Of a stretch of DNA of 64,000 nt, positions 1 through 64,000 are shown piece by piece. The position numbers were made by a program, and so were the translations under genes. The notes below the pieces were generated by a model. The model was not told the origin of the DNA. It saw only the letters and a program-made list of their open reading frames with translations, and searched no databases. Each line of letters starts with the position of its first letter. The stretch's first letter is position 1. The stretch comes from Flavobacterium sp. (GTDB taxonomy: Bacteria; Bacteroidota; Bacteroidia; Flavobacteriales; Flavobacteriaceae): NCBI RefSeq assembly GCF_039595935.1, contig NZ_JBCNKR010000004.1, positions 1,363,001 through 1,427,000 of the forward strand. Reading direction: 5' to 3'.

Positions 1-1410
1 TGTAAATCCTGGTAAACCAACTACAGAATTAACATCTTGTCCTGTTGTTGTGGCAAACTGCGCCGCGTTATACGATCCAGTTGTTGAGCTTCCGTTAAAA
101 CTTGTTCCCGTTAAATCGATGATAAAATCAGTATTTGTTTCTCTGTAATATAAATTGTAGTTTGAAACAAAACCTGAAATTGTATATCCGTATGAAGCTA
201 AAAATGCTTTTTTATTGGTCGTTGCATACATGATATTGTTTTTATAAGTGATTCCAGAACTGTTTTGAAAATGTACTTCACCTCCAAAATTATCAGCCAA
301 TGTAGCAACCGAAGTTCCTTGAATAGTTGTAACTCCGTTAATGGTTGCACCGGTTCTGTTTTTATAAAAAGTATTATTGAAGATTTTGGTATTCGCAACA
401 CTTGTTGTGTAACCAGAACCGTTAACACCTCCAAAAATTGCTCCGGTTATTACATTGTTATAAACCGAATTGTTGTTTACAATATGTCCTGTAGAAAGTC
501 CGCCGTTTCCGGTTGAAGTATTTTGTTCTGCACCAACAGAAAGCCCTACTCCACATCTAAAAACTTCATTTCTTTGTACCGTAATGTTTAAAGCTCCGTC
601 AACATAAATTCCGGCACTGTTTGCAACTGCACTCATACAATTAAAAACTTCGTTTGAAGCAATTATACCATTTCGCGCCTGATTATTACTTGAAGCTCCG
701 GTTGATAAATAATTCCCAGCAGCCACAATTCCGATATTGGCAATATCATAAACCGTATTTCCTGAAACCGAAAATCCGTTTACGTTTCCTGTTACCGTAA
801 CAGCTTCTCCCCAGCCGGTAGCACAATTGTTTACTTCATTATTATCGATTTTTACGTTTGTAATGGCATAAGTTCCGTTTCCACCATCTACTTTAATGGC
901 GTTGGCCACAATACCGCTGTTTGCAGGAATTGCCGAAAGATTATTACTGGTCCAGCCGATATTTTTAACAATACAATTTTTGATTGTGATGTTATTTAAA
1001 TTGGCTGTTGCGCCAGAATTGGCCAAAATCCAGATTCCTTTACTTCCGTTTCCAATTTTGTTCGAAATAGTCAAACCGTCAATGGTAACATTGCTAGTAT
1101 TTACGATTCCAAGAACATAAGTATCTGTACTTGTCCATCCGGAAGCATTTACAATAACGGCTCCAGATCCGCTTTTTTGGATTGTTAAAGGTTTTCCAAC
1201 ATAAATTGGACCTGTTACGGCATAAGTTCCGGAAAGTACTAAAACGGTTCCTCCAGATGGCGCGGCCTGAACTCCTTTTACAATCGTTTTATAAGGAAGC
1301 GCGGCAGTTCCTGTTCCTGTTGTATCGTTTCCTGTTGTAGAAACATAGGTTTGCGAAAAACCTTGTATAAAGCAGAATAAAATAAAAAATGTAATTTTCT
1401 TGACTTTCAT
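1..1410 (-). CDS. Secreted right-handed beta-helix protein (3' end outside window)
   Basis: Reading leftward from the ATG at 1410, the frame is open for all 470 codons to the window edge, so the C-terminus is missing. The first 20 residues form a signal peptide (MKVKKI, hydrophobic core, GFSQ). The next residues (TYVSTTGNDTTGTG, then an AALPYKTI block) match the start of DUF1565/pectate-lyase-like beta-helix proteins. The rest is repetitive and rich in Asn, Gly, Ser, Thr and Val, with recurring I-x-N-N/N-x-V rungs typical of a parallel beta-helix. It is probably an extracellular or surface polysaccharide-binding or -cleaving protein. No catalytic residues can be assigned and the C-terminal sorting domain, if any, lies outside the window. 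Confidence 0.8.
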   Translation of the reverse strand, partial: MKVKKITFFILFCFIQGFSQTYVSTTGNDTTGTGTAALPYKTIVKGVQAAPSGGTVLVLSGTYAVTGPIYVGKPLTIQKSGSGAVIVNASGWTSTDTYVLGIVNTSNVTIDGLTISNKIGNGSKGIWILANSGATANLNNITIKNCIVKNIGWTSNNLSAIPANSGIVANAIKVDGGNGTYAITNVKIDNNEVNNCATGWGEAVTVTGNVNGFSVSGNTVYDIANIGIVAAGNYLSTGASSNNQARNGIIASNEVFNCMSAVANSAGIYVDGALNITVQRNEVFRCGVGLSVGAEQNTSTGNGGLSTGHIVNNNSVYNNVITGAIFGGVNGSGYTTSVANTKIFNNTFYKNRTGATINGVTTIQGTSVATLADNFGGEVHFQNSSGITYKNNIMYATTNKKAFLASYGYTISGFVSNYNLYYRETNTDFIIDLTGTSFNGSSTTGSYNAAQFATTTGQDVNSVVGLPGFT

Positions 1411-1622
1411 AATTTTGATATTTTGGGTTAACAACTAAAAAAAATTATAGATAGAATATTGCAATATTTTCTATTTCAAATACGCTTTTTCTGTACTTCA
1501 ATTTCGAACTCAAAAACATCGTTTTAATGTTCTATTTTATTCTTTTTGAATAACATAAAAAAGCTTATTTCTGACTAAAGTAAATATTGTATTCTAATTT
1601 GCAAGAAAATAATTAGAAAAAA

Positions 1623-1713
1623 TGTGTTCGAACACAAAATTTTAATATTTTGAAAGTTTTTTATTACATGCTTTTAATGTTTTTTGAATAAATACAAAAT
1701 GTGTTTGAGCACA
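1623..1713. promoter_or_regulatory. Two related palindromes upstream of the beta-helix gene
   Basis: TGTGTTCGAACACA at 1623-1636 is a perfect 14-bp palindrome. TGTGTTTGAGCACA at 1700-1713 is a two-base variant 77 bp away. They lie 210-300 bp upstream of the beta-helix gene in a 400-bp AT-rich gap. The form resembles operators of dimeric regulators such as LacI or Crp types; the factor is unknown. Confidence 0.4.
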
Positions 1714-1760
1714 AATAAATATTATACTACAAAATAATTTATTTTAAAATTTGAAGTATA

Positions 1761-1803
1761 AAAAAACTGCCTTTAAAATTTAGGTTTTAAAGGCAGTTTT
1801 TTA
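1761..1803 (-). terminator. Rho-independent terminator of the MFS gene
   Basis: A-tract, stem AAACTGCCTTTAAAA, short loop, complementary arm and T-tract. The symmetry would let it act in both directions; here it follows the leftward MFS gene by about 20 bp. Confidence 0.8.
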
Positions 1804-1819
1804 TTCGTAATTCTGAGTC

Positions 1820-3010
1820 TTAATTTTTCAATCTGTATTTATTGAAAATGATAAAAACTACACCTACAATTAAGAGTAAAGAGATGTTCGCTAATCCTAA
1901 TAAAAATTGACTTTTTACTGCATAAATATTTACGAAACTATAACTAAAAAGTGCACTTACCATATAAGCGCCACCACCGGTTAATCCGCTGGCAACTCCG
2001 GCATTTTTAGAAAATCGGCTTAGACAATAACCCAAAACGATATTGTAGATAAAACCTCCGCAGATATTCAATCCCATTGTAAAAGCAACCAACGTATAAA
2101 TATTACTTTCAAACTGACTTGTAAAAATCATGAGTAAAGCTAAAATCAGCTGAATAGTTATCGCTGTTCCAACTTTTTTTGCCAATGGTTTTTTGATTAA
2201 TGATTTTGCTGTGATTCCGCCAATCATAACTGATAATCCGGACAATAAAGCGCTGTAACCGGTTTCGATTGCCGAATATCCAAAAATGCGTTCTATGATA
2301 AACGGACTTGATAAATTGAACATTAAAACGATCGCAAAAGTGATTCCCAGAATTACGAATCCTAAAGTAAAATCCTTAGATTTCAGCATGTTCGAATATG
2401 TATTGGCTATCGATTTGAATTTAAACGGATGACGTTCTTTGATACTTTCTCCACTGTAAATAAGTTCTAAAAATAAAATAAGTAAAGATAATCCGCCAAG
2501 GAAATAAAAATTAGATTTCCAGCCAAAACTGTGTTCTAAATATCCGCCCAAAAATGGAGCTAAAATAGGCGCACTTGCCCAAATTATAGAAAACAGACTT
2601 ATGTAACTTTTTAATTTTTCGCCTTTAAATAAATCTACAAAATAAGCGCGTTTCGCAATTACGATAAAAGCAATGGCAATTCCCTGAATAATTCGCATCG
2701 CGTATATAACGTATATATTGGGGAAAAGTGCTATGATAAAACTAGTTATAGAAAATACAGCCAGCGACGCAATACTGATTTTAAATCGCCCGAAACTATC
2801 TAATATACTGCCGATAAAAATCTGGCTTATACCGAGACTAAACATAAAAAATACCAGCGTAAGCTGTACTGCCGATGTTGAAACATTCAAATCTTTTGTC
2901 ATTGCCGGAAGCGAAGGCAGATAAACATCTGTCGCAAAACCTGATAACGGAATTAAGGCCAAAGCCAATATGGTGCTGAATCCTTTATGATCCTCTTTTA
3001 AATTTCTCAT
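1820..3010 (-). CDS. MFS multidrug efflux transporter, Bcr/CflA type
   Basis: A 396-residue polytopic inner-membrane protein with about 12 hydrophobic segments, the normal length for drug:H+ antiporter-1 carriers. The first segment contains DVYLPSLPAM, a hallmark of the Bcr/CflA subfamily (bicyclomycin/sulfonamide exporters); an arginine-rich loop (DSFGRFKIS) follows segment 2. It probably exports small toxic compounds using the proton gradient; the substrate cannot be read from the sequence. It lies 65 bp downstream of a TetR gene on the same strand, and a TetR-style palindrome sits in that gap, so it is almost certainly controlled by that repressor. Confidence 0.88.
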   Translation of the reverse strand: MRNLKEDHKGFSTILALALIPLSGFATDVYLPSLPAMTKDLNVSTSAVQLTLVFFMFSLGISQIFIGSILDSFGRFKISIASLAVFSITSFIIALFPNIYVIYAMRIIQGIAIAFIVIAKRAYFVDLFKGEKLKSYISLFSIIWASAPILAPFLGGYLEHSFGWKSNFYFLGGLSLLILFLELIYSGESIKERHPFKFKSIANTYSNMLKSKDFTLGFVILGITFAIVLMFNLSSPFIIERIFGYSAIETGYSALLSGLSVMIGGITAKSLIKKPLAKKVGTAITIQLILALLMIFTSQFESNIYTLVAFTMGLNICGGFIYNIVLGYCLSRFSKNAGVASGLTGGGAYMVSALFSYSFVNIYAVKSQFLLGLANISLLLIVGVVFIIFNKYRLKN

Positions 3011-3038
3011 TCTTATTATTAATTAATTTATTACAAAA

Positions 3039-3054
3039 TAGACCGTTCGGTCTA
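3039..3054. promoter_or_regulatory. TetR-type operator in front of the MFS gene
   Basis: TAGACCGTTCGGTCTA, a 16-bp palindrome apart from its central dinucleotide. It differs at one base from the operator upstream of the tetR gene. It sits 29 bp before the transporter start, next to a -7-like TATTTTG on the leftward strand. Confidence 0.8.
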
Positions 3055-3075
3055 AAATATTTTAAAAAAAATATG

Positions 3076-3669
3076 TTATACAACATATTTTTCGAATTCA
3101 TTTTTTAAGATTTCTAAAACAATTTTCATCTGGTCATTGTTATCAAAAACTTTTCGGCACAAAATAGCGCCTTCAATCATTGTAAATGCCATAATACTAA
3201 ATTTTTCCGGATTAATTTCTGGCAATAGTTCATTGTTGTTAACTCCCAATTCAATTATATCCGTATATCTTTTTTGCGCTGAGCCAATAGCTTTTTTTAC
3301 CTGTTCTTTTATAACAGGGTTGGTATCATCTGCTTCAATCCCAAAATTTAAAATGGGACAGCCGTCGGTCATATTATTTTTATTTTCATAAACCGCCAAT
3401 AATTTATAAAGCTTTTCTTTTGCAGTTTTTCCCTGCGAAACTGCATTGTCTAATTTGGCAGCTAACTGCGATCTTAAATACAAAAATGATTCTTTGCAAA
3501 TTTCTTCTTTACTTTCAAAGTTTCCGTAAATACCTCCTTTTGCCAGTTTTGTCGCTTCCATAATATCACTTAAAGAAGTTCCTGCCATTCCTTTTTTATT
3601 GATAATCTCTGCCGATTTTTCAATAATAAATTGTCTTGTACGTTCTGCTTTACTCATAATCTTTTTCAT
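3076..3669 (-). CDS. TetR/AcrR family repressor
   Basis: 197 residues, a standard TetR length. The N-terminus carries the DNA-binding fold: RTRQFIIEKSAEIINKKG, then a helix-turn-helix around residues 28-50 (TSLSDIMEATKLAKGGIYGNF) and the conserved SKEEI that begins helix 4. The variable C-terminal half should bind the inducer. A second in-frame ATG at 3657 (MSKAERTRQ) is an equally plausible start. Near-identical palindromes in front of this gene and the downstream MFS gene indicate autoregulation plus control of the efflux pump. Confidence 0.9.
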   Translation of the reverse strand: MKKIMSKAERTRQFIIEKSAEIINKKGMAGTSLSDIMEATKLAKGGIYGNFESKEEICKESFLYLRSQLAAKLDNAVSQGKTAKEKLYKLLAVYENKNNMTDGCPILNFGIEADDTNPVIKEQVKKAIGSAQKRYTDIIELGVNNNELLPEINPEKFSIMAFTMIEGAILCRKVFDNNDQMKIVLEILKNEFEKYVV

Positions 3670-3679
3670 TTTGACACTG

Positions 3680-3710
3680 CAAATTTAGACCGATCGGTCT
3701 AATTATCCAA
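3680..3710 (-). promoter_or_regulatory. tetR promoter with operator inside the spacer
   Basis: On the leftward strand TTG (3710-3708) is followed after 20 bp by TAAATTTG (3687-3680), a full match to the Flavobacterium TTG-N17..23-TAnnTTTG promoter. The 18-bp perfect palindrome TTAGACCGATCGGTCTAA (3685-3702) fills the spacer and overlaps the -7 box, so bound repressor would block RNA polymerase. Confidence 0.75.
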
Positions 3711-3864
3711 ATATTTTTTATTTTATTTTTCATAAATCATTAAAAACCAAGTAAAAACAAGGTTTTTTTATTCCGAATAAATTCTAAATCACGCTTTTAA
3801 AAACACCGATTTAAAAAATAAATAGTAACTTTTCATGCTTTTTATTCTAACCTCAACCTCAATT

Positions 3865-4743
3865 ATGACAACTGATATTATAGAATTACATGATTGTATT
3901 GTTTTAGTAGAACAATCGAATACGAATAAAACTATAGTGCAAAAATGCGAAATTGACGGCGATGCTGTGGGTTTTGCTTTTTATGGTTCGGGCAATGTTG
4001 AGTTGGAAATCAAACATAATAATCAAACTAAATATCTGGAAAACACTACGGGTTTGGCTATTTGTTTTTTTGGAAATCAAAAAGTAGAATTCTCCCATAA
4101 AATCGAACCTGATAAGCCTTTACAATCGATTAGTATTTTTACGAAACTAAAAAATCTTAATTCGCTTCCGCAAGCCGAAAGAGAAATTTTTGAAAGTTAT
4201 TTGCCGCAATTATTAAATCCGAAAGAACATTTTGTAAAAGGTCCGTCTTTTTATATGACGCTCGAAATGCAGCTGGCTGTTCAAAAAATATTTAATACTT
4301 CGTATACCGGAAATACACGTTTATTGTTTTTAAAAAGCCAGATCAATGAACTTTTGGCGCATTTCTACGCGCTTTTGGCTTCTGATAAAAAATCGGATTT
4401 GTCTGAAATAGACAAAAACAAATTGTATCAGGCCAAAGAAATTGTAACAACACACTTTTCTACGCCTCCGTCGATTACGCAATTATCGCAAATGGTGGGA
4501 CTCAACAGCAATAAATTGAAGAAGAATTTTAAAGAACTATTCGGAATTCCGGTTTTTAAATATGTTCAGGAAGAACGGTTGAATAAGGCATATGAATTAC
4601 TCCGCGAAAGCGAAAAAACAGTTCAGGAATCGGCTTGGGAAGTTGGTTATGAAAGTCTGAGTTCGTTTTCGAATGCTTTTCATAAAAAATTTGGAATGCG
4701 CCCGAATGATGTAAAACAGCAGTTCTTTTCAAACAAATCATAA
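3865..4743 (+). CDS. AraC family transcriptional regulator
   Basis: About 292 residues from the ATG at 3865 (MTTDIIELHDCIV); an in-frame ATG at 3835 would add ten residues with no conserved character. The N-terminal two thirds are a poorly conserved sensing domain. The C-terminal ~100 residues hold the double helix-turn-helix: ITQLSQMVGLNSNKLKKNFKELFG, then VQESAWEVGYESLSSFSNAFHKKFGMRPNDVK, a strong AraC/XylS signature. It is followed 70 bp later by an NmrA-like oxidoreductase, its likely target. No autoregulatory site was evident. Confidence 0.88.
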   Translation: MTTDIIELHDCIVLVEQSNTNKTIVQKCEIDGDAVGFAFYGSGNVELEIKHNNQTKYLENTTGLAICFFGNQKVEFSHKIEPDKPLQSISIFTKLKNLNSLPQAEREIFESYLPQLLNPKEHFVKGPSFYMTLEMQLAVQKIFNTSYTGNTRLLFLKSQINELLAHFYALLASDKKSDLSEIDKNKLYQAKEIVTTHFSTPPSITQLSQMVGLNSNKLKKNFKELFGIPVFKYVQEERLNKAYELLRESEKTVQESAWEVGYESLSSFSNAFHKKFGMRPNDVKQQFFSNKS

Positions 4744-4815
4744 TTCTTTTGCGACAAATGATTCTTTTTTAATCGCAGCAACTTTGTATCAGTAATCATT
4801 TAAAAAGATATTGAT

Positions 4816-5646
4816 ATGAAAATCAAAATTTTAATTCTGGGTGCTACCGGAAAAACAGGAAGCAGAGTTACTGCAAGATTAGAAAATAATGCTGAAGTTG
4901 AAGTGCGTTTAGGTTCGCGAAATGCCAATATTCCATTTGATTGGGAAAAGCCCGAAACCTGGGAAAATGCTGTGAAAAATATTGACACGGTTTATATTAC
5001 TTTTCAACCCGATCTGGCGGTTCCTTTTGCTGCAGAAGCAATAGAAAATTTCACACAGCTTGCCACAAAATCGGGTGTTCAAAAAATAGTTTTACTTTCC
5101 GGAAGAGGCGAAAAAGAAGCGCAGATTTGCGAAGAAATCGTAAAGAAAAATTCTAAAAACTGGACGATTATCCGCGCAAGCTGGTTCAATCAAAACTTTA
5201 GCGAAAGTTTCTTTTTAGATCCTATTCTTTACGGAATTGTTGCTCTGCCAAGAGCCGAAGCGCTTGAACCTTTTACCGATGCCGATGATATTGCAGATGT
5301 TGTTACAACTGTACTTTTAGACGAAAGCCACAACGGAAAAACCTATGATTTAACCGGTCCGAGATTATTAACTTTTAAAGATGCTGTAAACGAAATTGCG
5401 AATGCAAGCGGCAGAAATATTTCGTTTCAGGGTTTAAGTTTAGAAGAATATACGCAGATGCTTAGAAAATATCAGGTTCCTGAAGATCATATCTGGCTGG
5501 CGAATTATCTTTTTGAGCAGGTTCTCGACGGAAGAAATTCGAGCGTAACTTTTGATATTGAAAAAGTTTTAGGGAGAAAAGCTAAAGATTTTAGTGCTTA
5601 TGCAGAAGAAACTGCCAAAACGGGAATCTGGAATTCTGAAAACTAG
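4816..5646 (+). CDS. NmrA-like NAD(P)-binding oxidoreductase
   Basis: 276 residues, an atypical short-chain dehydrogenase. The N-terminus has a beta strand and glycine-rich loop (ILILGATGKTGSRV) of a Rossmann fold; LLSGRGEKEAQ and IIRASWFNQNF match the NmrA/quinone-oxidoreductase-like group, as does the late FTDADDIADVV block. Such proteins bind NADP(H) as redox sensors or reduce quinones and other small electrophiles; the substrate is not predictable. It follows an AraC regulator and precedes a small membrane protein by 4 bp, suggesting a stress-responsive unit. Confidence 0.8.
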   Translation: MKIKILILGATGKTGSRVTARLENNAEVEVRLGSRNANIPFDWEKPETWENAVKNIDTVYITFQPDLAVPFAAEAIENFTQLATKSGVQKIVLLSGRGEKEAQICEEIVKKNSKNWTIIRASWFNQNFSESFFLDPILYGIVALPRAEALEPFTDADDIADVVTTVLLDESHNGKTYDLTGPRLLTFKDAVNEIANASGRNISFQGLSLEEYTQMLRKYQVPEDHIWLANYLFEQVLDGRNSSVTFDIEKVLGRKAKDFSAYAEETAKTGIWNSEN

Positions 5647-5650
5647 CGTT

Positions 5651-6040
5651 ATGAAATATTTCAGAGCAATATTTTCGGGGATTTTGGTTTGGGCTGGCGT
5701 TAGTTTTTCTTTTTATATTTTAGAAAATATTCTAATTGTAAACGATGCTTTTTTCTGGCAGTCGTTTATGACAACCATTTTTATTGTGTTTTTTGCCATT
5801 GGTTCTGCTGAGTTTTATTATATAAAAAATTACAAAATGAGCGGACTCCGGCTTGGCATCATAATGTCACTTACGGCTTTATTTCTTGATGTAATTATTA
5901 CAGTTCCTTATGTCGAAATTCCGAATGGAAGAAGTTACGAAAGCTTTTTTGCAAGTCCTGTTTTATGGATTCTGGCTTTTGTAAATGCCTTTTCTGTTTT
6001 TCTTTGGCGAAAGCTGAATAATAAAAAAACTCCTGTTTAG
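5651..6040 (+). CDS. Small four-helix membrane protein, unknown function
   Basis: 129 residues from the ATG at 5651, four bases after the preceding stop. A longer frame reaches back into the upstream gene and is not needed. Hydrophobic segments lie near residues 8-27, 34-54, 62-85 and 100-120, with a short basic tail (RKLNNKKTPV). I do not recognise a catalytic motif. Its TAG stop falls in the loop of the terminator hairpin, so the 3' end of the gene forms one terminator arm. Confidence 0.7.
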   Translation: MKYFRAIFSGILVWAGVSFSFYILENILIVNDAFFWQSFMTTIFIVFFAIGSAEFYYIKNYKMSGLRLGIIMSLTALFLDVIITVPYVEIPNGRSYESFFASPVLWILAFVNAFSVFLWRKLNNKKTPV

Positions 6041-6055
6041 TGGAACAGGAGTTTT
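6025..6055. terminator. Bidirectional terminator overlapping a stop codon
   Basis: Arms AAAAACTCCTGTT and AACAGGAGTTTTT close a six-base loop, TAGTGG, that starts with the stop codon of the upstream rightward gene. A-tract and T-tract allow it to serve also the leftward glycosyltransferase gene ending at 6093. Confidence 0.85.
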
Positions 6056-6092
6056 TGCGGATTAAAAATATAATAGTAGTTTGTGGAATTTA

Positions 6093-7529
6093 TTAACCTC
6101 TTGTTAACCAGCCTTTTTTATGAACTGTAATGATCGAATAAGGTGCAATCCAGAATAATGAAAAAGTATAAAGAACGCTATAAGAATACGCCCAAAATGC
6201 TTCGCCCAATGAATATTTTCTGGCATAAAACAATACTGAAAAAGTTGATACCAGCAATATTCCTAAAAGTGCTGAACTCACAAATAATAAAGGATGTGTG
6301 GCGATAAAATAGAACATAAAAATAAAGAAAGGATATGTCATTAAGATTCTTATAAATTGTTCTGTATACAAAAGTCTTGCGCCTACTTTAGATTCTTTTC
6401 TAAAATCTTTCCAAACATATTTTGCCATCATAATGTTTTCACGCACATTACTTCTTCCCCATCTGATAAACATTTTATATAGTCCGGTATAATTTTCAGG
6501 AACGTTTGTTAATACATACGCATTACGCTGAAATAAAACGTGGTGTCCTTGTTTTAAAATCATATTTGTCATCGCACGGTCTTCTCCAATGTCAGAAGGC
6601 TGTCCCATAAAAGTCTGGTCGATCCATTCTGTTAAACAGGCAAAAACGGCATTTCTTCTGTAAGCTGCTAATGCGCCTGGCGTACAAAGTACAGAGCCTA
6701 GTGCACTTTCTGCAGAACGCATGAATTCAAAACTCATTACGAAACTTACGTTTAGCATTTTTGGCAAAATGGCTTTTTCATTGTTCAAAACCTGAACGTT
6801 TCCGGCAACGGCACCGCATTTTTCATCCACAACAAAAGGACTTACTAAATTTCTTAACGTGTCTTTTTTTACGATTGAATCGCTATCAACAGTTACAAAA
6901 ACTTCTCCTTTTCCTAAATTAAAACCGCGGTATAAAGCGTGACGTTTCCCTTTGTTCTGAGGCTGCTGAAAAATTGAAACTCTATCGCCCAATTTTAATT
7001 TTGCCTGCTGAATCCAGTACCATGTGTCATCTTTACTTCCATCGTCGATTGCCAAAAGTTCAAGTTTATGTGCCGGAAAATCACTGTCGGCCAAACTCAT
7101 TAAAGTTTCATAAACCAGTTTTCCTTCGTTGTAAGCCGGAACAATTACCGTACAAGTTGGCAGTAATTCATCAGAAACTGATTCGATTGGTTTGTATTTG
7201 TAATAAAGAAAAAGATTGTATAAAAACATTCCGCCTTTAAAAAGGAATAATGCTGCAGAAACAATCAGTAAAATCATTCCGCCAGTAGAATTTAATCTTT
7301 CTAAATGCAGCTGATCGAAATCAGGCTGAAATTGAAGAACTAAAAAAGAGCCGCCAAATAACAGCAAAAATGTAGCGACAAGAACCAGAGTTCCAAAAGT
7401 ACTCTTTGGTCTTTCAATATGTTTTGTGGTTGAGTTATTGTTTATTTTAAAAATTGATGGGCTTATTACTTCACTATTTATATCGCCTGTTGTGTAAAAT
7501 TGTTTTGAGATAATTGTTTCGCTTTCCAT
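6093..7529 (-). CDS. Membrane-bound processive glycosyltransferase, family 2
   Basis: 478 residues. Two N-terminal membrane segments (about 44-67 and 84-110) precede a GT-A domain: VIVPAYNEG, then DDGSKDDT, VTVDSDS (metal/UDP-sugar binding) and GEDRAMTN (catalytic-base region). Two or three membrane segments follow. This is the architecture of hyaluronan/chitin/poly-GlcNAc synthases such as HasA, NodC and PgaC, which polymerise and export a polysaccharide. The QxxRW motif that guides the nascent chain appears as MFIRWGRSN, lacking the usual Gln/Arg. No partner polysaccharide genes lie beside it; the product is unknown. Confidence 0.85.
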   Translation of the reverse strand: MESETIISKQFYTTGDINSEVISPSIFKINNNSTTKHIERPKSTFGTLVLVATFLLLFGGSFLVLQFQPDFDQLHLERLNSTGGMILLIVSAALFLFKGGMFLYNLFLYYKYKPIESVSDELLPTCTVIVPAYNEGKLVYETLMSLADSDFPAHKLELLAIDDGSKDDTWYWIQQAKLKLGDRVSIFQQPQNKGKRHALYRGFNLGKGEVFVTVDSDSIVKKDTLRNLVSPFVVDEKCGAVAGNVQVLNNEKAILPKMLNVSFVMSFEFMRSAESALGSVLCTPGALAAYRRNAVFACLTEWIDQTFMGQPSDIGEDRAMTNMILKQGHHVLFQRNAYVLTNVPENYTGLYKMFIRWGRSNVRENIMMAKYVWKDFRKESKVGARLLYTEQFIRILMTYPFFIFMFYFIATHPLLFVSSALLGILLVSTFSVLFYARKYSLGEAFWAYSYSVLYTFSLFWIAPYSIITVHKKGWLTRG

Positions 7530-8035
7530 GTCCGTTTGTTTGTATTAATTCTCTAAAATGGCTTTTATCAAATCGTCTTCTTTCTTTTTTCATCAAAAAA
7601 ATTAAAGAGTGACATGTTCACAATTTGCAAGCGGTATGCCATTTAGGTTTTAAACTGAAATTAAGCCGTTTACGTAATTTCACAAAAAAGCAATGTGTGT
7701 AATATTTTTACACTTTGTAGAATGTTTATACATTTTAAAGTGTGTAAAGAGCCGTAAAATAAAGGATTTTTCGTATGTGCGAAGAAGTGTTGTAAAGTAT
7801 TAAAACGGTCAATTATCTGTAAAATTGTCTAAGTACATAAAGTTTTATTTTAAAATAATTCTAAATCTCTTTTCTGAAATTCCTTTTCAAAAATTTATAA
7901 AGTCAAATAGATTATTAATTGTCAATTAAAAAAGTTAATTTTATAGAAATCTTTACTAAAACTTCTGCCATTATTCATTCAATTTTTAGCAGAAATGAGA
8001 TGGATTCTAGTATTACAATAAATTAAAATTTGCGC
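7530..8035. other. 500-bp intergenic region between divergent genes
   Basis: AT-rich DNA separating the leftward glycosyltransferase from the rightward response regulator. A cluster of TGTGTAA/TTACACT words lies at 7693-7748, including the inverted pair TTTACACTTT and AAAGTGTGTAAA. I see no supported gene or RNA. Confidence 0.4.
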
Positions 8036-8485
8036 ATGAACAACCAGATTTACAACATTTTACTTGCCGATGATGACAGCGATGACTGCTCTTTTTTTGA
8101 AGAAGCCCTTGATGAATTATCACTTGCAACAACTCTTGTAACGGTTAATGACGGGGTACAGTTAATGGATTTTTTAACTGATACTTCTCATGAAAGTCTT
8201 CCTGATTTATTATTTCTTGATTTGAATATGCCGAAAAAAAATGGCTCAGAATGTCTTGCAGAAATTAAACAGATAGAAACTTTAAAAAATTTTCCAATTA
8301 TTATTTTTTCTACTTCTCTTGATACTGAAATCGTAGATGTTATGTATCAAAAAGGGGCAACGTATTATATTCGTAAACCGGGCGATTATTCAAAATTAAA
8401 ATCAGTTATACAAAATGCTTTACTTACTGCATCTAAAAATGATTTTAAACAGCCCGACAGATCGGAATTTATAATTCAACCCTAA
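8036..8485 (+). CDS. CheY-like single-domain response regulator
   Basis: 149 residues from the ATG at 8036. It is a lone receiver domain: acidic cluster LLADDDSDD near residues 9-17, phospho-acceptor Asp in LLFLDLNMPKKNG, conserved Ser/Thr in IIFSTS, and Lys in YYIRKPGDY. The insert between strands and the LNMPKKNGSE motif match the Rcp1 group that pairs with phytochrome-like or multi-PAS kinases. The next gene, 12 bp downstream, is such a kinase, so the two are probably co-transcribed and form a phosphotransfer pair. There is no DNA-binding domain, so output is through a partner protein. Confidence 0.92.
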   Translation: MNNQIYNILLADDDSDDCSFFEEALDELSLATTLVTVNDGVQLMDFLTDTSHESLPDLLFLDLNMPKKNGSECLAEIKQIETLKNFPIIIFSTSLDTEIVDVMYQKGATYYIRKPGDYSKLKSVIQNALLTASKNDFKQPDRSEFIIQP

Positions 8486-8497
8486 AATTTCTTCCAA

Positions 8498-11400
8498 ATG
8501 AGCCATTCAAATAAGGAACATTATTTTCTAGCCGATGGTGGAGAAATGGGAGAATTAATCCGTTCTAAAAACTGGAGCAAAACGCCTTTGGGTGATCCCG
8601 AAAACTGGCCTCAGAGCCTGCGTACTATGACTTCTGTAATGCTCAACAATCCTTTTGGGATGTATATGGCATGGGGGAAAGAATTAACACAGCTGTACAA
8701 TGATGCTTTTTTAAAAATTATTGCTTCTGATAAACATCCTGAAGCTTTAGGAAATTCTCCAAAAGAAACCTTTTCAGAAATCTGGAATATTACAGCTCCT
8801 ATGTTTGAAGAGGTAATGCAGGGAAATTCTATTTCTTTTCCTGATTTTGTAATTCCGATGAATAAAAACGGTGTTGTTGAAACCTGTTATTTTGATTTTT
8901 CTTATTCGCCAATACGCATTGAAAATGGTGAAGTTGGCGGCGTTTTAGTAACAGTTGTTGAAACTACCGCAAAGAAAAAAGAAGTTATAAATCAGGTCGA
9001 AGCGCGTGCACAGCTTGAAGAAAGTGAGCAGAAAATAAGACAGATTGTTGAAAATGCTCCTTTTCCTATTGCGGTTTATGTTGGGAAAGAAATGCGAATC
9101 GAACTTGCCAATGATTCTATTATAAAAGTTTGGGGAAAAGGCGACGATGTAATTGGAAAATCATACAGAGAAATTCTTCCTGAATTAAATAATCAAACTA
9201 TTTTTCAAGAAGTTGAAAGTGTTCTCGAAACCGGAAAATCTTTTCATAATAAAAATGCCCGGGTTGATATTACGATAAATAATAAACTCGAAACTTTTTA
9301 TTTTAATTATAGTTTTACGCCATTGTATGACAGGAACGGAAATGTTTATGCAGTAATGAATACTGGTGCTGATGTTACAGATTTACATCTGGCATCAAAA
9401 AAAATAGAAATTGCCGATAAGCGTTTTCGTGATACCGTAAAACAAGCACCGCTTGGAATTACTATTTTACGCGGACCTAATTATATTGTCGAATCTGCAA
9501 ACGAATCTTATCTTAAACTTGTCGATCGCGAAGAAAAAAGTTTTGTTGGAAAGCCTTTATTTGAATCACTTCCGGAGGTTAAAGATTCTGTAGATTCTTT
9601 ATTAAAAGGAGTTTTAACAACCGGAATTCCGTATCACGGAAATGAAGTTCCAATTCCTTTAAACCGATATGGAAAACACGGAATCTGGTATTTCGACTTT
9701 CTTTATCATCCATTAAGAGAAGAAACCGGAGAAATTACCGGAATCATCGTAACTGTAACTGAGGTTTCTGAAAAAGTTGAAGTCCGAAAAAAAATAGAAC
9801 AAAACGAAGACCGCTTAAATATTATTGTTGAAGCCAGTGAATTAGGAACCTGGGAACTGAATGCCAAAACGAGAAAACCTCATTACTCGCAAAGGTATCT
9901 TGAAATTGTGGGCGGATACAAGGAAAATGTGGTTTTAACTCACGAACAATTATTACAGCATCTGCATCCTGATGATATGCATATTCGAAATAAAGCTTTT
10001 AAAGATGCTCTTTCGTCAGGAAATTTACATTATGAAGCCCGAACGATCTGGCATGACAAATCGATTCACTGGCTCGAAGGAAAAGGAAAGGTTTTTTATG
10101 ACGAAAACCACATTCCTGATAAACTAATTGGGACTGTACGTGATATCACTAAAGAGAAAAAACACCAGCAGGAATTAGAACAAAGCGAAAAAAGATTTCG
10201 AAACCTTGTTATGCAGTCGCCAGTTCCGAAAGCCATTTTGAAAGGTAAAGAAATGGTGATTGAAATTGCCAATCTGGCTTTACTGAAAAATATCTGGAAA
10301 AGAGAGGAAACCGAAGTTCAGGGAAAAAAATTATTTGATGTTTTTCCGGAACTTCTCAATCAAAAATACAGTCGTTTATTAGAAGAAGTTTTTGCTACTG
10401 GCAAAATTCATTCAGAAATTGAATCTCCAATTTTTATAAATGACGGCAACGGTGAGCAGCTGTTTTATATGGATTTTGAATATGCTCCAATGTATGAAAC
10501 AGATAATACGGTTTCGGGCATCAGAGCTACAATGATCGATGTAACAGAAAAAGTCGAAGCCCGAAATAAAATTGCCGAAAGTGAAAAACGTTTCCGTTCT
10601 CTAACCGAAAGTATTCCGCAGTTAATCTGGGAAACGGATGAAAAAGGAAATGGATTGTATGCATCCCGTAAATGGACTGAGTATACCGGAATAAAACCTA
10701 CTGCCGATACTGAATGGCAGTCTTTGATTCATCCGGATGATTATAAAGAAAATATAAAAATCTGGAATCACAGCCTGAAAACAGGTCAGGTTTTTAGATC
10801 GGATGTAAGGGTTTTAAGAAACGATGGAAATTACAGATGGCATGCCGTGATTGGAGAACCTGTTCTTGATGCTGATAACAAAATTGTGAAATGGGTTGGT
10901 GCCTTTACAGATATTCATACCGAAAAAGCTTTTACTCAAGAACTTGAACAACAGGTTACGGCAAGAACGAGAGAGTTAAGCCAGATGTATGAGTCTCTAA
11001 AGAAAAGCGAAGAACGTTATCATTTAATGGTTGAAGAGGTTCAGGATTATTCGATTTTGTATTTGAATCATGAAGGAATTGTAGAAAACTGGAACGTGGG
11101 AGCCGAAAAAATTAAAGGCTACAAAGCTCAGGAAATTACAGGAAAACATTTTGCTGTTTTCTATACGCCTGAAGATCAAAAAAGTAATCTGCCGAATACG
11201 CTCCTGCAGCTGGCTCGCGAGACCGGACGTGCGGTTCAGCAAGGCTGGCGTGTGCGTAAAAACGGAAGTTTATTCTGGGCTAGTGTGGTAATTACTGCCA
11301 TTCACAATAAAAACAATGATATTATTGGTTTTTCGAAAGTTACACATGATTTAACAGAGAAAAAGAAAGCCGATGATAAGATTAAACGAAATGCTTTAGA

Positions 11401-12142
11401 GTTAGAACAAAAAAATGCGGAACTGGAGCAAATGAACAAGGAACTTCAGTCTTTTGCTTATATTTCAAGTCATGATTTGCAGGAGCCTTTGAGAAAAATT
11501 CAAACTTTTGCAACAATGATTAGGGAAAAAGAGTACGATAATTTATCTGATTATGGGAAGGATAAATTCCAGCGAATGCAAAATGCGGCGCAGCGAATGC
11601 AGACTTTGATTAATGATTTGCTTTCGTACTCGAGAACGAATATTCAGGAAAGAAAATTTGAGAAAACAGATTTTTCTAAAATAATCGATGAAGTAAAAGA
11701 AGATCTGAAAGAAGAATTAGAACAAAAAAATGCCGTTATCGAATGTAATGAAATTGGCAAAGTAAATATTATTCCTTTTCAATTCAGGCAGCTGTTGTAT
11801 AATTTAATCAGCAATTCACTTAAATTTTCAAGGCCTGATATTCCAATTGTTATAAAAATAGATAACGAAATCATCAAAGGTTCTGATTTTGAAGAAAAAG
11901 GTTTATCTAAGAAAAATAAATACTGGCATCTTACTATTTCTGATAACGGAATTGGTTTTGAATCTCAATACAGTAAAAAGATTTTTGATGTTTTTCAGCG
12001 ATTACATGGTCGGGATCATTATAGCGGCACCGGAATTGGTCTTGCGATCGTAAAGAAAATTGTCGAAAACCATAACGGAATCATTTCGGCAAAAGGCGAG
12101 TTAAATAAAGGCGCCGCGTTTGACATCTATATTCCTCTGTAA
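8498..12142 (+). CDS. Multi-PAS sensor histidine kinase
   Basis: 1214 residues with no membrane segment, so cytosolic. An N-terminal PAS-like domain (to ~160) is followed by about six further PAS/PAC units: starts near 175, 305, 435, 565, 695 and 835, each introduced by a RFRxLV/IVExAP-type helix. A coiled linker leads to the HisKA domain with phospho-acceptor His992 in SSHDLQEPLRK, then HATPase_c with the N box (NLISNSLKFS), G1 (DNGIGF) and G2 (GTGIGLAIVKKI). HDLQEPL is typical of phytochrome-related kinases, but no chromophore domain is present. It should phosphorylate the CheY-like protein encoded just upstream. The ligand sensed is unknown. Confidence 0.93.
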   Translation: MSHSNKEHYFLADGGEMGELIRSKNWSKTPLGDPENWPQSLRTMTSVMLNNPFGMYMAWGKELTQLYNDAFLKIIASDKHPEALGNSPKETFSEIWNITAPMFEEVMQGNSISFPDFVIPMNKNGVVETCYFDFSYSPIRIENGEVGGVLVTVVETTAKKKEVINQVEARAQLEESEQKIRQIVENAPFPIAVYVGKEMRIELANDSIIKVWGKGDDVIGKSYREILPELNNQTIFQEVESVLETGKSFHNKNARVDITINNKLETFYFNYSFTPLYDRNGNVYAVMNTGADVTDLHLASKKIEIADKRFRDTVKQAPLGITILRGPNYIVESANESYLKLVDREEKSFVGKPLFESLPEVKDSVDSLLKGVLTTGIPYHGNEVPIPLNRYGKHGIWYFDFLYHPLREETGEITGIIVTVTEVSEKVEVRKKIEQNEDRLNIIVEASELGTWELNAKTRKPHYSQRYLEIVGGYKENVVLTHEQLLQHLHPDDMHIRNKAFKDALSSGNLHYEARTIWHDKSIHWLEGKGKVFYDENHIPDKLIGTVRDITKEKKHQQELEQSEKRFRNLVMQSPVPKAILKGKEMVIEIANLALLKNIWKREETEVQGKKLFDVFPELLNQKYSRLLEEVFATGKIHSEIESPIFINDGNGEQLFYMDFEYAPMYETDNTVSGIRATMIDVTEKVEARNKIAESEKRFRSLTESIPQLIWETDEKGNGLYASRKWTEYTGIKPTADTEWQSLIHPDDYKENIKIWNHSLKTGQVFRSDVRVLRNDGNYRWHAVIGEPVLDADNKIVKWVGAFTDIHTEKAFTQELEQQVTARTRELSQMYESLKKSEERYHLMVEEVQDYSILYLNHEGIVENWNVGAEKIKGYKAQEITGKHFAVFYTPEDQKSNLPNTLLQLARETGRAVQQGWRVRKNGSLFWASVVITAIHNKNNDIIGFSKVTHDLTEKKKADDKIKRNALELEQKNAELEQMNKELQSFAYISSHDLQEPLRKIQTFATMIREKEYDNLSDYGKDKFQRMQNAAQRMQTLINDLLSYSRTNIQERKFEKTDFSKIIDEVKEDLKEELEQKNAVIECNEIGKVNIIPFQFRQLLYNLISNSLKFSRPDIPIVIKIDNEIIKGSDFEEKGLSKKNKYWHLTISDNGIGFESQYSKKIFDVFQRLHGRDHYSGTGIGLAIVKKIVENHNGIISAKGELNKGAAFDIYIPL

Positions 12143-12164
12143 CAATCATCAAAATAAAATTATA

Positions 12165-12203
12165 AAAAAACGGAAATGACTTTACTAAATCATTTCCGTT
12201 TTT
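12165..12203. terminator. Bidirectional terminator between convergent genes
   Basis: Arms AAAAACGGAAATGA and CATTTCCGTTTTT with A- and T-tracts, lying between the kinase stop and the stop of the leftward lipoprotein gene. Confidence 0.85.
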
Positions 12204-12244
12204 GTTCCTGATTCGATTGAATTAGGAGTACTTTCAGTTTGCTT

Positions 12245-12667
12245 TTATCTCGTATAAACTGTAATTACACCAGTAGTTTTATCTTTTAGTTTCAACTCCT
12301 TATTAGTTAAATTCATGATATCGCTGGTTGTACTTGAATTACCAATAGTAATCGTTAAATCATTATGAGATCTTACGTAAGTTCCTGTAGTTTCTACTAA
12401 AGCACAATTTGAACCACTATAATCACCTATAACTGCTGTATTACTTAATTTTAATTCTAAATAATCTCTATTACTAGTGCATCCTTCCTGGTTTTCCGGA
12501 GCATCTACTAATACTTCTTGTCCATTAACAATAGTTCCTGTTTGGCTAAGATTATATTTTCCTGCTAACGGAACAATTGTTTCTCCTTCATTATCATCGT
12601 TGCTGCAAGACGTAGCAAACATTCCCAAGCTTAAGGCTAATACGAATAATATGTTTTTACTTTTCAT
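12245..12667 (-). CDS. Lipocalin-like lipoprotein
   Basis: 140 residues. The N-terminus is a lipoprotein signal with ATSC lipobox (Cys21) followed by acidic SNDDNEGE, which in Bacteroidota favours export to the surface. The mature part (PLAGKYNLSQTG..., repeated beta strands, ending DKTTGVITVYTR) fits the small lipocalin-like fold common in Flavobacterium lipoproteins. Two cysteines (EGCTS, SNCAL) could form a disulfide. The role is unknown. Confidence 0.75.
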   Translation of the reverse strand: MKSKNILFVLALSLGMFATSCSNDDNEGETIVPLAGKYNLSQTGTIVNGQEVLVDAPENQEGCTSNRDYLELKLSNTAVIGDYSGSNCALVETTGTYVRSHNDLTITIGNSSTTSDIMNLTNKELKLKDKTTGVITVYTR

Positions 12668-12789
12668 GTCGATTTGTTTTTTATTGATTTAATTTAATAA
12701 TGCTAAATTAAAAGTATAATCTTACAGAAATTTCCATGATTTTAGGAATATTTTACATAAATCGCATTTATTTCAAAAGGTTAATATTT

Positions 12790-13785
12790 TTATTTTTTAT
12801 TTTTTACTACATACTTATTAATAATATACTGAGTAATAGGCCTTAAGGCTCTGCCGTTTTCTGGATGCATTCCATGTGTGTTAAAAAACTCAACACTATC
12901 TCCCACCTTAGCATACCAAACAACAGCTTTTTCATTTTTAAAAAAGATTGTTGTATCGCAAACTTTAATTCTTCTAAGATTAATAATTCTCTCATCATAA
13001 GGCTCAGGTGAGTTAAATGTTCCTGTTCCCTCTATTTTCAAATCACAACTTACTTCGTCATAATGGTCACCAGACCATTGTATGCAATCTTTTTTGGATA
13101 AGGTTAAATAAAGAATTAAACCTAATCCAATAATAACAGCTGTGATTCCTAAATATCCCCATTTCATAGATATTGGTTTATCATCTTTAGACATGGGTTT
13201 TTCATCTATAGTAACAAAAGTTGATATTGGTAAAGATGTTTTCGTCGCCACAGGTTCTTGATTTTGAAACAATTCAGGTTCTTCAACGGTAAAAGTTGAG
13301 TCAGAATCCATAGAATTTGCGGTTTCCACCTCATCAATCAAATCATCAGAAGACTTTTGTGGTTTAAAAAATTCAGTGTCTCTAAGGTCATTTATGATTT
13401 CCTGATCATCTGGATCAATTTGCTTTCTAAATTCTCTAAAAGGTCTTGGTTGAAGGTCTACAAGTATTGCAGCTAATTGAATCGTATCTTCTGCAGGATT
13501 TTCTGTTCTACCTAAAAAAAATCTCTTAACTGCTTCTAATTTGTTCATTTCATCATCTCCGAACAAATTTTTCTTATCCTTATCAAATGGAAAATCAAAA
13601 AAAGATTCAAAAGTAGTTAAGTCATCTTTACTATTATTTGATTTGAATCTTTTTATGCATAATTTTTTGAGGTTTGCTGGAGTTGGCGAACTTAAATTAT
13701 TAGAATATTCTCCTTCTATTTCCTCTTCATATTTAGCTTTAATAGCTTTTTTATAATCTTCAAAAGTATAGTTAGACATAGGCAT
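12790..13785 (-). CDS. Single-pass membrane protein, unknown function
   Basis: 331 residues. I do not recognise the family. Residues 1-~225 are charged and soluble, containing TFEDYKKAIKAKYEEE and a helical block with FFLGRTENPAEDTIQLAAIL, then an acidic low-complexity linker. One membrane segment (~229-250, GYLGITAVIIGLGLILYLTL) is followed by a short basic turn and a ~80-residue C-terminal domain with cysteines (KKDCIQW, EVSCDL, KVCDTT). The layout suggests a cytosolic N-terminus and an extracytoplasmic C-terminus. A second ATG two codons in (13779) is possible. It could be a transmembrane signalling or anti-sigma-like protein, but this is a guess. Confidence 0.65.
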   Translation of the reverse strand: MPMSNYTFEDYKKAIKAKYEEEIEGEYSNNLSSPTPANLKKLCIKRFKSNNSKDDLTTFESFFDFPFDKDKKNLFGDDEMNKLEAVKRFFLGRTENPAEDTIQLAAILVDLQPRPFREFRKQIDPDDQEIINDLRDTEFFKPQKSSDDLIDEVETANSMDSDSTFTVEEPELFQNQEPVATKTSLPISTFVTIDEKPMSKDDKPISMKWGYLGITAVIIGLGLILYLTLSKKDCIQWSGDHYDEVSCDLKIEGTGTFNSPEPYDERIINLRRIKVCDTTIFFKNEKAVVWYAKVGDSVEFFNTHGMHPENGRALRPITQYIINKYVVKNKK

Positions 13786-14156
13786 TTTTAAACTTTTTAA
13801 AACTTTTCTAAAGTACTTTATTCTACTTTTTATTACTTCTTCGAACTTATCCCGACTTTAAAAAAATATATTCGACTTTCCCGACTTTTCGATCCATGCA
13901 GCTCTAAAACCGCCGTTACTTTGCTTCAACAAAATTAGTTAGCGCTTTGATCTGCAGGTCAAAAACAAATGTACAAAACTAGTTTAAATCAAAGTGTGGA
14001 AAACCGTAAGACGGAGTTTATCCGGGAAGTATAAATAAAAATCTTACTGTTCTACGCACTTCACTTCCCAAAAAAAATGGTGTTGCAAAAAAACCAAAAA
14101 ACCGGAAATAGTTCCGGCCTGCAATACCCATGTCTAATTTTTAATCAATTAAAAAA
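13786..14156. other. Intergenic region with direct repeats and hairpins
   Basis: Holds two copies of TCCCGACTTT (13850-13859 and 13879-13888, 29 bp apart). Further right are several potential hairpins, for example GGGAAGT/ACTTCCC around 14024-14068 and CCGGAA/TTCCGG just before 14124. No gene is supported. The right part could be a structured 5' leader of the lipoprotein gene at 14157 or a small RNA. Confidence 0.4.
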
Positions 14157-14354
14157 ATGAAAACTCTATATTTATTGGGAACGTGCGTCCTGTTATCAAC
14201 TACATTATTTTCTTGCACTGCTGACGAATTCGAAACAGAAGCTAAAAAAACTGAAATACAAAAAGAGGTAATTCCTGCTGATAATACACAAGCGAGTGAT
14301 CCGCCTCCAGGACCTGGTGATGATCCAATCGTGGTACCACCACCAAAAAAATAA
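14157..14354 (+). CDS. Small lipoprotein next to a TPR histidine kinase
   Basis: 65 residues. Signal with lipobox LFSC (Cys20) followed by TADEFETEAKK. The tail is proline-rich (PPPGPGDDPIVVPPPKK), probably extended. It sits 54 bp upstream of a sensor kinase whose sensor part is extracytoplasmic, on the same strand. The pairing of a tiny lipoprotein with this kind of kinase suggests that it modulates sensing, but the sequence gives no direct proof. Confidence 0.75.
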   Translation: MKTLYLLGTCVLLSTTLFSCTADEFETEAKKTEIQKEVIPADNTQASDPPPGPGDDPIVVPPPKK

Positions 14355-14408
14355 CAATTAAAATACTTAATTTATTTTTTATTATTAATTTCGGGGAAAG
14401 TATTCTTT

Positions 14409-16109
14409 ATGATACGATCCCCTTTTTTATACCTTTTTATTTCTCTGGTTGTTTTTTCATGCACAGAAAAAAAACCTGTCATTATTAATGACAAAAATAT
14501 TAGAGAAGAGGCATTTAAATTAAGAGAAAAAGGGATAGAAAAACTTCAGGAAAAAAACTTCAATAGTGCATTTTACTCTTTCAACAAATCTAAAATTGCT
14601 TACGAAAAGATAAAAGACAGTGCTAATATTGTCTATAATCTTATTCAAATGGCTTCCATCCAGCAAATAAATGGCGATTACTATGGAAGTAAAGAAACCC
14701 TTACTGAGGCCTTACCATACATTACTAAAAAAGATATTTATAGTGCTTCGATAAATAATTTCTTCGGAATTGCCGATAAAGAACTTTCTATTTATGATGA
14801 TGCGGTTTATTATTATAAAGAAGCTATTAAAGATTGTACGGATCCTATTTGTAAACAATCACCATTAAATAATATTGCCGTAGTTTATATCCAGCAAAAG
14901 AAATACGATAAAGCTATCCAAATCTTAGAATCTATTTTAAATAAAAAAGATGCAGACAGCATATTGTCTATAAAAAGTAAATCGAGAGTAATTGATAATC
15001 TAGGTTTTGCGTATTTTAAAATTGGTCAAAAAGAAAAAGGCTTAGCAATGCTGAATAAAAGTCTCGATATTAGAACCGAAAATGAAGATTATTACGGAAG
15101 TATTGAAAGTATCCTTCATCTATCCGAATTTTATGCAAAAACCGATATTAAAAAATCAAATGAATATGCAAAGAACGCTTACGAAATCGCAACTAAATTT
15201 AATAGCGTAGACGAGCGTTTGAGAGCTTTGTCATTTTTAATTTCTAATGATGCCGGAATACAATACGGACAAAAATATATTTCGATAAACGACAGCATAA
15301 TAAAAGTTAGGAACAATTATAAAAACAAATTTGCCAAAATAAAATACGATTCTAAAAAAGAAAAAGATGAAAATCAAAAGCTTCGATTAGAAAGAGCAGA
15401 AAATGAATTATCGCTTCAGAGAGCCCGATTTCAAAACATTTTCTATATAATCGGGATTGTATCGCTTTTCTTTTTACTGGCTTATTTGAGAAAACACTAT
15501 AAAAACAAAACGAAGCTGGTTGAAATAAAAACAGCGTATGAAACCGAAACCAGAATTGCCAAAGATATTCATGACGGATTGGCTAATGATGTTTTTAACA
15601 CCATAACTTTTACACAGACACAACCTTTAGAATTTCAAAACACTAAAGAAGCTTTGGTTCAAAAACTAGATCATATTTATTCACGTGTAAGAGGTATTTC
15701 GAGAGAAAATAATGATATTGATACCGGAACAAATTATTTTAATAATTTAAAAGAAATGCTTTCTGCTTATAGTAGTAATGAAATTAACGTTAGTATTAAC
15801 AGAATCGAAAAAGTAAATTGGGATTCTGTTGAAGACTTAAAAAAGATAGCTATTCAGCGAGTGCTGCATGAATTAATGGTTAATATGAAAAAACATAGTG
15901 GTGCTTCGGTTGTGGTTTTAAAGTTTGAAAGTAACTCAAATGCTTTATTTATAAACTACTCAGATAACGGAAAAGGCTGTGATAAATCAAAAATTATAAA
16001 AAATGGTTTGCAAAATATGGAAAACCGTATTTTGGCTGTAAAAGGAACTATTACTTTTGAAACTGAACCTGATAGAGGTTTTAAAGCTAAAATAATAATG
16101 CCTAAATAA
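14409..16109 (+). CDS. TPR-containing sensor histidine kinase
   Basis: 566 residues. An unusual lipoprotein-like start (LVVFSC, Cys18) precedes about 300 residues of tetratricopeptide repeats (for example NNIAVVYIQQKKYDKAIQIL and DNLGFAYFKIGQKEKGLAML). Then come a coiled region, one membrane segment (~343-361) and the kinase core. His388 in IHDGLANDVFN is the likely phospho-acceptor of the HisKA_3/NarX type; the ATPase has ELMVNMKKHS (N box) and DNGKGC (G1). So the TPR sensor is outside the inner membrane and the kinase inside. It ends 6 bp before a response regulator, its probable partner. Confidence 0.9.
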   Translation: MIRSPFLYLFISLVVFSCTEKKPVIINDKNIREEAFKLREKGIEKLQEKNFNSAFYSFNKSKIAYEKIKDSANIVYNLIQMASIQQINGDYYGSKETLTEALPYITKKDIYSASINNFFGIADKELSIYDDAVYYYKEAIKDCTDPICKQSPLNNIAVVYIQQKKYDKAIQILESILNKKDADSILSIKSKSRVIDNLGFAYFKIGQKEKGLAMLNKSLDIRTENEDYYGSIESILHLSEFYAKTDIKKSNEYAKNAYEIATKFNSVDERLRALSFLISNDAGIQYGQKYISINDSIIKVRNNYKNKFAKIKYDSKKEKDENQKLRLERAENELSLQRARFQNIFYIIGIVSLFFLLAYLRKHYKNKTKLVEIKTAYETETRIAKDIHDGLANDVFNTITFTQTQPLEFQNTKEALVQKLDHIYSRVRGISRENNDIDTGTNYFNNLKEMLSAYSSNEINVSINRIEKVNWDSVEDLKKIAIQRVLHELMVNMKKHSGASVVVLKFESNSNALFINYSDNGKGCDKSKIIKNGLQNMENRILAVKGTITFETEPDRGFKAKIIMPK

Positions 16110-16115
16110 GAGTTT

Positions 16116-16784
16116 ATGTTTAAAAAAGTAATTATTGCCGAAGATTTTGAAGAATTTAATTTAGCTGTCGAACAAACTTTAAAAGATCTCAACATTGTCA
16201 ATTTTCAACACGCAAAATATTGTGACGATGCTTTTCTGAAAATAAGAAAAGCAATTCAGGATAATGAACCTTTTGATTTATTAATTAGTGATCTTTCTTT
16301 TAAAAAGGATCATCGTGAAGTAAAAATCAGTAATGGCGACGAGCTGATCCAAAAAGTTAGAGAAATACAACCCGATATTAAAATCATTGCTTACTCTATC
16401 GAAGATAAAAGTCCTCGCATTAAATCTCTTTTTGATAATGCTGAAATTGACGCTTTTGTATTAAAAAGCCGAAATAGTATAGTAGAACTAAAAAAAGCGA
16501 TTAATGTAATTTCGACTTCTGATCAAAAATTTATTTCACCTGAAGTTGCTCCTTCACTTTTAGAAAAAAACAATTACGAAATTGACGATGTCGACATTAA
16601 AATCCTGAAATATTTATCTGCCGGAACTTCTCAGGATGAAATCATCGAGATTTTCAAAAGCTCAAATATTAAACCCAACAGTAAAAGTGCCGTAGAAAAA
16701 AGATTGGCTAAACTCAAAGACTTTTTTAAAGCTAATAATACTATCCATTTAGTTTCAATTACAAAAGATATGGGGATTATTTAA
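16116..16784 (+). CDS. Response regulator with C-terminal HTH
   Basis: 222 residues. The receiver domain has acidic residues Glu9-Asp10, Asp59 (LLISDLSF) as phospho-acceptor and Lys in FVLKSR. The C-terminal ~65 residues (DVDIKILKYLSAGTSQDEIIEIF... SAVEKRLAKLKDFF) form a helix-turn-helix of LuxR-like type, though divergent. It is translated 6 bp after the TPR kinase, so the two form a two-component system. It ends before a strong terminator. Nearby promoter elements at 16858 and 20341 are candidate targets. Confidence 0.88.
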   Translation: MFKKVIIAEDFEEFNLAVEQTLKDLNIVNFQHAKYCDDAFLKIRKAIQDNEPFDLLISDLSFKKDHREVKISNGDELIQKVREIQPDIKIIAYSIEDKSPRIKSLFDNAEIDAFVLKSRNSIVELKKAINVISTSDQKFISPEVAPSLLEKNNYEIDDVDIKILKYLSAGTSQDEIIEIFKSSNIKPNSKSAVEKRLAKLKDFFKANNTIHLVSITKDMGII

Positions 16785-16804
16785 ATTCTCTTCACTTCCT
16801 TTTT

Positions 16805-16828
16805 AAAGCTCCTTCGGGAGCTTTTTTT
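16805..16828 (+). terminator. Terminator of the TPR kinase/regulator operon
   Basis: Perfect 8-bp stem AAAGCTCC/GGAGCTTT closed by a TTCG tetraloop and followed by a T-tract. Confidence 0.92.
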
Positions 16829-16857
16829 ATTTCTTTTCCTAAAAAAATACGGATTAT

Positions 16858-16908
16858 GGATTTCCGTAAAATACTGGTTTTGATTGGGTTTACTTTTGAA
16901 ATATAAAT
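16858..16908 (+). promoter_or_regulatory. Promoter element A of the six-gene operon
   Basis: This 51-bp stretch aligns without gaps to 20341-20391 with 8 mismatches (43/51). It contains GGATTTCCGTA (right part of a palindrome TACGGATTTCCGTA), an ACTG word and the -7 box TACTTTTG at 16891-16898. No good TTG -33 box is present at normal spacing, which suits an activator-dependent promoter. It lies 31 bp before the first start codon. Confidence 0.65.
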
Positions 16909-16939
16909 CAATTTAATATTAATCAAAACCTTAGAAATC

Positions 16940-17146
16940 ATGAAACATTATTATGTAAACAACACAGCTCAATCAAACGGAGATCATGAAGTTCATACTG
17001 ATGAATGTCAATTCTTTAAAAGTATTATAAGTAAAAAATATCTTGGTCTTTATTCAAACTGTAAACCTGCAGTGAGTGAAGCAAAAAAAACTTACTCAAA
17101 ATCAAACGGTTGTAAAACTTGTTGCTCTGATTGCCACACAAGCTAA
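16940..17146 (+). CDS. Small Cys/His-rich protein
   Basis: 68 residues without signal peptide. It has HTDEC near residue 22, a Cys in YSNCKPA, and a C-terminal GCKTCCSDCHTS. The pattern (HxxxC, spaced helix, CxxCC) suggests zinc binding or disulfides. The product at 21974 has the same layout (HLKEHC, ending TICGW), so the two seem distantly related. First gene of an operon of six; 6 bp before the next start. Confidence 0.6.
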   Translation: MKHYYVNNTAQSNGDHEVHTDECQFFKSIISKKYLGLYSNCKPAVSEAKKTYSKSNGCKTCCSDCHTS

Positions 17147-17152
17147 GTAATC

Positions 17153-17377
17153 ATGGGCTTTCGATTTCAAAAAAGAATAAATCTTGGAGGAGGACTTGGA
17201 TTAAATATTAGTAAATCCGGTATTTCTCCAAGTTTAAGAACTAAAATGGGAACATTTAGTAAAAGAGGTTATTCTACAAAAACAGGAATTCCCGGAGTTC
17301 GATACCAAAACAGCGGATGTTTAGTATTATTTGTCTTTACAGGCTTTATCACATTTTTAATTTATAATCTAAAATAA
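17153..17377 (+). CDS. DUF4236 domain protein
   Basis: 74 residues. The N-terminal ~50 match DUF4236: MGFRFQKRINLGGGLGLNISKSG, then SPSLRTKMGTF and the TKTGIPGVRY block. DUF4236 is a small beta-rich domain of unknown function found alone or fused to membrane segments; here one C-terminal hydrophobic helix (LVLFVFTGFITFLIY) follows. Second gene of the operon, 8 bp before the lipoprotein gene. Confidence 0.75.
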   Translation: MGFRFQKRINLGGGLGLNISKSGISPSLRTKMGTFSKRGYSTKTGIPGVRYQNSGCLVLFVFTGFITFLIYNLK

Positions 17378-17385
17378 TTTTAACC

Positions 17386-17655
17386 ATGAAAACCAAAAAA
17401 ATTACAACACTTCTATTTTCAATTCTAGCGATTTTTATACTAGTTATTTCTTGTTCAGAATCATCCGATTCATCATATGAAAGTTCAAACTCAGGATCTG
17501 GCTCAAGTTCAGGTTCAAACTCAAACTGCCCAACAAAAACCTGCGCCGATTTTTCATCTCAGGCACAGGCACAAGCGACTTACAACAGTAATAAAAGCTG
17601 TTATAAAAATCTAGATAGTGACGGTGACGGAAAAGCATGTGAAAATTTAAAATAA
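17386..17655 (+). CDS. Excalibur-domain lipoprotein
   Basis: 89 residues. Lipobox VISC (Cys23) is followed by a Ser/Gly/Asn linker of about 30 residues and a C-terminal excalibur domain: CPTKTCADFSSQAQAQ, a Cys-containing strand, and LDSDGDGKACENL, the DxDxDGxACE calcium-binding loop. The domain would be held at an outer or surface membrane by the lipid and linker. Calcium binding is inferred from the loop. Confidence 0.82.
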   Translation: MKTKKITTLLFSILAIFILVISCSESSDSSYESSNSGSGSSSGSNSNCPTKTCADFSSQAQAQATYNSNKSCYKNLDSDGDGKACENLK

Positions 17656-17670
17656 AAAACTATTCAAACC

Positions 17671-18066
17671 ATGATAACACTAGAACTAAAAAGTCATTTT
17701 TTAAGATTATATCAAATGGCATTATCTGATGATCAGTTTGATGTATTAGAACTTCAAATGCTGTATCATTTTGCAGACGAAAGAGGAATTCCGAAAGAAG
17801 AGCTTGATAAGCTTTTCTTAAATCCAATTAATACCGAATTTATTGTTCCGGAAACTTTAAACACAAAAATTGAATATCTATACGATCTTACGAGAATTAT
17901 TTGGGCCGATGGAAAAATTACCGATGACGAATTAAACATGCTGAGAAAGTATTGCAGAAAATTTGATTTTGTCGAAGAAAACATCAACGATTTATCTGAT
18001 TATCTGATTGATTGTGTTCAAAAAAACATCGGAAAAGAAGAAATTATTAGTCAACTAAACGCATAA
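17671..18066 (+). CDS. TerB-like protein
   Basis: 131 residues, all helical, no signal. Acidic helices with FDVLELQMLYHFADERGIP and LTRIIWADGKITDDELNMLRKYCRKF match the TerB/DjlA-like domain, whose D-G-x-I-x-x-x-E turn recurs in tellurite-resistance and stress systems. TerB domains bind metal or act as adaptors at the membrane. It lies 3 bp before a coiled-coil membrane protein. Moderate confidence in the family. Confidence 0.65.
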   Translation: MITLELKSHFLRLYQMALSDDQFDVLELQMLYHFADERGIPKEELDKLFLNPINTEFIVPETLNTKIEYLYDLTRIIWADGKITDDELNMLRKYCRKFDFVEENINDLSDYLIDCVQKNIGKEEIISQLNA

Positions 18067-18069
18067 GTT

Positions 18070-19341
18070 ATGAAAACACTTACCCAATTATTTAGTTTAA
18101 AAAAACCTGAAGGTTCTTCTTTTAAAATTTCAGAAGAAAATGAAGAAGACAGAGAACAAATTAGAATTACGTATTACCAAAGCGGATTTGCTGCTTCTGT
18201 AAAAGCAACCGGAAAACCTATTGTTTTAAAAGCCTGCCTCCAGAATTTATATATGAGTTTTGAAGATCAATGCCGAAAACAAAAAATGGAGCAAGACAGA
18301 TTAAAACAACCGTATCGCGAAGAACAGGAAAAAAACAGAACGGAGCTGAAAAAATCTGAAGCGGCAATTGGTATTTATGAGAAAAAAGAACAGGATATCA
18401 ATGAAAATATCGATCAGATAAAAAACGAAATTATCGAAGTAAAACGTAATCCCGATAAATACGGAATTGAAGATGGAAAAGGCTTGAAAGCCCAGTTTTA
18501 TATTGGTTTGTTTTTGCTTCTTCCTATTACACTTTATGTTTTAGTTTTTTATGTTTCGGCTTCGTATTCTGCTTTTTTCAAGGAATTTGCAAACGATAGT
18601 TTAACGGCTGCAATTTTTGATGCCGACGCTTTAACTAATTCTTTTAAAGCAAGCTGGCTCGAAGGTGTTTTGGTTGTAACAATTCCGTTTGTATTTATGG
18701 GATTAGGTTATGTAATTCACATGGTGCAAAAAGGAAAAGGCATAAAAAATATCCTAAGAATGGCCGCTTTATTTATTACCACTTTTTTATTTGATGCCCT
18801 CCTGGCTTATCAAATCGAGAAAAAAATATATGAGTTTAATAAAACTACAGATTCTGCACCTTACAATTTGAATATCGCTTTGGGAGAAGCTGAATTTTGG
18901 ATGATAATTTTTGCCGGATTCGTGGTGTATATTATCTGGGGACTTGTTTTTGATTTTGTAATGAAAGAATTTGAAAACATTGATAAAATCAGAGCTTTTA
19001 TAAGAGGTAAAAAAGAAAACCTGATCGATTTAGAAAAATTGAAATCAGAATACATCAATAAAATAAATGGTTTTAAAGAACAGATTGTGACCATAAACGG
19101 GAAAATATCAGAACTGCAGGCCAAAATTGATGGTTTTGTTTTTCCTGTAAAAGAATATCTACATTATCATCACCAATATAAAGAAGGATGGTTTCAGGCC
19201 ATAAATACAGAGATCGCTTTACCTCATAAAGAAAAAGTAGAATTACTGGAAAACTGCGAAAATTTATCCGAAGAACATTTAGGAAGATTAAACTTAGTTG
19301 ATCCTGATTTTCAACAATTGATATATTCTAAAATTAATTAA
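18070..19341 (+). CDS. Coiled-coil four-helix membrane protein, unknown function
   Basis: 423 residues. A ~70-residue N-terminal part is followed by a charged coiled coil (~75-137), membrane segments near 142-163, 197-218, 225-245 and 275-297, then a second coiled coil (~300-360). I do not recognise the family. The topology puts both coiled coils in the cytosol, where they could bind the TerB-like product. The VWA-like lipoprotein gene starts one base after its stop, so translation is tightly coupled. Confidence 0.7.
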   Translation: MKTLTQLFSLKKPEGSSFKISEENEEDREQIRITYYQSGFAASVKATGKPIVLKACLQNLYMSFEDQCRKQKMEQDRLKQPYREEQEKNRTELKKSEAAIGIYEKKEQDINENIDQIKNEIIEVKRNPDKYGIEDGKGLKAQFYIGLFLLLPITLYVLVFYVSASYSAFFKEFANDSLTAAIFDADALTNSFKASWLEGVLVVTIPFVFMGLGYVIHMVQKGKGIKNILRMAALFITTFLFDALLAYQIEKKIYEFNKTTDSAPYNLNIALGEAEFWMIIFAGFVVYIIWGLVFDFVMKEFENIDKIRAFIRGKKENLIDLEKLKSEYINKINGFKEQIVTINGKISELQAKIDGFVFPVKEYLHYHHQYKEGWFQAINTEIALPHKEKVELLENCENLSEEHLGRLNLVDPDFQQLIYSKIN

Positions 19342-19342
19342 A

Positions 19343-20242
19343 ATGAAAAATACTTTACTTAAGATTTCACTGTCATTGCTGCTGATTCTATTTTTTTCAT
19401 GTAAAGAAGATTCTAAAGATGAAGAAAAAGAAACTGCAGTAAAAAGCTCTGTTTCTGAAAATTACAATATCAGCATTTTGGTTGATTTATCAGATCGCAT
19501 AAGTCTCAAAAAAAATCCAAACCCAACAATGGAGTTTTATCAGAGAGATTTAGGATATATCAAATCTGTTTCGGAAGCTTTTACGCAGCATTTAAAGTCA
19601 AAAAGAATGAGGCAGATTGATGATAAAATGCAGTTATTCTTTAATCCTGAACCAGAGAGTCCGGAAATTAATTCAATCGCAGATCAGTTAAAAATTTCGG
19701 TAGACAAAAATAATGCGTCAAAAAAATTGCTTAATTCCATAAATGAAACTTATGCTACGAAGACATCAAAAATATACCAATCGGCAATTGACGACGATAA
19801 ATATATTGGATCAGATATTTGGAATTTTTTCGACAGCAAAGCAGAGGATCAATGTGTCGAGAAAGGCTACAGAAATATCCTCGTTATCTTAACCGACGGA
19901 TATATGTATTATGATGGAACAAAATTTAAAAATGGTAATTTATCCAGTTATCTAACGCCTCAACTAATTAAACAAAATGGTTTAAATACAAACGACTGGG
20001 AAAAGAAATTTACAACTGAAAATTTTGGTTTTGTTAAAACAGATACTAATTTATCGAATCTTGAAGTGCTGGTTTTAGGCATTAATCCAGACAAAAAAAA
20101 TCCGTATGAAGAAAAAGTAATCAAGGCATATTGGGCAAAATGGCTTAAGGAAATAAAAATCAGTCATTTTGAGATTAAAAGTGCAGAACTGCCTTCGAAC
20201 ATGGATAAAATTATCAAAGATTTTATTTTAGAAAAAGCATAA
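19343..20242 (+). CDS. VWA-like lipoprotein
   Basis: 299 residues. Lipobox FFSC (Cys20) and an acidic stretch (KEDSKDEEKE) suggest outer-membrane anchoring. The core has the pattern of a von Willebrand A fold: ISILVDLSDRIS (first strand, MIDAS-like DxSxx) and later NILVILTDGYMYY (fourth strand with TDG). The MIDAS motif is atypical, so metal binding is uncertain. It is the last gene of the operon and is followed by a terminator. Confidence 0.7.
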   Translation: MKNTLLKISLSLLLILFFSCKEDSKDEEKETAVKSSVSENYNISILVDLSDRISLKKNPNPTMEFYQRDLGYIKSVSEAFTQHLKSKRMRQIDDKMQLFFNPEPESPEINSIADQLKISVDKNNASKKLLNSINETYATKTSKIYQSAIDDDKYIGSDIWNFFDSKAEDQCVEKGYRNILVILTDGYMYYDGTKFKNGNLSSYLTPQLIKQNGLNTNDWEKKFTTENFGFVKTDTNLSNLEVLVLGINPDKKNPYEEKVIKAYWAKWLKEIKISHFEIKSAELPSNMDKIIKDFILEKA

Positions 20243-20264
20243 AACACCATATAGACGCTATTTT

Positions 20265-20295
20265 AAAGAGGAATTTGATTGTCCTCTTTTTTTTG
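20265..20295 (+). terminator. Terminator of the six-gene operon
   Basis: Stem AAAGAGGA/TCCTCTTT with a nine-base loop and a run of T, 22 bp after the last stop. Confidence 0.85.
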
Positions 20296-20337
20296 TTTAA
20301 ACCTTCTTTATAAAAAAAATTAAAAAGTTTACCACAT

Positions 20338-20391
20338 TACGGATTTCCATAAAACACTGATTTTTATTGGTTTTACATTTGAATTATTAAT
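20338..20391 (+). promoter_or_regulatory. Promoter element B, copy of the operon promoter
   Basis: Contains TACGGATTTCC (left part of the inferred TACGGATTTCCGTA palindrome), ACTG, and the -7 box TACATTTG at 20374-20381. The 51 bp from 20341 match 16858-16908 at 43 positions. It drives the restriction-like gene at 20408. Confidence 0.65.
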
Positions 20392-20407
20392 TTAAAACTA
20401 CAAACCA

Positions 20408-21475
20408 ATGGAAATGAATATTCAACTAAAATCGTTAGCAGATAAAATAAATCAGCTGAAAAGTAAAATTGAAACCGAAGAATCTACTAAGCATGCTTTT
20501 GTATTGCCTTTTATACATGTTTTAGGATATGATGCATTTAATCCGCTAGAAGTTGTTCCAGAATTTACTGCCGATTTGGGCTTAAAAAAAGGAGAAAAAG
20601 TAGATTATGCTATTTTTCAAAACGGAGAGCCTATTATTATAGTCGAATGCAAAAGCTGGAAAGAAAAACTTACGGTTCATAATTCACAATTGTTCCGATA
20701 TTTCCATGTTACCAAAACCAGATTTGCTCTTTTAACAAACGGAATCCATTATCAGTTTTTTACTGACCTGGACGATCAAAACAAAATGGACGAAAAACCA
20801 TTTCTGGAATTTGACATCAGCAATTTAAAAGAAAGTACAATAAACGAAATTGCAAAATTTCACAAAGCCAATTTTGATGTAGACAATATTGTAAGCAATG
20901 CCAGTTCTTTAAAATACATTAAAGAAATTAAGAAACTTATAAATGAAGAATTAGAAAGTCCATCAAGTGATTTTACAAAAATATTTGCGAGCAGAATTTA
21001 TACCGGAAGATTAACTGAAAAAGTGGTTGACGAATTTAAAGATTTAGTTCAAAAATCAGTTAGTCAATTCATCAATGATAAAATTAATGATCGCCTAAAT
21101 GCTGCTCTTACAAAGGAAACCATCAAACAGCAGGATGAAGAAATCATATCTGTTGAAGATGATAATAAGATCGTTACCACAGAAGAAGAACTTGATGGTT
21201 ATCGTATTGTAGTTGCTATTTTGCGAAGAAACCTCCCAATCAGCAGAATCATACATCGCGATACACAATCTTATTTTGGAATTCTGCTAGACGATAACAA
21301 TCGCAAACCTTTATGCAGACTTCATCTTAATGGAAGTAAAAAATATATAAGTCTTTTCAACAATAATAAAATCGAAGCTAAAATCGCAATATCATCAATT
21401 GACGACATTTATCAATATGAAAAAGAGTTGTTAGAAACTGCTGCGCTTTACGAAACAGAATTAAATCCCGTATAA
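20408..21475 (+). CDS. Orphan type I restriction R N-terminal-domain protein
   Basis: 355 residues. The N-terminal ~150 match the HSDR_N nuclease domain: FVLPFIHVLGYDAFNP, then the PD-(D/E)xK core with Asp66 (KVDYAIF) and Glu80-x-Lys82 (IVECKSW), then a Gln/Arg helix (NSQLFRYF). There is no helicase domain, and no hsdM or hsdS gene nearby, so this is not a complete restriction enzyme. The C-terminal ~200 residues form a separate domain (DGYRIVVAILRRNLP..., IIHRDTQSYFGILLDDNNRKPLCRL) seen in similar stand-alone bacterial proteins. It could be a nuclease or a nucleic-acid-binding protein. ATG at 20414 is an alternative start. Confidence 0.82.
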   Translation: MEMNIQLKSLADKINQLKSKIETEESTKHAFVLPFIHVLGYDAFNPLEVVPEFTADLGLKKGEKVDYAIFQNGEPIIIVECKSWKEKLTVHNSQLFRYFHVTKTRFALLTNGIHYQFFTDLDDQNKMDEKPFLEFDISNLKESTINEIAKFHKANFDVDNIVSNASSLKYIKEIKKLINEELESPSSDFTKIFASRIYTGRLTEKVVDEFKDLVQKSVSQFINDKINDRLNAALTKETIKQQDEEIISVEDDNKIVTTEEELDGYRIVVAILRRNLPISRIIHRDTQSYFGILLDDNNRKPLCRLHLNGSKKYISLFNNNKIEAKIAISSIDDIYQYEKELLETAALYETELNPV

Positions 21476-21554
21476 ATACTCATTTTAAAAAGCTTAATTC
21501 TAATTAGATTTATCGCACCAAAAACTAATAAATCTAACCAAATACCACACGCCT

Positions 21555-21965
21555 ATGCCAAAAAACTACTTCATCATACTTTTACTATTTACATTTTATT
21601 CCTGCGAAAAGGCTTCTGCTCCTCCTCTAACCCAAATAAAACCATTTTATAAAGAGGTAATTACGCCAGATGACCGCAAAACAATTACGCCGGAAGAAGC
21701 TAAAACGTATCATGTAAATAAAACCTATCATTATGAATACCGAACCGGAAATTCAGGGAATTACGAATATAATTATGATGTGAAAGGAATAAACATTCAA
21801 GGCGATTCGGTTTTTGGGAATATAAATGTCAGCGGAAAATACGGTGCCGGAATTTTAACCAGTGATACGGTTGCAGAAATTGAAATCAATACCGAGTGGG
21901 TTGCTTACGGAAAACTAAAAGCGACTGATAAAAAAGGAAATGAATACAATTTAATTGTCAAATAA
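21555..21965 (+). CDS. Lipoprotein of unknown function
   Basis: 136 residues, lipobox FYSC (Cys17). The mature part is beta-rich: KTYHYEYRTGNSGNYEYNYDV, SVFGNINVSGKYGAG, EINTEWVAYGKLKATDKKGNEY. It looks like a small beta-barrel or sandwich and has no catalytic motif. The next gene starts 8 bp downstream and encodes a small Cys-containing secreted protein; the two are likely co-expressed. Confidence 0.7.
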   Translation: MPKNYFIILLLFTFYSCEKASAPPLTQIKPFYKEVITPDDRKTITPEEAKTYHVNKTYHYEYRTGNSGNYEYNYDVKGINIQGDSVFGNINVSGKYGAGILTSDTVAEIEINTEWVAYGKLKATDKKGNEYNLIVK

Positions 21966-21973
21966 AATACGCA

Positions 21974-22183
21974 ATGAAATATACTTTACTCTTACTTTTA
22001 ATCCTTATTAGTTCATTTCGACCGCCAGAAACCAGTGTTTATATCTGCGGATCGAGTGGTGCAAAAAAGTACCATCTCAAAGAACATTGCAGAGGTTTGT
22101 CATCCTGCAGTCGTGAAGTGGTAAAAACTACGCTCAAACAAGCTCAGAACATGGGTTTGACAATTTGCGGATGGGAAGATTAG
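21974..22183 (+). CDS. Small secreted Cys protein
   Basis: 69 residues. A hydrophobic N-terminus (LLLLLILISSFR) looks like a signal peptide. The mature part has YICGSSGAKKYHLKEHC, then LSSCSREV and ends TICGWED: four cysteines that could bind metal or form disulfides. It resembles the 68-residue protein at 16940 in layout. The stop codon TAG forms the whole loop of the terminator hairpin. Confidence 0.65.
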   Translation: MKYTLLLLLILISSFRPPETSVYICGSSGAKKYHLKEHCRGLSSCSREVVKTTLKQAQNMGLTICGWED

Positions 22184-22199
22184 ATCTTCCCATTTTTTA
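22171..22199 (+). terminator. Terminator whose loop is the stop codon
   Basis: Perfect 10-bp arms ATGGGAAGAT and ATCTTCCCAT enclose TAG (22181-22183), followed by a T-tract. The last three codons form the 5' arm. Confidence 0.85.
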
Positions 22200-22275
22200 T
22201 ATTTAATCATTTGATAATAATGAGTTTACAATAATTTCACATTAGTTTTCTTAATTTGATATAAAACTAATCGTT

Positions 22276-22359
22276 ATGAAATTCTTTAATCTAAATTTTC
22301 TGGTATCATTCAAAGAATGGCTTTTTTTAAGAGCTATGCAATCTTCTTTCCTACACTAA
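22276..22359 (+). CDS. Possible 27-residue upstream peptide
   Basis: ATG at 22276 opens a 27-codon frame (MKFFNLNFLVSFKEWLF...) ending 33 bp before the beta-glucosidase start. A TTAATTTG box (-7-like) lies just upstream. The length and place fit a leader peptide, but no codon bias or homology supports it. Confidence 0.2.
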   Translation: MKFFNLNFLVSFKEWLFLRAMQSSFLH

Positions 22360-22392
22360 TAAACCGTTTAAAATAAAGGAAAGTACTATTGA

Positions 22393-23745
22393 ATGAATAA
22401 AATTGAAAACTCATTTTTGAACAAAAACCAATTTGGTGAAGATTTCTTGTGGGGTGTTTCTACCGCCGCTTTCCAAATTGAAGGAGCGCATGATTCTGAC
22501 GGAAAAGGTTCTTCTATCTGGGATGTTTTTACTTCTCAAAAAGGAAAAATTAAAAACGGAGATCATGCACTGACTGCCTGCGATTTCTACAATTCTTATC
22601 AAAATGATATTGATTTAATTCGGGAATTAAATATTCCGAATTTCAGGTTTTCTATCAGCTGGCCCAGAATTATGCCAACTGGAGTTCATCCTGTAAATCA
22701 GGCCGGAATTGATTATTACAACAAAATTATCGATTTATTACTCGCATCAGGAATTGAACCGTGGATTACGCTTTATCATTGGGATTTACCTCATGAACTC
22801 GAATTAAAAGGCGGTTGGACAAGCAGAGAATCTGTTAAATGGTTTTCAGAATATGTCGAAGTCTGCGCGCAATATTTTGGTGATCGTGTCAAAAACTGGA
22901 TGGTAATCAATGAACCTTCTGTATTTACAGGAGCCGGCTATTTTCTGGGTATTCACGCGCCTGGGAAAAAAGGAATTACGAATTATTTAAAAGCGATGCA
23001 TCACGTTACTCTGGCAACGGCTGCAGGTGCAAAAATATTACGGAACAAAATTCCGCATGCTAATATCGGAACGACATTTTCATGCACACATATTGAACCG
23101 GCAACGGACAGTCAAAAAGATATAGAAGCTGCAAAACGTGTTGATACTTTACTGAACCGCACTTTTATTGAGCCCATTTTAGGATTAGGATATCCGCAGA
23201 AAGATCTTCCGGTGCTAAAAAAACTCAACAATTATATTTTAGAAGATGATTTAAATAATCTCGCTTTCGATTTTGATTTCATCGGATTACAGTGTTACAC
23301 ACGTGAAGTGGTAAAATCAGCCATATTGATTCCGTATATTGGTGCTGAATTGGTAAGTGCCGAAAAACGAAACGTAATTTCTACCGAAATGGGCTGGGAA
23401 GTTTATCCACCCGCATTGTACCATGTTCTGAAAAAATTCAACGAATATAAAAACATCAAAAAAATCATCATTACCGAAAATGGCGCCGCTTTTCCTGATA
23501 CGGTAACAAACGGAAAAGTATTTGACATTAAGCGAACTCATTTTATACAGGATAACTTAGAACAGATTTTAAAAGCAAAAAGCGAAGGACTAAATGTTGA
23601 AGGCTATTTTGTATGGAGTTTAACCGATAACTTCGAATGGGCTGAAGGTTACAACGCCCGTTTTGGATTAATTCATGTCGATTTTGAAACTCAGAAGAGA
23701 ACCATCAAAAATTCAGGATTGTGGTTTAAAGACTTTTTATCTTAA
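22393..23745 (+). CDS. Beta-glucosidase, glycoside hydrolase family 1
   Basis: 450 residues, the full family length, no signal peptide, so cytosolic. The N-terminal GH1 signature FLWGVSTAAFQIEGA is present, as are YHWDLPHEL, the acid/base Glu174 in INEPS and the nucleophile Glu362 in IITENGA. The C-terminal SLTDNFEWAEGYNARFGL is the aglycone/glycone-site block. It should hydrolyse beta-glucosides or beta-galactosides by a retaining mechanism. It stands alone, with a strong terminator behind it; no sugar transporter is adjacent. Confidence 0.93.
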   Translation: MNKIENSFLNKNQFGEDFLWGVSTAAFQIEGAHDSDGKGSSIWDVFTSQKGKIKNGDHALTACDFYNSYQNDIDLIRELNIPNFRFSISWPRIMPTGVHPVNQAGIDYYNKIIDLLLASGIEPWITLYHWDLPHELELKGGWTSRESVKWFSEYVEVCAQYFGDRVKNWMVINEPSVFTGAGYFLGIHAPGKKGITNYLKAMHHVTLATAAGAKILRNKIPHANIGTTFSCTHIEPATDSQKDIEAAKRVDTLLNRTFIEPILGLGYPQKDLPVLKKLNNYILEDDLNNLAFDFDFIGLQCYTREVVKSAILIPYIGAELVSAEKRNVISTEMGWEVYPPALYHVLKKFNEYKNIKKIIITENGAAFPDTVTNGKVFDIKRTHFIQDNLEQILKAKSEGLNVEGYFVWSLTDNFEWAEGYNARFGLIHVDFETQKRTIKNSGLWFKDFLS

Positions 23746-23764
23746 ACTAAATTCTTCTCAAATA

Positions 23765-23796
23765 AAAAGCCTTTCCGTAATTACGGAAAGGCTTTT
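23765..23796. terminator. Bidirectional terminator, 32-bp perfect palindrome
   Basis: AAAAGCCTTTCCGTAA meets its exact complement with no loop. It separates the rightward beta-glucosidase gene and the leftward nucleotidase gene. Confidence 0.88.
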
Positions 23797-23832
23797 CTCT
23801 TCAAAAAACAAATAATTATAACCTTTTACAGT

Positions 23833-24366
23833 TTATAATGTTTCTTTTAAAATGGCAACTGCTTCTTTCCAGTTGTTTACTCTTACGTGATGTGTATGAT
23901 TTACATTATGATAGGCTGTAAACATAATAGGTTTACCCATACAATAATCCAGATTTTTACAATGGTCATCAATCATAAAATCAGTATTGATGATGTTTTT
24001 ACTACCACACAAAATAATATTGTTCCATTTAATAAAAGGAAAATGTTCTGCAAGCCAGGCCATTTTTTCTGAAAGTGAAACAGGGAATTCTGTCGCTGCT
24101 GATACAATAAAAATTTCAAAATCTTTATCTAATTCAAGCAAACTTTCTACAGCATCGGGCATTACAGGCAGTGTTCTAAAGAAATTCTCTGAATGCAAAA
24201 GTTCATGAATAAAATCTCTTTTTTCAAAAGCAGCATCAGAAGCTAAACCTTTAATACTTTCCTTTGATAAAGCAGTTCCGTGCGCTTTATTATAATGGTC
24301 AATTAATTGTGCATCAATGTCGGCTAACACACCGTCCATGTCAATTGCGATAGTTTTCTTTCTCAT
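23833..24366 (-). CDS. 5'(3')-deoxyribonucleotidase-like HAD hydrolase
   Basis: 177 residues. HAD motif I is AIDMDGVLAD with both aspartates, motif II is FIVSAA, and the later GSKNIINTDFMIDDH gives motifs III/IV. The short cap and DxDGVLAD match the NT5C family, which dephosphorylates deoxynucleoside monophosphates; the exact substrate is not shown. It is divergent from a DeoR regulator, with an inverted repeat between them, so that regulator may control it. Confidence 0.82.
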   Translation of the reverse strand: MRKKTIAIDMDGVLADIDAQLIDHYNKAHGTALSKESIKGLASDAAFEKRDFIHELLHSENFFRTLPVMPDAVESLLELDKDFEIFIVSAATEFPVSLSEKMAWLAEHFPFIKWNNIILCGSKNIINTDFMIDDHCKNLDYCMGKPIMFTAYHNVNHTHHVRVNNWKEAVAILKETL

Positions 24367-24396
24367 TGTAAATTTATTTTGCGGTAAAATTATGCA

Positions 24397-24420
24397 AAAA
24401 TTGCAAATTATTGCAATTTT
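24397..24420. promoter_or_regulatory. Inverted repeat between nucleotidase and DeoR genes
   Basis: Arms AAAATTGCAA and TTGCAATTTT flank ATTA, a perfect 24-bp inverted repeat. A further TTGCAA lies at 24431. Its position between divergent genes suits an operator for the DeoR-type regulator. Confidence 0.55.
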
Positions 24421-24454
24421 AAATGTATTTTTGCAATATTAAATCGCAAAATAA

Positions 24455-25204
24455 ATGAAGAAGGAAGAACGTCAAAAAGCTATTTTAGAATATATGTCTA
24501 AAGAGCATCGTGCGGCATCAGTAGAATTAAGTGAGTTTTTGGGCGTTTCTGAAGATACTATAAGACGTGATGTAAAAGAACTTTCAGATCAGGGTCTTTT
24601 AAAAGCAGTTCGAGGCGGTGCAGTTGCGCCTTCTCCTATTCCGCTGCATTATCGAAAAAGAGAAAAACACGACGTAGAAAACAAAAAGATCATCGCCCAA
24701 AAAGCAATTTCTTATTTAAAAGACGGACAAGTTGTCTTTATAGATGGCGGAACAACTTCTGTCGCTCTTGTTGCCAGTTTTCCTTATGATTTAAAATTAA
24801 CAGTTATTACTAATAGTTTTCCTGTTGCTGCTTTAGTTGAAGATTTACCGAACATCGATTTAATCTTTGCCGGAGGAAAAATGTGTAAAACTTCCTTTGC
24901 TACTTCCAGTATTGAAACCATCGATTTTTTTAGAAATTTTCGAGCCGATGTCTGTATTTTAGGAATCTGCAGTATTCATCACGAACGAGGCATTACCGGT
25001 ATTTTATATGATGATTCGATGTTAAAAAAGAACATGATTCAGAACTCTAATTTTGTTATCGCTTTGAGTTCTATTGAAAAAGTAGAAACTGCCGAATCTT
25101 ATTTTGTCTGCCCGATAAAAGATATCAATGTATTGGTAACCAACGTTTCGCCGGAAGATGAGATTTTAAAAACATATAAAAATACGGGACTCACGATTTT
25201 ATAG
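24455..25204 (+). CDS. DeoR/GlpR family transcriptional regulator
   Basis: 249 residues, standard length. The helix-turn-helix is near 18-45 (ASVELSEFLGVSEDTIRRDVKELSDQG), the DeoR signature. The C-terminal sugar-phosphate-sensing domain has FIDGGTTSVAL, VITNSFP and IFAGGKM. Proteins of this family repress sugar or nucleoside catabolic genes until a phosphorylated sugar binds. Targets here may be the divergent nucleotidase and itself. The gene ends at a terminator shared with the convergent lipoprotein gene. Confidence 0.9.
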   Translation: MKKEERQKAILEYMSKEHRAASVELSEFLGVSEDTIRRDVKELSDQGLLKAVRGGAVAPSPIPLHYRKREKHDVENKKIIAQKAISYLKDGQVVFIDGGTTSVALVASFPYDLKLTVITNSFPVAALVEDLPNIDLIFAGGKMCKTSFATSSIETIDFFRNFRADVCILGICSIHHERGITGILYDDSMLKKNMIQNSNFVIALSSIEKVETAESYFVCPIKDINVLVTNVSPEDEILKTYKNTGLTIL

Positions 25205-25221
25205 TTCTTTGCATAAAACAA

Positions 25222-25259
25222 AAAAAGCCTTTCAGAATTTTACTTCCGAAAGGCTTTTT
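25222..25259. terminator. Bidirectional terminator
   Basis: AAAAAAGCCTTTCAGAA and TTCCGAAAGGCTTTTT arms around TTTTAC, between the convergent regulator and lipoprotein genes. It closely resembles the one at 25711. Confidence 0.8.
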
Positions 25260-25277
25260 GAATTATATATCATTTTA

Positions 25278-25643
25278 TCAACGAAGTCTGTATTTATAAG
25301 CTTGTTTTAAAATCCCAACATGTATTTTACCATTGTTTTTTAAATGGGCTGTTACCAAAACATATTTCTCTTCGGGATATTTTATTTCATAATTAAATAC
25401 GGTGTCTTTTACTTTTACCTGAAGCTGGTGTTTTCCATCATCAGATACCGAAAGCCCAATCGTTTCATAAGTAGGCAGTCCGTTTGCAGCTTTTAAATTA
25501 ATGTCCTGAATTTTCTTTTTATCCAGAAGAATTTCCATCTTTAAATTATCCAGCTTCTTATCGGTTGGCTGTTCAAATGAAACAACATATTTTTTACACC
25601 CAAATGTGCACAGAACGATTAGTAATAGTAAAAACTTTTTCAT
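25278..25643 (-). CDS. Lipoprotein of unknown function
   Basis: 121 residues; lipobox TFGC at Cys16, then a basic start (KKYVVSF). The mature part is a beta-sandwich-like repeat of strands (LKMEILLDKKKIQDI, HQLQVKVKDTVFNYEI, KYVLVTAHLKNNGKIHV). No recognised family. It stands between two near-identical terminators. Confidence 0.65.
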   Translation of the reverse strand: MKKFLLLLIVLCTFGCKKYVVSFEQPTDKKLDNLKMEILLDKKKIQDINLKAANGLPTYETIGLSVSDDGKHQLQVKVKDTVFNYEIKYPEEKYVLVTAHLKNNGKIHVGILKQAYKYRLR

Positions 25644-25710
25644 GGAAATACGCTTTATTATTTTATAAATATAGATATTTTTATCTTAGAATTAAATCTA
25701 TTTAATAAAC

Positions 25711-25750
25711 AAAAAAGCCTTTCAAGATTTTACTCTTAAAAGGCTTTCTT
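25711..25750 (-). terminator. Terminator of the RND efflux operon
   Basis: Reading left, AAAGCCTTTTAAGA, a short loop, TCTTGAAAGGCTTTTTT. It is 22 bp after the outer-membrane factor stop and resembles the terminator at 25222. Confidence 0.8.
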
Positions 25751-25771
25751 TCTACAAATTAATTGGCAATA

Positions 25772-27211
25772 TTATTTCCATCCGCCGCCCAGGTCTCTGT
25801 AAACATGAACTGCAGCGTTAAGTTGTTCTTTTTTAGTATCAATTAATTCCAGTTTAGCTTCTAATGCATCTCTCTGCGTCATTAAAACTTCGAAATAATC
25901 TACTCTTGCCGATTTAAACAAATCGTTTGAAACATCAATTGATTTGTTTAAAGCATCAACCTGCTGAGATTTTAAATCGTATCCTTTTTGAAGATTTTCG
26001 ATTTTAGAAAGCTGAGTTGAAACTTCTAAATAAGCATTCAGAATAGTTTTATCATAATTGTACAATGCCTGAAGCTGTCTTGCATTGGCACTTGAAAATT
26101 CTGCTTTAATTGCATTTCTGTTGATAAGCGGTGCAGCAAGATCTCCTGCTAATGAATACAATAATGATTCAGGAAAAGTAAATAAATAAGATGGTTTAAA
26201 AGCCTGAACTCCAAAAGCTGCAGAAATATCTAATGAAGGATAAAATTCTGCGCGAGCTACTTTTACATCTAATTTAGCAGCAACCAATTCTAACTCTGCC
26301 TGTTTCACATCAGGACGATTAGTTAACAATTGAGATGGAATTCCAGAGTTTACAGCTGCCGGAAGCAAATCTGTAAAATTAGATTTCTCTCTTTTAATTT
26401 CCTGCGGATAACGTCCTAACAAAAAGTTGATTTTGTTTTCGTTTTCTTTAATCTTCTGTAAAATATCAAACTCTAAACTTTTTGAAGTTAAAACCTCAGC
26501 CTGAAATTTCTGTACTCCTAATTCTGTCGCTCTGGCAGCCTGCTTTTGAACTTTTACAATTTCAAGAGCGTTTGTCTGCAATTCGATAGTTTGTTTTACA
26601 ATATCTAACTGACTGTCTAAAGCCAGTAATTCGTAATAAGAATCGGCTATTTCTGCAATAAGGTTTGTAACTACAAAGTTTTTACCTTCAACCGTTGCTA
26701 AATATCTGTTTACGGCTGCTTTTTTAGAATTACGCAGTTTTTTCCAGATATCAACTTCCCAGTTTGCATAAGCCGCAATGGTATAATCCGGTAACGGATC
26801 TGGTGTTTCAACTCCCGGTTTAATTTCTGTAGTAGCGTCGCCGGCACCCTGACTTGTGTAACGACCAACTTTTTCAATTCCGGCACCCGCACGAACTCCT
26901 ACAGTTGGCAATAAAGCACCTTTACGTACTCGAATATCATTTTTTGCAATTTCAATTTCCTGCAAAGTCATGTTCAGTTCCTGATTGTTTTTCAGGGCAA
27001 TATCGATTAAATCTACCAGATTTTGATCTTTAAAGAATTCTTTCCATTGCAGCGTTGCTGTATTGGTAGTATCCTGATTTTTTACAGCACCAAATGCTTC
27101 AGGAACCAGAGCGCTTGCACTCGCTGTTTCTGGTGCAGGAGCCTTACATGCTGCCACGGCAAGACATAGGCCTAATGCAATACTGTATTTATATAATTTA
27201 ACTTTATACAT
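25772..27211 (-). CDS. RND efflux outer-membrane factor lipoprotein (TolC/OprM type)
   Basis: 479 residues from the ATG at 27211; a longer frame would start with TTG at 27223 and has no support. Lipobox AVAAC at Cys22 matches the lipidated NodT/OprM subgroup. Two structural repeats of long helices follow (LVDLIDIALKNNQELNMTLQEIE, LTNRPDVKQAELELVAAKLDVKVARAEFYPSL), the OEP signature. It forms the trimeric outer-membrane channel for the RND pump. The start overlaps the pump gene stop by 8 bp, so translation is coupled. Confidence 0.92.
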   Translation of the reverse strand: MYKVKLYKYSIALGLCLAVAACKAPAPETASASALVPEAFGAVKNQDTTNTATLQWKEFFKDQNLVDLIDIALKNNQELNMTLQEIEIAKNDIRVRKGALLPTVGVRAGAGIEKVGRYTSQGAGDATTEIKPGVETPDPLPDYTIAAYANWEVDIWKKLRNSKKAAVNRYLATVEGKNFVVTNLIAEIADSYYELLALDSQLDIVKQTIELQTNALEIVKVQKQAARATELGVQKFQAEVLTSKSLEFDILQKIKENENKINFLLGRYPQEIKREKSNFTDLLPAAVNSGIPSQLLTNRPDVKQAELELVAAKLDVKVARAEFYPSLDISAAFGVQAFKPSYLFTFPESLLYSLAGDLAAPLINRNAIKAEFSSANARQLQALYNYDKTILNAYLEVSTQLSKIENLQKGYDLKSQQVDALNKSIDVSNDLFKSARVDYFEVLMTQRDALEAKLELIDTKKEQLNAAVHVYRDLGGGWK

Positions 27212-30200
27212 GATTATTATCAATTTCTTCTGTTAATGGATTTTCTTCTTCATGTTTTACCAGTTTGTATCTCTCGGCAATTTTAGCAAAAATGAAATAC
27301 AAGCCCGGAATTACAAATACTCCGCAAATTGTTCCTACAAGCATACCTCCTGCTGCCGCAGTACCAATGGTTCTGTTACCAATTTTACCCGGCCCAGTTG
27401 CAAATGCAAGTGGTAATAAACCAGCGATAAAGGCAAATGAAGTCATCAAAATTGGACGGAATCTTTCTTTTGCTCCTTCCATAGCTGCTTCAAGAACTGA
27501 TTTTCCGGCTGCATGCCTTTGTATCGCAAATTCTACGATCAGTACGGCATTTTTACCTAATAAACCAATAAGCATTACCATTGCAACCTGAGCATAAATG
27601 TTGTTTTCTAATCCTGTTAATTTTAGTAAAAGGAAAGCTCCAAAAATACCCGCTGGTAAAGAAAGAATTACTGATAATGGCAGAATAAAACTTTCATATT
27701 GTGCCGCTAATACTAAGTAAACAAATCCTAAACAGATCAGGAATACCCAAATTGCCTGATTACCCTGAGCAACCTCATCGGCAGAAATACCTGCCCAGTC
27801 AATATCATAACCTCTTGGTAATTTTTTAGCCGCTACTTCCTGAATTACTTTAATCGCTGTTCCTGAACTATATCCGGCAGCAGCAGAACCACTAATTTGT
27901 GTAGAAGTGTACATGTTATGTCTTGTGATTTCAGAAAGTCCGTATACTTTTTCTAATCTCATAAAAGCTGAAAACGGAACCATTTCGTCACGATCATTTT
28001 TCACATACAATTTCAGGATATCTTCTGGTAAAGCTCTATATTCTGGAGATGCCTGAACAATTACTTTATAGTTAATTCCGAATTTAATAAAACTGATTTC
28101 GTAGTTACTTCCCACAAGAGTTGACAATGTATTCATAGCATTTTCGATAGAAACACCTTTTTGCTGTGCCAAATCATTGTCTACTTTCATCATATATTGA
28201 GGGAAACTAGAACTATAGAAACTAAATACGTTAGATAATTCAGGATGTCTGTTCAATTCAGCAACGAAGTCATTATTAACCTGCTCCATTCTTTTGTAAT
28301 CTCCAGAACCTGTTTTATCTAATAAACGAAGCTCAAATCCTCCAGCAGCACCATAACCCGGTACAGCTGGCGGTTGGAAAAATTCGATATTTGCTCCCGC
28401 AATATCTTTACATTTTTCCTCCATTTCATGCATAATCTCAACAACAGATTCTTTTCTGTCGCTCCAGTCCTTAAGGTTAACCAAACACGTTCCTGAGTTG
28501 GCTCCTGTACCTTCAGACAAAATTTCGTAACCTGCTAATGAAGAAACTGATTTTACTCCATCGATAGTTTCAGCAATTTTTTGAACTCTTTCTGCAATAT
28601 TATTTGTTCTTTCTAACGATGAACCCGGAGGTGTCTGAATAACCGCATAGAACATTCCCTGATCCTCATTCGGAATAAATCCTGAAGGAACTGAACTGCT
28701 TATTAACCATGTTCCGGCACAGAAACCAAGAAGTGCCACAATAGTAACCGCTCTTCTGGTAACAATTTTACCTAATAAGTTTTGATATTTACCCTGAGCA
28801 AGATTAAACTTGTTGTTGAAACCATCTATAAACATATTTATAGGGGTTTTCTTTTTAGGAGCACCGTGGTTATTTTTTAGCATCATAGCACAAAGTGCCG
28901 GTGTCAATGTCAAGGCCACAATACCAGAAAGGATAATTGCCGTTGCCATAGTAACAGAAAACTGTCTGTAGAATACTCCAACCGGACCAGACATAAACGC
29001 TACAGGAATAAATACTGCCGCCATAAGGAAAGTAATAGCAACAATTGCCCCCGCAATTTCGTGCATTGCTTTTTTAGTTGCCTTAAATGGCGACAGATGC
29101 TCCTCTTCCATCTTGGCGTGAACGGCTTCGATAACCACAATCGCGTCATCGACCACGACCCCAATTGCTAAAACCAGAGCGAATAATGTGATTAAGTTTA
29201 ATGAAATATCAAAGAATGTCATGAACACAAAGGTTCCTACCAGCGAAACGGGTACCGCAATTGCCGGAATAATAGTAGAACGCCAGTCTCCTAAGAAAAG
29301 GAATACTACTAAACCTACCAGAATAAAAGCTTCTACAAGTGTGTGGATTACTTTTTCGATAGAAGCATCAAGGAATTTAGAAACGTCATACGAAATTTCA
29401 TAATCCATTCCTTTTGGAAACTTTTGTTTGATTTTTTCCAATTTAGCTTTTACCTCTTCAATAACCTGATTTGCGTTACTTCCAAAAGATTGTTTTAATA
29501 CAATTGCCGCAGAAGGTCTTCCATTCAAGTTAGAATAGATATCATACATCGAGCTTCCAAATTCAACTTTGGCAACATCTTTAAGTCTTAAAAGTTCTCC
29601 ATTTGGATTGGCTTTTACTACGATATTTTCATATTGTTCTTTTGTTGTAAAACGCCCTGAATATTTCAATACATACTCAAACGCCTGAGAACGTTTACCA
29701 GAACTTTCTCCCGTTTTACCCGGAGAAGCCTCCAAACTCTGACTTGATAATGCTTCCATTATTTCATCAGCAGAAATTTTATAAGCCAGCATACGATCTG
29801 GTTTCAGCCAGATACGCATAGCATATTCACGTGTACCTAAGATATCTCCGGAACCAATACCGTTTACCCTTTTTAATTCAGAAAGTACGTTGATATCAGC
29901 ATAGTTGTACAAGAACTTCATGTCGGTATTTTTGTCCGTACTATAAAGGTTCACGTACATAAGCATACTTGGTACTTCACGGGTAATTTTAATACCCTCA
30001 CGAATTACTAATGGAGGTAATTTATTGGTAACCGAAGCCACACGGTTCTGAACGTTAATGGCCGCCTGATTAGGATCTGTTCCTAAGTTAAATACCACTT
30101 TAATAGTAGCTTCACCGTCGTTTCCGGCATCCGAAGCCATATATTTCATTCCAGGAACACCATTTAAAGCTCTTTCAAGAGGAATAACAACCGCCTTGAT

Positions 30201-30371
30201 CATCAACTCACCATTAGATCCCGGATAATCTGCGGTAACATTCACCATTGGAGGTGAAATTGTAGGGAATTGGGTAATTGGTAAATTTAATACCGAAAGT
30301 ACACCCAAAAAGACAATGATAAGCGATATTACTATCGACAGTACCGGTCTTTGAATAAATTTATTAAACAT
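27204..30371 (-). CDS. RND multidrug efflux pump, HAE1/AcrB type
   Basis: 1055 residues, the usual length. The N-terminus (MFNKFIQRPVLSIVISLIIV) and periplasmic TDPNQAAINVQNRV are typical. In membrane helix 4, GVVVDDAIVVIEAV has the proton-relay aspartates; GFIPNEDQGMF and PAGIFGAFLLL occur later, and GLLGKNAVLIVEFA supplies the conserved lysine region. Twelve membrane helices with two large periplasmic loops. It exports hydrophobic drugs or detergents, driven by protons. Middle gene of an adaptor-pump-channel operon. Confidence 0.95.
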   Translation of the reverse strand: MFNKFIQRPVLSIVISLIIVFLGVLSVLNLPITQFPTISPPMVNVTADYPGSNGELMIKAVVIPLERALNGVPGMKYMASDAGNDGEATIKVVFNLGTDPNQAAINVQNRVASVTNKLPPLVIREGIKITREVPSMLMYVNLYSTDKNTDMKFLYNYADINVLSELKRVNGIGSGDILGTREYAMRIWLKPDRMLAYKISADEIMEALSSQSLEASPGKTGESSGKRSQAFEYVLKYSGRFTTKEQYENIVVKANPNGELLRLKDVAKVEFGSSMYDIYSNLNGRPSAAIVLKQSFGSNANQVIEEVKAKLEKIKQKFPKGMDYEISYDVSKFLDASIEKVIHTLVEAFILVGLVVFLFLGDWRSTIIPAIAVPVSLVGTFVFMTFFDISLNLITLFALVLAIGVVVDDAIVVIEAVHAKMEEEHLSPFKATKKAMHEIAGAIVAITFLMAAVFIPVAFMSGPVGVFYRQFSVTMATAIILSGIVALTLTPALCAMMLKNNHGAPKKKTPINMFIDGFNNKFNLAQGKYQNLLGKIVTRRAVTIVALLGFCAGTWLISSSVPSGFIPNEDQGMFYAVIQTPPGSSLERTNNIAERVQKIAETIDGVKSVSSLAGYEILSEGTGANSGTCLVNLKDWSDRKESVVEIMHEMEEKCKDIAGANIEFFQPPAVPGYGAAGGFELRLLDKTGSGDYKRMEQVNNDFVAELNRHPELSNVFSFYSSSFPQYMMKVDNDLAQQKGVSIENAMNTLSTLVGSNYEISFIKFGINYKVIVQASPEYRALPEDILKLYVKNDRDEMVPFSAFMRLEKVYGLSEITRHNMYTSTQISGSAAAGYSSGTAIKVIQEVAAKKLPRGYDIDWAGISADEVAQGNQAIWVFLICLGFVYLVLAAQYESFILPLSVILSLPAGIFGAFLLLKLTGLENNIYAQVAMVMLIGLLGKNAVLIVEFAIQRHAAGKSVLEAAMEGAKERFRPILMTSFAFIAGLLPLAFATGPGKIGNRTIGTAAAGGMLVGTICGVFVIPGLYFIFAKIAERYKLVKHEEENPLTEEIDNNHV

Positions 30372-30430
30372 TTTTTATACTTTTTTAATGATTAAAATAA
30401 ATGCGAATCAATAGATAATCAACACAGAAA

Positions 30431-31513
30431 TTATTCTGCTTTAACACGCAGGTGATTAATTACCTCTTTTGGCGATTGATATTCATATTTAATCTTATCA
30501 CTTTCTTTTACTTTCTGAACTCCTTCAAGTAAAATTTTATCATTTTCAGTAACTCCGCTTTTTACTACGTATAAATCAGGGATTTCACCAGTAATTGTAA
30601 TTTCTCTTGAACTTACTTTATCATTTTTATCCACGATGAAAACGTATTTTTTATCCTGAATTTCATAAGTTGCTTTTTGTGGAATTACAATAGCATTTTT
30701 AAGCGGAACATTCATTTGAACCTGTCCTGTTTCTCCGTTTCTTAACAGTTTTCCTGAATTTGGGAACCTTGCTCTAAAAGCAATATTTCCGGTTTCGTTG
30801 TTGAATTCACTTTCGATAACTTCAACATTTCCTTTTTCTTTAAAAGTTTCTCCGTTAGCCAAAACCAAATTCACTTTGCTTGCAGCGCGGTCTTTTACAT
30901 CAGTTTGATACTGAAGATATTCTGGCTCTGATACGTTGAAGTAAGCAAACATCTGACTGTTGTCTGAAAGGCTTGTTAACAATTCACCTTCATCGATAAG
31001 ACTTCCTAGTTTTAATGGAATCCTGTCAATAGTTCCGTCAAATGGCGCTCTGATTTCTGTGAATGATAAATGCAGTTTTGCCAATGCAACTTCTGCTTTT
31101 GCAGATTGTAATTTTGCTTGTGCAACACTTAATTCGTTTTTAGAAACGATGTTTTTATCTGCCAGTAATTTTGCATTTTGCAGTTCAATTTCTGTAGATT
31201 TTTGTTCAGCCTGCGCTTTAAGTAATTCTGCCTGATACATGTTTGGCATAATTCTGAACAATAATTGCCCGGCTTTTACAAACTGACCTTCGTCAACATA
31301 AATATTTTGTAAAAAACCTTTTTCCTGAGCGCGGATTTCGATATTTCGAACAGACTTAATCTGCGAAACATATTCTTTAGTAAATGAAGTATCAATTCTA
31401 ACAGGATTAGTAACTGTGAATTTCTCTACTTCTTCTTTTTCTTCTTTTTTAGATGTACAACTAGTTAGGCACACTAGGGCCATTAAGCCCGTGAACACGA
31501 TAATTTTTTTCAT
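30431..31513 (-). CDS. RND periplasmic adaptor (membrane-fusion) lipoprotein
   Basis: 360 residues. Lipobox LTSC at Cys19. The order is barrel-sandwich/lipoyl (IEIRAQEKGFLQNIYVDEGQFVKAGQLLF), helical hairpin (~95-145), second lipoyl half (IRAPFDGTIDRIPLKLGSLI), then a beta-barrel (VNLVLANGETF) and membrane-proximal domain. It links the pump to the outer-membrane channel. First gene of the operon; 59 bp precede the pump gene. Confidence 0.93.
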   Translation of the reverse strand: MKKIIVFTGLMALVCLTSCTSKKEEKEEVEKFTVTNPVRIDTSFTKEYVSQIKSVRNIEIRAQEKGFLQNIYVDEGQFVKAGQLLFRIMPNMYQAELLKAQAEQKSTEIELQNAKLLADKNIVSKNELSVAQAKLQSAKAEVALAKLHLSFTEIRAPFDGTIDRIPLKLGSLIDEGELLTSLSDNSQMFAYFNVSEPEYLQYQTDVKDRAASKVNLVLANGETFKEKGNVEVIESEFNNETGNIAFRARFPNSGKLLRNGETGQVQMNVPLKNAIVIPQKATYEIQDKKYVFIVDKNDKVSSREITITGEIPDLYVVKSGVTENDKILLEGVQKVKESDKIKYEYQSPKEVINHLRVKAE

Positions 31514-31682
31514 GATTTAGTTTGGAAATTAAGCGATTGAATGCTTGAAATAATGATTCTTAAGATGATAAATGCATCAGTCAGCCTCAGTCTGAACCTT
31601 AATTCATATAAGTGGAAGTAGAAAAATATACATCAACAAAATATGCGGGTTGCAACTTTGGTAACCGATGTATACTATAAAA

Positions 31683-32057
31683 TCAAATTCTTAATACTCG
31701 TTGAGTAATGTAGATAGGATTTGAATGACCAGAGAATGGCCCGAAAATTTTAAAACGATTGGAATCATTTGCAGCAGACTGATCTGAAAGTGCCAGATAC
31801 AAAGTGTCTACTAAACTATACGAAACAGTAAAAAATTTGTTCGTAATTAAATTAGCATCATCATTTCCCAAAAGATCTTCTTCAAGATCAACATCGGCAT
31901 CTTCTATAATTGATGTTCCGCGATCCTGATTCGTAAATTTCACTCTGTGCTTTTGTGCAAGACTATGATGATGAGAAAAAGTATTAGCATTGAGATATTG
32001 GCCTCCGCCTAGCAGAAGCATATTCATGAATACTAGAAATACTATTAACTTTCTCAT
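31683..32057 (-). CDS. Small exported protein upstream of the RND operon
   Basis: 124 residues. Signal peptide (LIVFLVFMNMLLLGGGQYLNA) and then a His-rich (HHHSLAQKH) and acidic (EDADVDLEEDLLGNDDAN) mature part. I do not know a function. It lies 169 bp upstream of the adaptor gene on the same strand, close enough to share regulation or transcription. Confidence 0.55.
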   Translation of the reverse strand: MRKLIVFLVFMNMLLLGGGQYLNANTFSHHHSLAQKHRVKFTNQDRGTSIIEDADVDLEEDLLGNDDANLITNKFFTVSYSLVDTLYLALSDQSAANDSNRFKIFGPFSGHSNPIYITQRVLRI

Positions 32058-32252
32058 TTCGGTGCGAAAGTAGTAAAAGAATTAAAACAAAAAAAGAATT
32101 TTTAACAAGGTTTAACAGTTCGGTAAAACGAAAACGTTTTCTGTAACTTTTTACATGAAGATTAGATGAAGAAAAGTACTATTTTTTGAAAAAACACACT
32201 TATAAACAACTGCAAAACAAAAACTTACACAGAATTAACATATTCATATTAT

Positions 32253-32657
32253 TTAAAGTTTAATTTCCATTATTGTAAATTCCTGACCTGCTTTTATGAA
32301 AGTTTCATAAGTATCATACATTCCGAATTTTTCATAAAAAGACTTTTTATTCGTTCTGGCATTGCACCAGACTTTTTGTAAATTTTTCTCTTTTGCAAAT
32401 TGTAAAATGTGTTTTAAAAGATGGGATGCAATTCCTTTTCCCTGAAATTCTTCTAAAGTAGCTAATTTTCGAAACTGCATTTCTCTCCCTTCAATAAAGC
32501 AAGATACTATCGAAACGAGTTTATTTTCTGTAAAAACTCCAAAATGAAATCCTGAGTTATCTTCGTCTAACTGTACAAATTCAAAAGGCTGGTCCGGCCA
32601 CATTACTTCGTGTCTGATTTTCCAAGTATCTGAAGCCTGAATTTCTTTGATTATCAT
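32253..32657 (-). CDS. GNAT N-acetyltransferase
   Basis: 134 residues, a single GNAT domain. The acetyl-CoA pyrophosphate loop is in FQGKGIASHLLKHIL; the preceding MQFRKLATLEE strand and following KVWCNARTNKKSFYEKFGM (with the conserved Tyr region) complete the fold. The target is unknown. It stands alone. Confidence 0.85.
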   Translation of the reverse strand: MIIKEIQASDTWKIRHEVMWPDQPFEFVQLDEDNSGFHFGVFTENKLVSIVSCFIEGREMQFRKLATLEEFQGKGIASHLLKHILQFAKEKNLQKVWCNARTNKKSFYEKFGMYDTYETFIKAGQEFTIMEIKL

Positions 32658-32727
32658 TTTTATTGGTTTTTAATAGAAATACAAATTTATATTTTTAACA
32701 GCATTTATTATTTGTAAGCTGAACAAT

Positions 32728-32760
32728 AAAAAAGGGAATCTGATTTAGATTCCCTTTTTA
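32728..32760 (-). terminator. Terminator of the gene at 32777
   Basis: AAAAAGGGAATC/GATTCCCTTTTT with a seven-base loop; could work in both directions. Confidence 0.85.
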
Positions 32761-32776
32761 TTGTTGTGTATAATTG

Positions 32777-33394
32777 CTACATAATTTTAGTAAAGTAAAC
32801 TTCTTTATTATTTTCGGCAATTTTTTCGACACCGTTTTCTCCCTTTTTTGCAATATTGACAGCTCTTATTTCTTTTGAATCTTCATTTAGATAACAATTC
32901 CAAATTTTTCCATCAGATAAAATAATCGCAGAATACAAAGCATCTGTTCTGTCATTATTAAAGTAAACAATATTTTCCGTTTTAATTAATGTTTTTACTT
33001 TTGATTTGCGGTCTTGTTCGTAAAATAAAAGTTTGTTATGATCTACCTGTACCAGTTTATCTACGCTTTTGTTTTTAAAGTTTTCTTTGGCATCAACAGT
33101 CCAGCTTGGTTTATCACCTGTAAAGAGCCATGTTCCGTTTACCTTTTCTAAGATTTCATTTCTCAGAATTTCTTTCAGAGTGTCAACTTTTTTTAAAGCT
33201 TCCTGTCCGATTTCATTTTCAGGTTTAATTTTGGAAACAACCGAGAATTCGTCCAGAGCTTTTGCAAAATCTGATTTGTTAAAGTAAGAAATTGCCAGGT
33301 CGTATTTATTCTTCTGGAATTTCTCTTTGGCATCATTTTGTGATATACTTTTTATAGAAAAAAGCAAAATGATAAGAATTAAATAATTTTTCAT
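32777..33394 (-). CDS. Exported TPR-like protein, copy 1
   Basis: 205 residues. Signal peptide (LILIILLFSIKSISQ), then a TPR-like helical part (FQKNKYDLAISYFNKSDFAKALDEFS), and a C-terminal beta-rich domain (LEKVNGTWLFTGDKPSWTVD..., KSKVKTLIKTENIVYFNNDRTD). It is a paralogue of the 34010 product, with the same length and the same blocks (DRKSKVKTLIKTE, YFNNDR, LYSAIILSDGK) over the full length. The ACT-domain gene lies between. Function unknown. Confidence 0.72.
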   Translation of the reverse strand: MKNYLILIILLFSIKSISQNDAKEKFQKNKYDLAISYFNKSDFAKALDEFSVVSKIKPENEIGQEALKKVDTLKEILRNEILEKVNGTWLFTGDKPSWTVDAKENFKNKSVDKLVQVDHNKLLFYEQDRKSKVKTLIKTENIVYFNNDRTDALYSAIILSDGKIWNCYLNEDSKEIRAVNIAKKGENGVEKIAENNKEVYFTKIM

Positions 33395-33532
33395 GATTGG
33401 GGCGTTTGTTTTTTATTATTTCAAACATACCAATATTATTTTTTTTCTTTTTAGGATTTAACGTAAAATAAACATTTTTCTTTAAAAAACTTTACAAACA
33501 GCGCACTGAACATTTGTATGCCATACTATAGT

Positions 33533-33925
33533 TTAATTTGAAAATGAGTTTAAGATTTCCATCGCTTTTTCTACATCCCTTTTATTTACAAAAATATGAT
33601 CGTGATAAAATGCCGCTACTACATTACAGCTTATTTCCTGCTCTGAAAGTGCTTTAGAAAATGCAGCTGTTAATCCAACTGCTTCAAGTGATGAATGTAC
33701 AGTAAGCGTGATCCATGACATTACAACAGAATAATCTAATTGCAATTTGACGGCTGTTTCTTCTTTTAAAATTAGGGTTATAGCTTCTTGTTCTCTAAAA
33801 AACATTTCCACCTTATCCAGATTGATATTTTCTAAATTATCAACTTTACAAAAAACATAATCGCCTGATTTATGTTCAGGTTTCATCGTTTTAAGTAATT
33901 TTTGCAGATCTTTTTCTCCAGACAT
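33533..33925 (-). CDS. ACT-domain protein
   Basis: 130 residues with no signal. Two ACT-like halves: an N-terminal one (DYVFCKVDNLENI..., ITLILKEETA) and a C-terminal one (WITLTVHSSLEAVGLTAAFSKALSEQEIS, FYHDHIFVNKRDVEKAMEIL). This fits the DUF2241 plus ACT_7 proteins, stand-alone regulators thought to bind small ligands such as amino acids. It sits between two paralogous secreted-protein genes and seems functionally unrelated to them. Confidence 0.78.
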   Translation of the reverse strand: MSGEKDLQKLLKTMKPEHKSGDYVFCKVDNLENINLDKVEMFFREQEAITLILKEETAVKLQLDYSVVMSWITLTVHSSLEAVGLTAAFSKALSEQEISCNVVAAFYHDHIFVNKRDVEKAMEILNSFSN

Positions 33926-34009
33926 TTATTTGACTATTTTGTATTTTCAAATTTATCATTTTTAATGTAATAGCCGAATCTAAGATTTTTGAAAAAAATG
34001 AGATTTATT

Positions 34010-34627
34010 TTAAATTACTTTTGCGTAATAGACTTCTTTATTGTTTTCTTTAATTTTCTCCATTTTCTTTTTGCCTTGCTTTGCAATATTAATAGCTCTT
34101 ATTACATGAGTGGTTTCATCAAGGAAATAATCCCAGACTTTACCATCTGATAAAATAATGGCGGAGTATAAATCATCGGCTCTGTCATTATTAAAATACA
34201 TAATATCTTCTGTCTTAATCAGTGTTTTTACTTTTGATTTACGATCTTGCTGATAAAATGAAATTTTGTCCTGACTTACTTCTATCAAATCATCAACCTT
34301 TTTATTTTTAAAATTTTCATGAGAGTCTACTGTCCATATGGGTTTATTACCCGTCATTATCCATGTTCCGGTTATCTTTTCTAAAATATCTTTTCTTAAA
34401 ATATCTTTCAGCGTATCTATTTCCTGTAATGAATTTAAACCTATTTCTGTTTGAGGTTTAATCTTCGACGCAATTGAAAATTGTTCAAGAGCTTTTACAT
34501 AATTTGATTTGTTTAAGTAAGAAACAGCGAGTTCGTATCTATTTTTTTGAAATTTATCTTTATCAGTATTTTGTGATTTTACAGTTACTGAAAAGAAAAA
34601 AACAACAAGTATTAAAAAATTTTTCAT
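34010..34627 (-). CDS. Exported TPR-like protein, copy 2
   Basis: 205 residues from the ATG at 34627 (MKNFLILVVFFFSV); five more codons are possible upstream. Signal peptide, then FQKNRYELAVSYLNKSNYVKALEQFS and GTWIMTGNKPIWTVD, colinear with the 32777 product. The pair arose by duplication; DRKSKVKTLIKTE is identical in both. No function is known. Confidence 0.72.
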   Translation of the reverse strand: MKNFLILVVFFFSVTVKSQNTDKDKFQKNRYELAVSYLNKSNYVKALEQFSIASKIKPQTEIGLNSLQEIDTLKDILRKDILEKITGTWIMTGNKPIWTVDSHENFKNKKVDDLIEVSQDKISFYQQDRKSKVKTLIKTEDIMYFNNDRADDLYSAIILSDGKVWDYFLDETTHVIRAINIAKQGKKKMEKIKENNKEVYYAKVI

Positions 34628-34707
34628 TGATATTAAAAACATTTGAGTGGTGCAAACGTAAGAAATATTTTTAAAAATTGTAAGTTTTTACTTATTTTTA
34701 AAATAAA

Positions 34708-34736
34708 AAAACCGCCTTAAAAAATTAAAGCGGTTA
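34708..34736 (-). terminator. Terminator of the M1 peptidase gene
   Basis: AACCGC...TTAA and TTAAAGCGGTT arms with one mismatch and A/T tracts, 21 bp after the leftward peptidase gene. Confidence 0.7.
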
Positions 34737-34757
34737 TAAAATATTGAGTTTAAGAAA

Positions 34758-36629
34758 CTATTTAGCAGTCCAGGTATTGTTATTTGGAGTTGCATCCATA
34801 AAAATACCACCATCAAGAGTCACTTTCTTAATTTGTTTTTTGCTGTTTAACGCAACAGAAAGTGATTTTTGATTTTTCTCCCAAACTGCCGGAGTTTGAT
34901 GAACGGTTTCAGTTGAATTGTCTGAGTAAACAATATTTACATCAAACGGAATGGCGAAGCCTCCTTTATTTTCTACAGAAATTGTATTTTTTGAAACCTC
35001 TTTCACAGAAAGGTCAATATAATTATTTGTAAAAAACCAATTATTGAAAAACCAATTCAGATTTTTTCCTGAACCTGTATTCATCGAGTTGAAATAATCC
35101 CACGGAATTGGATGTTTTCCATTCCATGTTTCCATATAATGATGAAGCGACTTTTGAAATAAATCATCTCCAAGCATATCTTTTAAAGCAATATAAGAAA
35201 GAGAAGCTTTTCCGTAAGAGTTATTTCCGTAACCTGGTCCTGAAACCTGAGTAGACATTGAAATAATTGGCTGATCTTCTTCTGTAGATTTGTCGTTGAT
35301 GTACTGTTCTACTCTAAATTCTTTATAAAACTTATCTGCAGCTTCTTTTCCATGTTCGGCAATTCCAATTAAATATTCAAAAGTAGTTGCCCAGCCTTCG
35401 TCCATAAAAGCATAACGCGTTTCGTTGATTCCCATAAAAAATGGAAAATAAGTGTGTGCTACTTCGTGATCCTGAACTAATTGTGCAAATTTTGGATCAT
35501 CCATTTGAGAATCGTTACACATCATTGGATATTCCATATCTGCAAATCCCTGAAATGCCGTCATTTTTGAAAACGGATACGGAATTCCAGGCCAGTTGTT
35601 TGAAAACCAATCTAAAGCGTATTGATTATTTTTAACTGAGTTTACAAAATCTGTTCCTTTCACATTATATGCTGCCTGTACACTTGCACGACGATTTGTT
35701 TTTTTATCTACTAAAACACTGCTTGCATCCCATAAATAATGATCGCTTAAACCAAAACATACATCAGAAATATTGTTGGCTTCAAATTTCCATGTATTCC
35801 ATTCGTTTTGTTTGGTAACAAGGCCATTTTTCATTTCCTGCTCGTTTGCAATATGCAGAATTTCATCTGTTACATATGATTTTTTTAAACGTGCTGCAAA
35901 TTCCGGATTTAAAACCTCATCTGGATTTAAGAAATCTCCAGTTGCGTAAACCACAAAGTTTTTGGGTGCTTTTACAGAATAAACATAATCATTAAAATCG
36001 TTATAAAACTCCTGACGATCTGTATGCGGAATTCTGTCCCAGCCGTTGTAATCATCAAAAACAGAAACTCTTGGATAACTGTATGCTACAAAAAATGTAG
36101 ATTCGTCAATTTGGCCTTCTCTCCCACTTTCTTTTGATAAAGGATAATTCCAATCGATATTGATTGTTATTTTAGAATGTGGTGCAATGGCTTTTTTTAG
36201 CTTTACATTTCCAACAGTTCCCCAGCCTCTGGCGTCTTCTTTGTAAACTTCGCCTGCAATTTTAAGATTCGTAAGCGTTAATCCGTTACTTAAAAAATCA
36301 TCACTTACATTTCCGCTTCTTGGTGCCGATGGTTTGTGAAGATTGTTTACAAATCGAATTACAAGATTTCGTAAACTGTCATTACTGTTGTTTTCGTAAA
36401 CGATGGTTTCTGTACCGCTCACCATTTTTGTTTTGGCATCTACGGTAATATCCATAGTATATTTTCCGTGGTTCTGCCAATAATTTTTTCCTGGTTTTCC
36501 GTCCATAGAACGCGTTCCTTTGGCGTAAGCTTCTTTAATATTTCTAGGCATATAAAGCTCTTGTGCAAAGCTTGTTTGTGCCAAAAACAAAAATGCAATA
36601 CATGCAAATTGTAATAGTCTTTTTTTCAT
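34758..36629 (-). CDS. Exported M1 family aminopeptidase
   Basis: 623 residues from the ATG at 36629 (MKKRLLQFACIAFLFLAQTSFAQ), chosen because a signal peptide follows. The upstream extension to 36722 has no such feature. The gluzincin motif is HEVAH at His388 with the third zinc ligand 18 residues later in MDEGW. The GAMEN exopeptidase box is replaced by a form around ADMEYPM, a variant common in this Bacteroidota subgroup. It would trim peptides in the periplasm or outside. The preceding N-terminal beta-domain has TMDITVDAKTKMVSGTETIVY. Confidence 0.88.
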   Translation of the reverse strand: MKKRLLQFACIAFLFLAQTSFAQELYMPRNIKEAYAKGTRSMDGKPGKNYWQNHGKYTMDITVDAKTKMVSGTETIVYENNSNDSLRNLVIRFVNNLHKPSAPRSGNVSDDFLSNGLTLTNLKIAGEVYKEDARGWGTVGNVKLKKAIAPHSKITINIDWNYPLSKESGREGQIDESTFFVAYSYPRVSVFDDYNGWDRIPHTDRQEFYNDFNDYVYSVKAPKNFVVYATGDFLNPDEVLNPEFAARLKKSYVTDEILHIANEQEMKNGLVTKQNEWNTWKFEANNISDVCFGLSDHYLWDASSVLVDKKTNRRASVQAAYNVKGTDFVNSVKNNQYALDWFSNNWPGIPYPFSKMTAFQGFADMEYPMMCNDSQMDDPKFAQLVQDHEVAHTYFPFFMGINETRYAFMDEGWATTFEYLIGIAEHGKEAADKFYKEFRVEQYINDKSTEEDQPIISMSTQVSGPGYGNNSYGKASLSYIALKDMLGDDLFQKSLHHYMETWNGKHPIPWDYFNSMNTGSGKNLNWFFNNWFFTNNYIDLSVKEVSKNTISVENKGGFAIPFDVNIVYSDNSTETVHQTPAVWEKNQKSLSVALNSKKQIKKVTLDGGIFMDATPNNNTWTAK

Positions 36630-36786
36630 AAGCTGGTTTTTGGTTTTATAAAATTTAAGTGTTTTATAATAAGACCGAGTTTTTAAAATAAAGTTACAAA
36701 ATTGATAAAATTTATCTTCCAAGTTACAAAATCAAAAAACTTAGCAACTTAGAACCTTAGTATCTCAGCATCTTATAAAAAAGAAA

Positions 36787-36816
36787 AACCGTCTAATTCT
36801 AAAAGAAAAAGACGGC
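36787..36816 (-). terminator. Terminator of the gapN-like gene
   Basis: Reading left: GCCGTCT, loop, AGACGG and a T-tract. The word-repeat spacer is further left. Confidence 0.75.
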
Positions 36817-36843
36817 ATCTACAATTAATATATAACCTTGATA

Positions 36844-38424
36844 CTACAAAATATAGTCGGTATTAATGAAGTTTGATTCTTTGCTGTTTAGCAATTCCTG
36901 CAAAATTTCATTGTTATAAGCGATATCTTTTGAAGCGACAAACGTACGAATTGAGAAAGAACGCAAAGCATCTGGAATACTTAAAGTACCAACAGCAGAA
37001 TCTTTACGACCTGTAAATGGGAAAGCATCCGGACCTCTTTGGCAAGAGCTGTTTAAGTTCACACGGCACACTAAATTTACCAATGCATCAATCAGCGGTG
37101 CAAGGGTTTTAATATCTTTTCCGAACAAACTTACCTGCTGCCCGTAATTAGATTCTGCCATATCTTCAAGTGGTTCCTGAATATCTTTGAAAGAAATAAT
37201 TGGAACTACAGGACCAAACTGCTCTTCGTGATACACACGCATTTTGTTATTTACCGGATATAAAACAGCCGGAAAAATATAATTATCAGTATGTTTTCCT
37301 CCTTTTTCATTCAGTACTTTCGCGCCTTTGCTTGTTGCATCGTCAATTAATCCCTGAATGTATTTTGGTTTATCCGTTTCCGGAAGCGGTGTTAAAGTCG
37401 CACCTTTATCCCACGGATTCCCAAATGGTAATGCATCTACCTTTTCAGAGAATCTTCTGTTGAATTCCTCTGCAATAGATTCGTGAACATATAATACTTT
37501 TAAAGCTGTACAACGCTGACCATTAAAAGATAAAGTTCCTGTAATACATTCCTGAATTGCCAAATCTAAATCGGCATCCGGAAGGATAATCGCCGGGTTT
37601 TTAGCTTCCAAACCTAAAATTAAACGTAATCTGTTTTTATTTGGATGCTGATCTTGTAAAGCAATCGCCGATTTACTATTTCCAATTAATGCCAGAACAT
37701 CAATTTTTCCGGATTTCATAATCGGAGAAGCAACTTCACGCCCTCTACCGTAAACAATATTAATTACACCTTTTGGGAAACTACTTCTAAAAGCTTCTAA
37801 TAATGGTGAAATACATAAAACCCCATGTTTTGCAGGTTTAAAAATCACGGTGTTACCCATAATTAAAGCCGGAATCAACAATGAGAAAGTTTCGTTTAAT
37901 GGATAATTGTATGGTCCAAGACACAAAACAACTCCAAGAGGTCCGCGGCGAATCATAGCGTTTACACCCTGCACTTTTTCAAAATGTGCGCTACGTCCGT
38001 TTAATTCTTTATAACTGGCAATTGTGTCGTAAATATATTCGACAGTTCTGTCAAATTCTTTTTGAGAATCGCCAAGGTTTTTTCCAATCTCCCACATTAA
38101 AAGTTTTACCACTTCTTCGCGGGTTTCTTTCATCTGTTTAACGAAATTCTCCATGCATTTAATACGGTCAGCAACTTTCATTGTTGGCCATAATCCTTGT
38201 CCTTTATCATAAGCCGCATTTGCAGCTTCAACAACTTCGGCAGCTTCGGCTTCGGCCATAAAAGGAATGGAACCTAATAAAGTAGGTGTGTATTTTTCTG
38301 TAGAAGAAATAGTCGAAAAAACAGGTGTGGTTTGCCCTGTCCATTGTTTTAATTCTCCATTTACAAGGTAGGTATCTTGATTTATAAGGCTTTTAATTTC
38401 AAATTCTTCAGGAATTAAACTCAT
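36844..38424 (-). CDS. gapN: NADP-dependent glyceraldehyde-3-phosphate dehydrogenase-like
   Basis: 526 residues, aldehyde dehydrogenase superfamily. The catalytic glutamate lies in [20 protein letters not shown] and the catalytic cysteine in [12 protein letters not shown]; both blocks match the non-phosphorylating GapN group, including the plant-type enzymes. It would oxidise glyceraldehyde-3-phosphate directly to 3-phosphoglycerate with NADPH production, bypassing phosphorylation. Cytosolic. A related semialdehyde dehydrogenase cannot be fully excluded. Stands alone. Confidence 0.8.
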
Positions 38425-38464
38425 AATCTGGTAATTTTTATTTGGTTATTAATAGCATTTTAAT

Positions 38465-38495
38465 GAAAAAAGAGGCTTTTTTTCGCCTCTTCTTC
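38465..38495 (-). terminator. Terminator of the rhodanese gene
   Basis: Reading left: AGAGGC, a loop of A, GCCTCT and a run of T; just after the rhodanese stop. Confidence 0.75.
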
Positions 38496-38499
38496 ATTT

Positions 38500-38811
38500 T
38501 TATGGTTGTACGGTTTCGCCTTCCCAGTCCAGGATTCCGCCTAGCAGATTATAGGCATTTTCTATACCTAACTCATTCATAATCTGACATGCTTTAGCGC
38601 TTCTTGCTCCAGAACGGCAATACACGTAGTAGTTTTTATTTTTATCTAATTCTTCGATTTCATAAATAAAACCCTGACCTTTATTGATATCAATGTTTAC
38701 AGCATTTTCAATATAGCCATCATTAAATTCGTCTTCAGTTCTTACGTCCAGTATAACTGCATTCTCGTCAGCAGCCAGCTGATTAACCCAATCTTCTTGT
38801 GATAAATTCAT
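38500..38811 (-). CDS. Single-domain rhodanese
   Basis: 103 residues, one rhodanese domain: VILDVRTEDEFNDGYIENAVNI, then the active-site loop YCRSGARS with the sulfur-carrying cysteine, and a last helix NLLGGILDWE. It should carry persulfide sulfur. It is divergent from the Crp/Fnr gene and lies next to other sulfur-handling genes. Confidence 0.9.
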   Translation of the reverse strand: MNLSQEDWVNQLAADENAVILDVRTEDEFNDGYIENAVNIDINKGQGFIYEIEELDKNKNYYVYCRSGARSAKACQIMNELGIENAYNLLGGILDWEGETVQP

Positions 38812-39159
38812 AATATGTGTTTTTTGTAAAATTACGACGTTTCTATTAATTAAAAACGTTCAAAATGCGATTTCGATTATTATTCTCAGAAAACGTTTTA
38901 GAGAAACTATTATAATCAGTGAAACACAAATTTACTTACTATTTTCAAAAATACACTCTATAAAATCGATAGAAAATAGGATTTTTTCATTTATGTAAAA
39001 TACTCTTAAATATAGTTTTCTCACAATTTATGATAGTTGAATCTAGTATCTTTGTAAAAAATTATAGTTTTTAATCTCTTTTTGATAAAATATTTCGTCA
39101 CGAATTGCAGAAATTTTCATGATGAATTCGTGAGATTCGCGGCAAAAAAATACACTAAA
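38812..39159. other. 348-bp intergenic region with crp/fnr promoter
   Basis: AT-rich DNA between divergent rhodanese and Crp/Fnr genes. A -7 box TATCTTTG lies at 39047-39054, reading right. No gene is seen. Confidence 0.5.
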
Positions 39160-39801
39160 ATGCAAAATTCATTAAAAAATATCTTTCCTAATTTCTCCAG
39201 CGAACTCATTGCTACAATTGAAGAAAACGGAAGCCATCAGGATTTTGAAGCCGGAACTATTTTAATGCGAACCGGACAATATATCAAAAACACGGTTTTG
39301 ATTACCAAAGGAAAAATCAAAATTTATCGCGAAGGCGAAGATGGCGGCGAATTTTTAATGTATTATCTCCAGCCCGGACAAGCCTGCGCTATTTCTATGA
39401 TTTGTACCGCAAAAAGCGAAAAGAGCCAGATTATGGCAAAAGTAGTCGAAGATGTTTCAGTAATGATGATTCCGCTGCAAATGATGGACAAATGGATGAT
39501 GGAACATCGTTCCTGGTATGAATTTGTTATTGAAACGTATAGAAGCCGTTTTGAAGAAGTTCTGGAAGTGGTCGATAATATCGCTTTTCGTTCTATGGAC
39601 GAACGTTTGGAGTTTTATTTAAAAAGACATTCTGATGCCTGCGGATGCTCTGAAGTCAAACTTTCTCACCAAGAAATCGCCACCGAATTAAATACCTCCA
39701 GAGAAGTTGTTTCCAGATTACTAAAAAAAATGGAACAACGAGGTTTGGTCAAACTCAACCGAAACCAAATTGAATTATTAAACACAAATTTCACTAATTA
39801 A
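39160..39801 (+). CDS. Crp/Fnr family transcriptional regulator
   Basis: 213 residues from the ATG at 39160 (MQNSLKNIF). An upstream frame to 39082 has no conserved features. The cyclic-nucleotide-fold domain (FEAGTILMRTGQYIKNTVLITKGKIKIYREGED) leads through a long helix to the winged HTH: SHQEIATELNTSREVVSRLLKKMEQRGLVKL. Its genes nearby include a TauE exporter and, beyond an insertion, a persulfide enzyme and YeeE transporters, so sulfide or reactive-sulfur sensing is plausible. Cysteines DACGCSE before the HTH could be sensors. Confidence 0.88.
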   Translation: MQNSLKNIFPNFSSELIATIEENGSHQDFEAGTILMRTGQYIKNTVLITKGKIKIYREGEDGGEFLMYYLQPGQACAISMICTAKSEKSQIMAKVVEDVSVMMIPLQMMDKWMMEHRSWYEFVIETYRSRFEEVLEVVDNIAFRSMDERLEFYLKRHSDACGCSEVKLSHQEIATELNTSREVVSRLLKKMEQRGLVKLNRNQIELLNTNFTN

Positions 39802-39918
39802 CACAGATTTGATTATTGAAAAATGTCAGTTCGAGCGAAGTCGAGAACCCGCAAAGCATTTCGACTTCGCTCAATATGACATATGACTTCGTGTTAATTA
39901 GTGAAATTTGTGTTTAAT
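39777..39918. repeat. Nested inverted repeat, one arm being the regulator 3' end
   Basis: Perfect 28-bp arms at 39777-39804 and 39891-39918; the left arm includes the last codons and stop of the Crp/Fnr gene. A second, inner, imperfect pair lies at 39824-39845 and 39859-39881 (words TTCGAGCGAAGTCGAG and TCGACTTCGCTC). Confidence 0.85.
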
Positions 39919-39988
39919 AATTCTTTCTGTGATAAATGTTACTGTGAGTTTCTAATTTCCGAAGCAACTTTGCATAAAAATAAATGCA

Positions 39989-40774
39989 ATGGAATATTTA
40001 GGGTATTTTGCTTCGATAATAATCGGGATTTCGCTGGGCTTAATTGGCGGCGGCGGCTCTATTCTGACTATTCCCATCTTGGTTTATCTTTTTAAAGTAA
40101 ATCCTGATCAGGCTACTTCTTATTCTTTATTTATTGTTGGATTAACCGCTTTATTCGGAAGTTACAGCCATTATAAAATGGGAAATTTAAAACTAAAATC
40201 GGCTTTATATTTTGCGATTCCGTCTGTGATTTCGATTTTGATAATTCGAGAAGTTATATTTCCTCAAATTGCTGCGACACTTTTTTCTATTGCCTCTTAC
40301 ACCGTTTCAAAAGATTTCCTGATAATGATTGTTTTTTCGGTATTAATGATAACCGCAGCAATTTCGATGATTAGAAAAAACCTTCCTGAAATGAAAAGTA
40401 CCGAAACCAATTATCCTCAATTAAGCTTTATTGGTTTTTTAGTGGGAATCGTAACGGGATTTCTCGGCGCGGGCGGCGGATTTTTGATCATTCCTGCACT
40501 TTTGTTTTTTGCCAAATTACCCATGAAACAAGCTGTTGGCACTTCATTATTGATTATTACAATTAATTCCTCAATAGGTTTTGGAGGTGATTTATATATT
40601 GGAACTCCAATCGATTATACTTTTTTATTAGGCGTTTCAGGAATGGCACTTTTAGGAATGCTTATCGGAAGCCAGCTTTCTAAAAAAATTGACGGTGCAA
40701 AATTAAAACCTCTTTTTGGCTGGTTTGTTCTCGTAATGGGATTTTATATCATTGCTAAAGAGGTTTTGTTTTAG
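39989..40774 (+). CDS. TauE/SafE family sulfite/organosulfonate exporter
   Basis: 261 residues, about 8 membrane helices. Two TauE/SafE repeats are visible: LGLIGGGGSILTIPILVYLFKVNPDQATSYSL and VTGFLGAGGGFLIIPALLFFAKLPMKQAVGTSLL. This family exports sulfite, thiosulfate or sulfonates. It lies close to sulfur-oxidation genes and the Crp/Fnr regulator, so export of a product of sulfide oxidation is the likely role. Confidence 0.88.
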   Translation: MEYLGYFASIIIGISLGLIGGGGSILTIPILVYLFKVNPDQATSYSLFIVGLTALFGSYSHYKMGNLKLKSALYFAIPSVISILIIREVIFPQIAATLFSIASYTVSKDFLIMIVFSVLMITAAISMIRKNLPEMKSTETNYPQLSFIGFLVGIVTGFLGAGGGFLIIPALLFFAKLPMKQAVGTSLLIITINSSIGFGGDLYIGTPIDYTFLLGVSGMALLGMLIGSQLSKKIDGAKLKPLFGWFVLVMGFYIIAKEVLF

Positions 40775-40872
40775 AAGTTATTTCTTCTCGCAGATTTTGC
40801 AGATAAGCAGATTTTTTTCTTTAAATAATTTTATAAAAGCTCCAGTTTAAAGCTAGTTTTCGCATTTTTGTC

Positions 40873-40964
40873 ATTTCGACGAAGGAGAAATCTGCGCAAG
40901 AAACTCTACAAAGATTGAACTCTCGTTGCGTAGCTTCTTGCGCAGATTTCTCCTTCGTCGAAAT
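40873..40964. repeat. Long inverted repeat element 1
   Basis: Perfect 30-bp arms (ATTTCGACGAAGGAGAAATC... at 40873-40902; complement at 40935-40964). The loop contains CAAAGATTGAA, also seen in the element at 46529, so both belong to one family. Non-coding. Confidence 0.85.
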
Positions 40965-41044
40965 TACACTGATTGTGGTTATTTTTGTTTAAAACTAAAG
41001 TTCCTTTCAATCTTTGTTTAAAACTTTGACAAAGATGAAACTAT

Positions 41045-41482
41045 TTAGATTGTTTTCTTTTCAGTAGTTTTAGCATTTGGTTTTCTGTAAAATAAATACC
41101 TTAAAACCAAAGTATAAAAAGTAAAAATTGAAGTTGTTAAAGTTCCAACAACAAACAAAAATTCTGTTTGTGAAAGAATAAAGAATTTATACGATGCGCC
41201 AGCTCCGTGCAGTAAAATAACAAGCGCAATAAAAATCGCCCATCTTGAGGAAAAAATAAAAGCTTTTTTGGCATTTTCTTGTCTTAGCTTTCTTTCCAGA
41301 CTTTCATTTGCCTGTTCGATTTCAAATCTTTTCAGTTCGATATATTCCGAATGACTTTTCGGATCATAAGGTCTCATTAAATGATCTTCTTTTTCAGCTT
41401 CTTTAGTTACATCTTTCGGAACATTAATAATATCGTTTCCTAAAGCGCTTTGCGGTAATTTTTCTGCTAAAGTTTTTTCCAT
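41045..41482 (-). CDS. Two-helix membrane protein, candidate toxin partner
   Basis: 145 residues. Cytosolic charged N-terminus (~1-77, with helix-rich YIELKRFEIEQANESLERKLRQE), then membrane segments near 81-103 and 105-130, and a basic tail (RKPNAKTTEKK). The start overlaps the stop of the Panacea gene by one base (TAATG), a tight coupling typical of toxin-antitoxin pairs. I do not recognise the family by sequence; the toxin role is inferred from the neighbour. Confidence 0.6.
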   Translation of the reverse strand: MEKTLAEKLPQSALGNDIINVPKDVTKEAEKEDHLMRPYDPKSHSEYIELKRFEIEQANESLERKLRQENAKKAFIFSSRWAIFIALVILLHGAGASYKFFILSQTEFLFVVGTLTTSIFTFYTLVLRYLFYRKPNAKTTEKKTI

Positions 41483-41931
41483 TAACTATTTAGTTTTTCC
41501 TTATAATATTCTCTAATTAAATCATTTCCGATAACAGCATCCTGCGTTCCGTCCCAAGTCTGCGACCACGGACTTCCCTCTTCATGCGTCAATGCCGAAA
41601 GCTGCAAGCCCGATAAACCTTTATAATTGTCCCAGATTTTTTTCAGGAATTCTTTGTCTTCCTCTTTCAGTGGAGTTTTTGCAGATAAATTCAGTAAAAA
41701 TGGATCAACAGGATCTTTACCAAACATTCGTATGGCGTAATACAAATCCGGAATAACCGCTCCATATTTCCATGCCTGGATTTCATTCTCAAAAAGCGGC
41801 TTTCCGGTGATTCCTAAATGCCATCCATCTGAAATATAAGTAAGCTTTAGCAACTTCATTGGGTCAAGTCCCATACCCTCTTCTTTTGCCAGCTCAATAA
41901 AATACTTCGCTATGTCAAAACAATTATACAT
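41482..41931 (-). CDS. Panacea-domain (DUF4065/SocA-like) protein, candidate antitoxin
   Basis: 149 residues. Diagnostic blocks of the Panacea domain: FDIAKYFIELAKEEG, MKLLKLTYISDGWHL, GKPLFENEIQAWKYGAVIPDLYYAI. The domain is an antitoxin module known to neutralise many unrelated toxins. It precedes the small membrane protein gene with a one-base overlap. DUF4065 proteins can also be phage or stress proteins, but the arrangement favours antitoxin. Confidence 0.85.
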   Translation of the reverse strand: MYNCFDIAKYFIELAKEEGMGLDPMKLLKLTYISDGWHLGITGKPLFENEIQAWKYGAVIPDLYYAIRMFGKDPVDPFLLNLSAKTPLKEEDKEFLKKIWDNYKGLSGLQLSALTHEEGSPWSQTWDGTQDAVIGNDLIREYYKEKLNS

Positions 41932-42035
41932 TTTCTAAAATTTTAATTATTTCTCTTCTAACAAAACTAATAAAAAGGAAATCAAATACACTATTTGTAA
42001 AAATTATATTAAGAAAATTTAATGTCTAATATTTG

Positions 42036-42119
42036 AGCGTTGTCTCCGGCCGGGATATCCACTATATCTTTTTCTTACTAAAGAAGCAAGAAAAAGGATA
42101 CCGCTCCTATCCCTAACGC
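42036..42119. repeat. Structured GC-rich inverted element
   Basis: Outer pair GCGTT...GGGAT with ATCCC...AACGC and inner pair ATCTTTTTCTT with AAGAAAAAGGAT, folding into one long interrupted hairpin. Locally GC-rich against AT-rich flanks. Between the ATPase-TOPRIM and Panacea genes; no coding potential. Confidence 0.65.
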
Positions 42120-42132
42120 AGAATTTAATCAC

Positions 42133-43908
42133 TCAAATAATTTTTTTTATTGTATCGAAAATTGATTTTGGAGTAAAATCTGGAAAATCATTTATAATTT
42201 TTTGAATAACGTCTTTTTTGAGCATATCTTCTCTATTGTAACTTCTTAAAAAGGGATATTTCTCTTTATACAAACTTTCAAGAGCATGCCCTTGGAAAAG
42301 ATTAAATTCAAAAGAAACCTTTAATTTCCAATCATTATGCAAATCATAATCTTGTTTATTATCAGAATTCAAACCTAAATCGTTTAAAACTTTATCTATA
42401 ATCATTTGTGCTTCTTCTTCTTTCAAACTTCCAATTTCAGAATACTTAGAAATCCTATCTATTCCAAAGTCGGTAATTTGTTTTTTTGTTTCTCTAATAA
42501 AAAGCAGTCCCATCATCAATGGGTCTAAAAGATAATTCTCAATCGAATATCGTTCATTTTCTCCTAAAACAATTATTCTATCTCTACTTTCATTAGCTGT
42601 GTCCCAATCTATAATTCCATAAATTAATTCATTCCCATTTTCGTACAAATTATTAACTACAGCAATTACATCTGTACAATTTGACCCTTCTGAAGTTCTT
42701 GCCGCTAAATAAATAGGATCTGAATTTATTTTATCTGTTCGTAAAAGAATGTTTGTGAGAAACTCATAATAAACTACATCATATTTACTTTCAACAAAAA
42801 CTTGTCTTCTTTTATCATTAGATATTTTTAAAAAAGGAATATCACTAGATAATAGTTCGATTGCTTTCTGCACTGATATCTTATGAGGCACAGGGTTACC
42901 TCGTTCTATCTGATATATTGAAATACCTTCTGATGAAATTACTGTAGTTGGTGAATGAGTTGTTATAACAGCAGGTATACCACTAATATCAACAATATTA
43001 TTATTCAATATTTGAACCATTTTTCGAGACATTGATGGATGCAAAGCAGCATCAGGTTCGTCTATTAATAAAAAATCAGGTTTATTATCAACTCCATTAG
43101 AGTTATAAATAGCTAACGCCAAAGACATCAAAACTTTTTCCCCAGTGGACAAATCTTGAGAAGAAATTTCTGTTCCATTTTGTCTATCAATAAGCCTAAA
43201 ATTAAAGTTTAAATCTGCTCTGCTACCTAAAGGAGAATTTACAGTGTATGGAACATTTATTTCATCAAGTATAGTATTTACAAAATCCCATGGAGGAACT
43301 CCATTTTTTTTTATAAATTCCTCTTCAGATAAAATTTCAGATGTAGTAGGGAGGTCTTGCGACAAATAATATTTATTCACATTATTTTCTTCAAATAATC
43401 TATGATAATTTTTAAAAATTAAAGCAAACTGAGCTGTAAAAAAATCATTTTCAGCCATAATCGATACATCGAAATTATTAAAAACATCTTCTTCGGTTAT
43501 CTCTTCAATTTTTTTTCCAATTTTTGGAATAACTTTTATAGCAATTTTGTTAAAGCTAGGATCACCTGAATAAATCATCAAATTAGCCTGATTTAATGCC
43601 GCATTAGCACTCTTTGTTCTAATAACTGCACTCTTAAACTGATCGTAAAAACCTTTTATCCAACTTATTATATTAGAAGGATTACATTCCTCTTGAATTT
43701 GGGAATTTAAACCATTAAATGGAATATATCTTATATTTAAAACTTTATTTCCATCAATATATACTTCGCTAAATTCATTATTAGAAATAGCTTCCAATAA
43801 ATGGGTTTTACCACTACCATTTAAGCCTGTTAAAACTGAAAAATCAGGAAGTTCAAATTCACAAACATCTATTGATTTGTATTTTTTTTTTATTATAATT
43901 TTTATCAT
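42133..43908 (-). CDS. Fused ATPase-TOPRIM protein (OLD/PARIS-like)
   Basis: 591 residues. An ABC-type ATPase: Walker A GLNGSGKT at 28-35, signature LSTGEKVLMSLAL near 253, Walker B LLIDEPDAALHP near 282 and switch His in TTHSP near 318. The C-terminal ~220 residues look like a DUF4435/OLD TOPRIM domain: FVESKYD (Glu near 371), GIIDWDTAN (DxD near 433) and SIENYLLDPL (near 458). OLD nucleases and the PARIS anti-phage system (AriA plus AriB) have these parts. Its base use is more AT-rich than its neighbours. Defence is the best guess. Confidence 0.78.
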   Translation of the reverse strand: MIKIIIKKKYKSIDVCEFELPDFSVLTGLNGSGKTHLLEAISNNEFSEVYIDGNKVLNIRYIPFNGLNSQIQEECNPSNIISWIKGFYDQFKSAVIRTKSANAALNQANLMIYSGDPSFNKIAIKVIPKIGKKIEEITEEDVFNNFDVSIMAENDFFTAQFALIFKNYHRLFEENNVNKYYLSQDLPTTSEILSEEEFIKKNGVPPWDFVNTILDEINVPYTVNSPLGSRADLNFNFRLIDRQNGTEISSQDLSTGEKVLMSLALAIYNSNGVDNKPDFLLIDEPDAALHPSMSRKMVQILNNNIVDISGIPAVITTHSPTTVISSEGISIYQIERGNPVPHKISVQKAIELLSSDIPFLKISNDKRRQVFVESKYDVVYYEFLTNILLRTDKINSDPIYLAARTSEGSNCTDVIAVVNNLYENGNELIYGIIDWDTANESRDRIIVLGENERYSIENYLLDPLMMGLLFIRETKKQITDFGIDRISKYSEIGSLKEEEAQMIIDKVLNDLGLNSDNKQDYDLHNDWKLKVSFEFNLFQGHALESLYKEKYPFLRSYNREDMLKKDVIQKIINDFPDFTPKSIFDTIKKII

Positions 43909-43957
43909 ATTTGGTATATCGTTTTACAAATAAATAATATTTTTCATAACTAAAACA

Positions 43958-45034
43958 TCAATGCTCCCCATACCCAACATCATCCATTTTTCCACTAAAA
44001 ACACGATATTGAATAATAAAATAAATAATTACCAGAAACAAAGCCACAAAAAACCAGCTTAATCCCGCATTCAATCCGTATTCGTGAGCGGCTGTGTTGT
44101 AAATCGTTAATGATGGATTTACTTTATTGGTTGAAGGCAGAACATTCGGGAAAATCGAAACGGCGGTTGAAGCGAATCCGCCCACTAAAAAGAAAGTCGA
44201 AAACATGAATCCGTAACCGTCTTTTTGAAACGAACGAACTTTAAACAATCCCAAAATTCCAACAAAAGTTAAAAGCGGGAAAAACCAAAGAATTGGATTT
44301 TCAACGAAATTATGAAATGGTTTTGGTTCGATAAAATGCCAAACCTGCAACGAAATACAAACTAAAACCAGCAAAACAATATTCAGCACAAAAACCACAT
44401 TTTTAAGTTTTGGGTTTAAAGATGAATTCGTTTTATAAATAATCCAGTTCGCGCCGTGAATTGTTAATGCAACAACACTTACAATTCCCAGAAAAAGTGT
44501 AAACCAGTCAATAATTCCCAATTCATTTGCCTGCGGACTAAAAGTTGGATTCCACAAAGGCAGAAAGAAATAATGTGCTTCTTGTGTCGAAACGCCGTTT
44601 TGAACCATTCCGAGATTTACGCCGCGAACAATATTTCCTAAAGCAATTCCGAAGAAAAGTGCCAAAAGTAAACTCGCAATTCCGAAAGCTTTATCCCAAA
44701 TCGTTTCCCACATGTGATTATGAATCTGTCCGCGCATTTCCAATCCGATTGCACGGAAAATCAAAAGCCATAAAATCATAATCAACGGTAGATAAAATCC
44801 GCTGAAAGATGACGCATATAAAGTTGGAAAAGCAAAAAACAAAACACCGCCGGCGGCAATAAGCCAAACCTCATTGGCATCCCAAAACGGACCAATTGAG
44901 TTTGTAATTACTTTTTTATCTCTTTCTGTATCGGCAAAAAACAAATGAATAATTCCTGCACCAAAATCATAACCGTCTAAAACCAGATAAACGGCCAGAA
45001 TTCCCATTAAAACTACGTACCAAAAAAACTCCAT
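43958..45034 (-). CDS. cydB: Cytochrome bd ubiquinol oxidase subunit II
   Basis: 358 residues, about 8-9 membrane helices. GYDFGAGIIHLFFADTERDKKVI and NSIGPFWDANEVWLIAAGGVLFFAFP are CydB hallmarks. It is the second subunit of the quinol oxidase that reduces oxygen to water and resists sulfide. It starts 2 bp after the cydA stop. Confidence 0.95.
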   Translation of the reverse strand: MEFFWYVVLMGILAVYLVLDGYDFGAGIIHLFFADTERDKKVITNSIGPFWDANEVWLIAAGGVLFFAFPTLYASSFSGFYLPLIMILWLLIFRAIGLEMRGQIHNHMWETIWDKAFGIASLLLALFFGIALGNIVRGVNLGMVQNGVSTQEAHYFFLPLWNPTFSPQANELGIIDWFTLFLGIVSVVALTIHGANWIIYKTNSSLNPKLKNVVFVLNIVLLVLVCISLQVWHFIEPKPFHNFVENPILWFFPLLTFVGILGLFKVRSFQKDGYGFMFSTFFLVGGFASTAVSIFPNVLPSTNKVNPSLTIYNTAAHEYGLNAGLSWFFVALFLVIIYFIIQYRVFSGKMDDVGYGEH

Positions 45035-45036
45035 AC

Positions 45037-46383
45037 TTATATTTTTTCTGTTGAAAGTTCCACATGATGAGGCCCTTTATTGATAATTTTTCCAATCAAA
45101 AGTAAAAACAACATTCCTAGTAAAAGGTATAAACCAATAAAACCAAGTAATGTAAACAAGGTATTTCCGGATGAAACTGTAGGCGATGCACCGGATGCGG
45201 TTCGCAGTAAATTATAAACCAGCCATGGCTGTCTTCCTAATTCTGCCGTATACCAGCCTGTTGTATTAGCAATGTACGGAAATGGCATCATGAACATAAG
45301 CGACCATAAAATCCATTTGGTTTGAAATAATTTCCCTCTTATTAATTGAAAAAGCGAAAGAACCATTAAACCGATAAAAACAGTTCCGAGACCCACCATA
45401 ATATGATACGCATAATACAATCCCGAAATATTGGTTGGATGCAAATCTTCTTCAAACTGATCTAAACCTTTAATTTCCTGATCCCAGTTTCCGTAAGTCA
45501 GAAAACTTAAAATATTTGGAACTGCAATTTTATTATCGAGTTTTTTGTCTTTTACATCGGGCTGACCAATTAAAACAATTTCAGAACCTCTTTTTTCGGT
45601 ATGAAAAATTCCTTCCATTCCGGCGAAAGTTACGGGTTGGTATTTCACAACATTTTTTGCCAGTAAATCTCCAGTAGGAACTGCAACAACAATACTCGAA
45701 ATCAATCCGAAAACAACTCCTGTTTTCAAGAACAATTTCCCAAAAGAAACATTCTTTTTACTCAAAATATAAAAAGCTCCAATTCCGGCCACAACAAAAG
45801 AACTTGTTACAAGTGATGCAGCCTGGTTGTGCAGATAAGAAGGCCAAAGCCAAGGATTTAGAAATAAAGCCTGAAAATTATTCAGAACAAATTTTCCGTT
45901 TTCAAGGATTTCATAACCCACCGGATTCTGCATCCAGGAATGTGTGGCAATGATTAAAAATCCGCTGGCCCAGGAACCAATCATAATTAATAATCCGGTT
46001 ACAAAATGCCATTTATGTCCGAGAAGTTTTTCTCCAAACAAAAACAAACCTAAAAACGACGATTCAAGAAAAAACGAAAACATTCCTTCCATTGCAAGCG
46101 TTTGTCCAATGATTCCGCCTGTTAACTCGGAGAATTTTGCCCAATTAGTTCCAAACTGAAATTCCATCGGAATTCCGGTTACAACGCCCATTGCAAAATT
46201 GAGAGCGAAGATTTTCATCCAGAAATGGGTAGCGTGATTGTATTGTTCGTTTTTAGTTTTTAGATATTTCCACTTGAAGTAAACAATAATGAGCGAAAGA
46301 CCCATTGTAAGCTGTGGAAAAAGATAATGAAAAGTAATCGTGAAAGCGAATTGCATTCGATCATAAAAGAGCATTTCTTCCAT
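45037..46383 (-). CDS. cydA: Cytochrome bd ubiquinol oxidase subunit I
   Basis: 448 residues from the ATG at 46383 (MEEMLFYDRMQFAFTITFHYLFPQLTMG); the upstream 13 codons of the open frame are not typical. FHYLFPQL has the N-terminal haem-ligand histidine; GWYTAELGRQPW is the CydA signature. It is shorter than the Escherichia coli protein because the quinol (Q) loop is short, as in the CIO-type. Bd oxidase is less sensitive to sulfide than haem-copper oxidases, which would suit its position inside a sulfur gene region. Confidence 0.95.
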   Translation of the reverse strand: MEEMLFYDRMQFAFTITFHYLFPQLTMGLSLIIVYFKWKYLKTKNEQYNHATHFWMKIFALNFAMGVVTGIPMEFQFGTNWAKFSELTGGIIGQTLAMEGMFSFFLESSFLGLFLFGEKLLGHKWHFVTGLLIMIGSWASGFLIIATHSWMQNPVGYEILENGKFVLNNFQALFLNPWLWPSYLHNQAASLVTSSFVVAGIGAFYILSKKNVSFGKLFLKTGVVFGLISSIVVAVPTGDLLAKNVVKYQPVTFAGMEGIFHTEKRGSEIVLIGQPDVKDKKLDNKIAVPNILSFLTYGNWDQEIKGLDQFEEDLHPTNISGLYYAYHIMVGLGTVFIGLMVLSLFQLIRGKLFQTKWILWSLMFMMPFPYIANTTGWYTAELGRQPWLVYNLLRTASGASPTVSSGNTLFTLLGFIGLYLLLGMLFLLLIGKIINKGPHHVELSTEKI

Positions 46384-46528
46384 AATGGTAATTTGTTTAT
46401 GAAGTTCTACAAATTTAACCATTACAACCCGAAATAACGTCCTTTAAAAAAAGTTTATCGCCTGATATTTGTTAAACTTTTCAACAATTTAAAAGTAAAA
46501 ATGACACTTGTCTTTTTATAAAGAAAGT

Positions 46529-46632
46529 TTGTCATTCTGAGGAACGAAGAATCTTCGTAAGTGGCTCGACAAAGATTGACGCTTTTGATTGCGGAGTTAC
46601 TTGCGAAGATTCTTCGTTCCTCAGAATGACAA
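46529..46632. repeat. Long inverted repeat element 2
   Basis: 34-bp arms at 46529-46562 and 46599-46632 with one mismatch; words GTCATTCTGAGGAACGAAG and ATCTTCG. The loop has ACAAAGATTGA as in element 1 at 40873. Between cydA and the HD gene. Confidence 0.85.
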
Positions 46633-46671
46633 TATTGTACATAAAATCTCTATTTCTATGTCTTTAAAAAC

Positions 46672-47262
46672 CTATTTCTTCAAAATTCCTTTTTCGACAC
46701 TTTCATTAATCAAACCTTCAGCGTAATTCCATAAAGAGGCTGAACCATTTTTAATTACGCTTTTTTTCTCGTAAACCTTATCATATTTTACATCAAACTC
46801 TTTCCATGTTCCGCCGTTGTTCGAAGTATTTTGTAATAAAGGTTCTAATCTGTCCATAGATCTTGCAAATTTGGCTTCGTTGGTTTCTCCAGCTTCAAAT
46901 TCTTCCCAAATAGCAATAAAATCTTCGGCTTGTTTTTTAGGCAGCAAACCAAAAATTCTATTTGCCGCCAATCGTTCTTCATCTGTATTATCATGATTTT
47001 TTACTGTATCGTACATAAAAACATCTCCAGCATCGATTTCGACAATATCATGAATCAAGACCATTTTTACGACTTTCAAAACATCAATCGGTTCATTTGA
47101 ATGTTCTGCCAAAACAATTGCCATCAAAGCGAGATGCCAGCTGTGTTCTGCATCATTTTCACATCTGTCGCTGTTGAATAATTTTGTCTTGCGCTGAATA
47201 TATTTTACTTTATCAATTTCTTTTATGAAAGCAATTTGATTTAATAAATCTTCTGTGTTCAT
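46672..47262 (-). CDS. HD-domain hydrolase, YfbR/HDDC2-like
   Basis: 196 residues, all helical. The HD metal site is formed by H in DAEHSWHLALMA, HD in MVLIHDIVEID, and a later Asp in ARSMDRLEPLLQN. The family includes 5'-deoxynucleotidases that release phosphate from deoxynucleoside monophosphates, but the substrate is not certain. Confidence 0.82.
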   Translation of the reverse strand: MNTEDLLNQIAFIKEIDKVKYIQRKTKLFNSDRCENDAEHSWHLALMAIVLAEHSNEPIDVLKVVKMVLIHDIVEIDAGDVFMYDTVKNHDNTDEERLAANRIFGLLPKKQAEDFIAIWEEFEAGETNEAKFARSMDRLEPLLQNTSNNGGTWKEFDVKYDKVYEKKSVIKNGSASLWNYAEGLINESVEKGILKK

Positions 47263-47377
47263 TTTTATTTAGTTTAATATGACATTCGTCATTTGCAAAA
47301 TTAAAGCTTAAAGCGTAATTGCTCAACTTAAAATCCATTTATATAACACATATGACGTAATCAATATTTTTTTTACA

Positions 47378-47437
47378 CAGAAATCAAATTTCTGTAACAT
47401 AAGTCACCTATTTTAAAAGAAAACAGAGTTATCTTTG
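47378..47437 (+). promoter_or_regulatory. Promoter and candidate Crp/Fnr site of the CstB-like gene
   Basis: -7 box TATCTTTG at 47430-47437, 28 bp before the ATG. Upstream are CAGAAATCAAATTTCTG (47378-47394, 7-bp arms) and GTAACATAAGTCAC (47394-47407), an imperfect GTRAC-N4-GTYAC dyad, well placed for an activator of the Crp/Fnr type. No clear TTG -33 box. Confidence 0.5.
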
Positions 47438-47464
47438 TATTCCCATTATTTTTCAAATTATACC

Positions 47465-48884
47465 ATGAAAATAGAACAAATTTACACCGGATGCCTCGCA
47501 CAAGGTGCATACTATATAACTTCTAACGGAGAAGCGAGCAATTATTGACCCGTTAAGAGAAATTCAGCCGTATTTAGATCGTTTAGAACGTGATAACGTT
47601 AAACTGAAATACATTTTTGAAACGCATTTTCACGCCGATTTTGTTTCAGGACATATCGATTTAAGCAAAGAAACGCAAGCTCCAATTGTTTACGGGCCAA
47701 ATGCTGCCTGCGAATTTGACTGCATTTCTGCAAAAGACGGACAGGAATTCAAAATTGGAGATGTAACGATAAAAGCTTTACATACTCCGGGTCATACAAT
47801 GGAAAGCACCACTTATTTATTGATTGACAAAGACGGAAAAGATCATGCTATTTTCTCTGGAGACACTTTATTTATTGGCGATGTCGGACGTCCTGATTTG
47901 GCTCAAAAAGCTGCCGGAATGACTCAGGATCAATTAGCCGGAATTTTATTTCATTCCTTAAGAGATAAAATTATGACTTTAGCCGATGACGTAATTGTTT
48001 ATCCGGCGCACGGTGCCGGAAGTGCCTGCGGAAAAAACATGAGTAAAGAAACCGTTTCGACTATCGGAAATCAAAAAGCGACCAATTATGCGTTACGCGC
48101 TAATATGACCGAAGCTGAATTTATTAAAGAAGTTACCGATGGTTTACTGCCTCCTCCAGCCTATTTCAGCATGAACGTTGCCATGAATAAAAAGGGCTAC
48201 GAAAGCTTTGAAACCGTTTTGCATAACGGAATGAAAGAAATTAAAGCCGAAGAATTTGAGGCTGTTGCCGAAGAAACCGGAGCTTTAATTTTAGATACAC
48301 GAAAAAGTGGTGATTTTGCCAAAGGATTTATTCCACAATCTATTAATATTGGGATCAATGGTGATTTTGCGCCGTGGGTTGGAACTTTGATTGGAAATGT
48401 AAAACAACCTATTATATTAGTGACAGAATTGGGTCTTGAAGAAGAAACTGTTACGCGTTTAAGCCGTGTTGGTTTTGATACCATTATTGGTCATCTTGAA
48501 GGCGGTTTTGAAGCTTGGGAAAAAGCTGGTTTTGAAATTGATACCGTAAACCGAATTTCGGCAGAACAATTTGCTTCTAAGTTCAACATCAAAGAAGATA
48601 AAGTTATCGATGTTCGTAAAGAAACCGAATACGAAGCTGAACATATTGAAGATGCTTACAGCAAACCTCTTGCTTATATTAATGACTGGGTAAAAGATAT
48701 TAACCCGAATGAACATTTTTTTCTGCATTGTGCCGGCGGTTACCGCAGTATGATCGCAGCTTCGATTTTACAAGCTCGTGGTTTCAGAAATTTTAGCGAA
48801 ATTGACGGTGGTTTTGGAGCCATCACAAAAACTGAAATTCCAAAATCAGATTTCGTTTGTCAGAGTAAGGTTTTAAAAGCATAA
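47465..48884 (+). pseudogene. CstB-like persulfide dioxygenase-rhodanese fusion, frameshifted
   Basis: From the ATG at 47465 (MKIEQIYTGCLAQG) the frame stops at TGA 47546-47548, because of one extra base at about 47537 (GAAGCG-A-GCAATT). Reading past it gives the expected IIDPLREIQPYL and an open frame to 48884, 472 residues in all. The repaired protein is a metallo-beta-lactamase domain (metal motif THFHADFVSGH, HTPGHT, FSGDTLF), a central rhodanese-like domain without the active Cys, and a C-terminal rhodanese with HCAGGYRS. This resembles CstB, which oxidises persulfide to thiosulfate. An internal start near 47799 would lack the metal-binding part. Confidence 0.8.
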
Positions 48885-49056
48885 ACATTGAACATAAAGT
48901 TTAACCATATAAGTGATATAAGTTCATTTTAGTTTAGGGCGTTTTTAAGCCTGCTTCTTATATTCCTTAGCTTTTCTAAGTTATATAAGAAACTCCAACT
49001 TATAATTTCTTATATAACTTATATGGTGGAAAAAACACTTAATTTTTAAATTATAT
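48885..49056. repeat. Spacer with inverted ATATAAGT-type words
   Basis: Inverted pair CCATATAAGTGATATAAG (48905-48922) and its complement, one mismatch (49009-49026), around further TATAAG/CTTATA words. No gene. Confidence 0.6.
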
Positions 49057-49626
49057 ATGAGTTTACTAGAAATTATTCGTGAACCTTGGCCTTGGTACAT
49101 TGCAGGCCCTTTGATTGGGTTGACTGTTCCTATTTTATTAATTATCGGAAATAAATCTTTTGGGATTAGTTCTTCGCTTCGTCATATTTGTGCGGCTTGT
49201 ATTCCCGCAAATATTTCGTTTTTTAAATACGACTGGAAAAAAGAAAGCTGGAATTTATTCTTTGTTTTGGGAATTTTCTTTGGCGGAGCTATTGCAGCTT
49301 ATTTGCTTTCAAATCCAAATGCTGTTGAAATTGCTCCTGAACTTTCTGATCAATTAGCAGGTTACGGAATCACGGATCATACAGGTTTAGTTCCGTCTCA
49401 GTTATTTTCCTGGGAAAGTTTATTAACTCTTCGCGGATTTATTATGATGATTGTGGGCGGATTTTTAGTTGGTTTCGGAACACGTTACGCTGGTGGATGC
49501 ACGAGCGGACATGCCATTATGGGATTATCAAATTTACAATGGCCTTCATTAGTAGCTACAATCTGTTTTATGATTGGCGGTTTTGTAATGTCACTTTTGA
49601 TTTTACCTTATATTCTTTCACTTTAA
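49057..49626 (+). CDS. YeeE/YedE family half-transporter 1
   Basis: 189 residues with about 5 membrane helices. The second half has the YeeE/YedE signature GTRYAGGCTSGHAIMGLSNL, whose Cys is thought to hand over sulfur. Full YeeE proteins (thiosulfate or sulfur-ion uptake) are about twice this long; here two half-sized proteins lie in tandem (PmpA/PmpB-like). Operon of two, behind the persulfide gene, 10 bp before the second half. Confidence 0.87.
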   Translation: MSLLEIIREPWPWYIAGPLIGLTVPILLIIGNKSFGISSSLRHICAACIPANISFFKYDWKKESWNLFFVLGIFFGGAIAAYLLSNPNAVEIAPELSDQLAGYGITDHTGLVPSQLFSWESLLTLRGFIMMIVGGFLVGFGTRYAGGCTSGHAIMGLSNLQWPSLVATICFMIGGFVMSLLILPYILSL

Positions 49627-49636
49627 AATTTGAAAA

Positions 49637-50116
49637 ATGAGCAATTTAGAAAATAAAAATACAGACAGCGAAGGAATTAACGCAAGCCATAAAAAAGAAA
49701 ATGCATTCGTAAATCTTAAATATTTAATCGTTGGAATCTTTTTCGGAATTGTATTCGTAAAAGCCGAAATTATCAGCTGGTTCCGCATTCAGGAAATGTT
49801 CCATCTGCAGTCATTTCATATGTATGGCGTAATCGGAAGCGCTGTCGCAGTTGGTGTTTTATCGGTTTTCATCATTAAAAAATTCAATATTAAAACTCTG
49901 CAGGGCGAAAAAATCGAAATTCAGCCAAAAACTTTCAGCAAAGGACAAATTTATGGCGGATTAATGTTTGGTTTTGGATGGGCAATTACAGGAGCTTGTC
50001 CGGGACCTCTTTTTGCTCAAATCGGAACTGGAGCAACAGTTATCGTGGTTACTTTATTGAGCGCTATTGCCGGAACCTGGTTTTATGGATTAATTAAAGA
50101 TAAATTGCCACATTAA
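49637..50116 (+). CDS. YeeE/YedE family half-transporter 2
   Basis: 159 residues, about 4 membrane helices. GGLMFGFGWAITGACPGPLFAQIG is the second YeeE/YedE (DUF6691) motif, with the Cys in GACPGP. It pairs with the preceding gene to form one transporter for a sulfur species. Confidence 0.87.
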   Translation: MSNLENKNTDSEGINASHKKENAFVNLKYLIVGIFFGIVFVKAEIISWFRIQEMFHLQSFHMYGVIGSAVAVGVLSVFIIKKFNIKTLQGEKIEIQPKTFSKGQIYGGLMFGFGWAITGACPGPLFAQIGTGATVIVVTLLSAIAGTWFYGLIKDKLPH

Positions 50117-50119
50117 AAA

Positions 50120-50638
50120 ATGAATTCAACAGAAAAATTATCATTAAGAAAAGCAAATCTTTCTGAAATACCTCAAATTTGGAATATCCTGCAAGATGCT
50201 ATTGAACAAAGACGATTAGACGGAAGTACACAATGGCAAGACGGATACCCAAATGAACTTTCTATTAAAAATGATATAGAAAACGGCTATGGATATGTAT
50301 TTACAGAAAACGAGTCGATTTTGTGTTATGCTGCCATTATTTTCGACAAAGAGCCTGCTTACGAAAATATTGAAGGCAAATGGCTGAGCAACGGCGACTA
50401 TACTGTTGTACATCGCGTGGCAGTTTCAAAATTGGCAAAAGGAAAAGGTATTGCTACAAAATTATTTGAAAGTATTGAAGGTTTAGCTATCGAAAATAAT
50501 GTTTTCAGCATAAAAGTTGACACGAACTTCGACAATATTCCTATGCTTAAAATTTTAGAAAGATTAAAATATACCTATTGCGGCGAAGTTTATTTCAGAG
50601 GCGCAGCCAGAAAAGCATTTGAAAAAAGATTGATCTAA
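50120..50638 (+). CDS. GNAT N-acetyltransferase
   Basis: 172 residues. LRKANLSEIPQIWNILQDAIEQRR (N-terminal strand/helix) and the acetyl-CoA motif VHRVAVSKLAKGKGIATKLFE identify the GNAT fold. It is 3 bp after the transporter stop and is probably in the same operon; the substrate is unknown. Confidence 0.85.
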   Translation: MNSTEKLSLRKANLSEIPQIWNILQDAIEQRRLDGSTQWQDGYPNELSIKNDIENGYGYVFTENESILCYAAIIFDKEPAYENIEGKWLSNGDYTVVHRVAVSKLAKGKGIATKLFESIEGLAIENNVFSIKVDTNFDNIPMLKILERLKYTYCGEVYFRGAARKAFEKRLI

Positions 50639-50662
50639 ATATCTAATCTCAAAATTACAATT

Positions 50663-50695
50663 AAACCCGACAGGTTTTGAAAACCTGTCGGGTTT
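50663..50695. terminator. Terminator after the sulfur operon
   Basis: Arms AAACCCGACAGGTTTT and AAAACCTGTCGGGTTT around a single G, followed by AT-rich DNA; works in both directions. Confidence 0.8.
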
Positions 50696-50712
50696 ATTAT
50701 TTTAACTGGACA

Positions 50713-50745
50713 AACTTTGTCAAAGTTTAAAACTTTGACAAAGTT
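50713..50745. repeat. Second palindrome in front of glpD
   Basis: Arms AACTTTGTCAAAGTTT and AAACTTTGACAAAGTT around one A. It lies just past the terminator and 77 bp before glpD. It could be a regulatory site or a second hairpin. Confidence 0.6.
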
Positions 50746-50821
50746 AAGTTCTTCATCAATTTTTAATTTCATTTTGTTAAGTTTGTTTAAAACAAACAAG
50801 TCCCTTAAAAGCCACATACAG

Positions 50822-52447
50822 ATGAATCGTTCAGAACAGTTATCCAGATTACAAAATACAGAAAATTGGGACGTAATAATTATTGGCGGCGGAGCAAGCG
50901 GACTTGGAACTGCTATTGATGCTGCGAGCCGAGGTTATAAAACCATTTTACTGGAAGCTGTTGATTTTGCAAAAGGAACTTCCAGCCGAAGCACTAAACT
51001 GGTTCATGGCGGCGTACGTTATTTAGAACAGGGCGACATACATTTGGTTAGAGAAGCTCTAAAAGAAAGAGGATTGATGGCTCAAAATGCAGGTCATTTG
51101 GTCAAAAACCAATCGTTTGTTATTCCGAATTACAATTGGTGGAGCGGTTATTTTTATACTATCGGACTAAAAATCTATGATTTATTGTCGGGATGTTTGA
51201 GTTTAGGGAGTTCGAAATACATTTCAAAAACAAAAACTATTGAAATGCTTCCGAACGTACAAGAAAACGGATTGGTAAATGGCGTAATTTATCACGACGG
51301 CCAATTTGATGATTCTCGTCTGGCTGTTAATCTTGCACAGACTGCTGTAGAAAATGGAGCTTGCGTTTTAAATTATATTAAAGTTGTCAATCTATTAAAA
51401 GATGATAAAAATCAAATAATTGGTGTACAAGCAACAGATCAGGAAACAGGAATTACTTACGATTTAAAAGGTTCAGTTATCATAAATGCAACTGGAGTTT
51501 TTACCAATGCAATAATGAAATTGAACGATACTGTTTATAAAAAATATATCGTTCCAAGTCAGGGAATTCATTTGGTTTTTGATAAATCTTTCCTGCCGGG
51601 CGAACATGCTTTAATGATTCCGAAAACGAAAGACGGAAGAGTTTTATTTGCCGTTCCGTGGCACAATCGCGTTGTTGTGGGAACAACTGACACTTTAATA
51701 AAAAAACAAAGTCTCGAACCTATTGCACTAGAAAGTGAAATTCAATTTGTATTGGAAACAGCCCAGCGCTTTTTAGCAAAAAAACCAACAAGAGCTGATG
51801 TACTTTCGGTTTTTGCCGGTTTACGTCCGTTGGCTGCACCAAAAGAAGAAGGAAAAAGTACTAAAGAAGTTTCCAGAAGTCATAAAATTATTGTTTCAGA
51901 AACTGGTTTAATTACGATTACCGGAGGAAAATGGACAACATATCGAAAAATGGCAGAAGAAATAATAGACAAAGCCATACTAAAAGGTAAACTGCATAAA
52001 AAATCTTGTGTTACACAGCATTTACCTATTCACGGAAATAAAATCACGACTGCTATTGATCGGGAAAACTACCTATATATATATGGTACAGATATTCCAA
52101 AAATAGTACAATTACAAAATGACGACCCAGCATTAAAAGAAAAACTTCATCCGGATCATGAGTTTACTCTCGCCGAAGTGATTTGGGCTGTACGTTATGA
52201 AATGGCCAGAACCGTTGATGATGTTTTGGCTAGACGTGTTCGTTTGCTCTTTTTAGATGCCAGAGCCGCAATTCAGTCGGCTGAAAAAACAGCCCGATTA
52301 ATGGCGAAAGAATTGGGTCGTGATGAAAACTGGATCGCTAAAGAAATTTCAGATTTTAATGAAATTTCAAAAGGTTTTCTTCTTTCTGAGTTTAGAAATG
52401 ATTCAAAAAACAGATTTTTAAAAGATTCTATTCCCGAAAACAGTTGA
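50822..52447 (+). CDS. glpD: FAD-dependent glycerol-3-phosphate dehydrogenase
   Basis: 541 residues from the ATG at 50822 (MNRSEQLSRLQ). The open frame extends back to 50717, but that part overlaps the palindrome and is not conserved. VIIIGGGASGLGTAIDAASRGY is the FAD site; SRSTKLVHGGVRYLEQGD and the later SVFAGLRPLAAP are GlpD blocks. It oxidises glycerol-3-phosphate to dihydroxyacetone phosphate, feeding electrons to quinone. The GlpK and GlpF genes are not adjacent. Confidence 0.93.
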   Translation: MNRSEQLSRLQNTENWDVIIIGGGASGLGTAIDAASRGYKTILLEAVDFAKGTSSRSTKLVHGGVRYLEQGDIHLVREALKERGLMAQNAGHLVKNQSFVIPNYNWWSGYFYTIGLKIYDLLSGCLSLGSSKYISKTKTIEMLPNVQENGLVNGVIYHDGQFDDSRLAVNLAQTAVENGACVLNYIKVVNLLKDDKNQIIGVQATDQETGITYDLKGSVIINATGVFTNAIMKLNDTVYKKYIVPSQGIHLVFDKSFLPGEHALMIPKTKDGRVLFAVPWHNRVVVGTTDTLIKKQSLEPIALESEIQFVLETAQRFLAKKPTRADVLSVFAGLRPLAAPKEEGKSTKEVSRSHKIIVSETGLITITGGKWTTYRKMAEEIIDKAILKGKLHKKSCVTQHLPIHGNKITTAIDRENYLYIYGTDIPKIVQLQNDDPALKEKLHPDHEFTLAEVIWAVRYEMARTVDDVLARRVRLLFLDARAAIQSAEKTARLMAKELGRDENWIAKEISDFNEISKGFLLSEFRNDSKNRFLKDSIPENS

Positions 52448-52680
52448 AAAATTCTTGATTTTGGTTATCTCTCCTATTTCTTATTCCTAAAATTCATCTG
52501 ATAAAAATCCTTTAAAAAAGTGGAGCATTCAAATTGGCCTCACGAGTTTACATTTTAATTAAATATCTAATTACTAAAAACTTAAACACAAAAAATATAC
52601 TATATTTATATTCCTAAATAAGATTTGGAAAGTCAGATTCTTACACGCATTTTTTGAATTAACAAAAAATTAACACAACA

Positions 52681-52724
52681 TTTGTATATACAACTATTAA
52701 AACTTCTACATTTGTATATACAAA
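52681..52724 (+). promoter_or_regulatory. marR promoter with two identical palindromic operators
   Basis: TTGTATATACAA, a perfect palindrome, occurs at 52682-52693 and 52712-52723, exactly 30 bp apart (about three helical turns). The first overlaps the -33 TTG (52682-52684), the second overlaps the -7 TACATTTG (52707-52714), spacer 22 bp. Strongly suggests autoregulation by the MarR protein. Confidence 0.8.
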
Positions 52725-52740
52725 TTATACACTTACGACT

Positions 52741-53196
52741 ATGACAATTGAAGAGGTAATTAAGAGTACAGTTAAGATGGATAATGCGAAAAAAGTTATT
52801 CTGAATATTATGTACACACAAAATGTGATTCAGGATCATTTCAACGAGTTAATCAAACCGTATGATTTATCCGGAGAACAATATAATGTACTGCGTATAT
52901 TAAGAGGACAAAAGGGCAAACCAGCGAATATGTGCGTTATACAAGAGCGCATGTTAGCTAAAACAAGCAACACAACCCGATTGGTAGATAAATTATTACT
53001 GAAAGATTTCGTGACAAGAAATGTATGTCCGGGCAACCGCCGAAAAATTGAAGTTTTAATTACGCAAAAAGGACTTGATGTTTTAAAAGAATTAGACCCA
53101 AAGGTAGATGAGCATGAGCGCATATTTGCCGAAAATATAAGCCCTGAAGAATTAGAATTATTAAACAGTTTATTAGAAAAATACCGAACCCAATAA
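52741..53196 (+). CDS. MarR family transcriptional regulator
   Basis: 151 residues, the usual length. A winged HTH is in LSGEQYNVLRILRGQKGKPANMCVIQERMLAKTSNTTRLVDKLLLKDFVTR and the wing in NRRKIEVLITQKG. A start at 52774 (MDNAKK) is also possible. It is followed by a nitroreductase and a YceI gene, both typical targets of MarR regulators in Bacteroidota. Confidence 0.92.
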   Translation: MTIEEVIKSTVKMDNAKKVILNIMYTQNVIQDHFNELIKPYDLSGEQYNVLRILRGQKGKPANMCVIQERMLAKTSNTTRLVDKLLLKDFVTRNVCPGNRRKIEVLITQKGLDVLKELDPKVDEHERIFAENISPEELELLNSLLEKYRTQ

Positions 53197-53206
53197 AATT
53201 AATATT

Positions 53207-53839
53207 ATGAGTACATTATTAGAAAATCTAAATTGGAGATACGCAACTAAAAAATACGATGCATCTAAAAAAGTATCTTCTGCAGATTTAAATACTATTA
53301 AAGAAGCTGTTAGATTAGCTGCTTCATCATACGGATTACAACCTTATAAAGTTATTGTTGTAGAAAATCCAGAAATTAGAGAGCAATTAAAAGCTGCTGC
53401 TTACGGACAGACACAACTTACAGATGCTTCACAAATATTTGTTTTCGCAAATGACTTAAATGCAGGAGAAGAATCTGTAGCGGCTTACATTAAAAATATC
53501 AGCGAAACAAGAGGTATTCCTGTTGATGCATTAGGCGGATTTGCAGATATGATGAATGGCGTGATTTCTAACTTATCACAAGACGCTAAAAATATCTGGA
53601 CAGCAAAACAAACTTACATTGCTTTAGGAACATTATTAGCAGCAGCTTCTGAATTAAAAATCGATGCTACTCCAATGGAAGGTTTCAATGCAGCAGAATT
53701 CAATAAAATCCTAGGTTTTGATAAACTTGGTTTAAATGCTACAGTTATCGCTGCTGTAGGTTACAGACATGATGAGGATGATGCTCAGCACTTCAAAAAA
53801 GTTAGAAAATCTCAAGAGGAATTATTTATCACTATATAA
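53207..53839 (+). CDS. NAD(P)H-dependent nitroreductase
   Basis: 210 residues. FMN-dependent nitroreductase fold: WRYATKKYDASKKVSS, then AASSYGLQPYKVIVVEN and a late AAVGYRHDEDD. It lies 10 bp after the marR stop. NfsB-like enzymes reduce quinones and nitro compounds; natural substrate unknown. Confidence 0.9.
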   Translation: MSTLLENLNWRYATKKYDASKKVSSADLNTIKEAVRLAASSYGLQPYKVIVVENPEIREQLKAAAYGQTQLTDASQIFVFANDLNAGEESVAAYIKNISETRGIPVDALGGFADMMNGVISNLSQDAKNIWTAKQTYIALGTLLAAASELKIDATPMEGFNAAEFNKILGFDKLGLNATVIAAVGYRHDEDDAQHFKKVRKSQEELFITI

Positions 53840-53866
53840 TTATTAATCAAATTCAATTTTAACAAC

Positions 53867-54433
53867 ATGAAAAATTTAAAAACAATTGCAATTGCATTAT
53901 TCGTAGCAGCAGCTGGTATTTCAGTAAACGCTCAAACTAAAAAAATCGACGTAAAAGCTTCTACTATCAAATGGGTAGGTAAAAAAGTAACTGGAGAGCA
54001 CTCTGGAACTGTAAACTTCAAAGAAGGTGCAGTAGTTTTCAAAGGAAAAAAATTAGTTGGAGGAAGCTTTACAGTTGATATGACTTCATTAACTTCTACA
54101 GATTTAACTGGAGAATACCAAGGTAAATTAAACGGTCACTTAAAAGCTGACGATTTCTTCGGAACTGAAAAATTCCCAACTTCAAAATTAGTTTTCAAAA
54201 AAATTGGTGCTAAATCTGCTGACGTTTATACTGTAACTGCTGATTTAACTATCAAAGGAATCACTAAACCTGTAACTTTTGATATTACTGTAGCTGGAAA
54301 CACTGCAACAACTGCTTTCAAAGTAGACAGAACTAAATATGACATTAAATATGGTTCTGGTAGTTTCTTCGAAGGTTTAGGAGACAAAACTATCAATGAC
54401 GAATTTGAATTAGCTGTAGCTTTAAAATTCTAA
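53867..54433 (+). CDS. YceI family secreted protein
   Basis: 188 residues. Signal peptide ends near SVNAQ; the mature part is an eight-stranded YceI barrel: STIKWVGKKVTGEHSGTVNF, GSFTVDMTSLTSTDL, LKADDFFGTEKFPTSKLVFK, LTIKGITKPVTFDI. YceI proteins bind isoprenoids such as polyprenyl quinones. Last gene of the marR operon, with a strong terminator behind it. Confidence 0.92.
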   Translation: MKNLKTIAIALFVAAAGISVNAQTKKIDVKASTIKWVGKKVTGEHSGTVNFKEGAVVFKGKKLVGGSFTVDMTSLTSTDLTGEYQGKLNGHLKADDFFGTEKFPTSKLVFKKIGAKSADVYTVTADLTIKGITKPVTFDITVAGNTATTAFKVDRTKYDIKYGSGSFFEGLGDKTINDEFELAVALKF

Positions 54434-54460
54434 TTTCAGGCTTACTAATTCACACATAAG

Positions 54461-54494
54461 AAAAACCCCAATAGTTGATTCTATTGGGGTTTTT
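54461..54494 (+). terminator. Terminator of the marR operon
   Basis: AAAAACCCCAATAG/CTATTGGGGTTTTT around TTGATT, perfect 14-bp stem. Confidence 0.92.
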
Positions 54495-54635
54495 CTTTTT
54501 TATTTCTTTTCAAAAACATAACGTTGTTAATATTCTAATAACGCTTTCATAACAGCCATTCTGGTATTGATTAACATACGGCATCTAATTTTGAGCAAAT
54601 TAAAAAATCAAAAACTAGAAATTAAAATTATAGTT

Positions 54636-55913
54636 ATGAAAACAAAATTACGAATTGTTGTTATTCTTCTTTTAAACACTCTTTTCATACAAGCTCAACA
54701 GCAAACCAAAGGAATTATTGGCACCAATAACTGGATGAACAATTGGACTAATTTTAACCCTGCCAAACAAGAATACGGCGAAGCTACCAACATAATTGCA
54801 GGAAACATTGATAAAGATACCCGATTAGTAAAACGTAATGTATATCAATTAGTTGGAGTTGTATATGTTACCAACAATGCAACCTTAACTATTGAACCGG
54901 GAACAGTAATTCGAGGCGATGATAAAACCTGCGGTACGCTTGTAATTGCAAATGGATCGAAAATTGTAGCCGAAGGTCTGGAAACAGACCCGATAGTGTT
55001 TACTTCTAATAAAGAAATTGCCGATAGAAGGCCTGGTGACTGGGGCGGAATAATTATTTTAGGAAAAGCGCCAATCAATTATATGGGAGGTTTACATACA
55101 CTTCCTTTTAATCTTGATCCGTTGCTAAATCACTACGGAGGTCAGGATGCTGAAGACAATTCCGGAATTTTAAAATATGTTAGAATAGAATTCGCAGGTA
55201 GAAAATTAAGCGCTGAAAAAGAACTTAACGGACTTTCTCTTGCCGGAATTGGCCGAAAAACAATTTTAAGTAATATTCAAATCAGTTTTTCAAACGATGA
55301 TTCTTTTGAATGTTACGGAGGAGAATTAAACATGAATAATTTAATCTCATATCGAACTACAGATGATGATTTTGATTTTACACAGGGAGCACAAATCAAC
55401 ATCAATAACAGCATTGCCATTCGTCATCCGTTTTCATCAGATATTTCAGGATCAAGATGTTTTGAAGTCGATTCATACGATAAAGTTCAAAATACGGATA
55501 TGAGCAAAAAAATGACTAGAATTAATGCGAGCAACATTACTTTGGTTAATTTAGAAGAAAACAATCAAGGGCTGGTTAGAGAATCAGTTCATATTAGAGA
55601 AAATACTTATTTTAGTTTAAGCAATAGCATTGTTTCTGGTTTTTCTCCTTTTGTTTTATTAGAAAGTAATATTGGAGAAGGAAATGAAAACTTGTCAAAA
55701 ATGAGTTTCAAAAACATAATTGTAAACAATTGCAATGGTGGAATTACAAGTGAATCGTCTAGTTCTGATGCCACAATACAAAATTATTACAATCCAAATT
55801 CGAATATAGAATACTCAAAATGGAAGAACAGTGAGTTGTTTACATTGCCAAATATCAAAGGAAATCCAGATTTTAGAGCTAACGTAAACAATACAATAGC
55901 GATTGGAAATTAA
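54636..55913 (+). CDS. Secreted beta-helix protein
   Basis: 425 residues from the ATG at 54636 (MKTKLRIVVILLLNTLFIQAQ, a signal peptide); the frame opens earlier at 54567 without reason. Repeated rungs (LTIEPGTVIRGDD, SKIVAEGLETDPIVFTSN, ISFSNDDSFECYGGELNMNNLISY, DDDFDFTQGAQININNSI) indicate a right-handed parallel beta-helix with an extended middle insert. It lacks a clear C-terminal sorting domain. Ligand and function unknown. It ends 124 bp before the trp leader. Confidence 0.75.
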   Translation: MKTKLRIVVILLLNTLFIQAQQQTKGIIGTNNWMNNWTNFNPAKQEYGEATNIIAGNIDKDTRLVKRNVYQLVGVVYVTNNATLTIEPGTVIRGDDKTCGTLVIANGSKIVAEGLETDPIVFTSNKEIADRRPGDWGGIIILGKAPINYMGGLHTLPFNLDPLLNHYGGQDAEDNSGILKYVRIEFAGRKLSAEKELNGLSLAGIGRKTILSNIQISFSNDDSFECYGGELNMNNLISYRTTDDDFDFTQGAQININNSIAIRHPFSSDISGSRCFEVDSYDKVQNTDMSKKMTRINASNITLVNLEENNQGLVRESVHIRENTYFSLSNSIVSGFSPFVLLESNIGEGNENLSKMSFKNIIVNNCNGGITSESSSSDATIQNYYNPNSNIEYSKWKNSELFTLPNIKGNPDFRANVNNTIAIGN

Positions 55914-56010
55914 GCTTTTATAGAAAGCCGAGAATCTAAAATTTAACAAATTTTAAAAATTCGAAAAGTTTTTTTTGAGATTTTATGTATTCTAATTCAA
56001 ATTACATTTA

Positions 56011-56018
56011 TATCTTTG
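56011..56018 (+). promoter_or_regulatory. -7 box of the trp operon
   Basis: TATCTTTG, 19 bp before the leader ATG; matches TAnnTTTG. A good TTG -33 box is not evident at normal spacing. Confidence 0.5.
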
Positions 56019-56036
56019 TCATATCAAAATAAAGAA

Positions 56037-56093
56037 ATGAGAACAATAATGAACAATACTTGGTGGTGGAAGAATTTACGTCAAACGTCGTGA
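56037..56093 (+). CDS. trpL: trp operon leader peptide
   Basis: 18-residue MRTIMNNTWWWKNLRQTS with three consecutive Trp codons at 56061-56069; an inner in-frame ATG is at 56049. A terminator hairpin follows 38 bp after the stop. Ribosome stalling at the Trp codons when charged tRNA-Trp is short would allow an alternative fold and transcription into trpE. This is the classical attenuation arrangement. Confidence 0.88.
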   Translation: MRTIMNNTWWWKNLRQTS

Positions 56094-56130
56094 ACGAAGC
56101 TTCCTATGGTATTTTCAAAACTATAAATAT

Positions 56131-56164
56131 AAAAGGCTTGTCATCACGACAAGCCTTTTTTTTT
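56131..56164 (+). terminator. trp attenuator terminator
   Basis: AAGGCTTGTC/GACAAGCCTT with a five-base loop and nine T. A GAACGAAGCTT stretch at 56092-56102 is partly complementary to the 5' arm and may form the antiterminator. Confidence 0.88.
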
Positions 56165-56213
56165 GGCAGAAACTTTAGCAAAAACAAATATTAAAACTAA
56201 AAAACAACATACT

Positions 56214-57614
56214 TTGAAACCTTTTATACTCAACACACATTACAAACAAATTCTGGCAGACACCATTACGCCGGTTAGTATTTATTTTAAAATAAGAGAT
56301 AAATTTCCAAACAGTCTGCTTTTGGAAAGTAGTGATTATCACGGAAATGACAACAGCTTTTCGTACATATGCTGCAACCCGATTGCTACGATAAAAATCG
56401 AAAACGAAACCATTTCTAAAACTTTTCCTGACGGAACTTCGGAACAAATTAAAATCGATGCTTCAACAAACATTCCAGAAGTTATTCAGGAATTTTCAAG
56501 CAAATTTCAATCAGAAAAAAACGATTTTAAATTCATCAATAACGGATTATTCGGATACATTTCTTACGACGCTGTTCGTTATTTTGAGAAAGTTTCGATA
56601 GCTAAAAAAGACAATGCGACTTCAATTCCGGATGTTTTTTACGCCGTTTATCAAAACATCATTGCGATTAACCATTTTAAAAATGAAGCCTATATTTTTT
56701 GCCATAGTGTTGATGGTAAAAATAATATTTCTGAAATCGAACAATTGTTACAGTCAAGAAATATTGCTTCTTATAAATTCTCTAAAGAAGGCGAAGGTTT
56801 TTCAAACTTAACCGATGACGAATTCAAACATAATGTGGCTTTAGCTAAAAAACACTGTTTCCGTGGAGACGTTTTTCAACTAGTTTTATCACGTCGTTTT
56901 ACGCAAGGTTTTAAAGGGGACGAATTTAATGTTTACAGAGCCTTAAGAAGCATTAACCCTTCTCCTTACCTATTCTTTTTTGATTACGGAGATTTCAAAA
57001 TTTTTGGGTCTTCGCCCGAAGCACAAATTATCGTAAAAAACAGAAAAGCCGAAATTCACCCAATCGCCGGAACTTTTAAAAGAACCGGAAATGACGAACG
57101 TGATGCACTTTTAGCCAAAGAACTTTCAGAAGATAAAAAAGAAAACAGTGAACACGTAATGCTTGTCGATTTAGCAAGAAATGATTTAAGCCGAAATGGT
57201 CACGATGTAAATGTGGAAAAATACAGAGAAGTTCAGTTTTTCTCTCACGTAATTCACTTGGTTTCAAAAGTTACCGGACATTTACATGATAAAGCTACTA
57301 CAATGCAGGTTGTGGCTGATACTTTTCCAGCCGGAACTTTAAGCGGCGCTCCAAAACACAGAGCCATGCAGTTGATTGAAGATTACGAAAAAACAAATCG
57401 TAATTTCTACGGAGGCGCGATTGGTTTTATGGATTTTAACGGAAACTTTAATCACGCTATTATGATACGAACTTTTCTTTCTAAAAATCATCAGCTGCAT
57501 TATCAGGCTGGCGCGGGAATCGTAGCAAGTTCTGATGAAGAAAGTGAAATGCAGGAAGTTTATAATAAATTAAGAGCGTTGAATACAGCCTTAGAAATGG
57601 CAGAAAATATATAG
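56214..57614 (+). CDS. trpE: Anthranilate synthase component I
   Basis: 466 residues from TTG at 56214 (reading LKPFILNTHYKQIL). No ATG is available in the N-terminal region, and a TTG at 56163 lies in the T-tract of the attenuator, so 56214 is the best start. The feedback pocket LLESS, HPIAGTFKRTG, LVDLARNDLSRNG and GTLSGAPKHRAM are conserved. It converts chorismate to anthranilate with ammonia from TrpG. First structural gene of the operon. Confidence 0.92.
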   Translation: MKPFILNTHYKQILADTITPVSIYFKIRDKFPNSLLLESSDYHGNDNSFSYICCNPIATIKIENETISKTFPDGTSEQIKIDASTNIPEVIQEFSSKFQSEKNDFKFINNGLFGYISYDAVRYFEKVSIAKKDNATSIPDVFYAVYQNIIAINHFKNEAYIFCHSVDGKNNISEIEQLLQSRNIASYKFSKEGEGFSNLTDDEFKHNVALAKKHCFRGDVFQLVLSRRFTQGFKGDEFNVYRALRSINPSPYLFFFDYGDFKIFGSSPEAQIIVKNRKAEIHPIAGTFKRTGNDERDALLAKELSEDKKENSEHVMLVDLARNDLSRNGHDVNVEKYREVQFFSHVIHLVSKVTGHLHDKATTMQVVADTFPAGTLSGAPKHRAMQLIEDYEKTNRNFYGGAIGFMDFNGNFNHAIMIRTFLSKNHQLHYQAGAGIVASSDEESEMQEVYNKLRALNTALEMAENI

Positions 57615-57681
57615 TAATCAGTCACAGTTTTTAGTCGCAGTTTAGAAACAAACCCAAAAAACAATAAACCCAAAAAAGAAT

Positions 57682-58131
57682 ATGAAAAACATCATTCCAT
57701 TTGTAATTACAATTTTATTATTTACTGCTTGCGAAACGAAAAAAGAATCAGCAGCAATTCCGCTAACTGGAACCTGGCGTCTTATATCTGCAGAAACGAC
57801 AGAAAAAGATTCGACGTTTTCGACTTTCAATTCAAAAACAAAAATGATTAAAATTATAAACGATACGCATTTTGCTTTTTTTAATCACGACTTAAATAAT
57901 GGTAAAGATTCAACAAATGCAGTGTTTTTTGGAGGAGGCGGAAAATATACTTTAAAAGATAGTATTTATACCGAAAATTTAGAGTATTTCAACAACCGTC
58001 AGTGGGAAAATGGAAAATTTGAATTTGTTGTAAAGATCAAAAACGATACACTAACTCAAAAAGGAGTAGAAAAAGTAGAAAAATTAGGAATCGATCGCAT
58101 TATTACTGAAAAGTACGTTCGAGAAAAATAA
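57682..58131 (+). CDS. Lipocalin-like lipoprotein inside the trp operon
   Basis: 149 residues. Lipobox FTAC (Cys17). The mature part (LTGTWRLISAETTEKDSTF..., GGGGKYTLKDSIYTENLEYF, NDTLTQKGVEK) is a small lipocalin-like barrel common in Flavobacteria. It has no relation to tryptophan synthesis but is in line with trpE and trpG. Confidence 0.75.
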   Translation: MKNIIPFVITILLFTACETKKESAAIPLTGTWRLISAETTEKDSTFSTFNSKTKMIKIINDTHFAFFNHDLNNGKDSTNAVFFGGGGKYTLKDSIYTENLEYFNNRQWENGKFEFVVKIKNDTLTQKGVEKVEKLGIDRIITEKYVREK

Positions 58132-58140
58132 ATAAAAAAT

Positions 58141-58230
58141 TAGTTGCCAGTCTCTCCCGATAGCTATCGGGATCAGTTACAGTTTAAAACCTTAGCGACA
58201 TAGAATCTCAGCAACTTAGAACCTTAGAAA
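58141..58230. repeat. Spacer with repeated CTTAG words and a palindrome
   Basis: Palindrome CCCGATAGCTATCGGG at 58156-58171, then AGCAACTTAGAACCTTAG at 58210-58227, an 18-bp exact match to 36743-36760 in another spacer. Confidence 0.65.
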
Positions 58231-58232
58231 AA

Positions 58233-58799
58233 ATGAAAAAGATTTTAGTTATAGACAATTACGATAGTTTCACTTATAATTTAGTGCACTATCTGGAAGA
58301 TTTAAACTGCGAAGTAACCGTTTACAGAAACGACGAATTCGAAATTGACGAAATCGCATCTTTCGATAAAATTTTACTTTCACCAGGTCCGGGAATTCCT
58401 GATGAAGCGGGTTTATTAAAAGCCGTAATCGAAAAATACAGTCCAACAAAAAGTATCCTTGGTGTTTGTTTAGGACAGCAGGCAATTGGAGAAGTTTTTG
58501 GAGGAACGCTTTCAAACCTTGATAAAGTGTATCACGGAGTTGCTACCAACGTAAAAACAGTAGTTTCAGATGAAATTTTATTTGAAGGTTTGGGCAGTGA
58601 ATTCGAAGTTGGAAGATACCATTCATGGGTTGTAGACAGCAATTTACCTGAAGTTTTAGAAGCAACTTCAATTGATGAAAACGGACAAATTATGTCGCTG
58701 CGTCACAAAAATTATGATGTTAGAGGCGTGCAATTTCATCCTGAAAGTGTGCTTACGCCAAAAGGAAAAAGGATTTTAGAGAATTGGATTAAGAGTTAG
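58233..58799 (+). CDS. trpG: Anthranilate synthase component II (glutamine amidotransferase)
   Basis: 188 residues. LVIDNYDSFTYNLVHYLE, LLSPGPGIPDEAG, nucleophile Cys in GVCLGQQAIGE and the His/Glu pair in QFHPESVLTP. It supplies ammonia from glutamine to TrpE. Confidence 0.95.
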   Translation: MKKILVIDNYDSFTYNLVHYLEDLNCEVTVYRNDEFEIDEIASFDKILLSPGPGIPDEAGLLKAVIEKYSPTKSILGVCLGQQAIGEVFGGTLSNLDKVYHGVATNVKTVVSDEILFEGLGSEFEVGRYHSWVVDSNLPEVLEATSIDENGQIMSLRHKNYDVRGVQFHPESVLTPKGKRILENWIKS

Positions 58800-58800
58800 A

Positions 58801-58950
58801 TGTAAGTCAAAAGTTTTAAAGTCGAAAGTCATAAAGTCAAATATTAAGAACTTAACCTTTCACATTAAAACTAAAAAATTAATCAATTCTAAAAAACGTC
58901 AAAAGTGAAGACTTTAAGACCTTCGACTTTCGACTTTAAGACTTAAAAAA
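58801..58950. repeat. Spacer with AAAGTCGAAAGTC inverted words
   Basis: Exact 13-bp inverted pair AAAGTCGAAAGTC (58818-58830) and GACTTTCGACTTT (58925-58937); AAGTC-like words recur between. No gene. Confidence 0.65.
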
Positions 58951-58951
58951 A

Positions 58952-59944
58952 ATGAAAAATATATTAAACAAATTAATCAATCACGAAGTGCTTTCTAAAG
59001 AAGAAGCGAAACAAGTATTGATTAACATTTCAAGCGGTCAATATAATCCGAGTCAGATTTCTGCATTTTTGACTGTATATATGATGCGAAGCATAACAAT
59101 TGATGAACTTTCGGGCTTTCGCGAAGCTTTATTAGAATTATGCATTCGTATTGATTTATCTGCCTATAATACCATTGATTTATGCGGAACAGGCGGTGAC
59201 GGAAAAGACACTTTCAACATTTCAACATTAGCCTCTTTTGTATCGGCAGGAGCTGGAATTAAAGTTGCTAAACACGGAAACTACGGTGTTTCATCGATTT
59301 CAGGGTCGAGCAACGTAATGGAAAAAATGGGAATTAAATTCAGCAACGATCCATCGTTTTTAGAAAAATGTATTGACAAAGCCGGAATTTGTGTTTTGCA
59401 TGCTCCCCTATTTCACCCTGCAATGAAAAATGTTGGGCCAATTAGAAAAGAATTGGCAGTAAAAACTTTCTTTAATATGCTGGGCCCAATGGTAAATCCA
59501 TCATTTCCTCAAAACCAGTTAGTTGGAGTTTTCAATCTAGAATTGGCGAGAATGTACGCCTATTTATATCAAAATACCGATATCAATTTCACGATTTTAC
59601 ATTCGCTTGACGGATATGACGAAATCTCTTTAACTGGCCCAACCAAAACGATTACATCACACATGGAAGGAATGTTAAAACCAGAAGATTTTGGTGTTAA
59701 ACTTTTATCTCAAACCGAAATTGAAGGTGGAAAAACTATCGAAGAATCGGCAGAGATTTTCACCAATATCATTTCAGGAAAAGGAAACGAAGCACAGAAT
59801 AATGTAGTCTGCGCTAATGCTGCAATGGCAATTGCAACAGTTACAAAATGCTCTCCAAAAGAAGGTTTTGAATTAGCAAAAGAAAGTTTAGTGTCTGGAA
59901 AAGGACTTCAGGCACTTAAAACATTACAAGAACTAAGCAAATAA
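58952..59944 (+). CDS. trpD: Anthranilate phosphoribosyltransferase
   Basis: 330 residues. CGTGGDGKDTFNISTLASF (phosphate-binding loop), VAKHGNYGVSS and GPMVNP are conserved. It adds phosphoribose to anthranilate. Confidence 0.95.
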   Translation: MKNILNKLINHEVLSKEEAKQVLINISSGQYNPSQISAFLTVYMMRSITIDELSGFREALLELCIRIDLSAYNTIDLCGTGGDGKDTFNISTLASFVSAGAGIKVAKHGNYGVSSISGSSNVMEKMGIKFSNDPSFLEKCIDKAGICVLHAPLFHPAMKNVGPIRKELAVKTFFNMLGPMVNPSFPQNQLVGVFNLELARMYAYLYQNTDINFTILHSLDGYDEISLTGPTKTITSHMEGMLKPEDFGVKLLSQTEIEGGKTIEESAEIFTNIISGKGNEAQNNVVCANAAMAIATVTKCSPKEGFELAKESLVSGKGLQALKTLQELSK

Positions 59945-60014
59945 AAACAAACACAAATTTCACGAATTAGCACTAAACTTTGCGCCTTTGTGACTTTGTG
60001 GCAAAACAATAATC

Positions 60015-60794
60015 ATGAATATTTTAGATAAAATAATATTTGACAAACAAAGAGAAGTTGTTCTTAAAAAATCGATTATTCCCGTTTCACAATTGGAAAG
60101 TTCAGTATTTTTTGAAAAACAAACCATTTCTTTAAGTCAGAAATTGAGAGAAAGCATCTCTGGAATAATTGCCGAACACAAACGCCGTTCTCCTTCAAAA
60201 TCAATCATCAATAATAATTTCACGGTTGAAGAAGTGGTAAAGGGCTACGAAAATGCCGGAGCTTGCGGAATTTCTGTTTTAACTGATGGAAAATATTTTG
60301 GAGGATCTTTAGACGATTTACTTTTAGCAAGAGCTTCAGTAAATATTCCGCTTTTACGAAAAGAATTTATTGTTGATGAATATCAAATTCTGGAAGCAAA
60401 AGCACACGGAGCGGATTTAATTCTTTTAATCGCTGCAGTTTTAACCCGCGAAGAAATCAAATCATTATCTGAATTTGCTAAAAATTTAGGTTTAGAAGTT
60501 TTACTGGAAGTTCACAATCAGGAAGAATTGGAAAAATCGATTATGCCAAGTTTAGATATGATTGGCGTAAATAACCGAAACCTAAAAACTTTTGAAGTAA
60601 GCTTAGATTTCAGCAAACAATTGGCGTCTCAAATTCCAGATGAATTTGTAAAAGTTTCAGAAAGCGGAATTTCATCTATTGAAGCCATTCACGAACTAAA
60701 GCCATACGGTTATAAAGGTTTCCTAATTGGAGAAAACTTCATGAAAACCGACAATGCCGGACAAGCAGCTGTTGACTTTATAAGTCAGCTATAA
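60015..60794 (+). CDS. trpC: Indole-3-glycerol-phosphate synthase
   Basis: 259 residues, TIM barrel. IIAEHKRRSPSKSII (catalytic Lys and phosphate), ISVLTDGKYFGGS, LLRKEFIVDEYQI, EVHNQEELE and VKVSESGIS give the active-site pattern. A full stand-alone TrpC, not fused to TrpF. Confidence 0.95.
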   Translation: MNILDKIIFDKQREVVLKKSIIPVSQLESSVFFEKQTISLSQKLRESISGIIAEHKRRSPSKSIINNNFTVEEVVKGYENAGACGISVLTDGKYFGGSLDDLLLARASVNIPLLRKEFIVDEYQILEAKAHGADLILLIAAVLTREEIKSLSEFAKNLGLEVLLEVHNQEELEKSIMPSLDMIGVNNRNLKTFEVSLDFSKQLASQIPDEFVKVSESGISSIEAIHELKPYGYKGFLIGENFMKTDNAGQAAVDFISQL

Positions 60795-60900
60795 GCCGTA
60801 AGCTATAGGCTATAAGCTTTTAGCAAAAAGTAAATAAAAAAATCAGCGCAAAGCAAAAAGCATAAAGCCTATTGCCTAAAGCTTAAAGCATTATAAAAAA
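60795..60900. repeat. Spacer made of AAGC-type words
   Basis: Degenerate repeats such as TAAGCTATAGGCTATAAGC at the left and AAAGCCTATTGCCTAAAGC at the right, partly complementary. No gene. Confidence 0.6.
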
Positions 60901-61533
60901 ATGAAACTCAAAATATGCGGCATGAAATATCCCGAAAACATTCTCGAAGTAGGCGCACTCCTACCCGATTATATGGGATTTATTTTCTGGGAAAAATCCG
61001 CGCGATATTTTAACGGAACAATTCCTGAACTTATAAAAACAATCAAAAAAACGGGTGTTTTTGTAGATCAAAGTCAGGAAGAAATTCTGGAGAAAGTAAC
61101 AAAATACAATTTACAAGCTGTTCAGTTACACGGAAATGAATCGGTTGAATTTGTATCGGAACTAAAAAAAATATTACCAAAGAAAATCGAAATCATAAAA
61201 GCATTTTCTGCTGATGAAAATTTTGATTTTGAAAGTATAAAACCTTATGAATCAGTCTGCGATTATTTTTTGTTTGATACTAAAGGAAAACTTCCGGGCG
61301 GAAACGGAACAACATTCGACTGGACGATATTAAAAAAATACAATTCGAAAAAGCCTTTCTTTTTGAGCGGCGGAATCGGAATGAAAGAATTAAAAGCCAT
61401 TGAAGAAATTTCAAAAAGCAATTTACCTATTTATGCTATCGATGTAAATAGTAAATTTGAAATCGAACCAGGGCTGAAAAATAGAAATTTATTTAGCAAT
61501 TTCAAACGCAAATTTGATGTTGCCAACTTTTAA
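60901..61533 (+). CDS. trpF: Phosphoribosylanthranilate isomerase
   Basis: 210 residues, TIM barrel. The active-site cysteine is in KICGMKYPENI; GVFVDQSQEEI, VQLHGNESVEF, LFDTKGKLPGGNGTTFDW and FLSGGIG are conserved. Confidence 0.94.
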   Translation: MKLKICGMKYPENILEVGALLPDYMGFIFWEKSARYFNGTIPELIKTIKKTGVFVDQSQEEILEKVTKYNLQAVQLHGNESVEFVSELKKILPKKIEIIKAFSADENFDFESIKPYESVCDYFLFDTKGKLPGGNGTTFDWTILKKYNSKKPFFLSGGIGMKELKAIEEISKSNLPIYAIDVNSKFEIEPGLKNRNLFSNFKRKFDVANF

Positions 61534-61544
61534 ACTTTAACGAA

Positions 61545-62726
61545 ATGAGTTTTAACGTCAACGAAAAAGGATATTACGGAGAATTTGGAGGAGCTTACAT
61601 CCCGGAAATGCTCTATCCAAACGTAGAAGAATTACGTCAAAAATATCTAAGCATAATGGATGAACCAGATTTTAAAGCAGAATTCAACCAATTGCTGAAA
61701 GATTATGTAGGACGCCCAAGTCCGTTGTATTTTGCAAAGCGTTTATCTGAAAAATACAACACAAAAGTTTATCTAAAAAGAGAAGATTTAAACCATACCG
61801 GAGCGCACAAAGTCAACAACACAATTGGGCAGATTTTATTAGCAAAACGATTAGGTAAAAAAAGAATTATTGCCGAAACCGGAGCGGGTCAGCATGGCGT
61901 TGCGACTGCGACAGTTTGTGCTTTAATGGGAATTGAATGTATTGTTTACATGGGCGAAATCGACATTGCGCGTCAGGCTCCAAACGTAGCTCGTATGAAA
62001 ATGTTAGGCGCAGAAGTTCGTCCGGCACTTTCAGGTTCACGTACTTTAAAAGATGCTACAAACGAAGCCATTCGTGACTGGATTAACAATCCGGTTGATA
62101 CACATTATATTATTGGTTCTGCAATTGGACCTCATCCTTATCCAGACATGGTAACGCGTTTTCAGAGTATCATTTCAGAGGAAATCAAATGGCAGTTAAA
62201 AGAAAAAGAAGGTCGTGAAAATCCTGATTACGTAGTGGCTTGTATTGGCGGCGGAAGTAACGCTGCGGGAACTTATTACCACTTTTTACATGAGTCAGAA
62301 GTTGGAATTATTGCGGTTGAAGCTGCCGGAAAAGGTGTTGACAGCGGTCACAGCGCTGCAACCAGTAAATTAGGAAAAGTTGGAGTAATTCACGGTTGTA
62401 AAACCCTTTTAATGCAAACTCCTGACGGGCAAATTACAGAACCTTATTCTATTTCTGCAGGATTAGATTATCCGGGAGTTGGGCCTTTACACGCACATTT
62501 AGCGCAAAGTGGACGCGGAGAATTTTTCTCTGTGACCGATGATGATGCTATGAATGCAGGTTTGCAATTGACAAAATTAGAAGGAATTATTCCGGCAATC
62601 GAAAGTGCACATGCATTTGCGGTTTTAGACCAGAAAAAATTTAAACCTACAGATGTTGTTGTTATTAGTCTTTCAGGACGCGGTGATAAAGATTTAGACA
62701 ATTATATTGACTATTTTAAATTGTAA
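61545..62726 (+). CDS. trpB: Tryptophan synthase beta chain
   Basis: 393 residues. PLP lysine in HTGAHKVNNTIGQ; ETGAGQHGVATA and CIGGGSNAAGTYY bind the cofactor phosphate; SGRGDKD at the C-terminus. It joins indole and serine. Starts 12 bp after trpF. Its partner trpA is not next to it but lies beyond two unrelated genes. Confidence 0.97.
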   Translation: MSFNVNEKGYYGEFGGAYIPEMLYPNVEELRQKYLSIMDEPDFKAEFNQLLKDYVGRPSPLYFAKRLSEKYNTKVYLKREDLNHTGAHKVNNTIGQILLAKRLGKKRIIAETGAGQHGVATATVCALMGIECIVYMGEIDIARQAPNVARMKMLGAEVRPALSGSRTLKDATNEAIRDWINNPVDTHYIIGSAIGPHPYPDMVTRFQSIISEEIKWQLKEKEGRENPDYVVACIGGGSNAAGTYYHFLHESEVGIIAVEAAGKGVDSGHSAATSKLGKVGVIHGCKTLLMQTPDGQITEPYSISAGLDYPGVGPLHAHLAQSGRGEFFSVTDDDAMNAGLQLTKLEGIIPAIESAHAFAVLDQKKFKPTDVVVISLSGRGDKDLDNYIDYFKL

Positions 62727-62808
62727 TAAAAATCGTAATTTGTGCATTTTTCGCAATAGCGGAATTAAAACAATCTAACGCTAACAAATAACGAGAAAAA
62801 TAATAATT

Positions 62809-63129
62809 ATGGAACAGTTATTCTCTTACGGAACATTACGATCAAAACAAATTCAAATGCAGATTTTCAATAAAGTATTAACTGGAACTGCAGACCAGCT
62901 TCTTGGTTATAAGTTAAAGAGTTTACAAATTGAAGAAGAATTTGGAATGGCTGATTATGTCGTGGCAGTACCAAGCGAAAACGCTTCGGAAGTTATACAT
63001 GGCGTGGTTTTCAGTGTTACGGATGCCGATTTAGCAAAAGTTGATTTATTCGAATCTAATTCATACAGAAGAGTTCAGGTAAAATTGAAATCAGGAAAAT
63101 CTGCCTGGGTTTATACTGAAAATAAATAA
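62809..63129 (+). CDS. Gamma-glutamylcyclotransferase-like (AIG2) protein
   Basis: 106 residues. LFSYGTLRSKQIQ is the YGTLR substrate loop; LFESNSYRRVQV contains the Glu and YxR(R/V) pattern at the end of the barrel. Small gamma-glutamyl cyclotransferases release 5-oxoproline from gamma-glutamyl compounds. It is embedded between trpB and trpA. Confidence 0.83.
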   Translation: MEQLFSYGTLRSKQIQMQIFNKVLTGTADQLLGYKLKSLQIEEEFGMADYVVAVPSENASEVIHGVVFSVTDADLAKVDLFESNSYRRVQVKLKSGKSAWVYTENK

Positions 63130-63147
63130 TCGTAAAATATAAATTAA

Positions 63148-63885
63148 ATGATCTTAGCTTCGGCACAAACAAAACCAACTCGAGGAGATATTGAATCCAA
63201 TTTGTCAGATCATTATCGTCTTGTTGAATTGGCCGTACAAAATAATGCTCAATTGATCGTTTTTCCAGAAATGTCAATTACGGGTTACGAAAGACAAGAA
63301 GCAAATAAATTGATTTTCAAAAAAGAGGATTCTCGTTTAGATCATTTAAAAAAACTGTCTGCAGAAAATAATATCGTAATTATCGCCGGTGCACCAATTG
63401 AAATAGAATCCAGATTGTTTATTGGTGAATTTATTATTTCGCCAGACAATTCGGCTTCCATTTATACAAAACAGTTTTTACATGAAGGCGAAGATGAATT
63501 TTTCGAATCTTCTTTTGATAACAATCCGATTATTTCGATTGAAAATCAAAAAATTTCGTTTGCCATTTGTGCTGATATTGATAATCCGCTTCATCCGGAA
63601 AATGCCCGTAAAAATGAAACGGATATTTATATAACCAGTATTTTCTTTTCGCCAAATGGGATTCCGAATGCATATCGGGATTTGCAAAGTTACGCTGAGA
63701 AACACAAAATGAATGTTTTGATGTCGAATTTTAGCGGAGAATCCTGGGGTTCTCCATCGGCAGGTCAAAGTGCTTTTTGGAATAACAAAGGAGAATTAAT
63801 CGGTCAGATGAATGATTCTGATTCCGGATTACTATTAGTTAAAAAACAAAATGATAATTGGACAAGCAAGGTTTTAAAATTTTAA
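63148..63885 (+). CDS. Nitrilase/carbon-nitrogen hydrolase family protein
   Basis: 245 residues. The catalytic triad can be assigned: Glu in LIVFPEMSITGYE, Lys in SIYTKQFLHEGE and Cys in ISFAICADIDN. These enzymes hydrolyse amides or carbamoyl compounds; substrate unknown. It lies in the trp operon between trpB and trpA. Confidence 0.87.
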   Translation: MILASAQTKPTRGDIESNLSDHYRLVELAVQNNAQLIVFPEMSITGYERQEANKLIFKKEDSRLDHLKKLSAENNIVIIAGAPIEIESRLFIGEFIISPDNSASIYTKQFLHEGEDEFFESSFDNNPIISIENQKISFAICADIDNPLHPENARKNETDIYITSIFFSPNGIPNAYRDLQSYAEKHKMNVLMSNFSGESWGSPSAGQSAFWNNKGELIGQMNDSDSGLLLVKKQNDNWTSKVLKF

Positions 63886-63891
63886 AAATAA

Positions 63892-63962
63892 TGCCACAGA
63901 TTTCGCAGATTCTCATAGATTAAATTATTAAAAAATCATTGAAATCTTTTTAATCTGTGGCA
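63892..63962. repeat. Spacer inverted repeat before trpA
   Basis: TGCCACAGATT (63892-63902) and AATCTGTGGCA (63952-63962), exact 11-bp arms; AGATT words recur inside. Confidence 0.65.
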
Positions 63963-63977
63963 CAAAAAAACATAATA

Positions 63978-64000
63978 ATGAACAGAATAACTCAAAAATT
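63978..64000 (+). CDS. trpA: Tryptophan synthase alpha chain, first codons
   Basis: ATG at 63978 followed by MNRITQK to the window edge. The position after trpB and the N-terminal sequence fit Flavobacterium TrpA. Only 7 full codons are present. Confidence 0.65.

Follow-up and report, generated by a model that had tools for sequence, protein, structure and literature searches.

It is proposed that the gene at 42133-43908 on the reverse strand of the window (the whole 64,000-nucleotide stretch of DNA analysed here) encodes a stand-alone protein for phage defence that belongs to the OLD-superfamily ABC-ATPase/TOPRIM type and has a TOPRIM domain like that of AriB; we put the probability of this reading at roughly 0.6. 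The gene is a single open reading frame with exactly these limits in the ORF list, and from Pfam matches and a structural model its 591-amino-acid product is predicted to be a single-chain ABC-ATPase/TOPRIM-like nuclease. Its domains, its conserved residues, its optional presence and a protein change faster than that of the neighbouring genes are direct observations. A preliminary description of this DNA had reported the 591-residue frame, its motifs, its neighbours and an inserted block, all of which were borne out; its interpretation held for the architecture, the optional nature of the gene and the adjoining toxin-antitoxin candidate, but lost ground on PARIS membership, on the rarity of the fused form and on a single island unit.

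The ATPase part is recognized by Pfam as AAA_21 (64.4 bits, cut-off 27) and AAA_15 (47.4 bits, cut-off 32.1), and the C-terminal part has no Pfam match. Residues 28-35 (GLNGSGKT; 43804-43827, reverse strand) form what we take to be the Walker A motif, and residues 253-319 (42952-43152, reverse strand) presumably carry the ABC signature (L253-S-T-G-E257), a Walker B ending in D283-E284 and, after it, the His switch H318; the C-terminal motif residues are E373, D434-x-D436 and E457-N458. When the window protein is aligned with 30 relatives from viral contigs at identities down to 22%, G28, N30, G31, G33, K34, S254, G256, E257, D283, E284 and H318 are invariant in the ATPase part, as are E373, D434, D436 and P463 in the C-terminal part (n = 31). 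The 30 relatives come from at least 52 viral loci, two partial sequences (L057 and L065) and a series of short matches (L066-L085) having been dropped. A second alignment holds 12 of 15 proteins, the window protein included (L026, split into two frames, and the weak L032 and L033 were dropped); E373, D434, D436 and E457 are invariant in it and N458 is kept in at least 90%. Among 39 aligned C-terminal domains, E457 and N458 each reach at least 90%. Judged from these columns, the conservation exceeds chance, and the Walker A and B, signature, His-switch, Glu, DWD and EN motifs named in the preliminary description are present, with the conservation just given.

The TOPRIM-like domain is placed at residues 366-470 (42499-42813, reverse strand). 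By the alignments and by hhalign, E373 (42790-42792) is aligned with the TOPRIM glutamate of DUF4435 proteins, D434-W-D436 (42601-42609) is the TOPRIM DxD motif and E457-N458 (42535-42540) is aligned with the EN of DUF4435 proteins, all on the reverse strand. A profile of the 39 C-terminal domains, which omits L060, L063 and L064 since their C-terminal part resembled another TOPRIM type, was compared by hhalign with a profile of six DUF4435 proteins; the probability was 94.1% (pairwise E 1.2e-7), and the E, DxD and YSIEN motifs were aligned with each other. Each of these six proteins adjoins an ATPase gene in a genome of the same order; they represent six of nine DUF4435 loci, L143 (a stop), L149 (fused) and L151 (short) having been dropped. 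Against eleven OLD TOPRIM domains, taken from 13 OLD loci, the C-terminal profile reached 18.2% (E 1.3e-3) with the E and DxD in register, and the DUF4435 profile itself scored much the same against OLD (15.9%). Two unrelated proteins used as controls gave 0.2% and 1.6% from shallow profiles (3 and 2 near-identical rows). Matches to the Pfam DUF4435 model were found for 17 of the 39 domains at E<=1, the best relative having an E of 8.5e-9 and the relatives L034, L031 and L049 scoring 23.2, 22.0 and 20.7 bits against a cut-off of 27; L059 has no DUF4435 match at E<=0.01, and the window protein has none either. The Pfam OLD-TOPRIM model (PF20469) does not match the window protein, and it matches a single one of the 39 family domains, at E 0.057.

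The structure predicted from the alignment with 30 relatives has a mean pLDDT of 87.3 and a pTM of 0.55 (pLDDT only 35.5 from the single sequence). It contains a strand at 369-372, a helix at 375-392, a strand at 399-402, a helix at 411-423 and strands at 429-433 and 445-447, a TOPRIM-like alternation in which E373 follows the first strand and D434 and D436 the third, at strand ends. When the C-terminal alignment was run against PDB profiles, two chance-level matches and nothing meaningful came up. Fold searches with the whole model returned mostly ATPase heads (Z about 15 to those of SMC3 and PtuA), which filled the lists so that the TOPRIM was not matched alone to a solved TOPRIM; the TOPRIM assignment therefore rests on the motifs, the predicted strand order and the profile comparison. 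Pfam, the model and hhalign together support the view that one chain combines an ABC-ATPase with a DUF4435/OLD-type TOPRIM-like domain, as the preliminary description had it. The structure prediction and profile comparison of the C-terminal part that it called for gave a TOPRIM-like strand order and the 94.1% match to DUF4435, and the finding that it said would tell against it, a C-terminal domain lacking a TOPRIM fold, was not made; the domain looks like a TOPRIM.

This combination of an AAA_15/AAA_21-type ABC-ATPase with a DUF4435-like TOPRIM bearing E, DxD and EN is shared with PARIS. According to Rousset et al. 2022 (PMC9122126), PARIS is detected as AAA_15 or AAA_21 together with DUF4435, in two genes or in one fusion; single-gene fusions are already reported there, which weakens the earlier impression that the fused form is unusual, and the score threshold for the AAA_21+DUF4435 fusion profile is only 20 bits. 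The window protein passes the AAA_15 and AAA_21 cut-offs and is a single fusion ORF, but it misses the DUF4435 cut-off. We consider it doubtful that the protein is a true fused PARIS (AriAB), whose ATPase would detect an anti-restriction protein (Ocr, for example) and whose TOPRIM would cut tRNA-Lys along with a few further tRNAs. In favour of this reading, AriA (70.9 bits) and the AriAB model PDLC02981 (61.0 bits) are among the best PADLOC models for the window protein, all 12 proteins of the second alignment, the window protein included, match PDLC02981 (best E 5.2e-34; 80-109 bits for the relatives L030, L034 and L049), and the TOPRIM profile aligns best with DUF4435. However, the PDLC02981 match is partial, covering residues 231-467 of the protein and positions 291-528 of the 694 in the model, and other ATPase families score similarly (mad3 68.7 bits, ATPase-Toprim_I-B 63.2 bits). 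A search of 295 genomes of the class with PDLC02981 gave 90 bits at best (the window gene scored 54.1 bits), with no protein among them that clearly defines the model. L149, a fused protein of the same genus, has a DUF4435 match of 41.7 bits and scores 356 bits with another AriAB model, PDLC02982; this model is absent from the best 25 PADLOC models of the window protein, indicating that the latter is not of the L149 type. Since L149 itself has just 51 bits to PDLC02981, it does not calibrate that model.

The ATPase-domain tree (60 rows) also leans against fused PARIS. The family, that is 39 rows and 3 related viral rows, is parted at an SH-aLRT of 100 from seven two-gene AriA proteins, ten of the eleven OLD proteins and L149; the tree comes from a quick search and has long branches, and its AriA rows are from the order and do not include E. 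coli AriA. A further difference lies in the way of working. Two-gene PARIS, as described in PMC11455837 and PMC12409363, keeps AriB bound to AriA until AriA detects phage proteins, Ocr among them, whereupon the freed AriB dimerises and then cuts tRNA; a single chain could not simply release its effector in this manner unless it were cleaved. Taken together, membership in PARIS is unproven from the sequence comparisons: the PARIS type named in the preliminary description stands as far as the ATPase/TOPRIM architecture goes and is weakened by the missing DUF4435 match, the partial AriAB match and the position of the ATPase outside the AriA rows. The protein is best called, on present comparisons, a member of a lineage of single-chain ATPase-TOPRIM proteins of PARIS/OLD-like architecture that lies apart, in this quick tree, from the sampled AriA and OLD proteins and from L149, and the family may yet turn out to be an AAA_21-type fused PARIS.

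The second system to be considered is OLD. A review (PMC10568477) gives as the Class 1 OLD organisation a stand-alone gene whose product unites ATPase and TOPRIM, and leaves it undecided whether the fused forms make up a class of their own or differ in their working from Class 1 OLD; a published OLD tree (PMC12796447) names clades up to U11, one of which was made class 5. The window protein resembles Class 1 OLD (P2 Old, TsOLD) in being encoded by one gene with an N-terminal ATPase and a C-terminal TOPRIM-like domain, and its relatives share no common partner in their neighbourhoods. We judge it unlikely that the protein, instead of being a tRNase, is an OLD-like DNA nuclease of Class 1 directed against phage DNA or damaged DNA. 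Besides the gene layout, long Foldseek alignments speak for it: those with GajA and the retron Eco8 effector extend over 650-710 columns, gaps counted, and those with viral ATP-dependent endonucleases over more than 700 columns; against it stand the low TM-scores to these chains (0.18-0.25), the missing Pfam OLD-TOPRIM match and an OLD TOPRIM profile match far below that to DUF4435. Gabija GajA and the effectors of retron type I-B (Eco8-type) have the same domain order, and the ATPase-Toprim_I-B model and the Foldseek alignments point the same way; however, the genes adjoining the window gene are by Pfam cydB and a Panacea gene, and not the GajB helicase or a reverse transcriptase. HEC-04/IbfA, described in PMC12111858 as joining an ATPase and a TOPRIM in one chain and as having protected against phage in tests, is likened here by that description; it differs in that none of the four plasmid records matching the window protein (E<=1e-5) is enterobacterial. 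The same genome also encodes an OLD protein (L160; G000:C6:2970082-2970273) that scores 820 bits with the GajA (Gabija) model.

Within the genus the gene is optional. A scan of 398 genomes, the window's own included, gave 11 with a match at E<=1e-8, nine of them at E<1e-40; among the ten other matching genomes only one, G175, has a same-site orthologue (72% identity), and a search for related loci in genome contigs gave one match, to the ATPase part only. The relative in genome G284 (L026:6245-8148, reverse strand) is split into two frames and may therefore be a decayed copy. In the window the gene occupies a variable cargo site at 40775-43957 between a permease gene (39989-40774) and cydB (43958-45034); the site corresponds to loci L101 and L123-L142 elsewhere. 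In 21 of 21 genomes compared, namely G118, G160 and the 19 genomes with the strongest cydB matches once the own genome, G118 and G175 are set aside, both flanks are kept and the gene content between them varies; in none of the 21 does an ATPase-TOPRIM gene lie between cydB and the permease gene. G201, G222, G114 and weaker ones among the 50 genomes with a cydB match were left out of this comparison. In G118, cydB and the Panacea/membrane pair are both retained and enclose 628 bases that differ from the window and contain a 124-aa frame; this genome aligns to the window on both sides of about 42046-43951, so the term "inserted block" is fair for that stretch. The gene thus appears, from these comparisons, to be optional cargo at a variable chromosomal site; the alternative that it is a conserved housekeeping gene, which the preliminary description had named as a ground for giving up its reading, does not agree with strong matches in nine of 398 genomes and none at the site in 21. 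Six cargo proteins from the site were tested, giving an Abi_2-like (20.8 bits, cut-off 25.6), a barstar-like, a DUF1444 and an HTH protein and two with no match; most of the cargo in other genomes is accordingly not recognisable as known defence, which counts against the defence reading.

The cydB gene is on the same strand and ends 49 bases ahead of the ATPase-TOPRIM gene, and the Panacea gene lies 201 bases beyond it. Over 42001-44000 the G+C content is 27.6-28.7%, lower than the 33-37% measured in the four adjoining 1-kb segments (40001-42000 and 44001-46000). Between the ATPase and Panacea genes there is a 12-base inverted repeat (92% complementary, 5-base loop; 42068-42096) in a stretch that varies among the window, G175 and G118; a promoter scan was not informative (29 sites, 24.7 expected). 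The wider flanks hold genes that we take to encode a rhodanese, a TauE/SafE-like permease, an aldehyde dehydrogenase and a Crp-type regulator. At 47435-48884 (forward strand) there is presumably a metallo-hydrolase/rhodanese-like gene, which is 471 aa long in G175 and has its 5' part in another frame here, a frame break that would reflect either an assembly error or decay. The location among ordinary metabolism genes would suit a cellular, non-defence OLD-type enzyme, and PMC12796447 reports such an ATPase, the archaeal Cran1, with a role in cell-cycle progression; this explanation is very improbable given the nine strong matches in 398 genomes, the gene's absence from the same site in 21 of 21 further genomes and the relatives on phage-like contigs.

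The neighbouring genes at 41482-41931 and 41045-41482 (both reverse strand), which overlap by one base, encode a candidate Panacea (SocA-like) antitoxin of 149 aa (Pfam PF13274, E 1.4e-21), an independent neighbour, and a candidate membrane toxin of 145 aa with two hydrophobic segments. In each of 15 genus Panacea loci inspected out of 22 matches (L086-L100, the own locus included), the gene directly downstream encodes a protein of just 117-170 aa that has two hydrophobic segments; 11 of the 15 partners show no similarity to the 145-aa protein of the window. Published work describes PanT toxins that act on membranes and that Panacea antitoxins neutralise (PMC8832971), and the PanAT arrangement of a Panacea-domain gene with an adjoining small toxin-like gene is present here. 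The pair is, by these sequence features, a good toxin-antitoxin candidate, as previously suspected, and seems to be cargo separate from the ATPase-TOPRIM gene. A single defence unit of the ATPase-TOPRIM and this pair is highly improbable: the three genes share their direction and occur together in the own genome and G175, but G118 carries the pair (93-95% identity) with no ATPase gene, most of the 15 inspected loci lack one too, of 199 genus genomes (a set that did not include all genomes of the 398-genome ATPase list) 21 carry a Panacea relative, accompanied by an ATPase match only in the own genome, in G175 and in G196, where the genes are far apart, and a Panacea match is present in just one, from G175, of 14 stretches surrounding ATPase relatives, so that the island unit of the preliminary description loses support.

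Comparison with G175 reveals how the gene changes. The amino-acid identity between the two genomes is 71.6% for the ATPase-TOPRIM protein, versus 95-98% for cydA, cydB, the permease, the rhodanese and the aldehyde dehydrogenase; dN is 0.196, versus 0.008-0.064 in seven other genes nearby, and dS (0.835) lies inside the 0.21-0.86 range of the same seven genes, which does not suggest a recent replacement. By region, identity is 87% over residues 351-470, 67% over 471-591 and 58% over 61-235; the last, in the middle of the ATPase part (43204-43728, reverse strand), diverges fastest and is a candidate sensor or oligomerisation region. The pattern, seen in one orthologue pair, would fit a conserved catalytic part combined with a fast-changing sensing part; relaxed constraint would give the same dN difference in this pair.

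Relatives are also found in viral contigs and on plasmids. At least 52 loci were recovered from the viral contigs, at least 31 of which (L034-L064) have matches spanning more than 270 residues. The neighbours were viewed at ten viral loci, and ten phage-like neighbours, picked by eye from eight loci, were tested with PHROGs; these include spanins near L035 and L037, endolysins near L035, L041 and L046, a tail protein near L040, a terminase near L048, DNA methyltransferases near L034 and L038 and one unknown near L034. None of 50,697 phage records matches the window protein at E<=1e-5, and this counts against the defence reading. One of the plasmid relatives follows type I restriction genes; another (L023, on Caballeronia plasmid pNK84) has a very large TIR-domain gene on either side, and one small gene also lies in the interval. 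A literature search, from whose scope subscription papers mostly fell out, found no paper on this ATPase-TOPRIM family.

Most likely, this candidate defence protein is an abortive-infection ATPase-nuclease that is switched on within one chain. The ATPase would dimerise or oligomerise using its head together with the variable region 61-235, and would keep the TOPRIM nuclease inactive; it may respond to a product of the phage or to an altered nucleotide state, upon which the TOPRIM would be activated in place. Metal ions coordinated by E373, D434 and D436 would then enable the TOPRIM to cut nucleic acid, and growth and phage multiplication would be stopped. Because the TOPRIM is in the same chain as the ATPase it cannot simply leave, so that either the linker would be cut or TOPRIM domains would pair inside the oligomer. 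As the TOPRIM is nearer to DUF4435 than to OLD, tRNA or another RNA is presumably a slightly likelier substrate than DNA.

Members of the family occur in this genus, on viral contigs and on plasmids from proteobacteria and a cyanobacterium. That it is a class of its own among OLD-superfamily defence proteins, with an AriB-like, RNA-cutting TOPRIM switched on inside an intact oligomer, is put forward tentatively, as a possibility against which we would still lean. The known PARIS mechanism needs the toxin part to leave the ATPase, which single-chain relatives cannot simply do; if the proposal were true, the effector release and dimerisation of two-gene PARIS would not be needed. The window gene, its same-site orthologue that is 28% different and a related genome lacking the gene form a natural set for tests of sensing and switching, and the cydB/permease site is worth scanning across the genus for small cargo.
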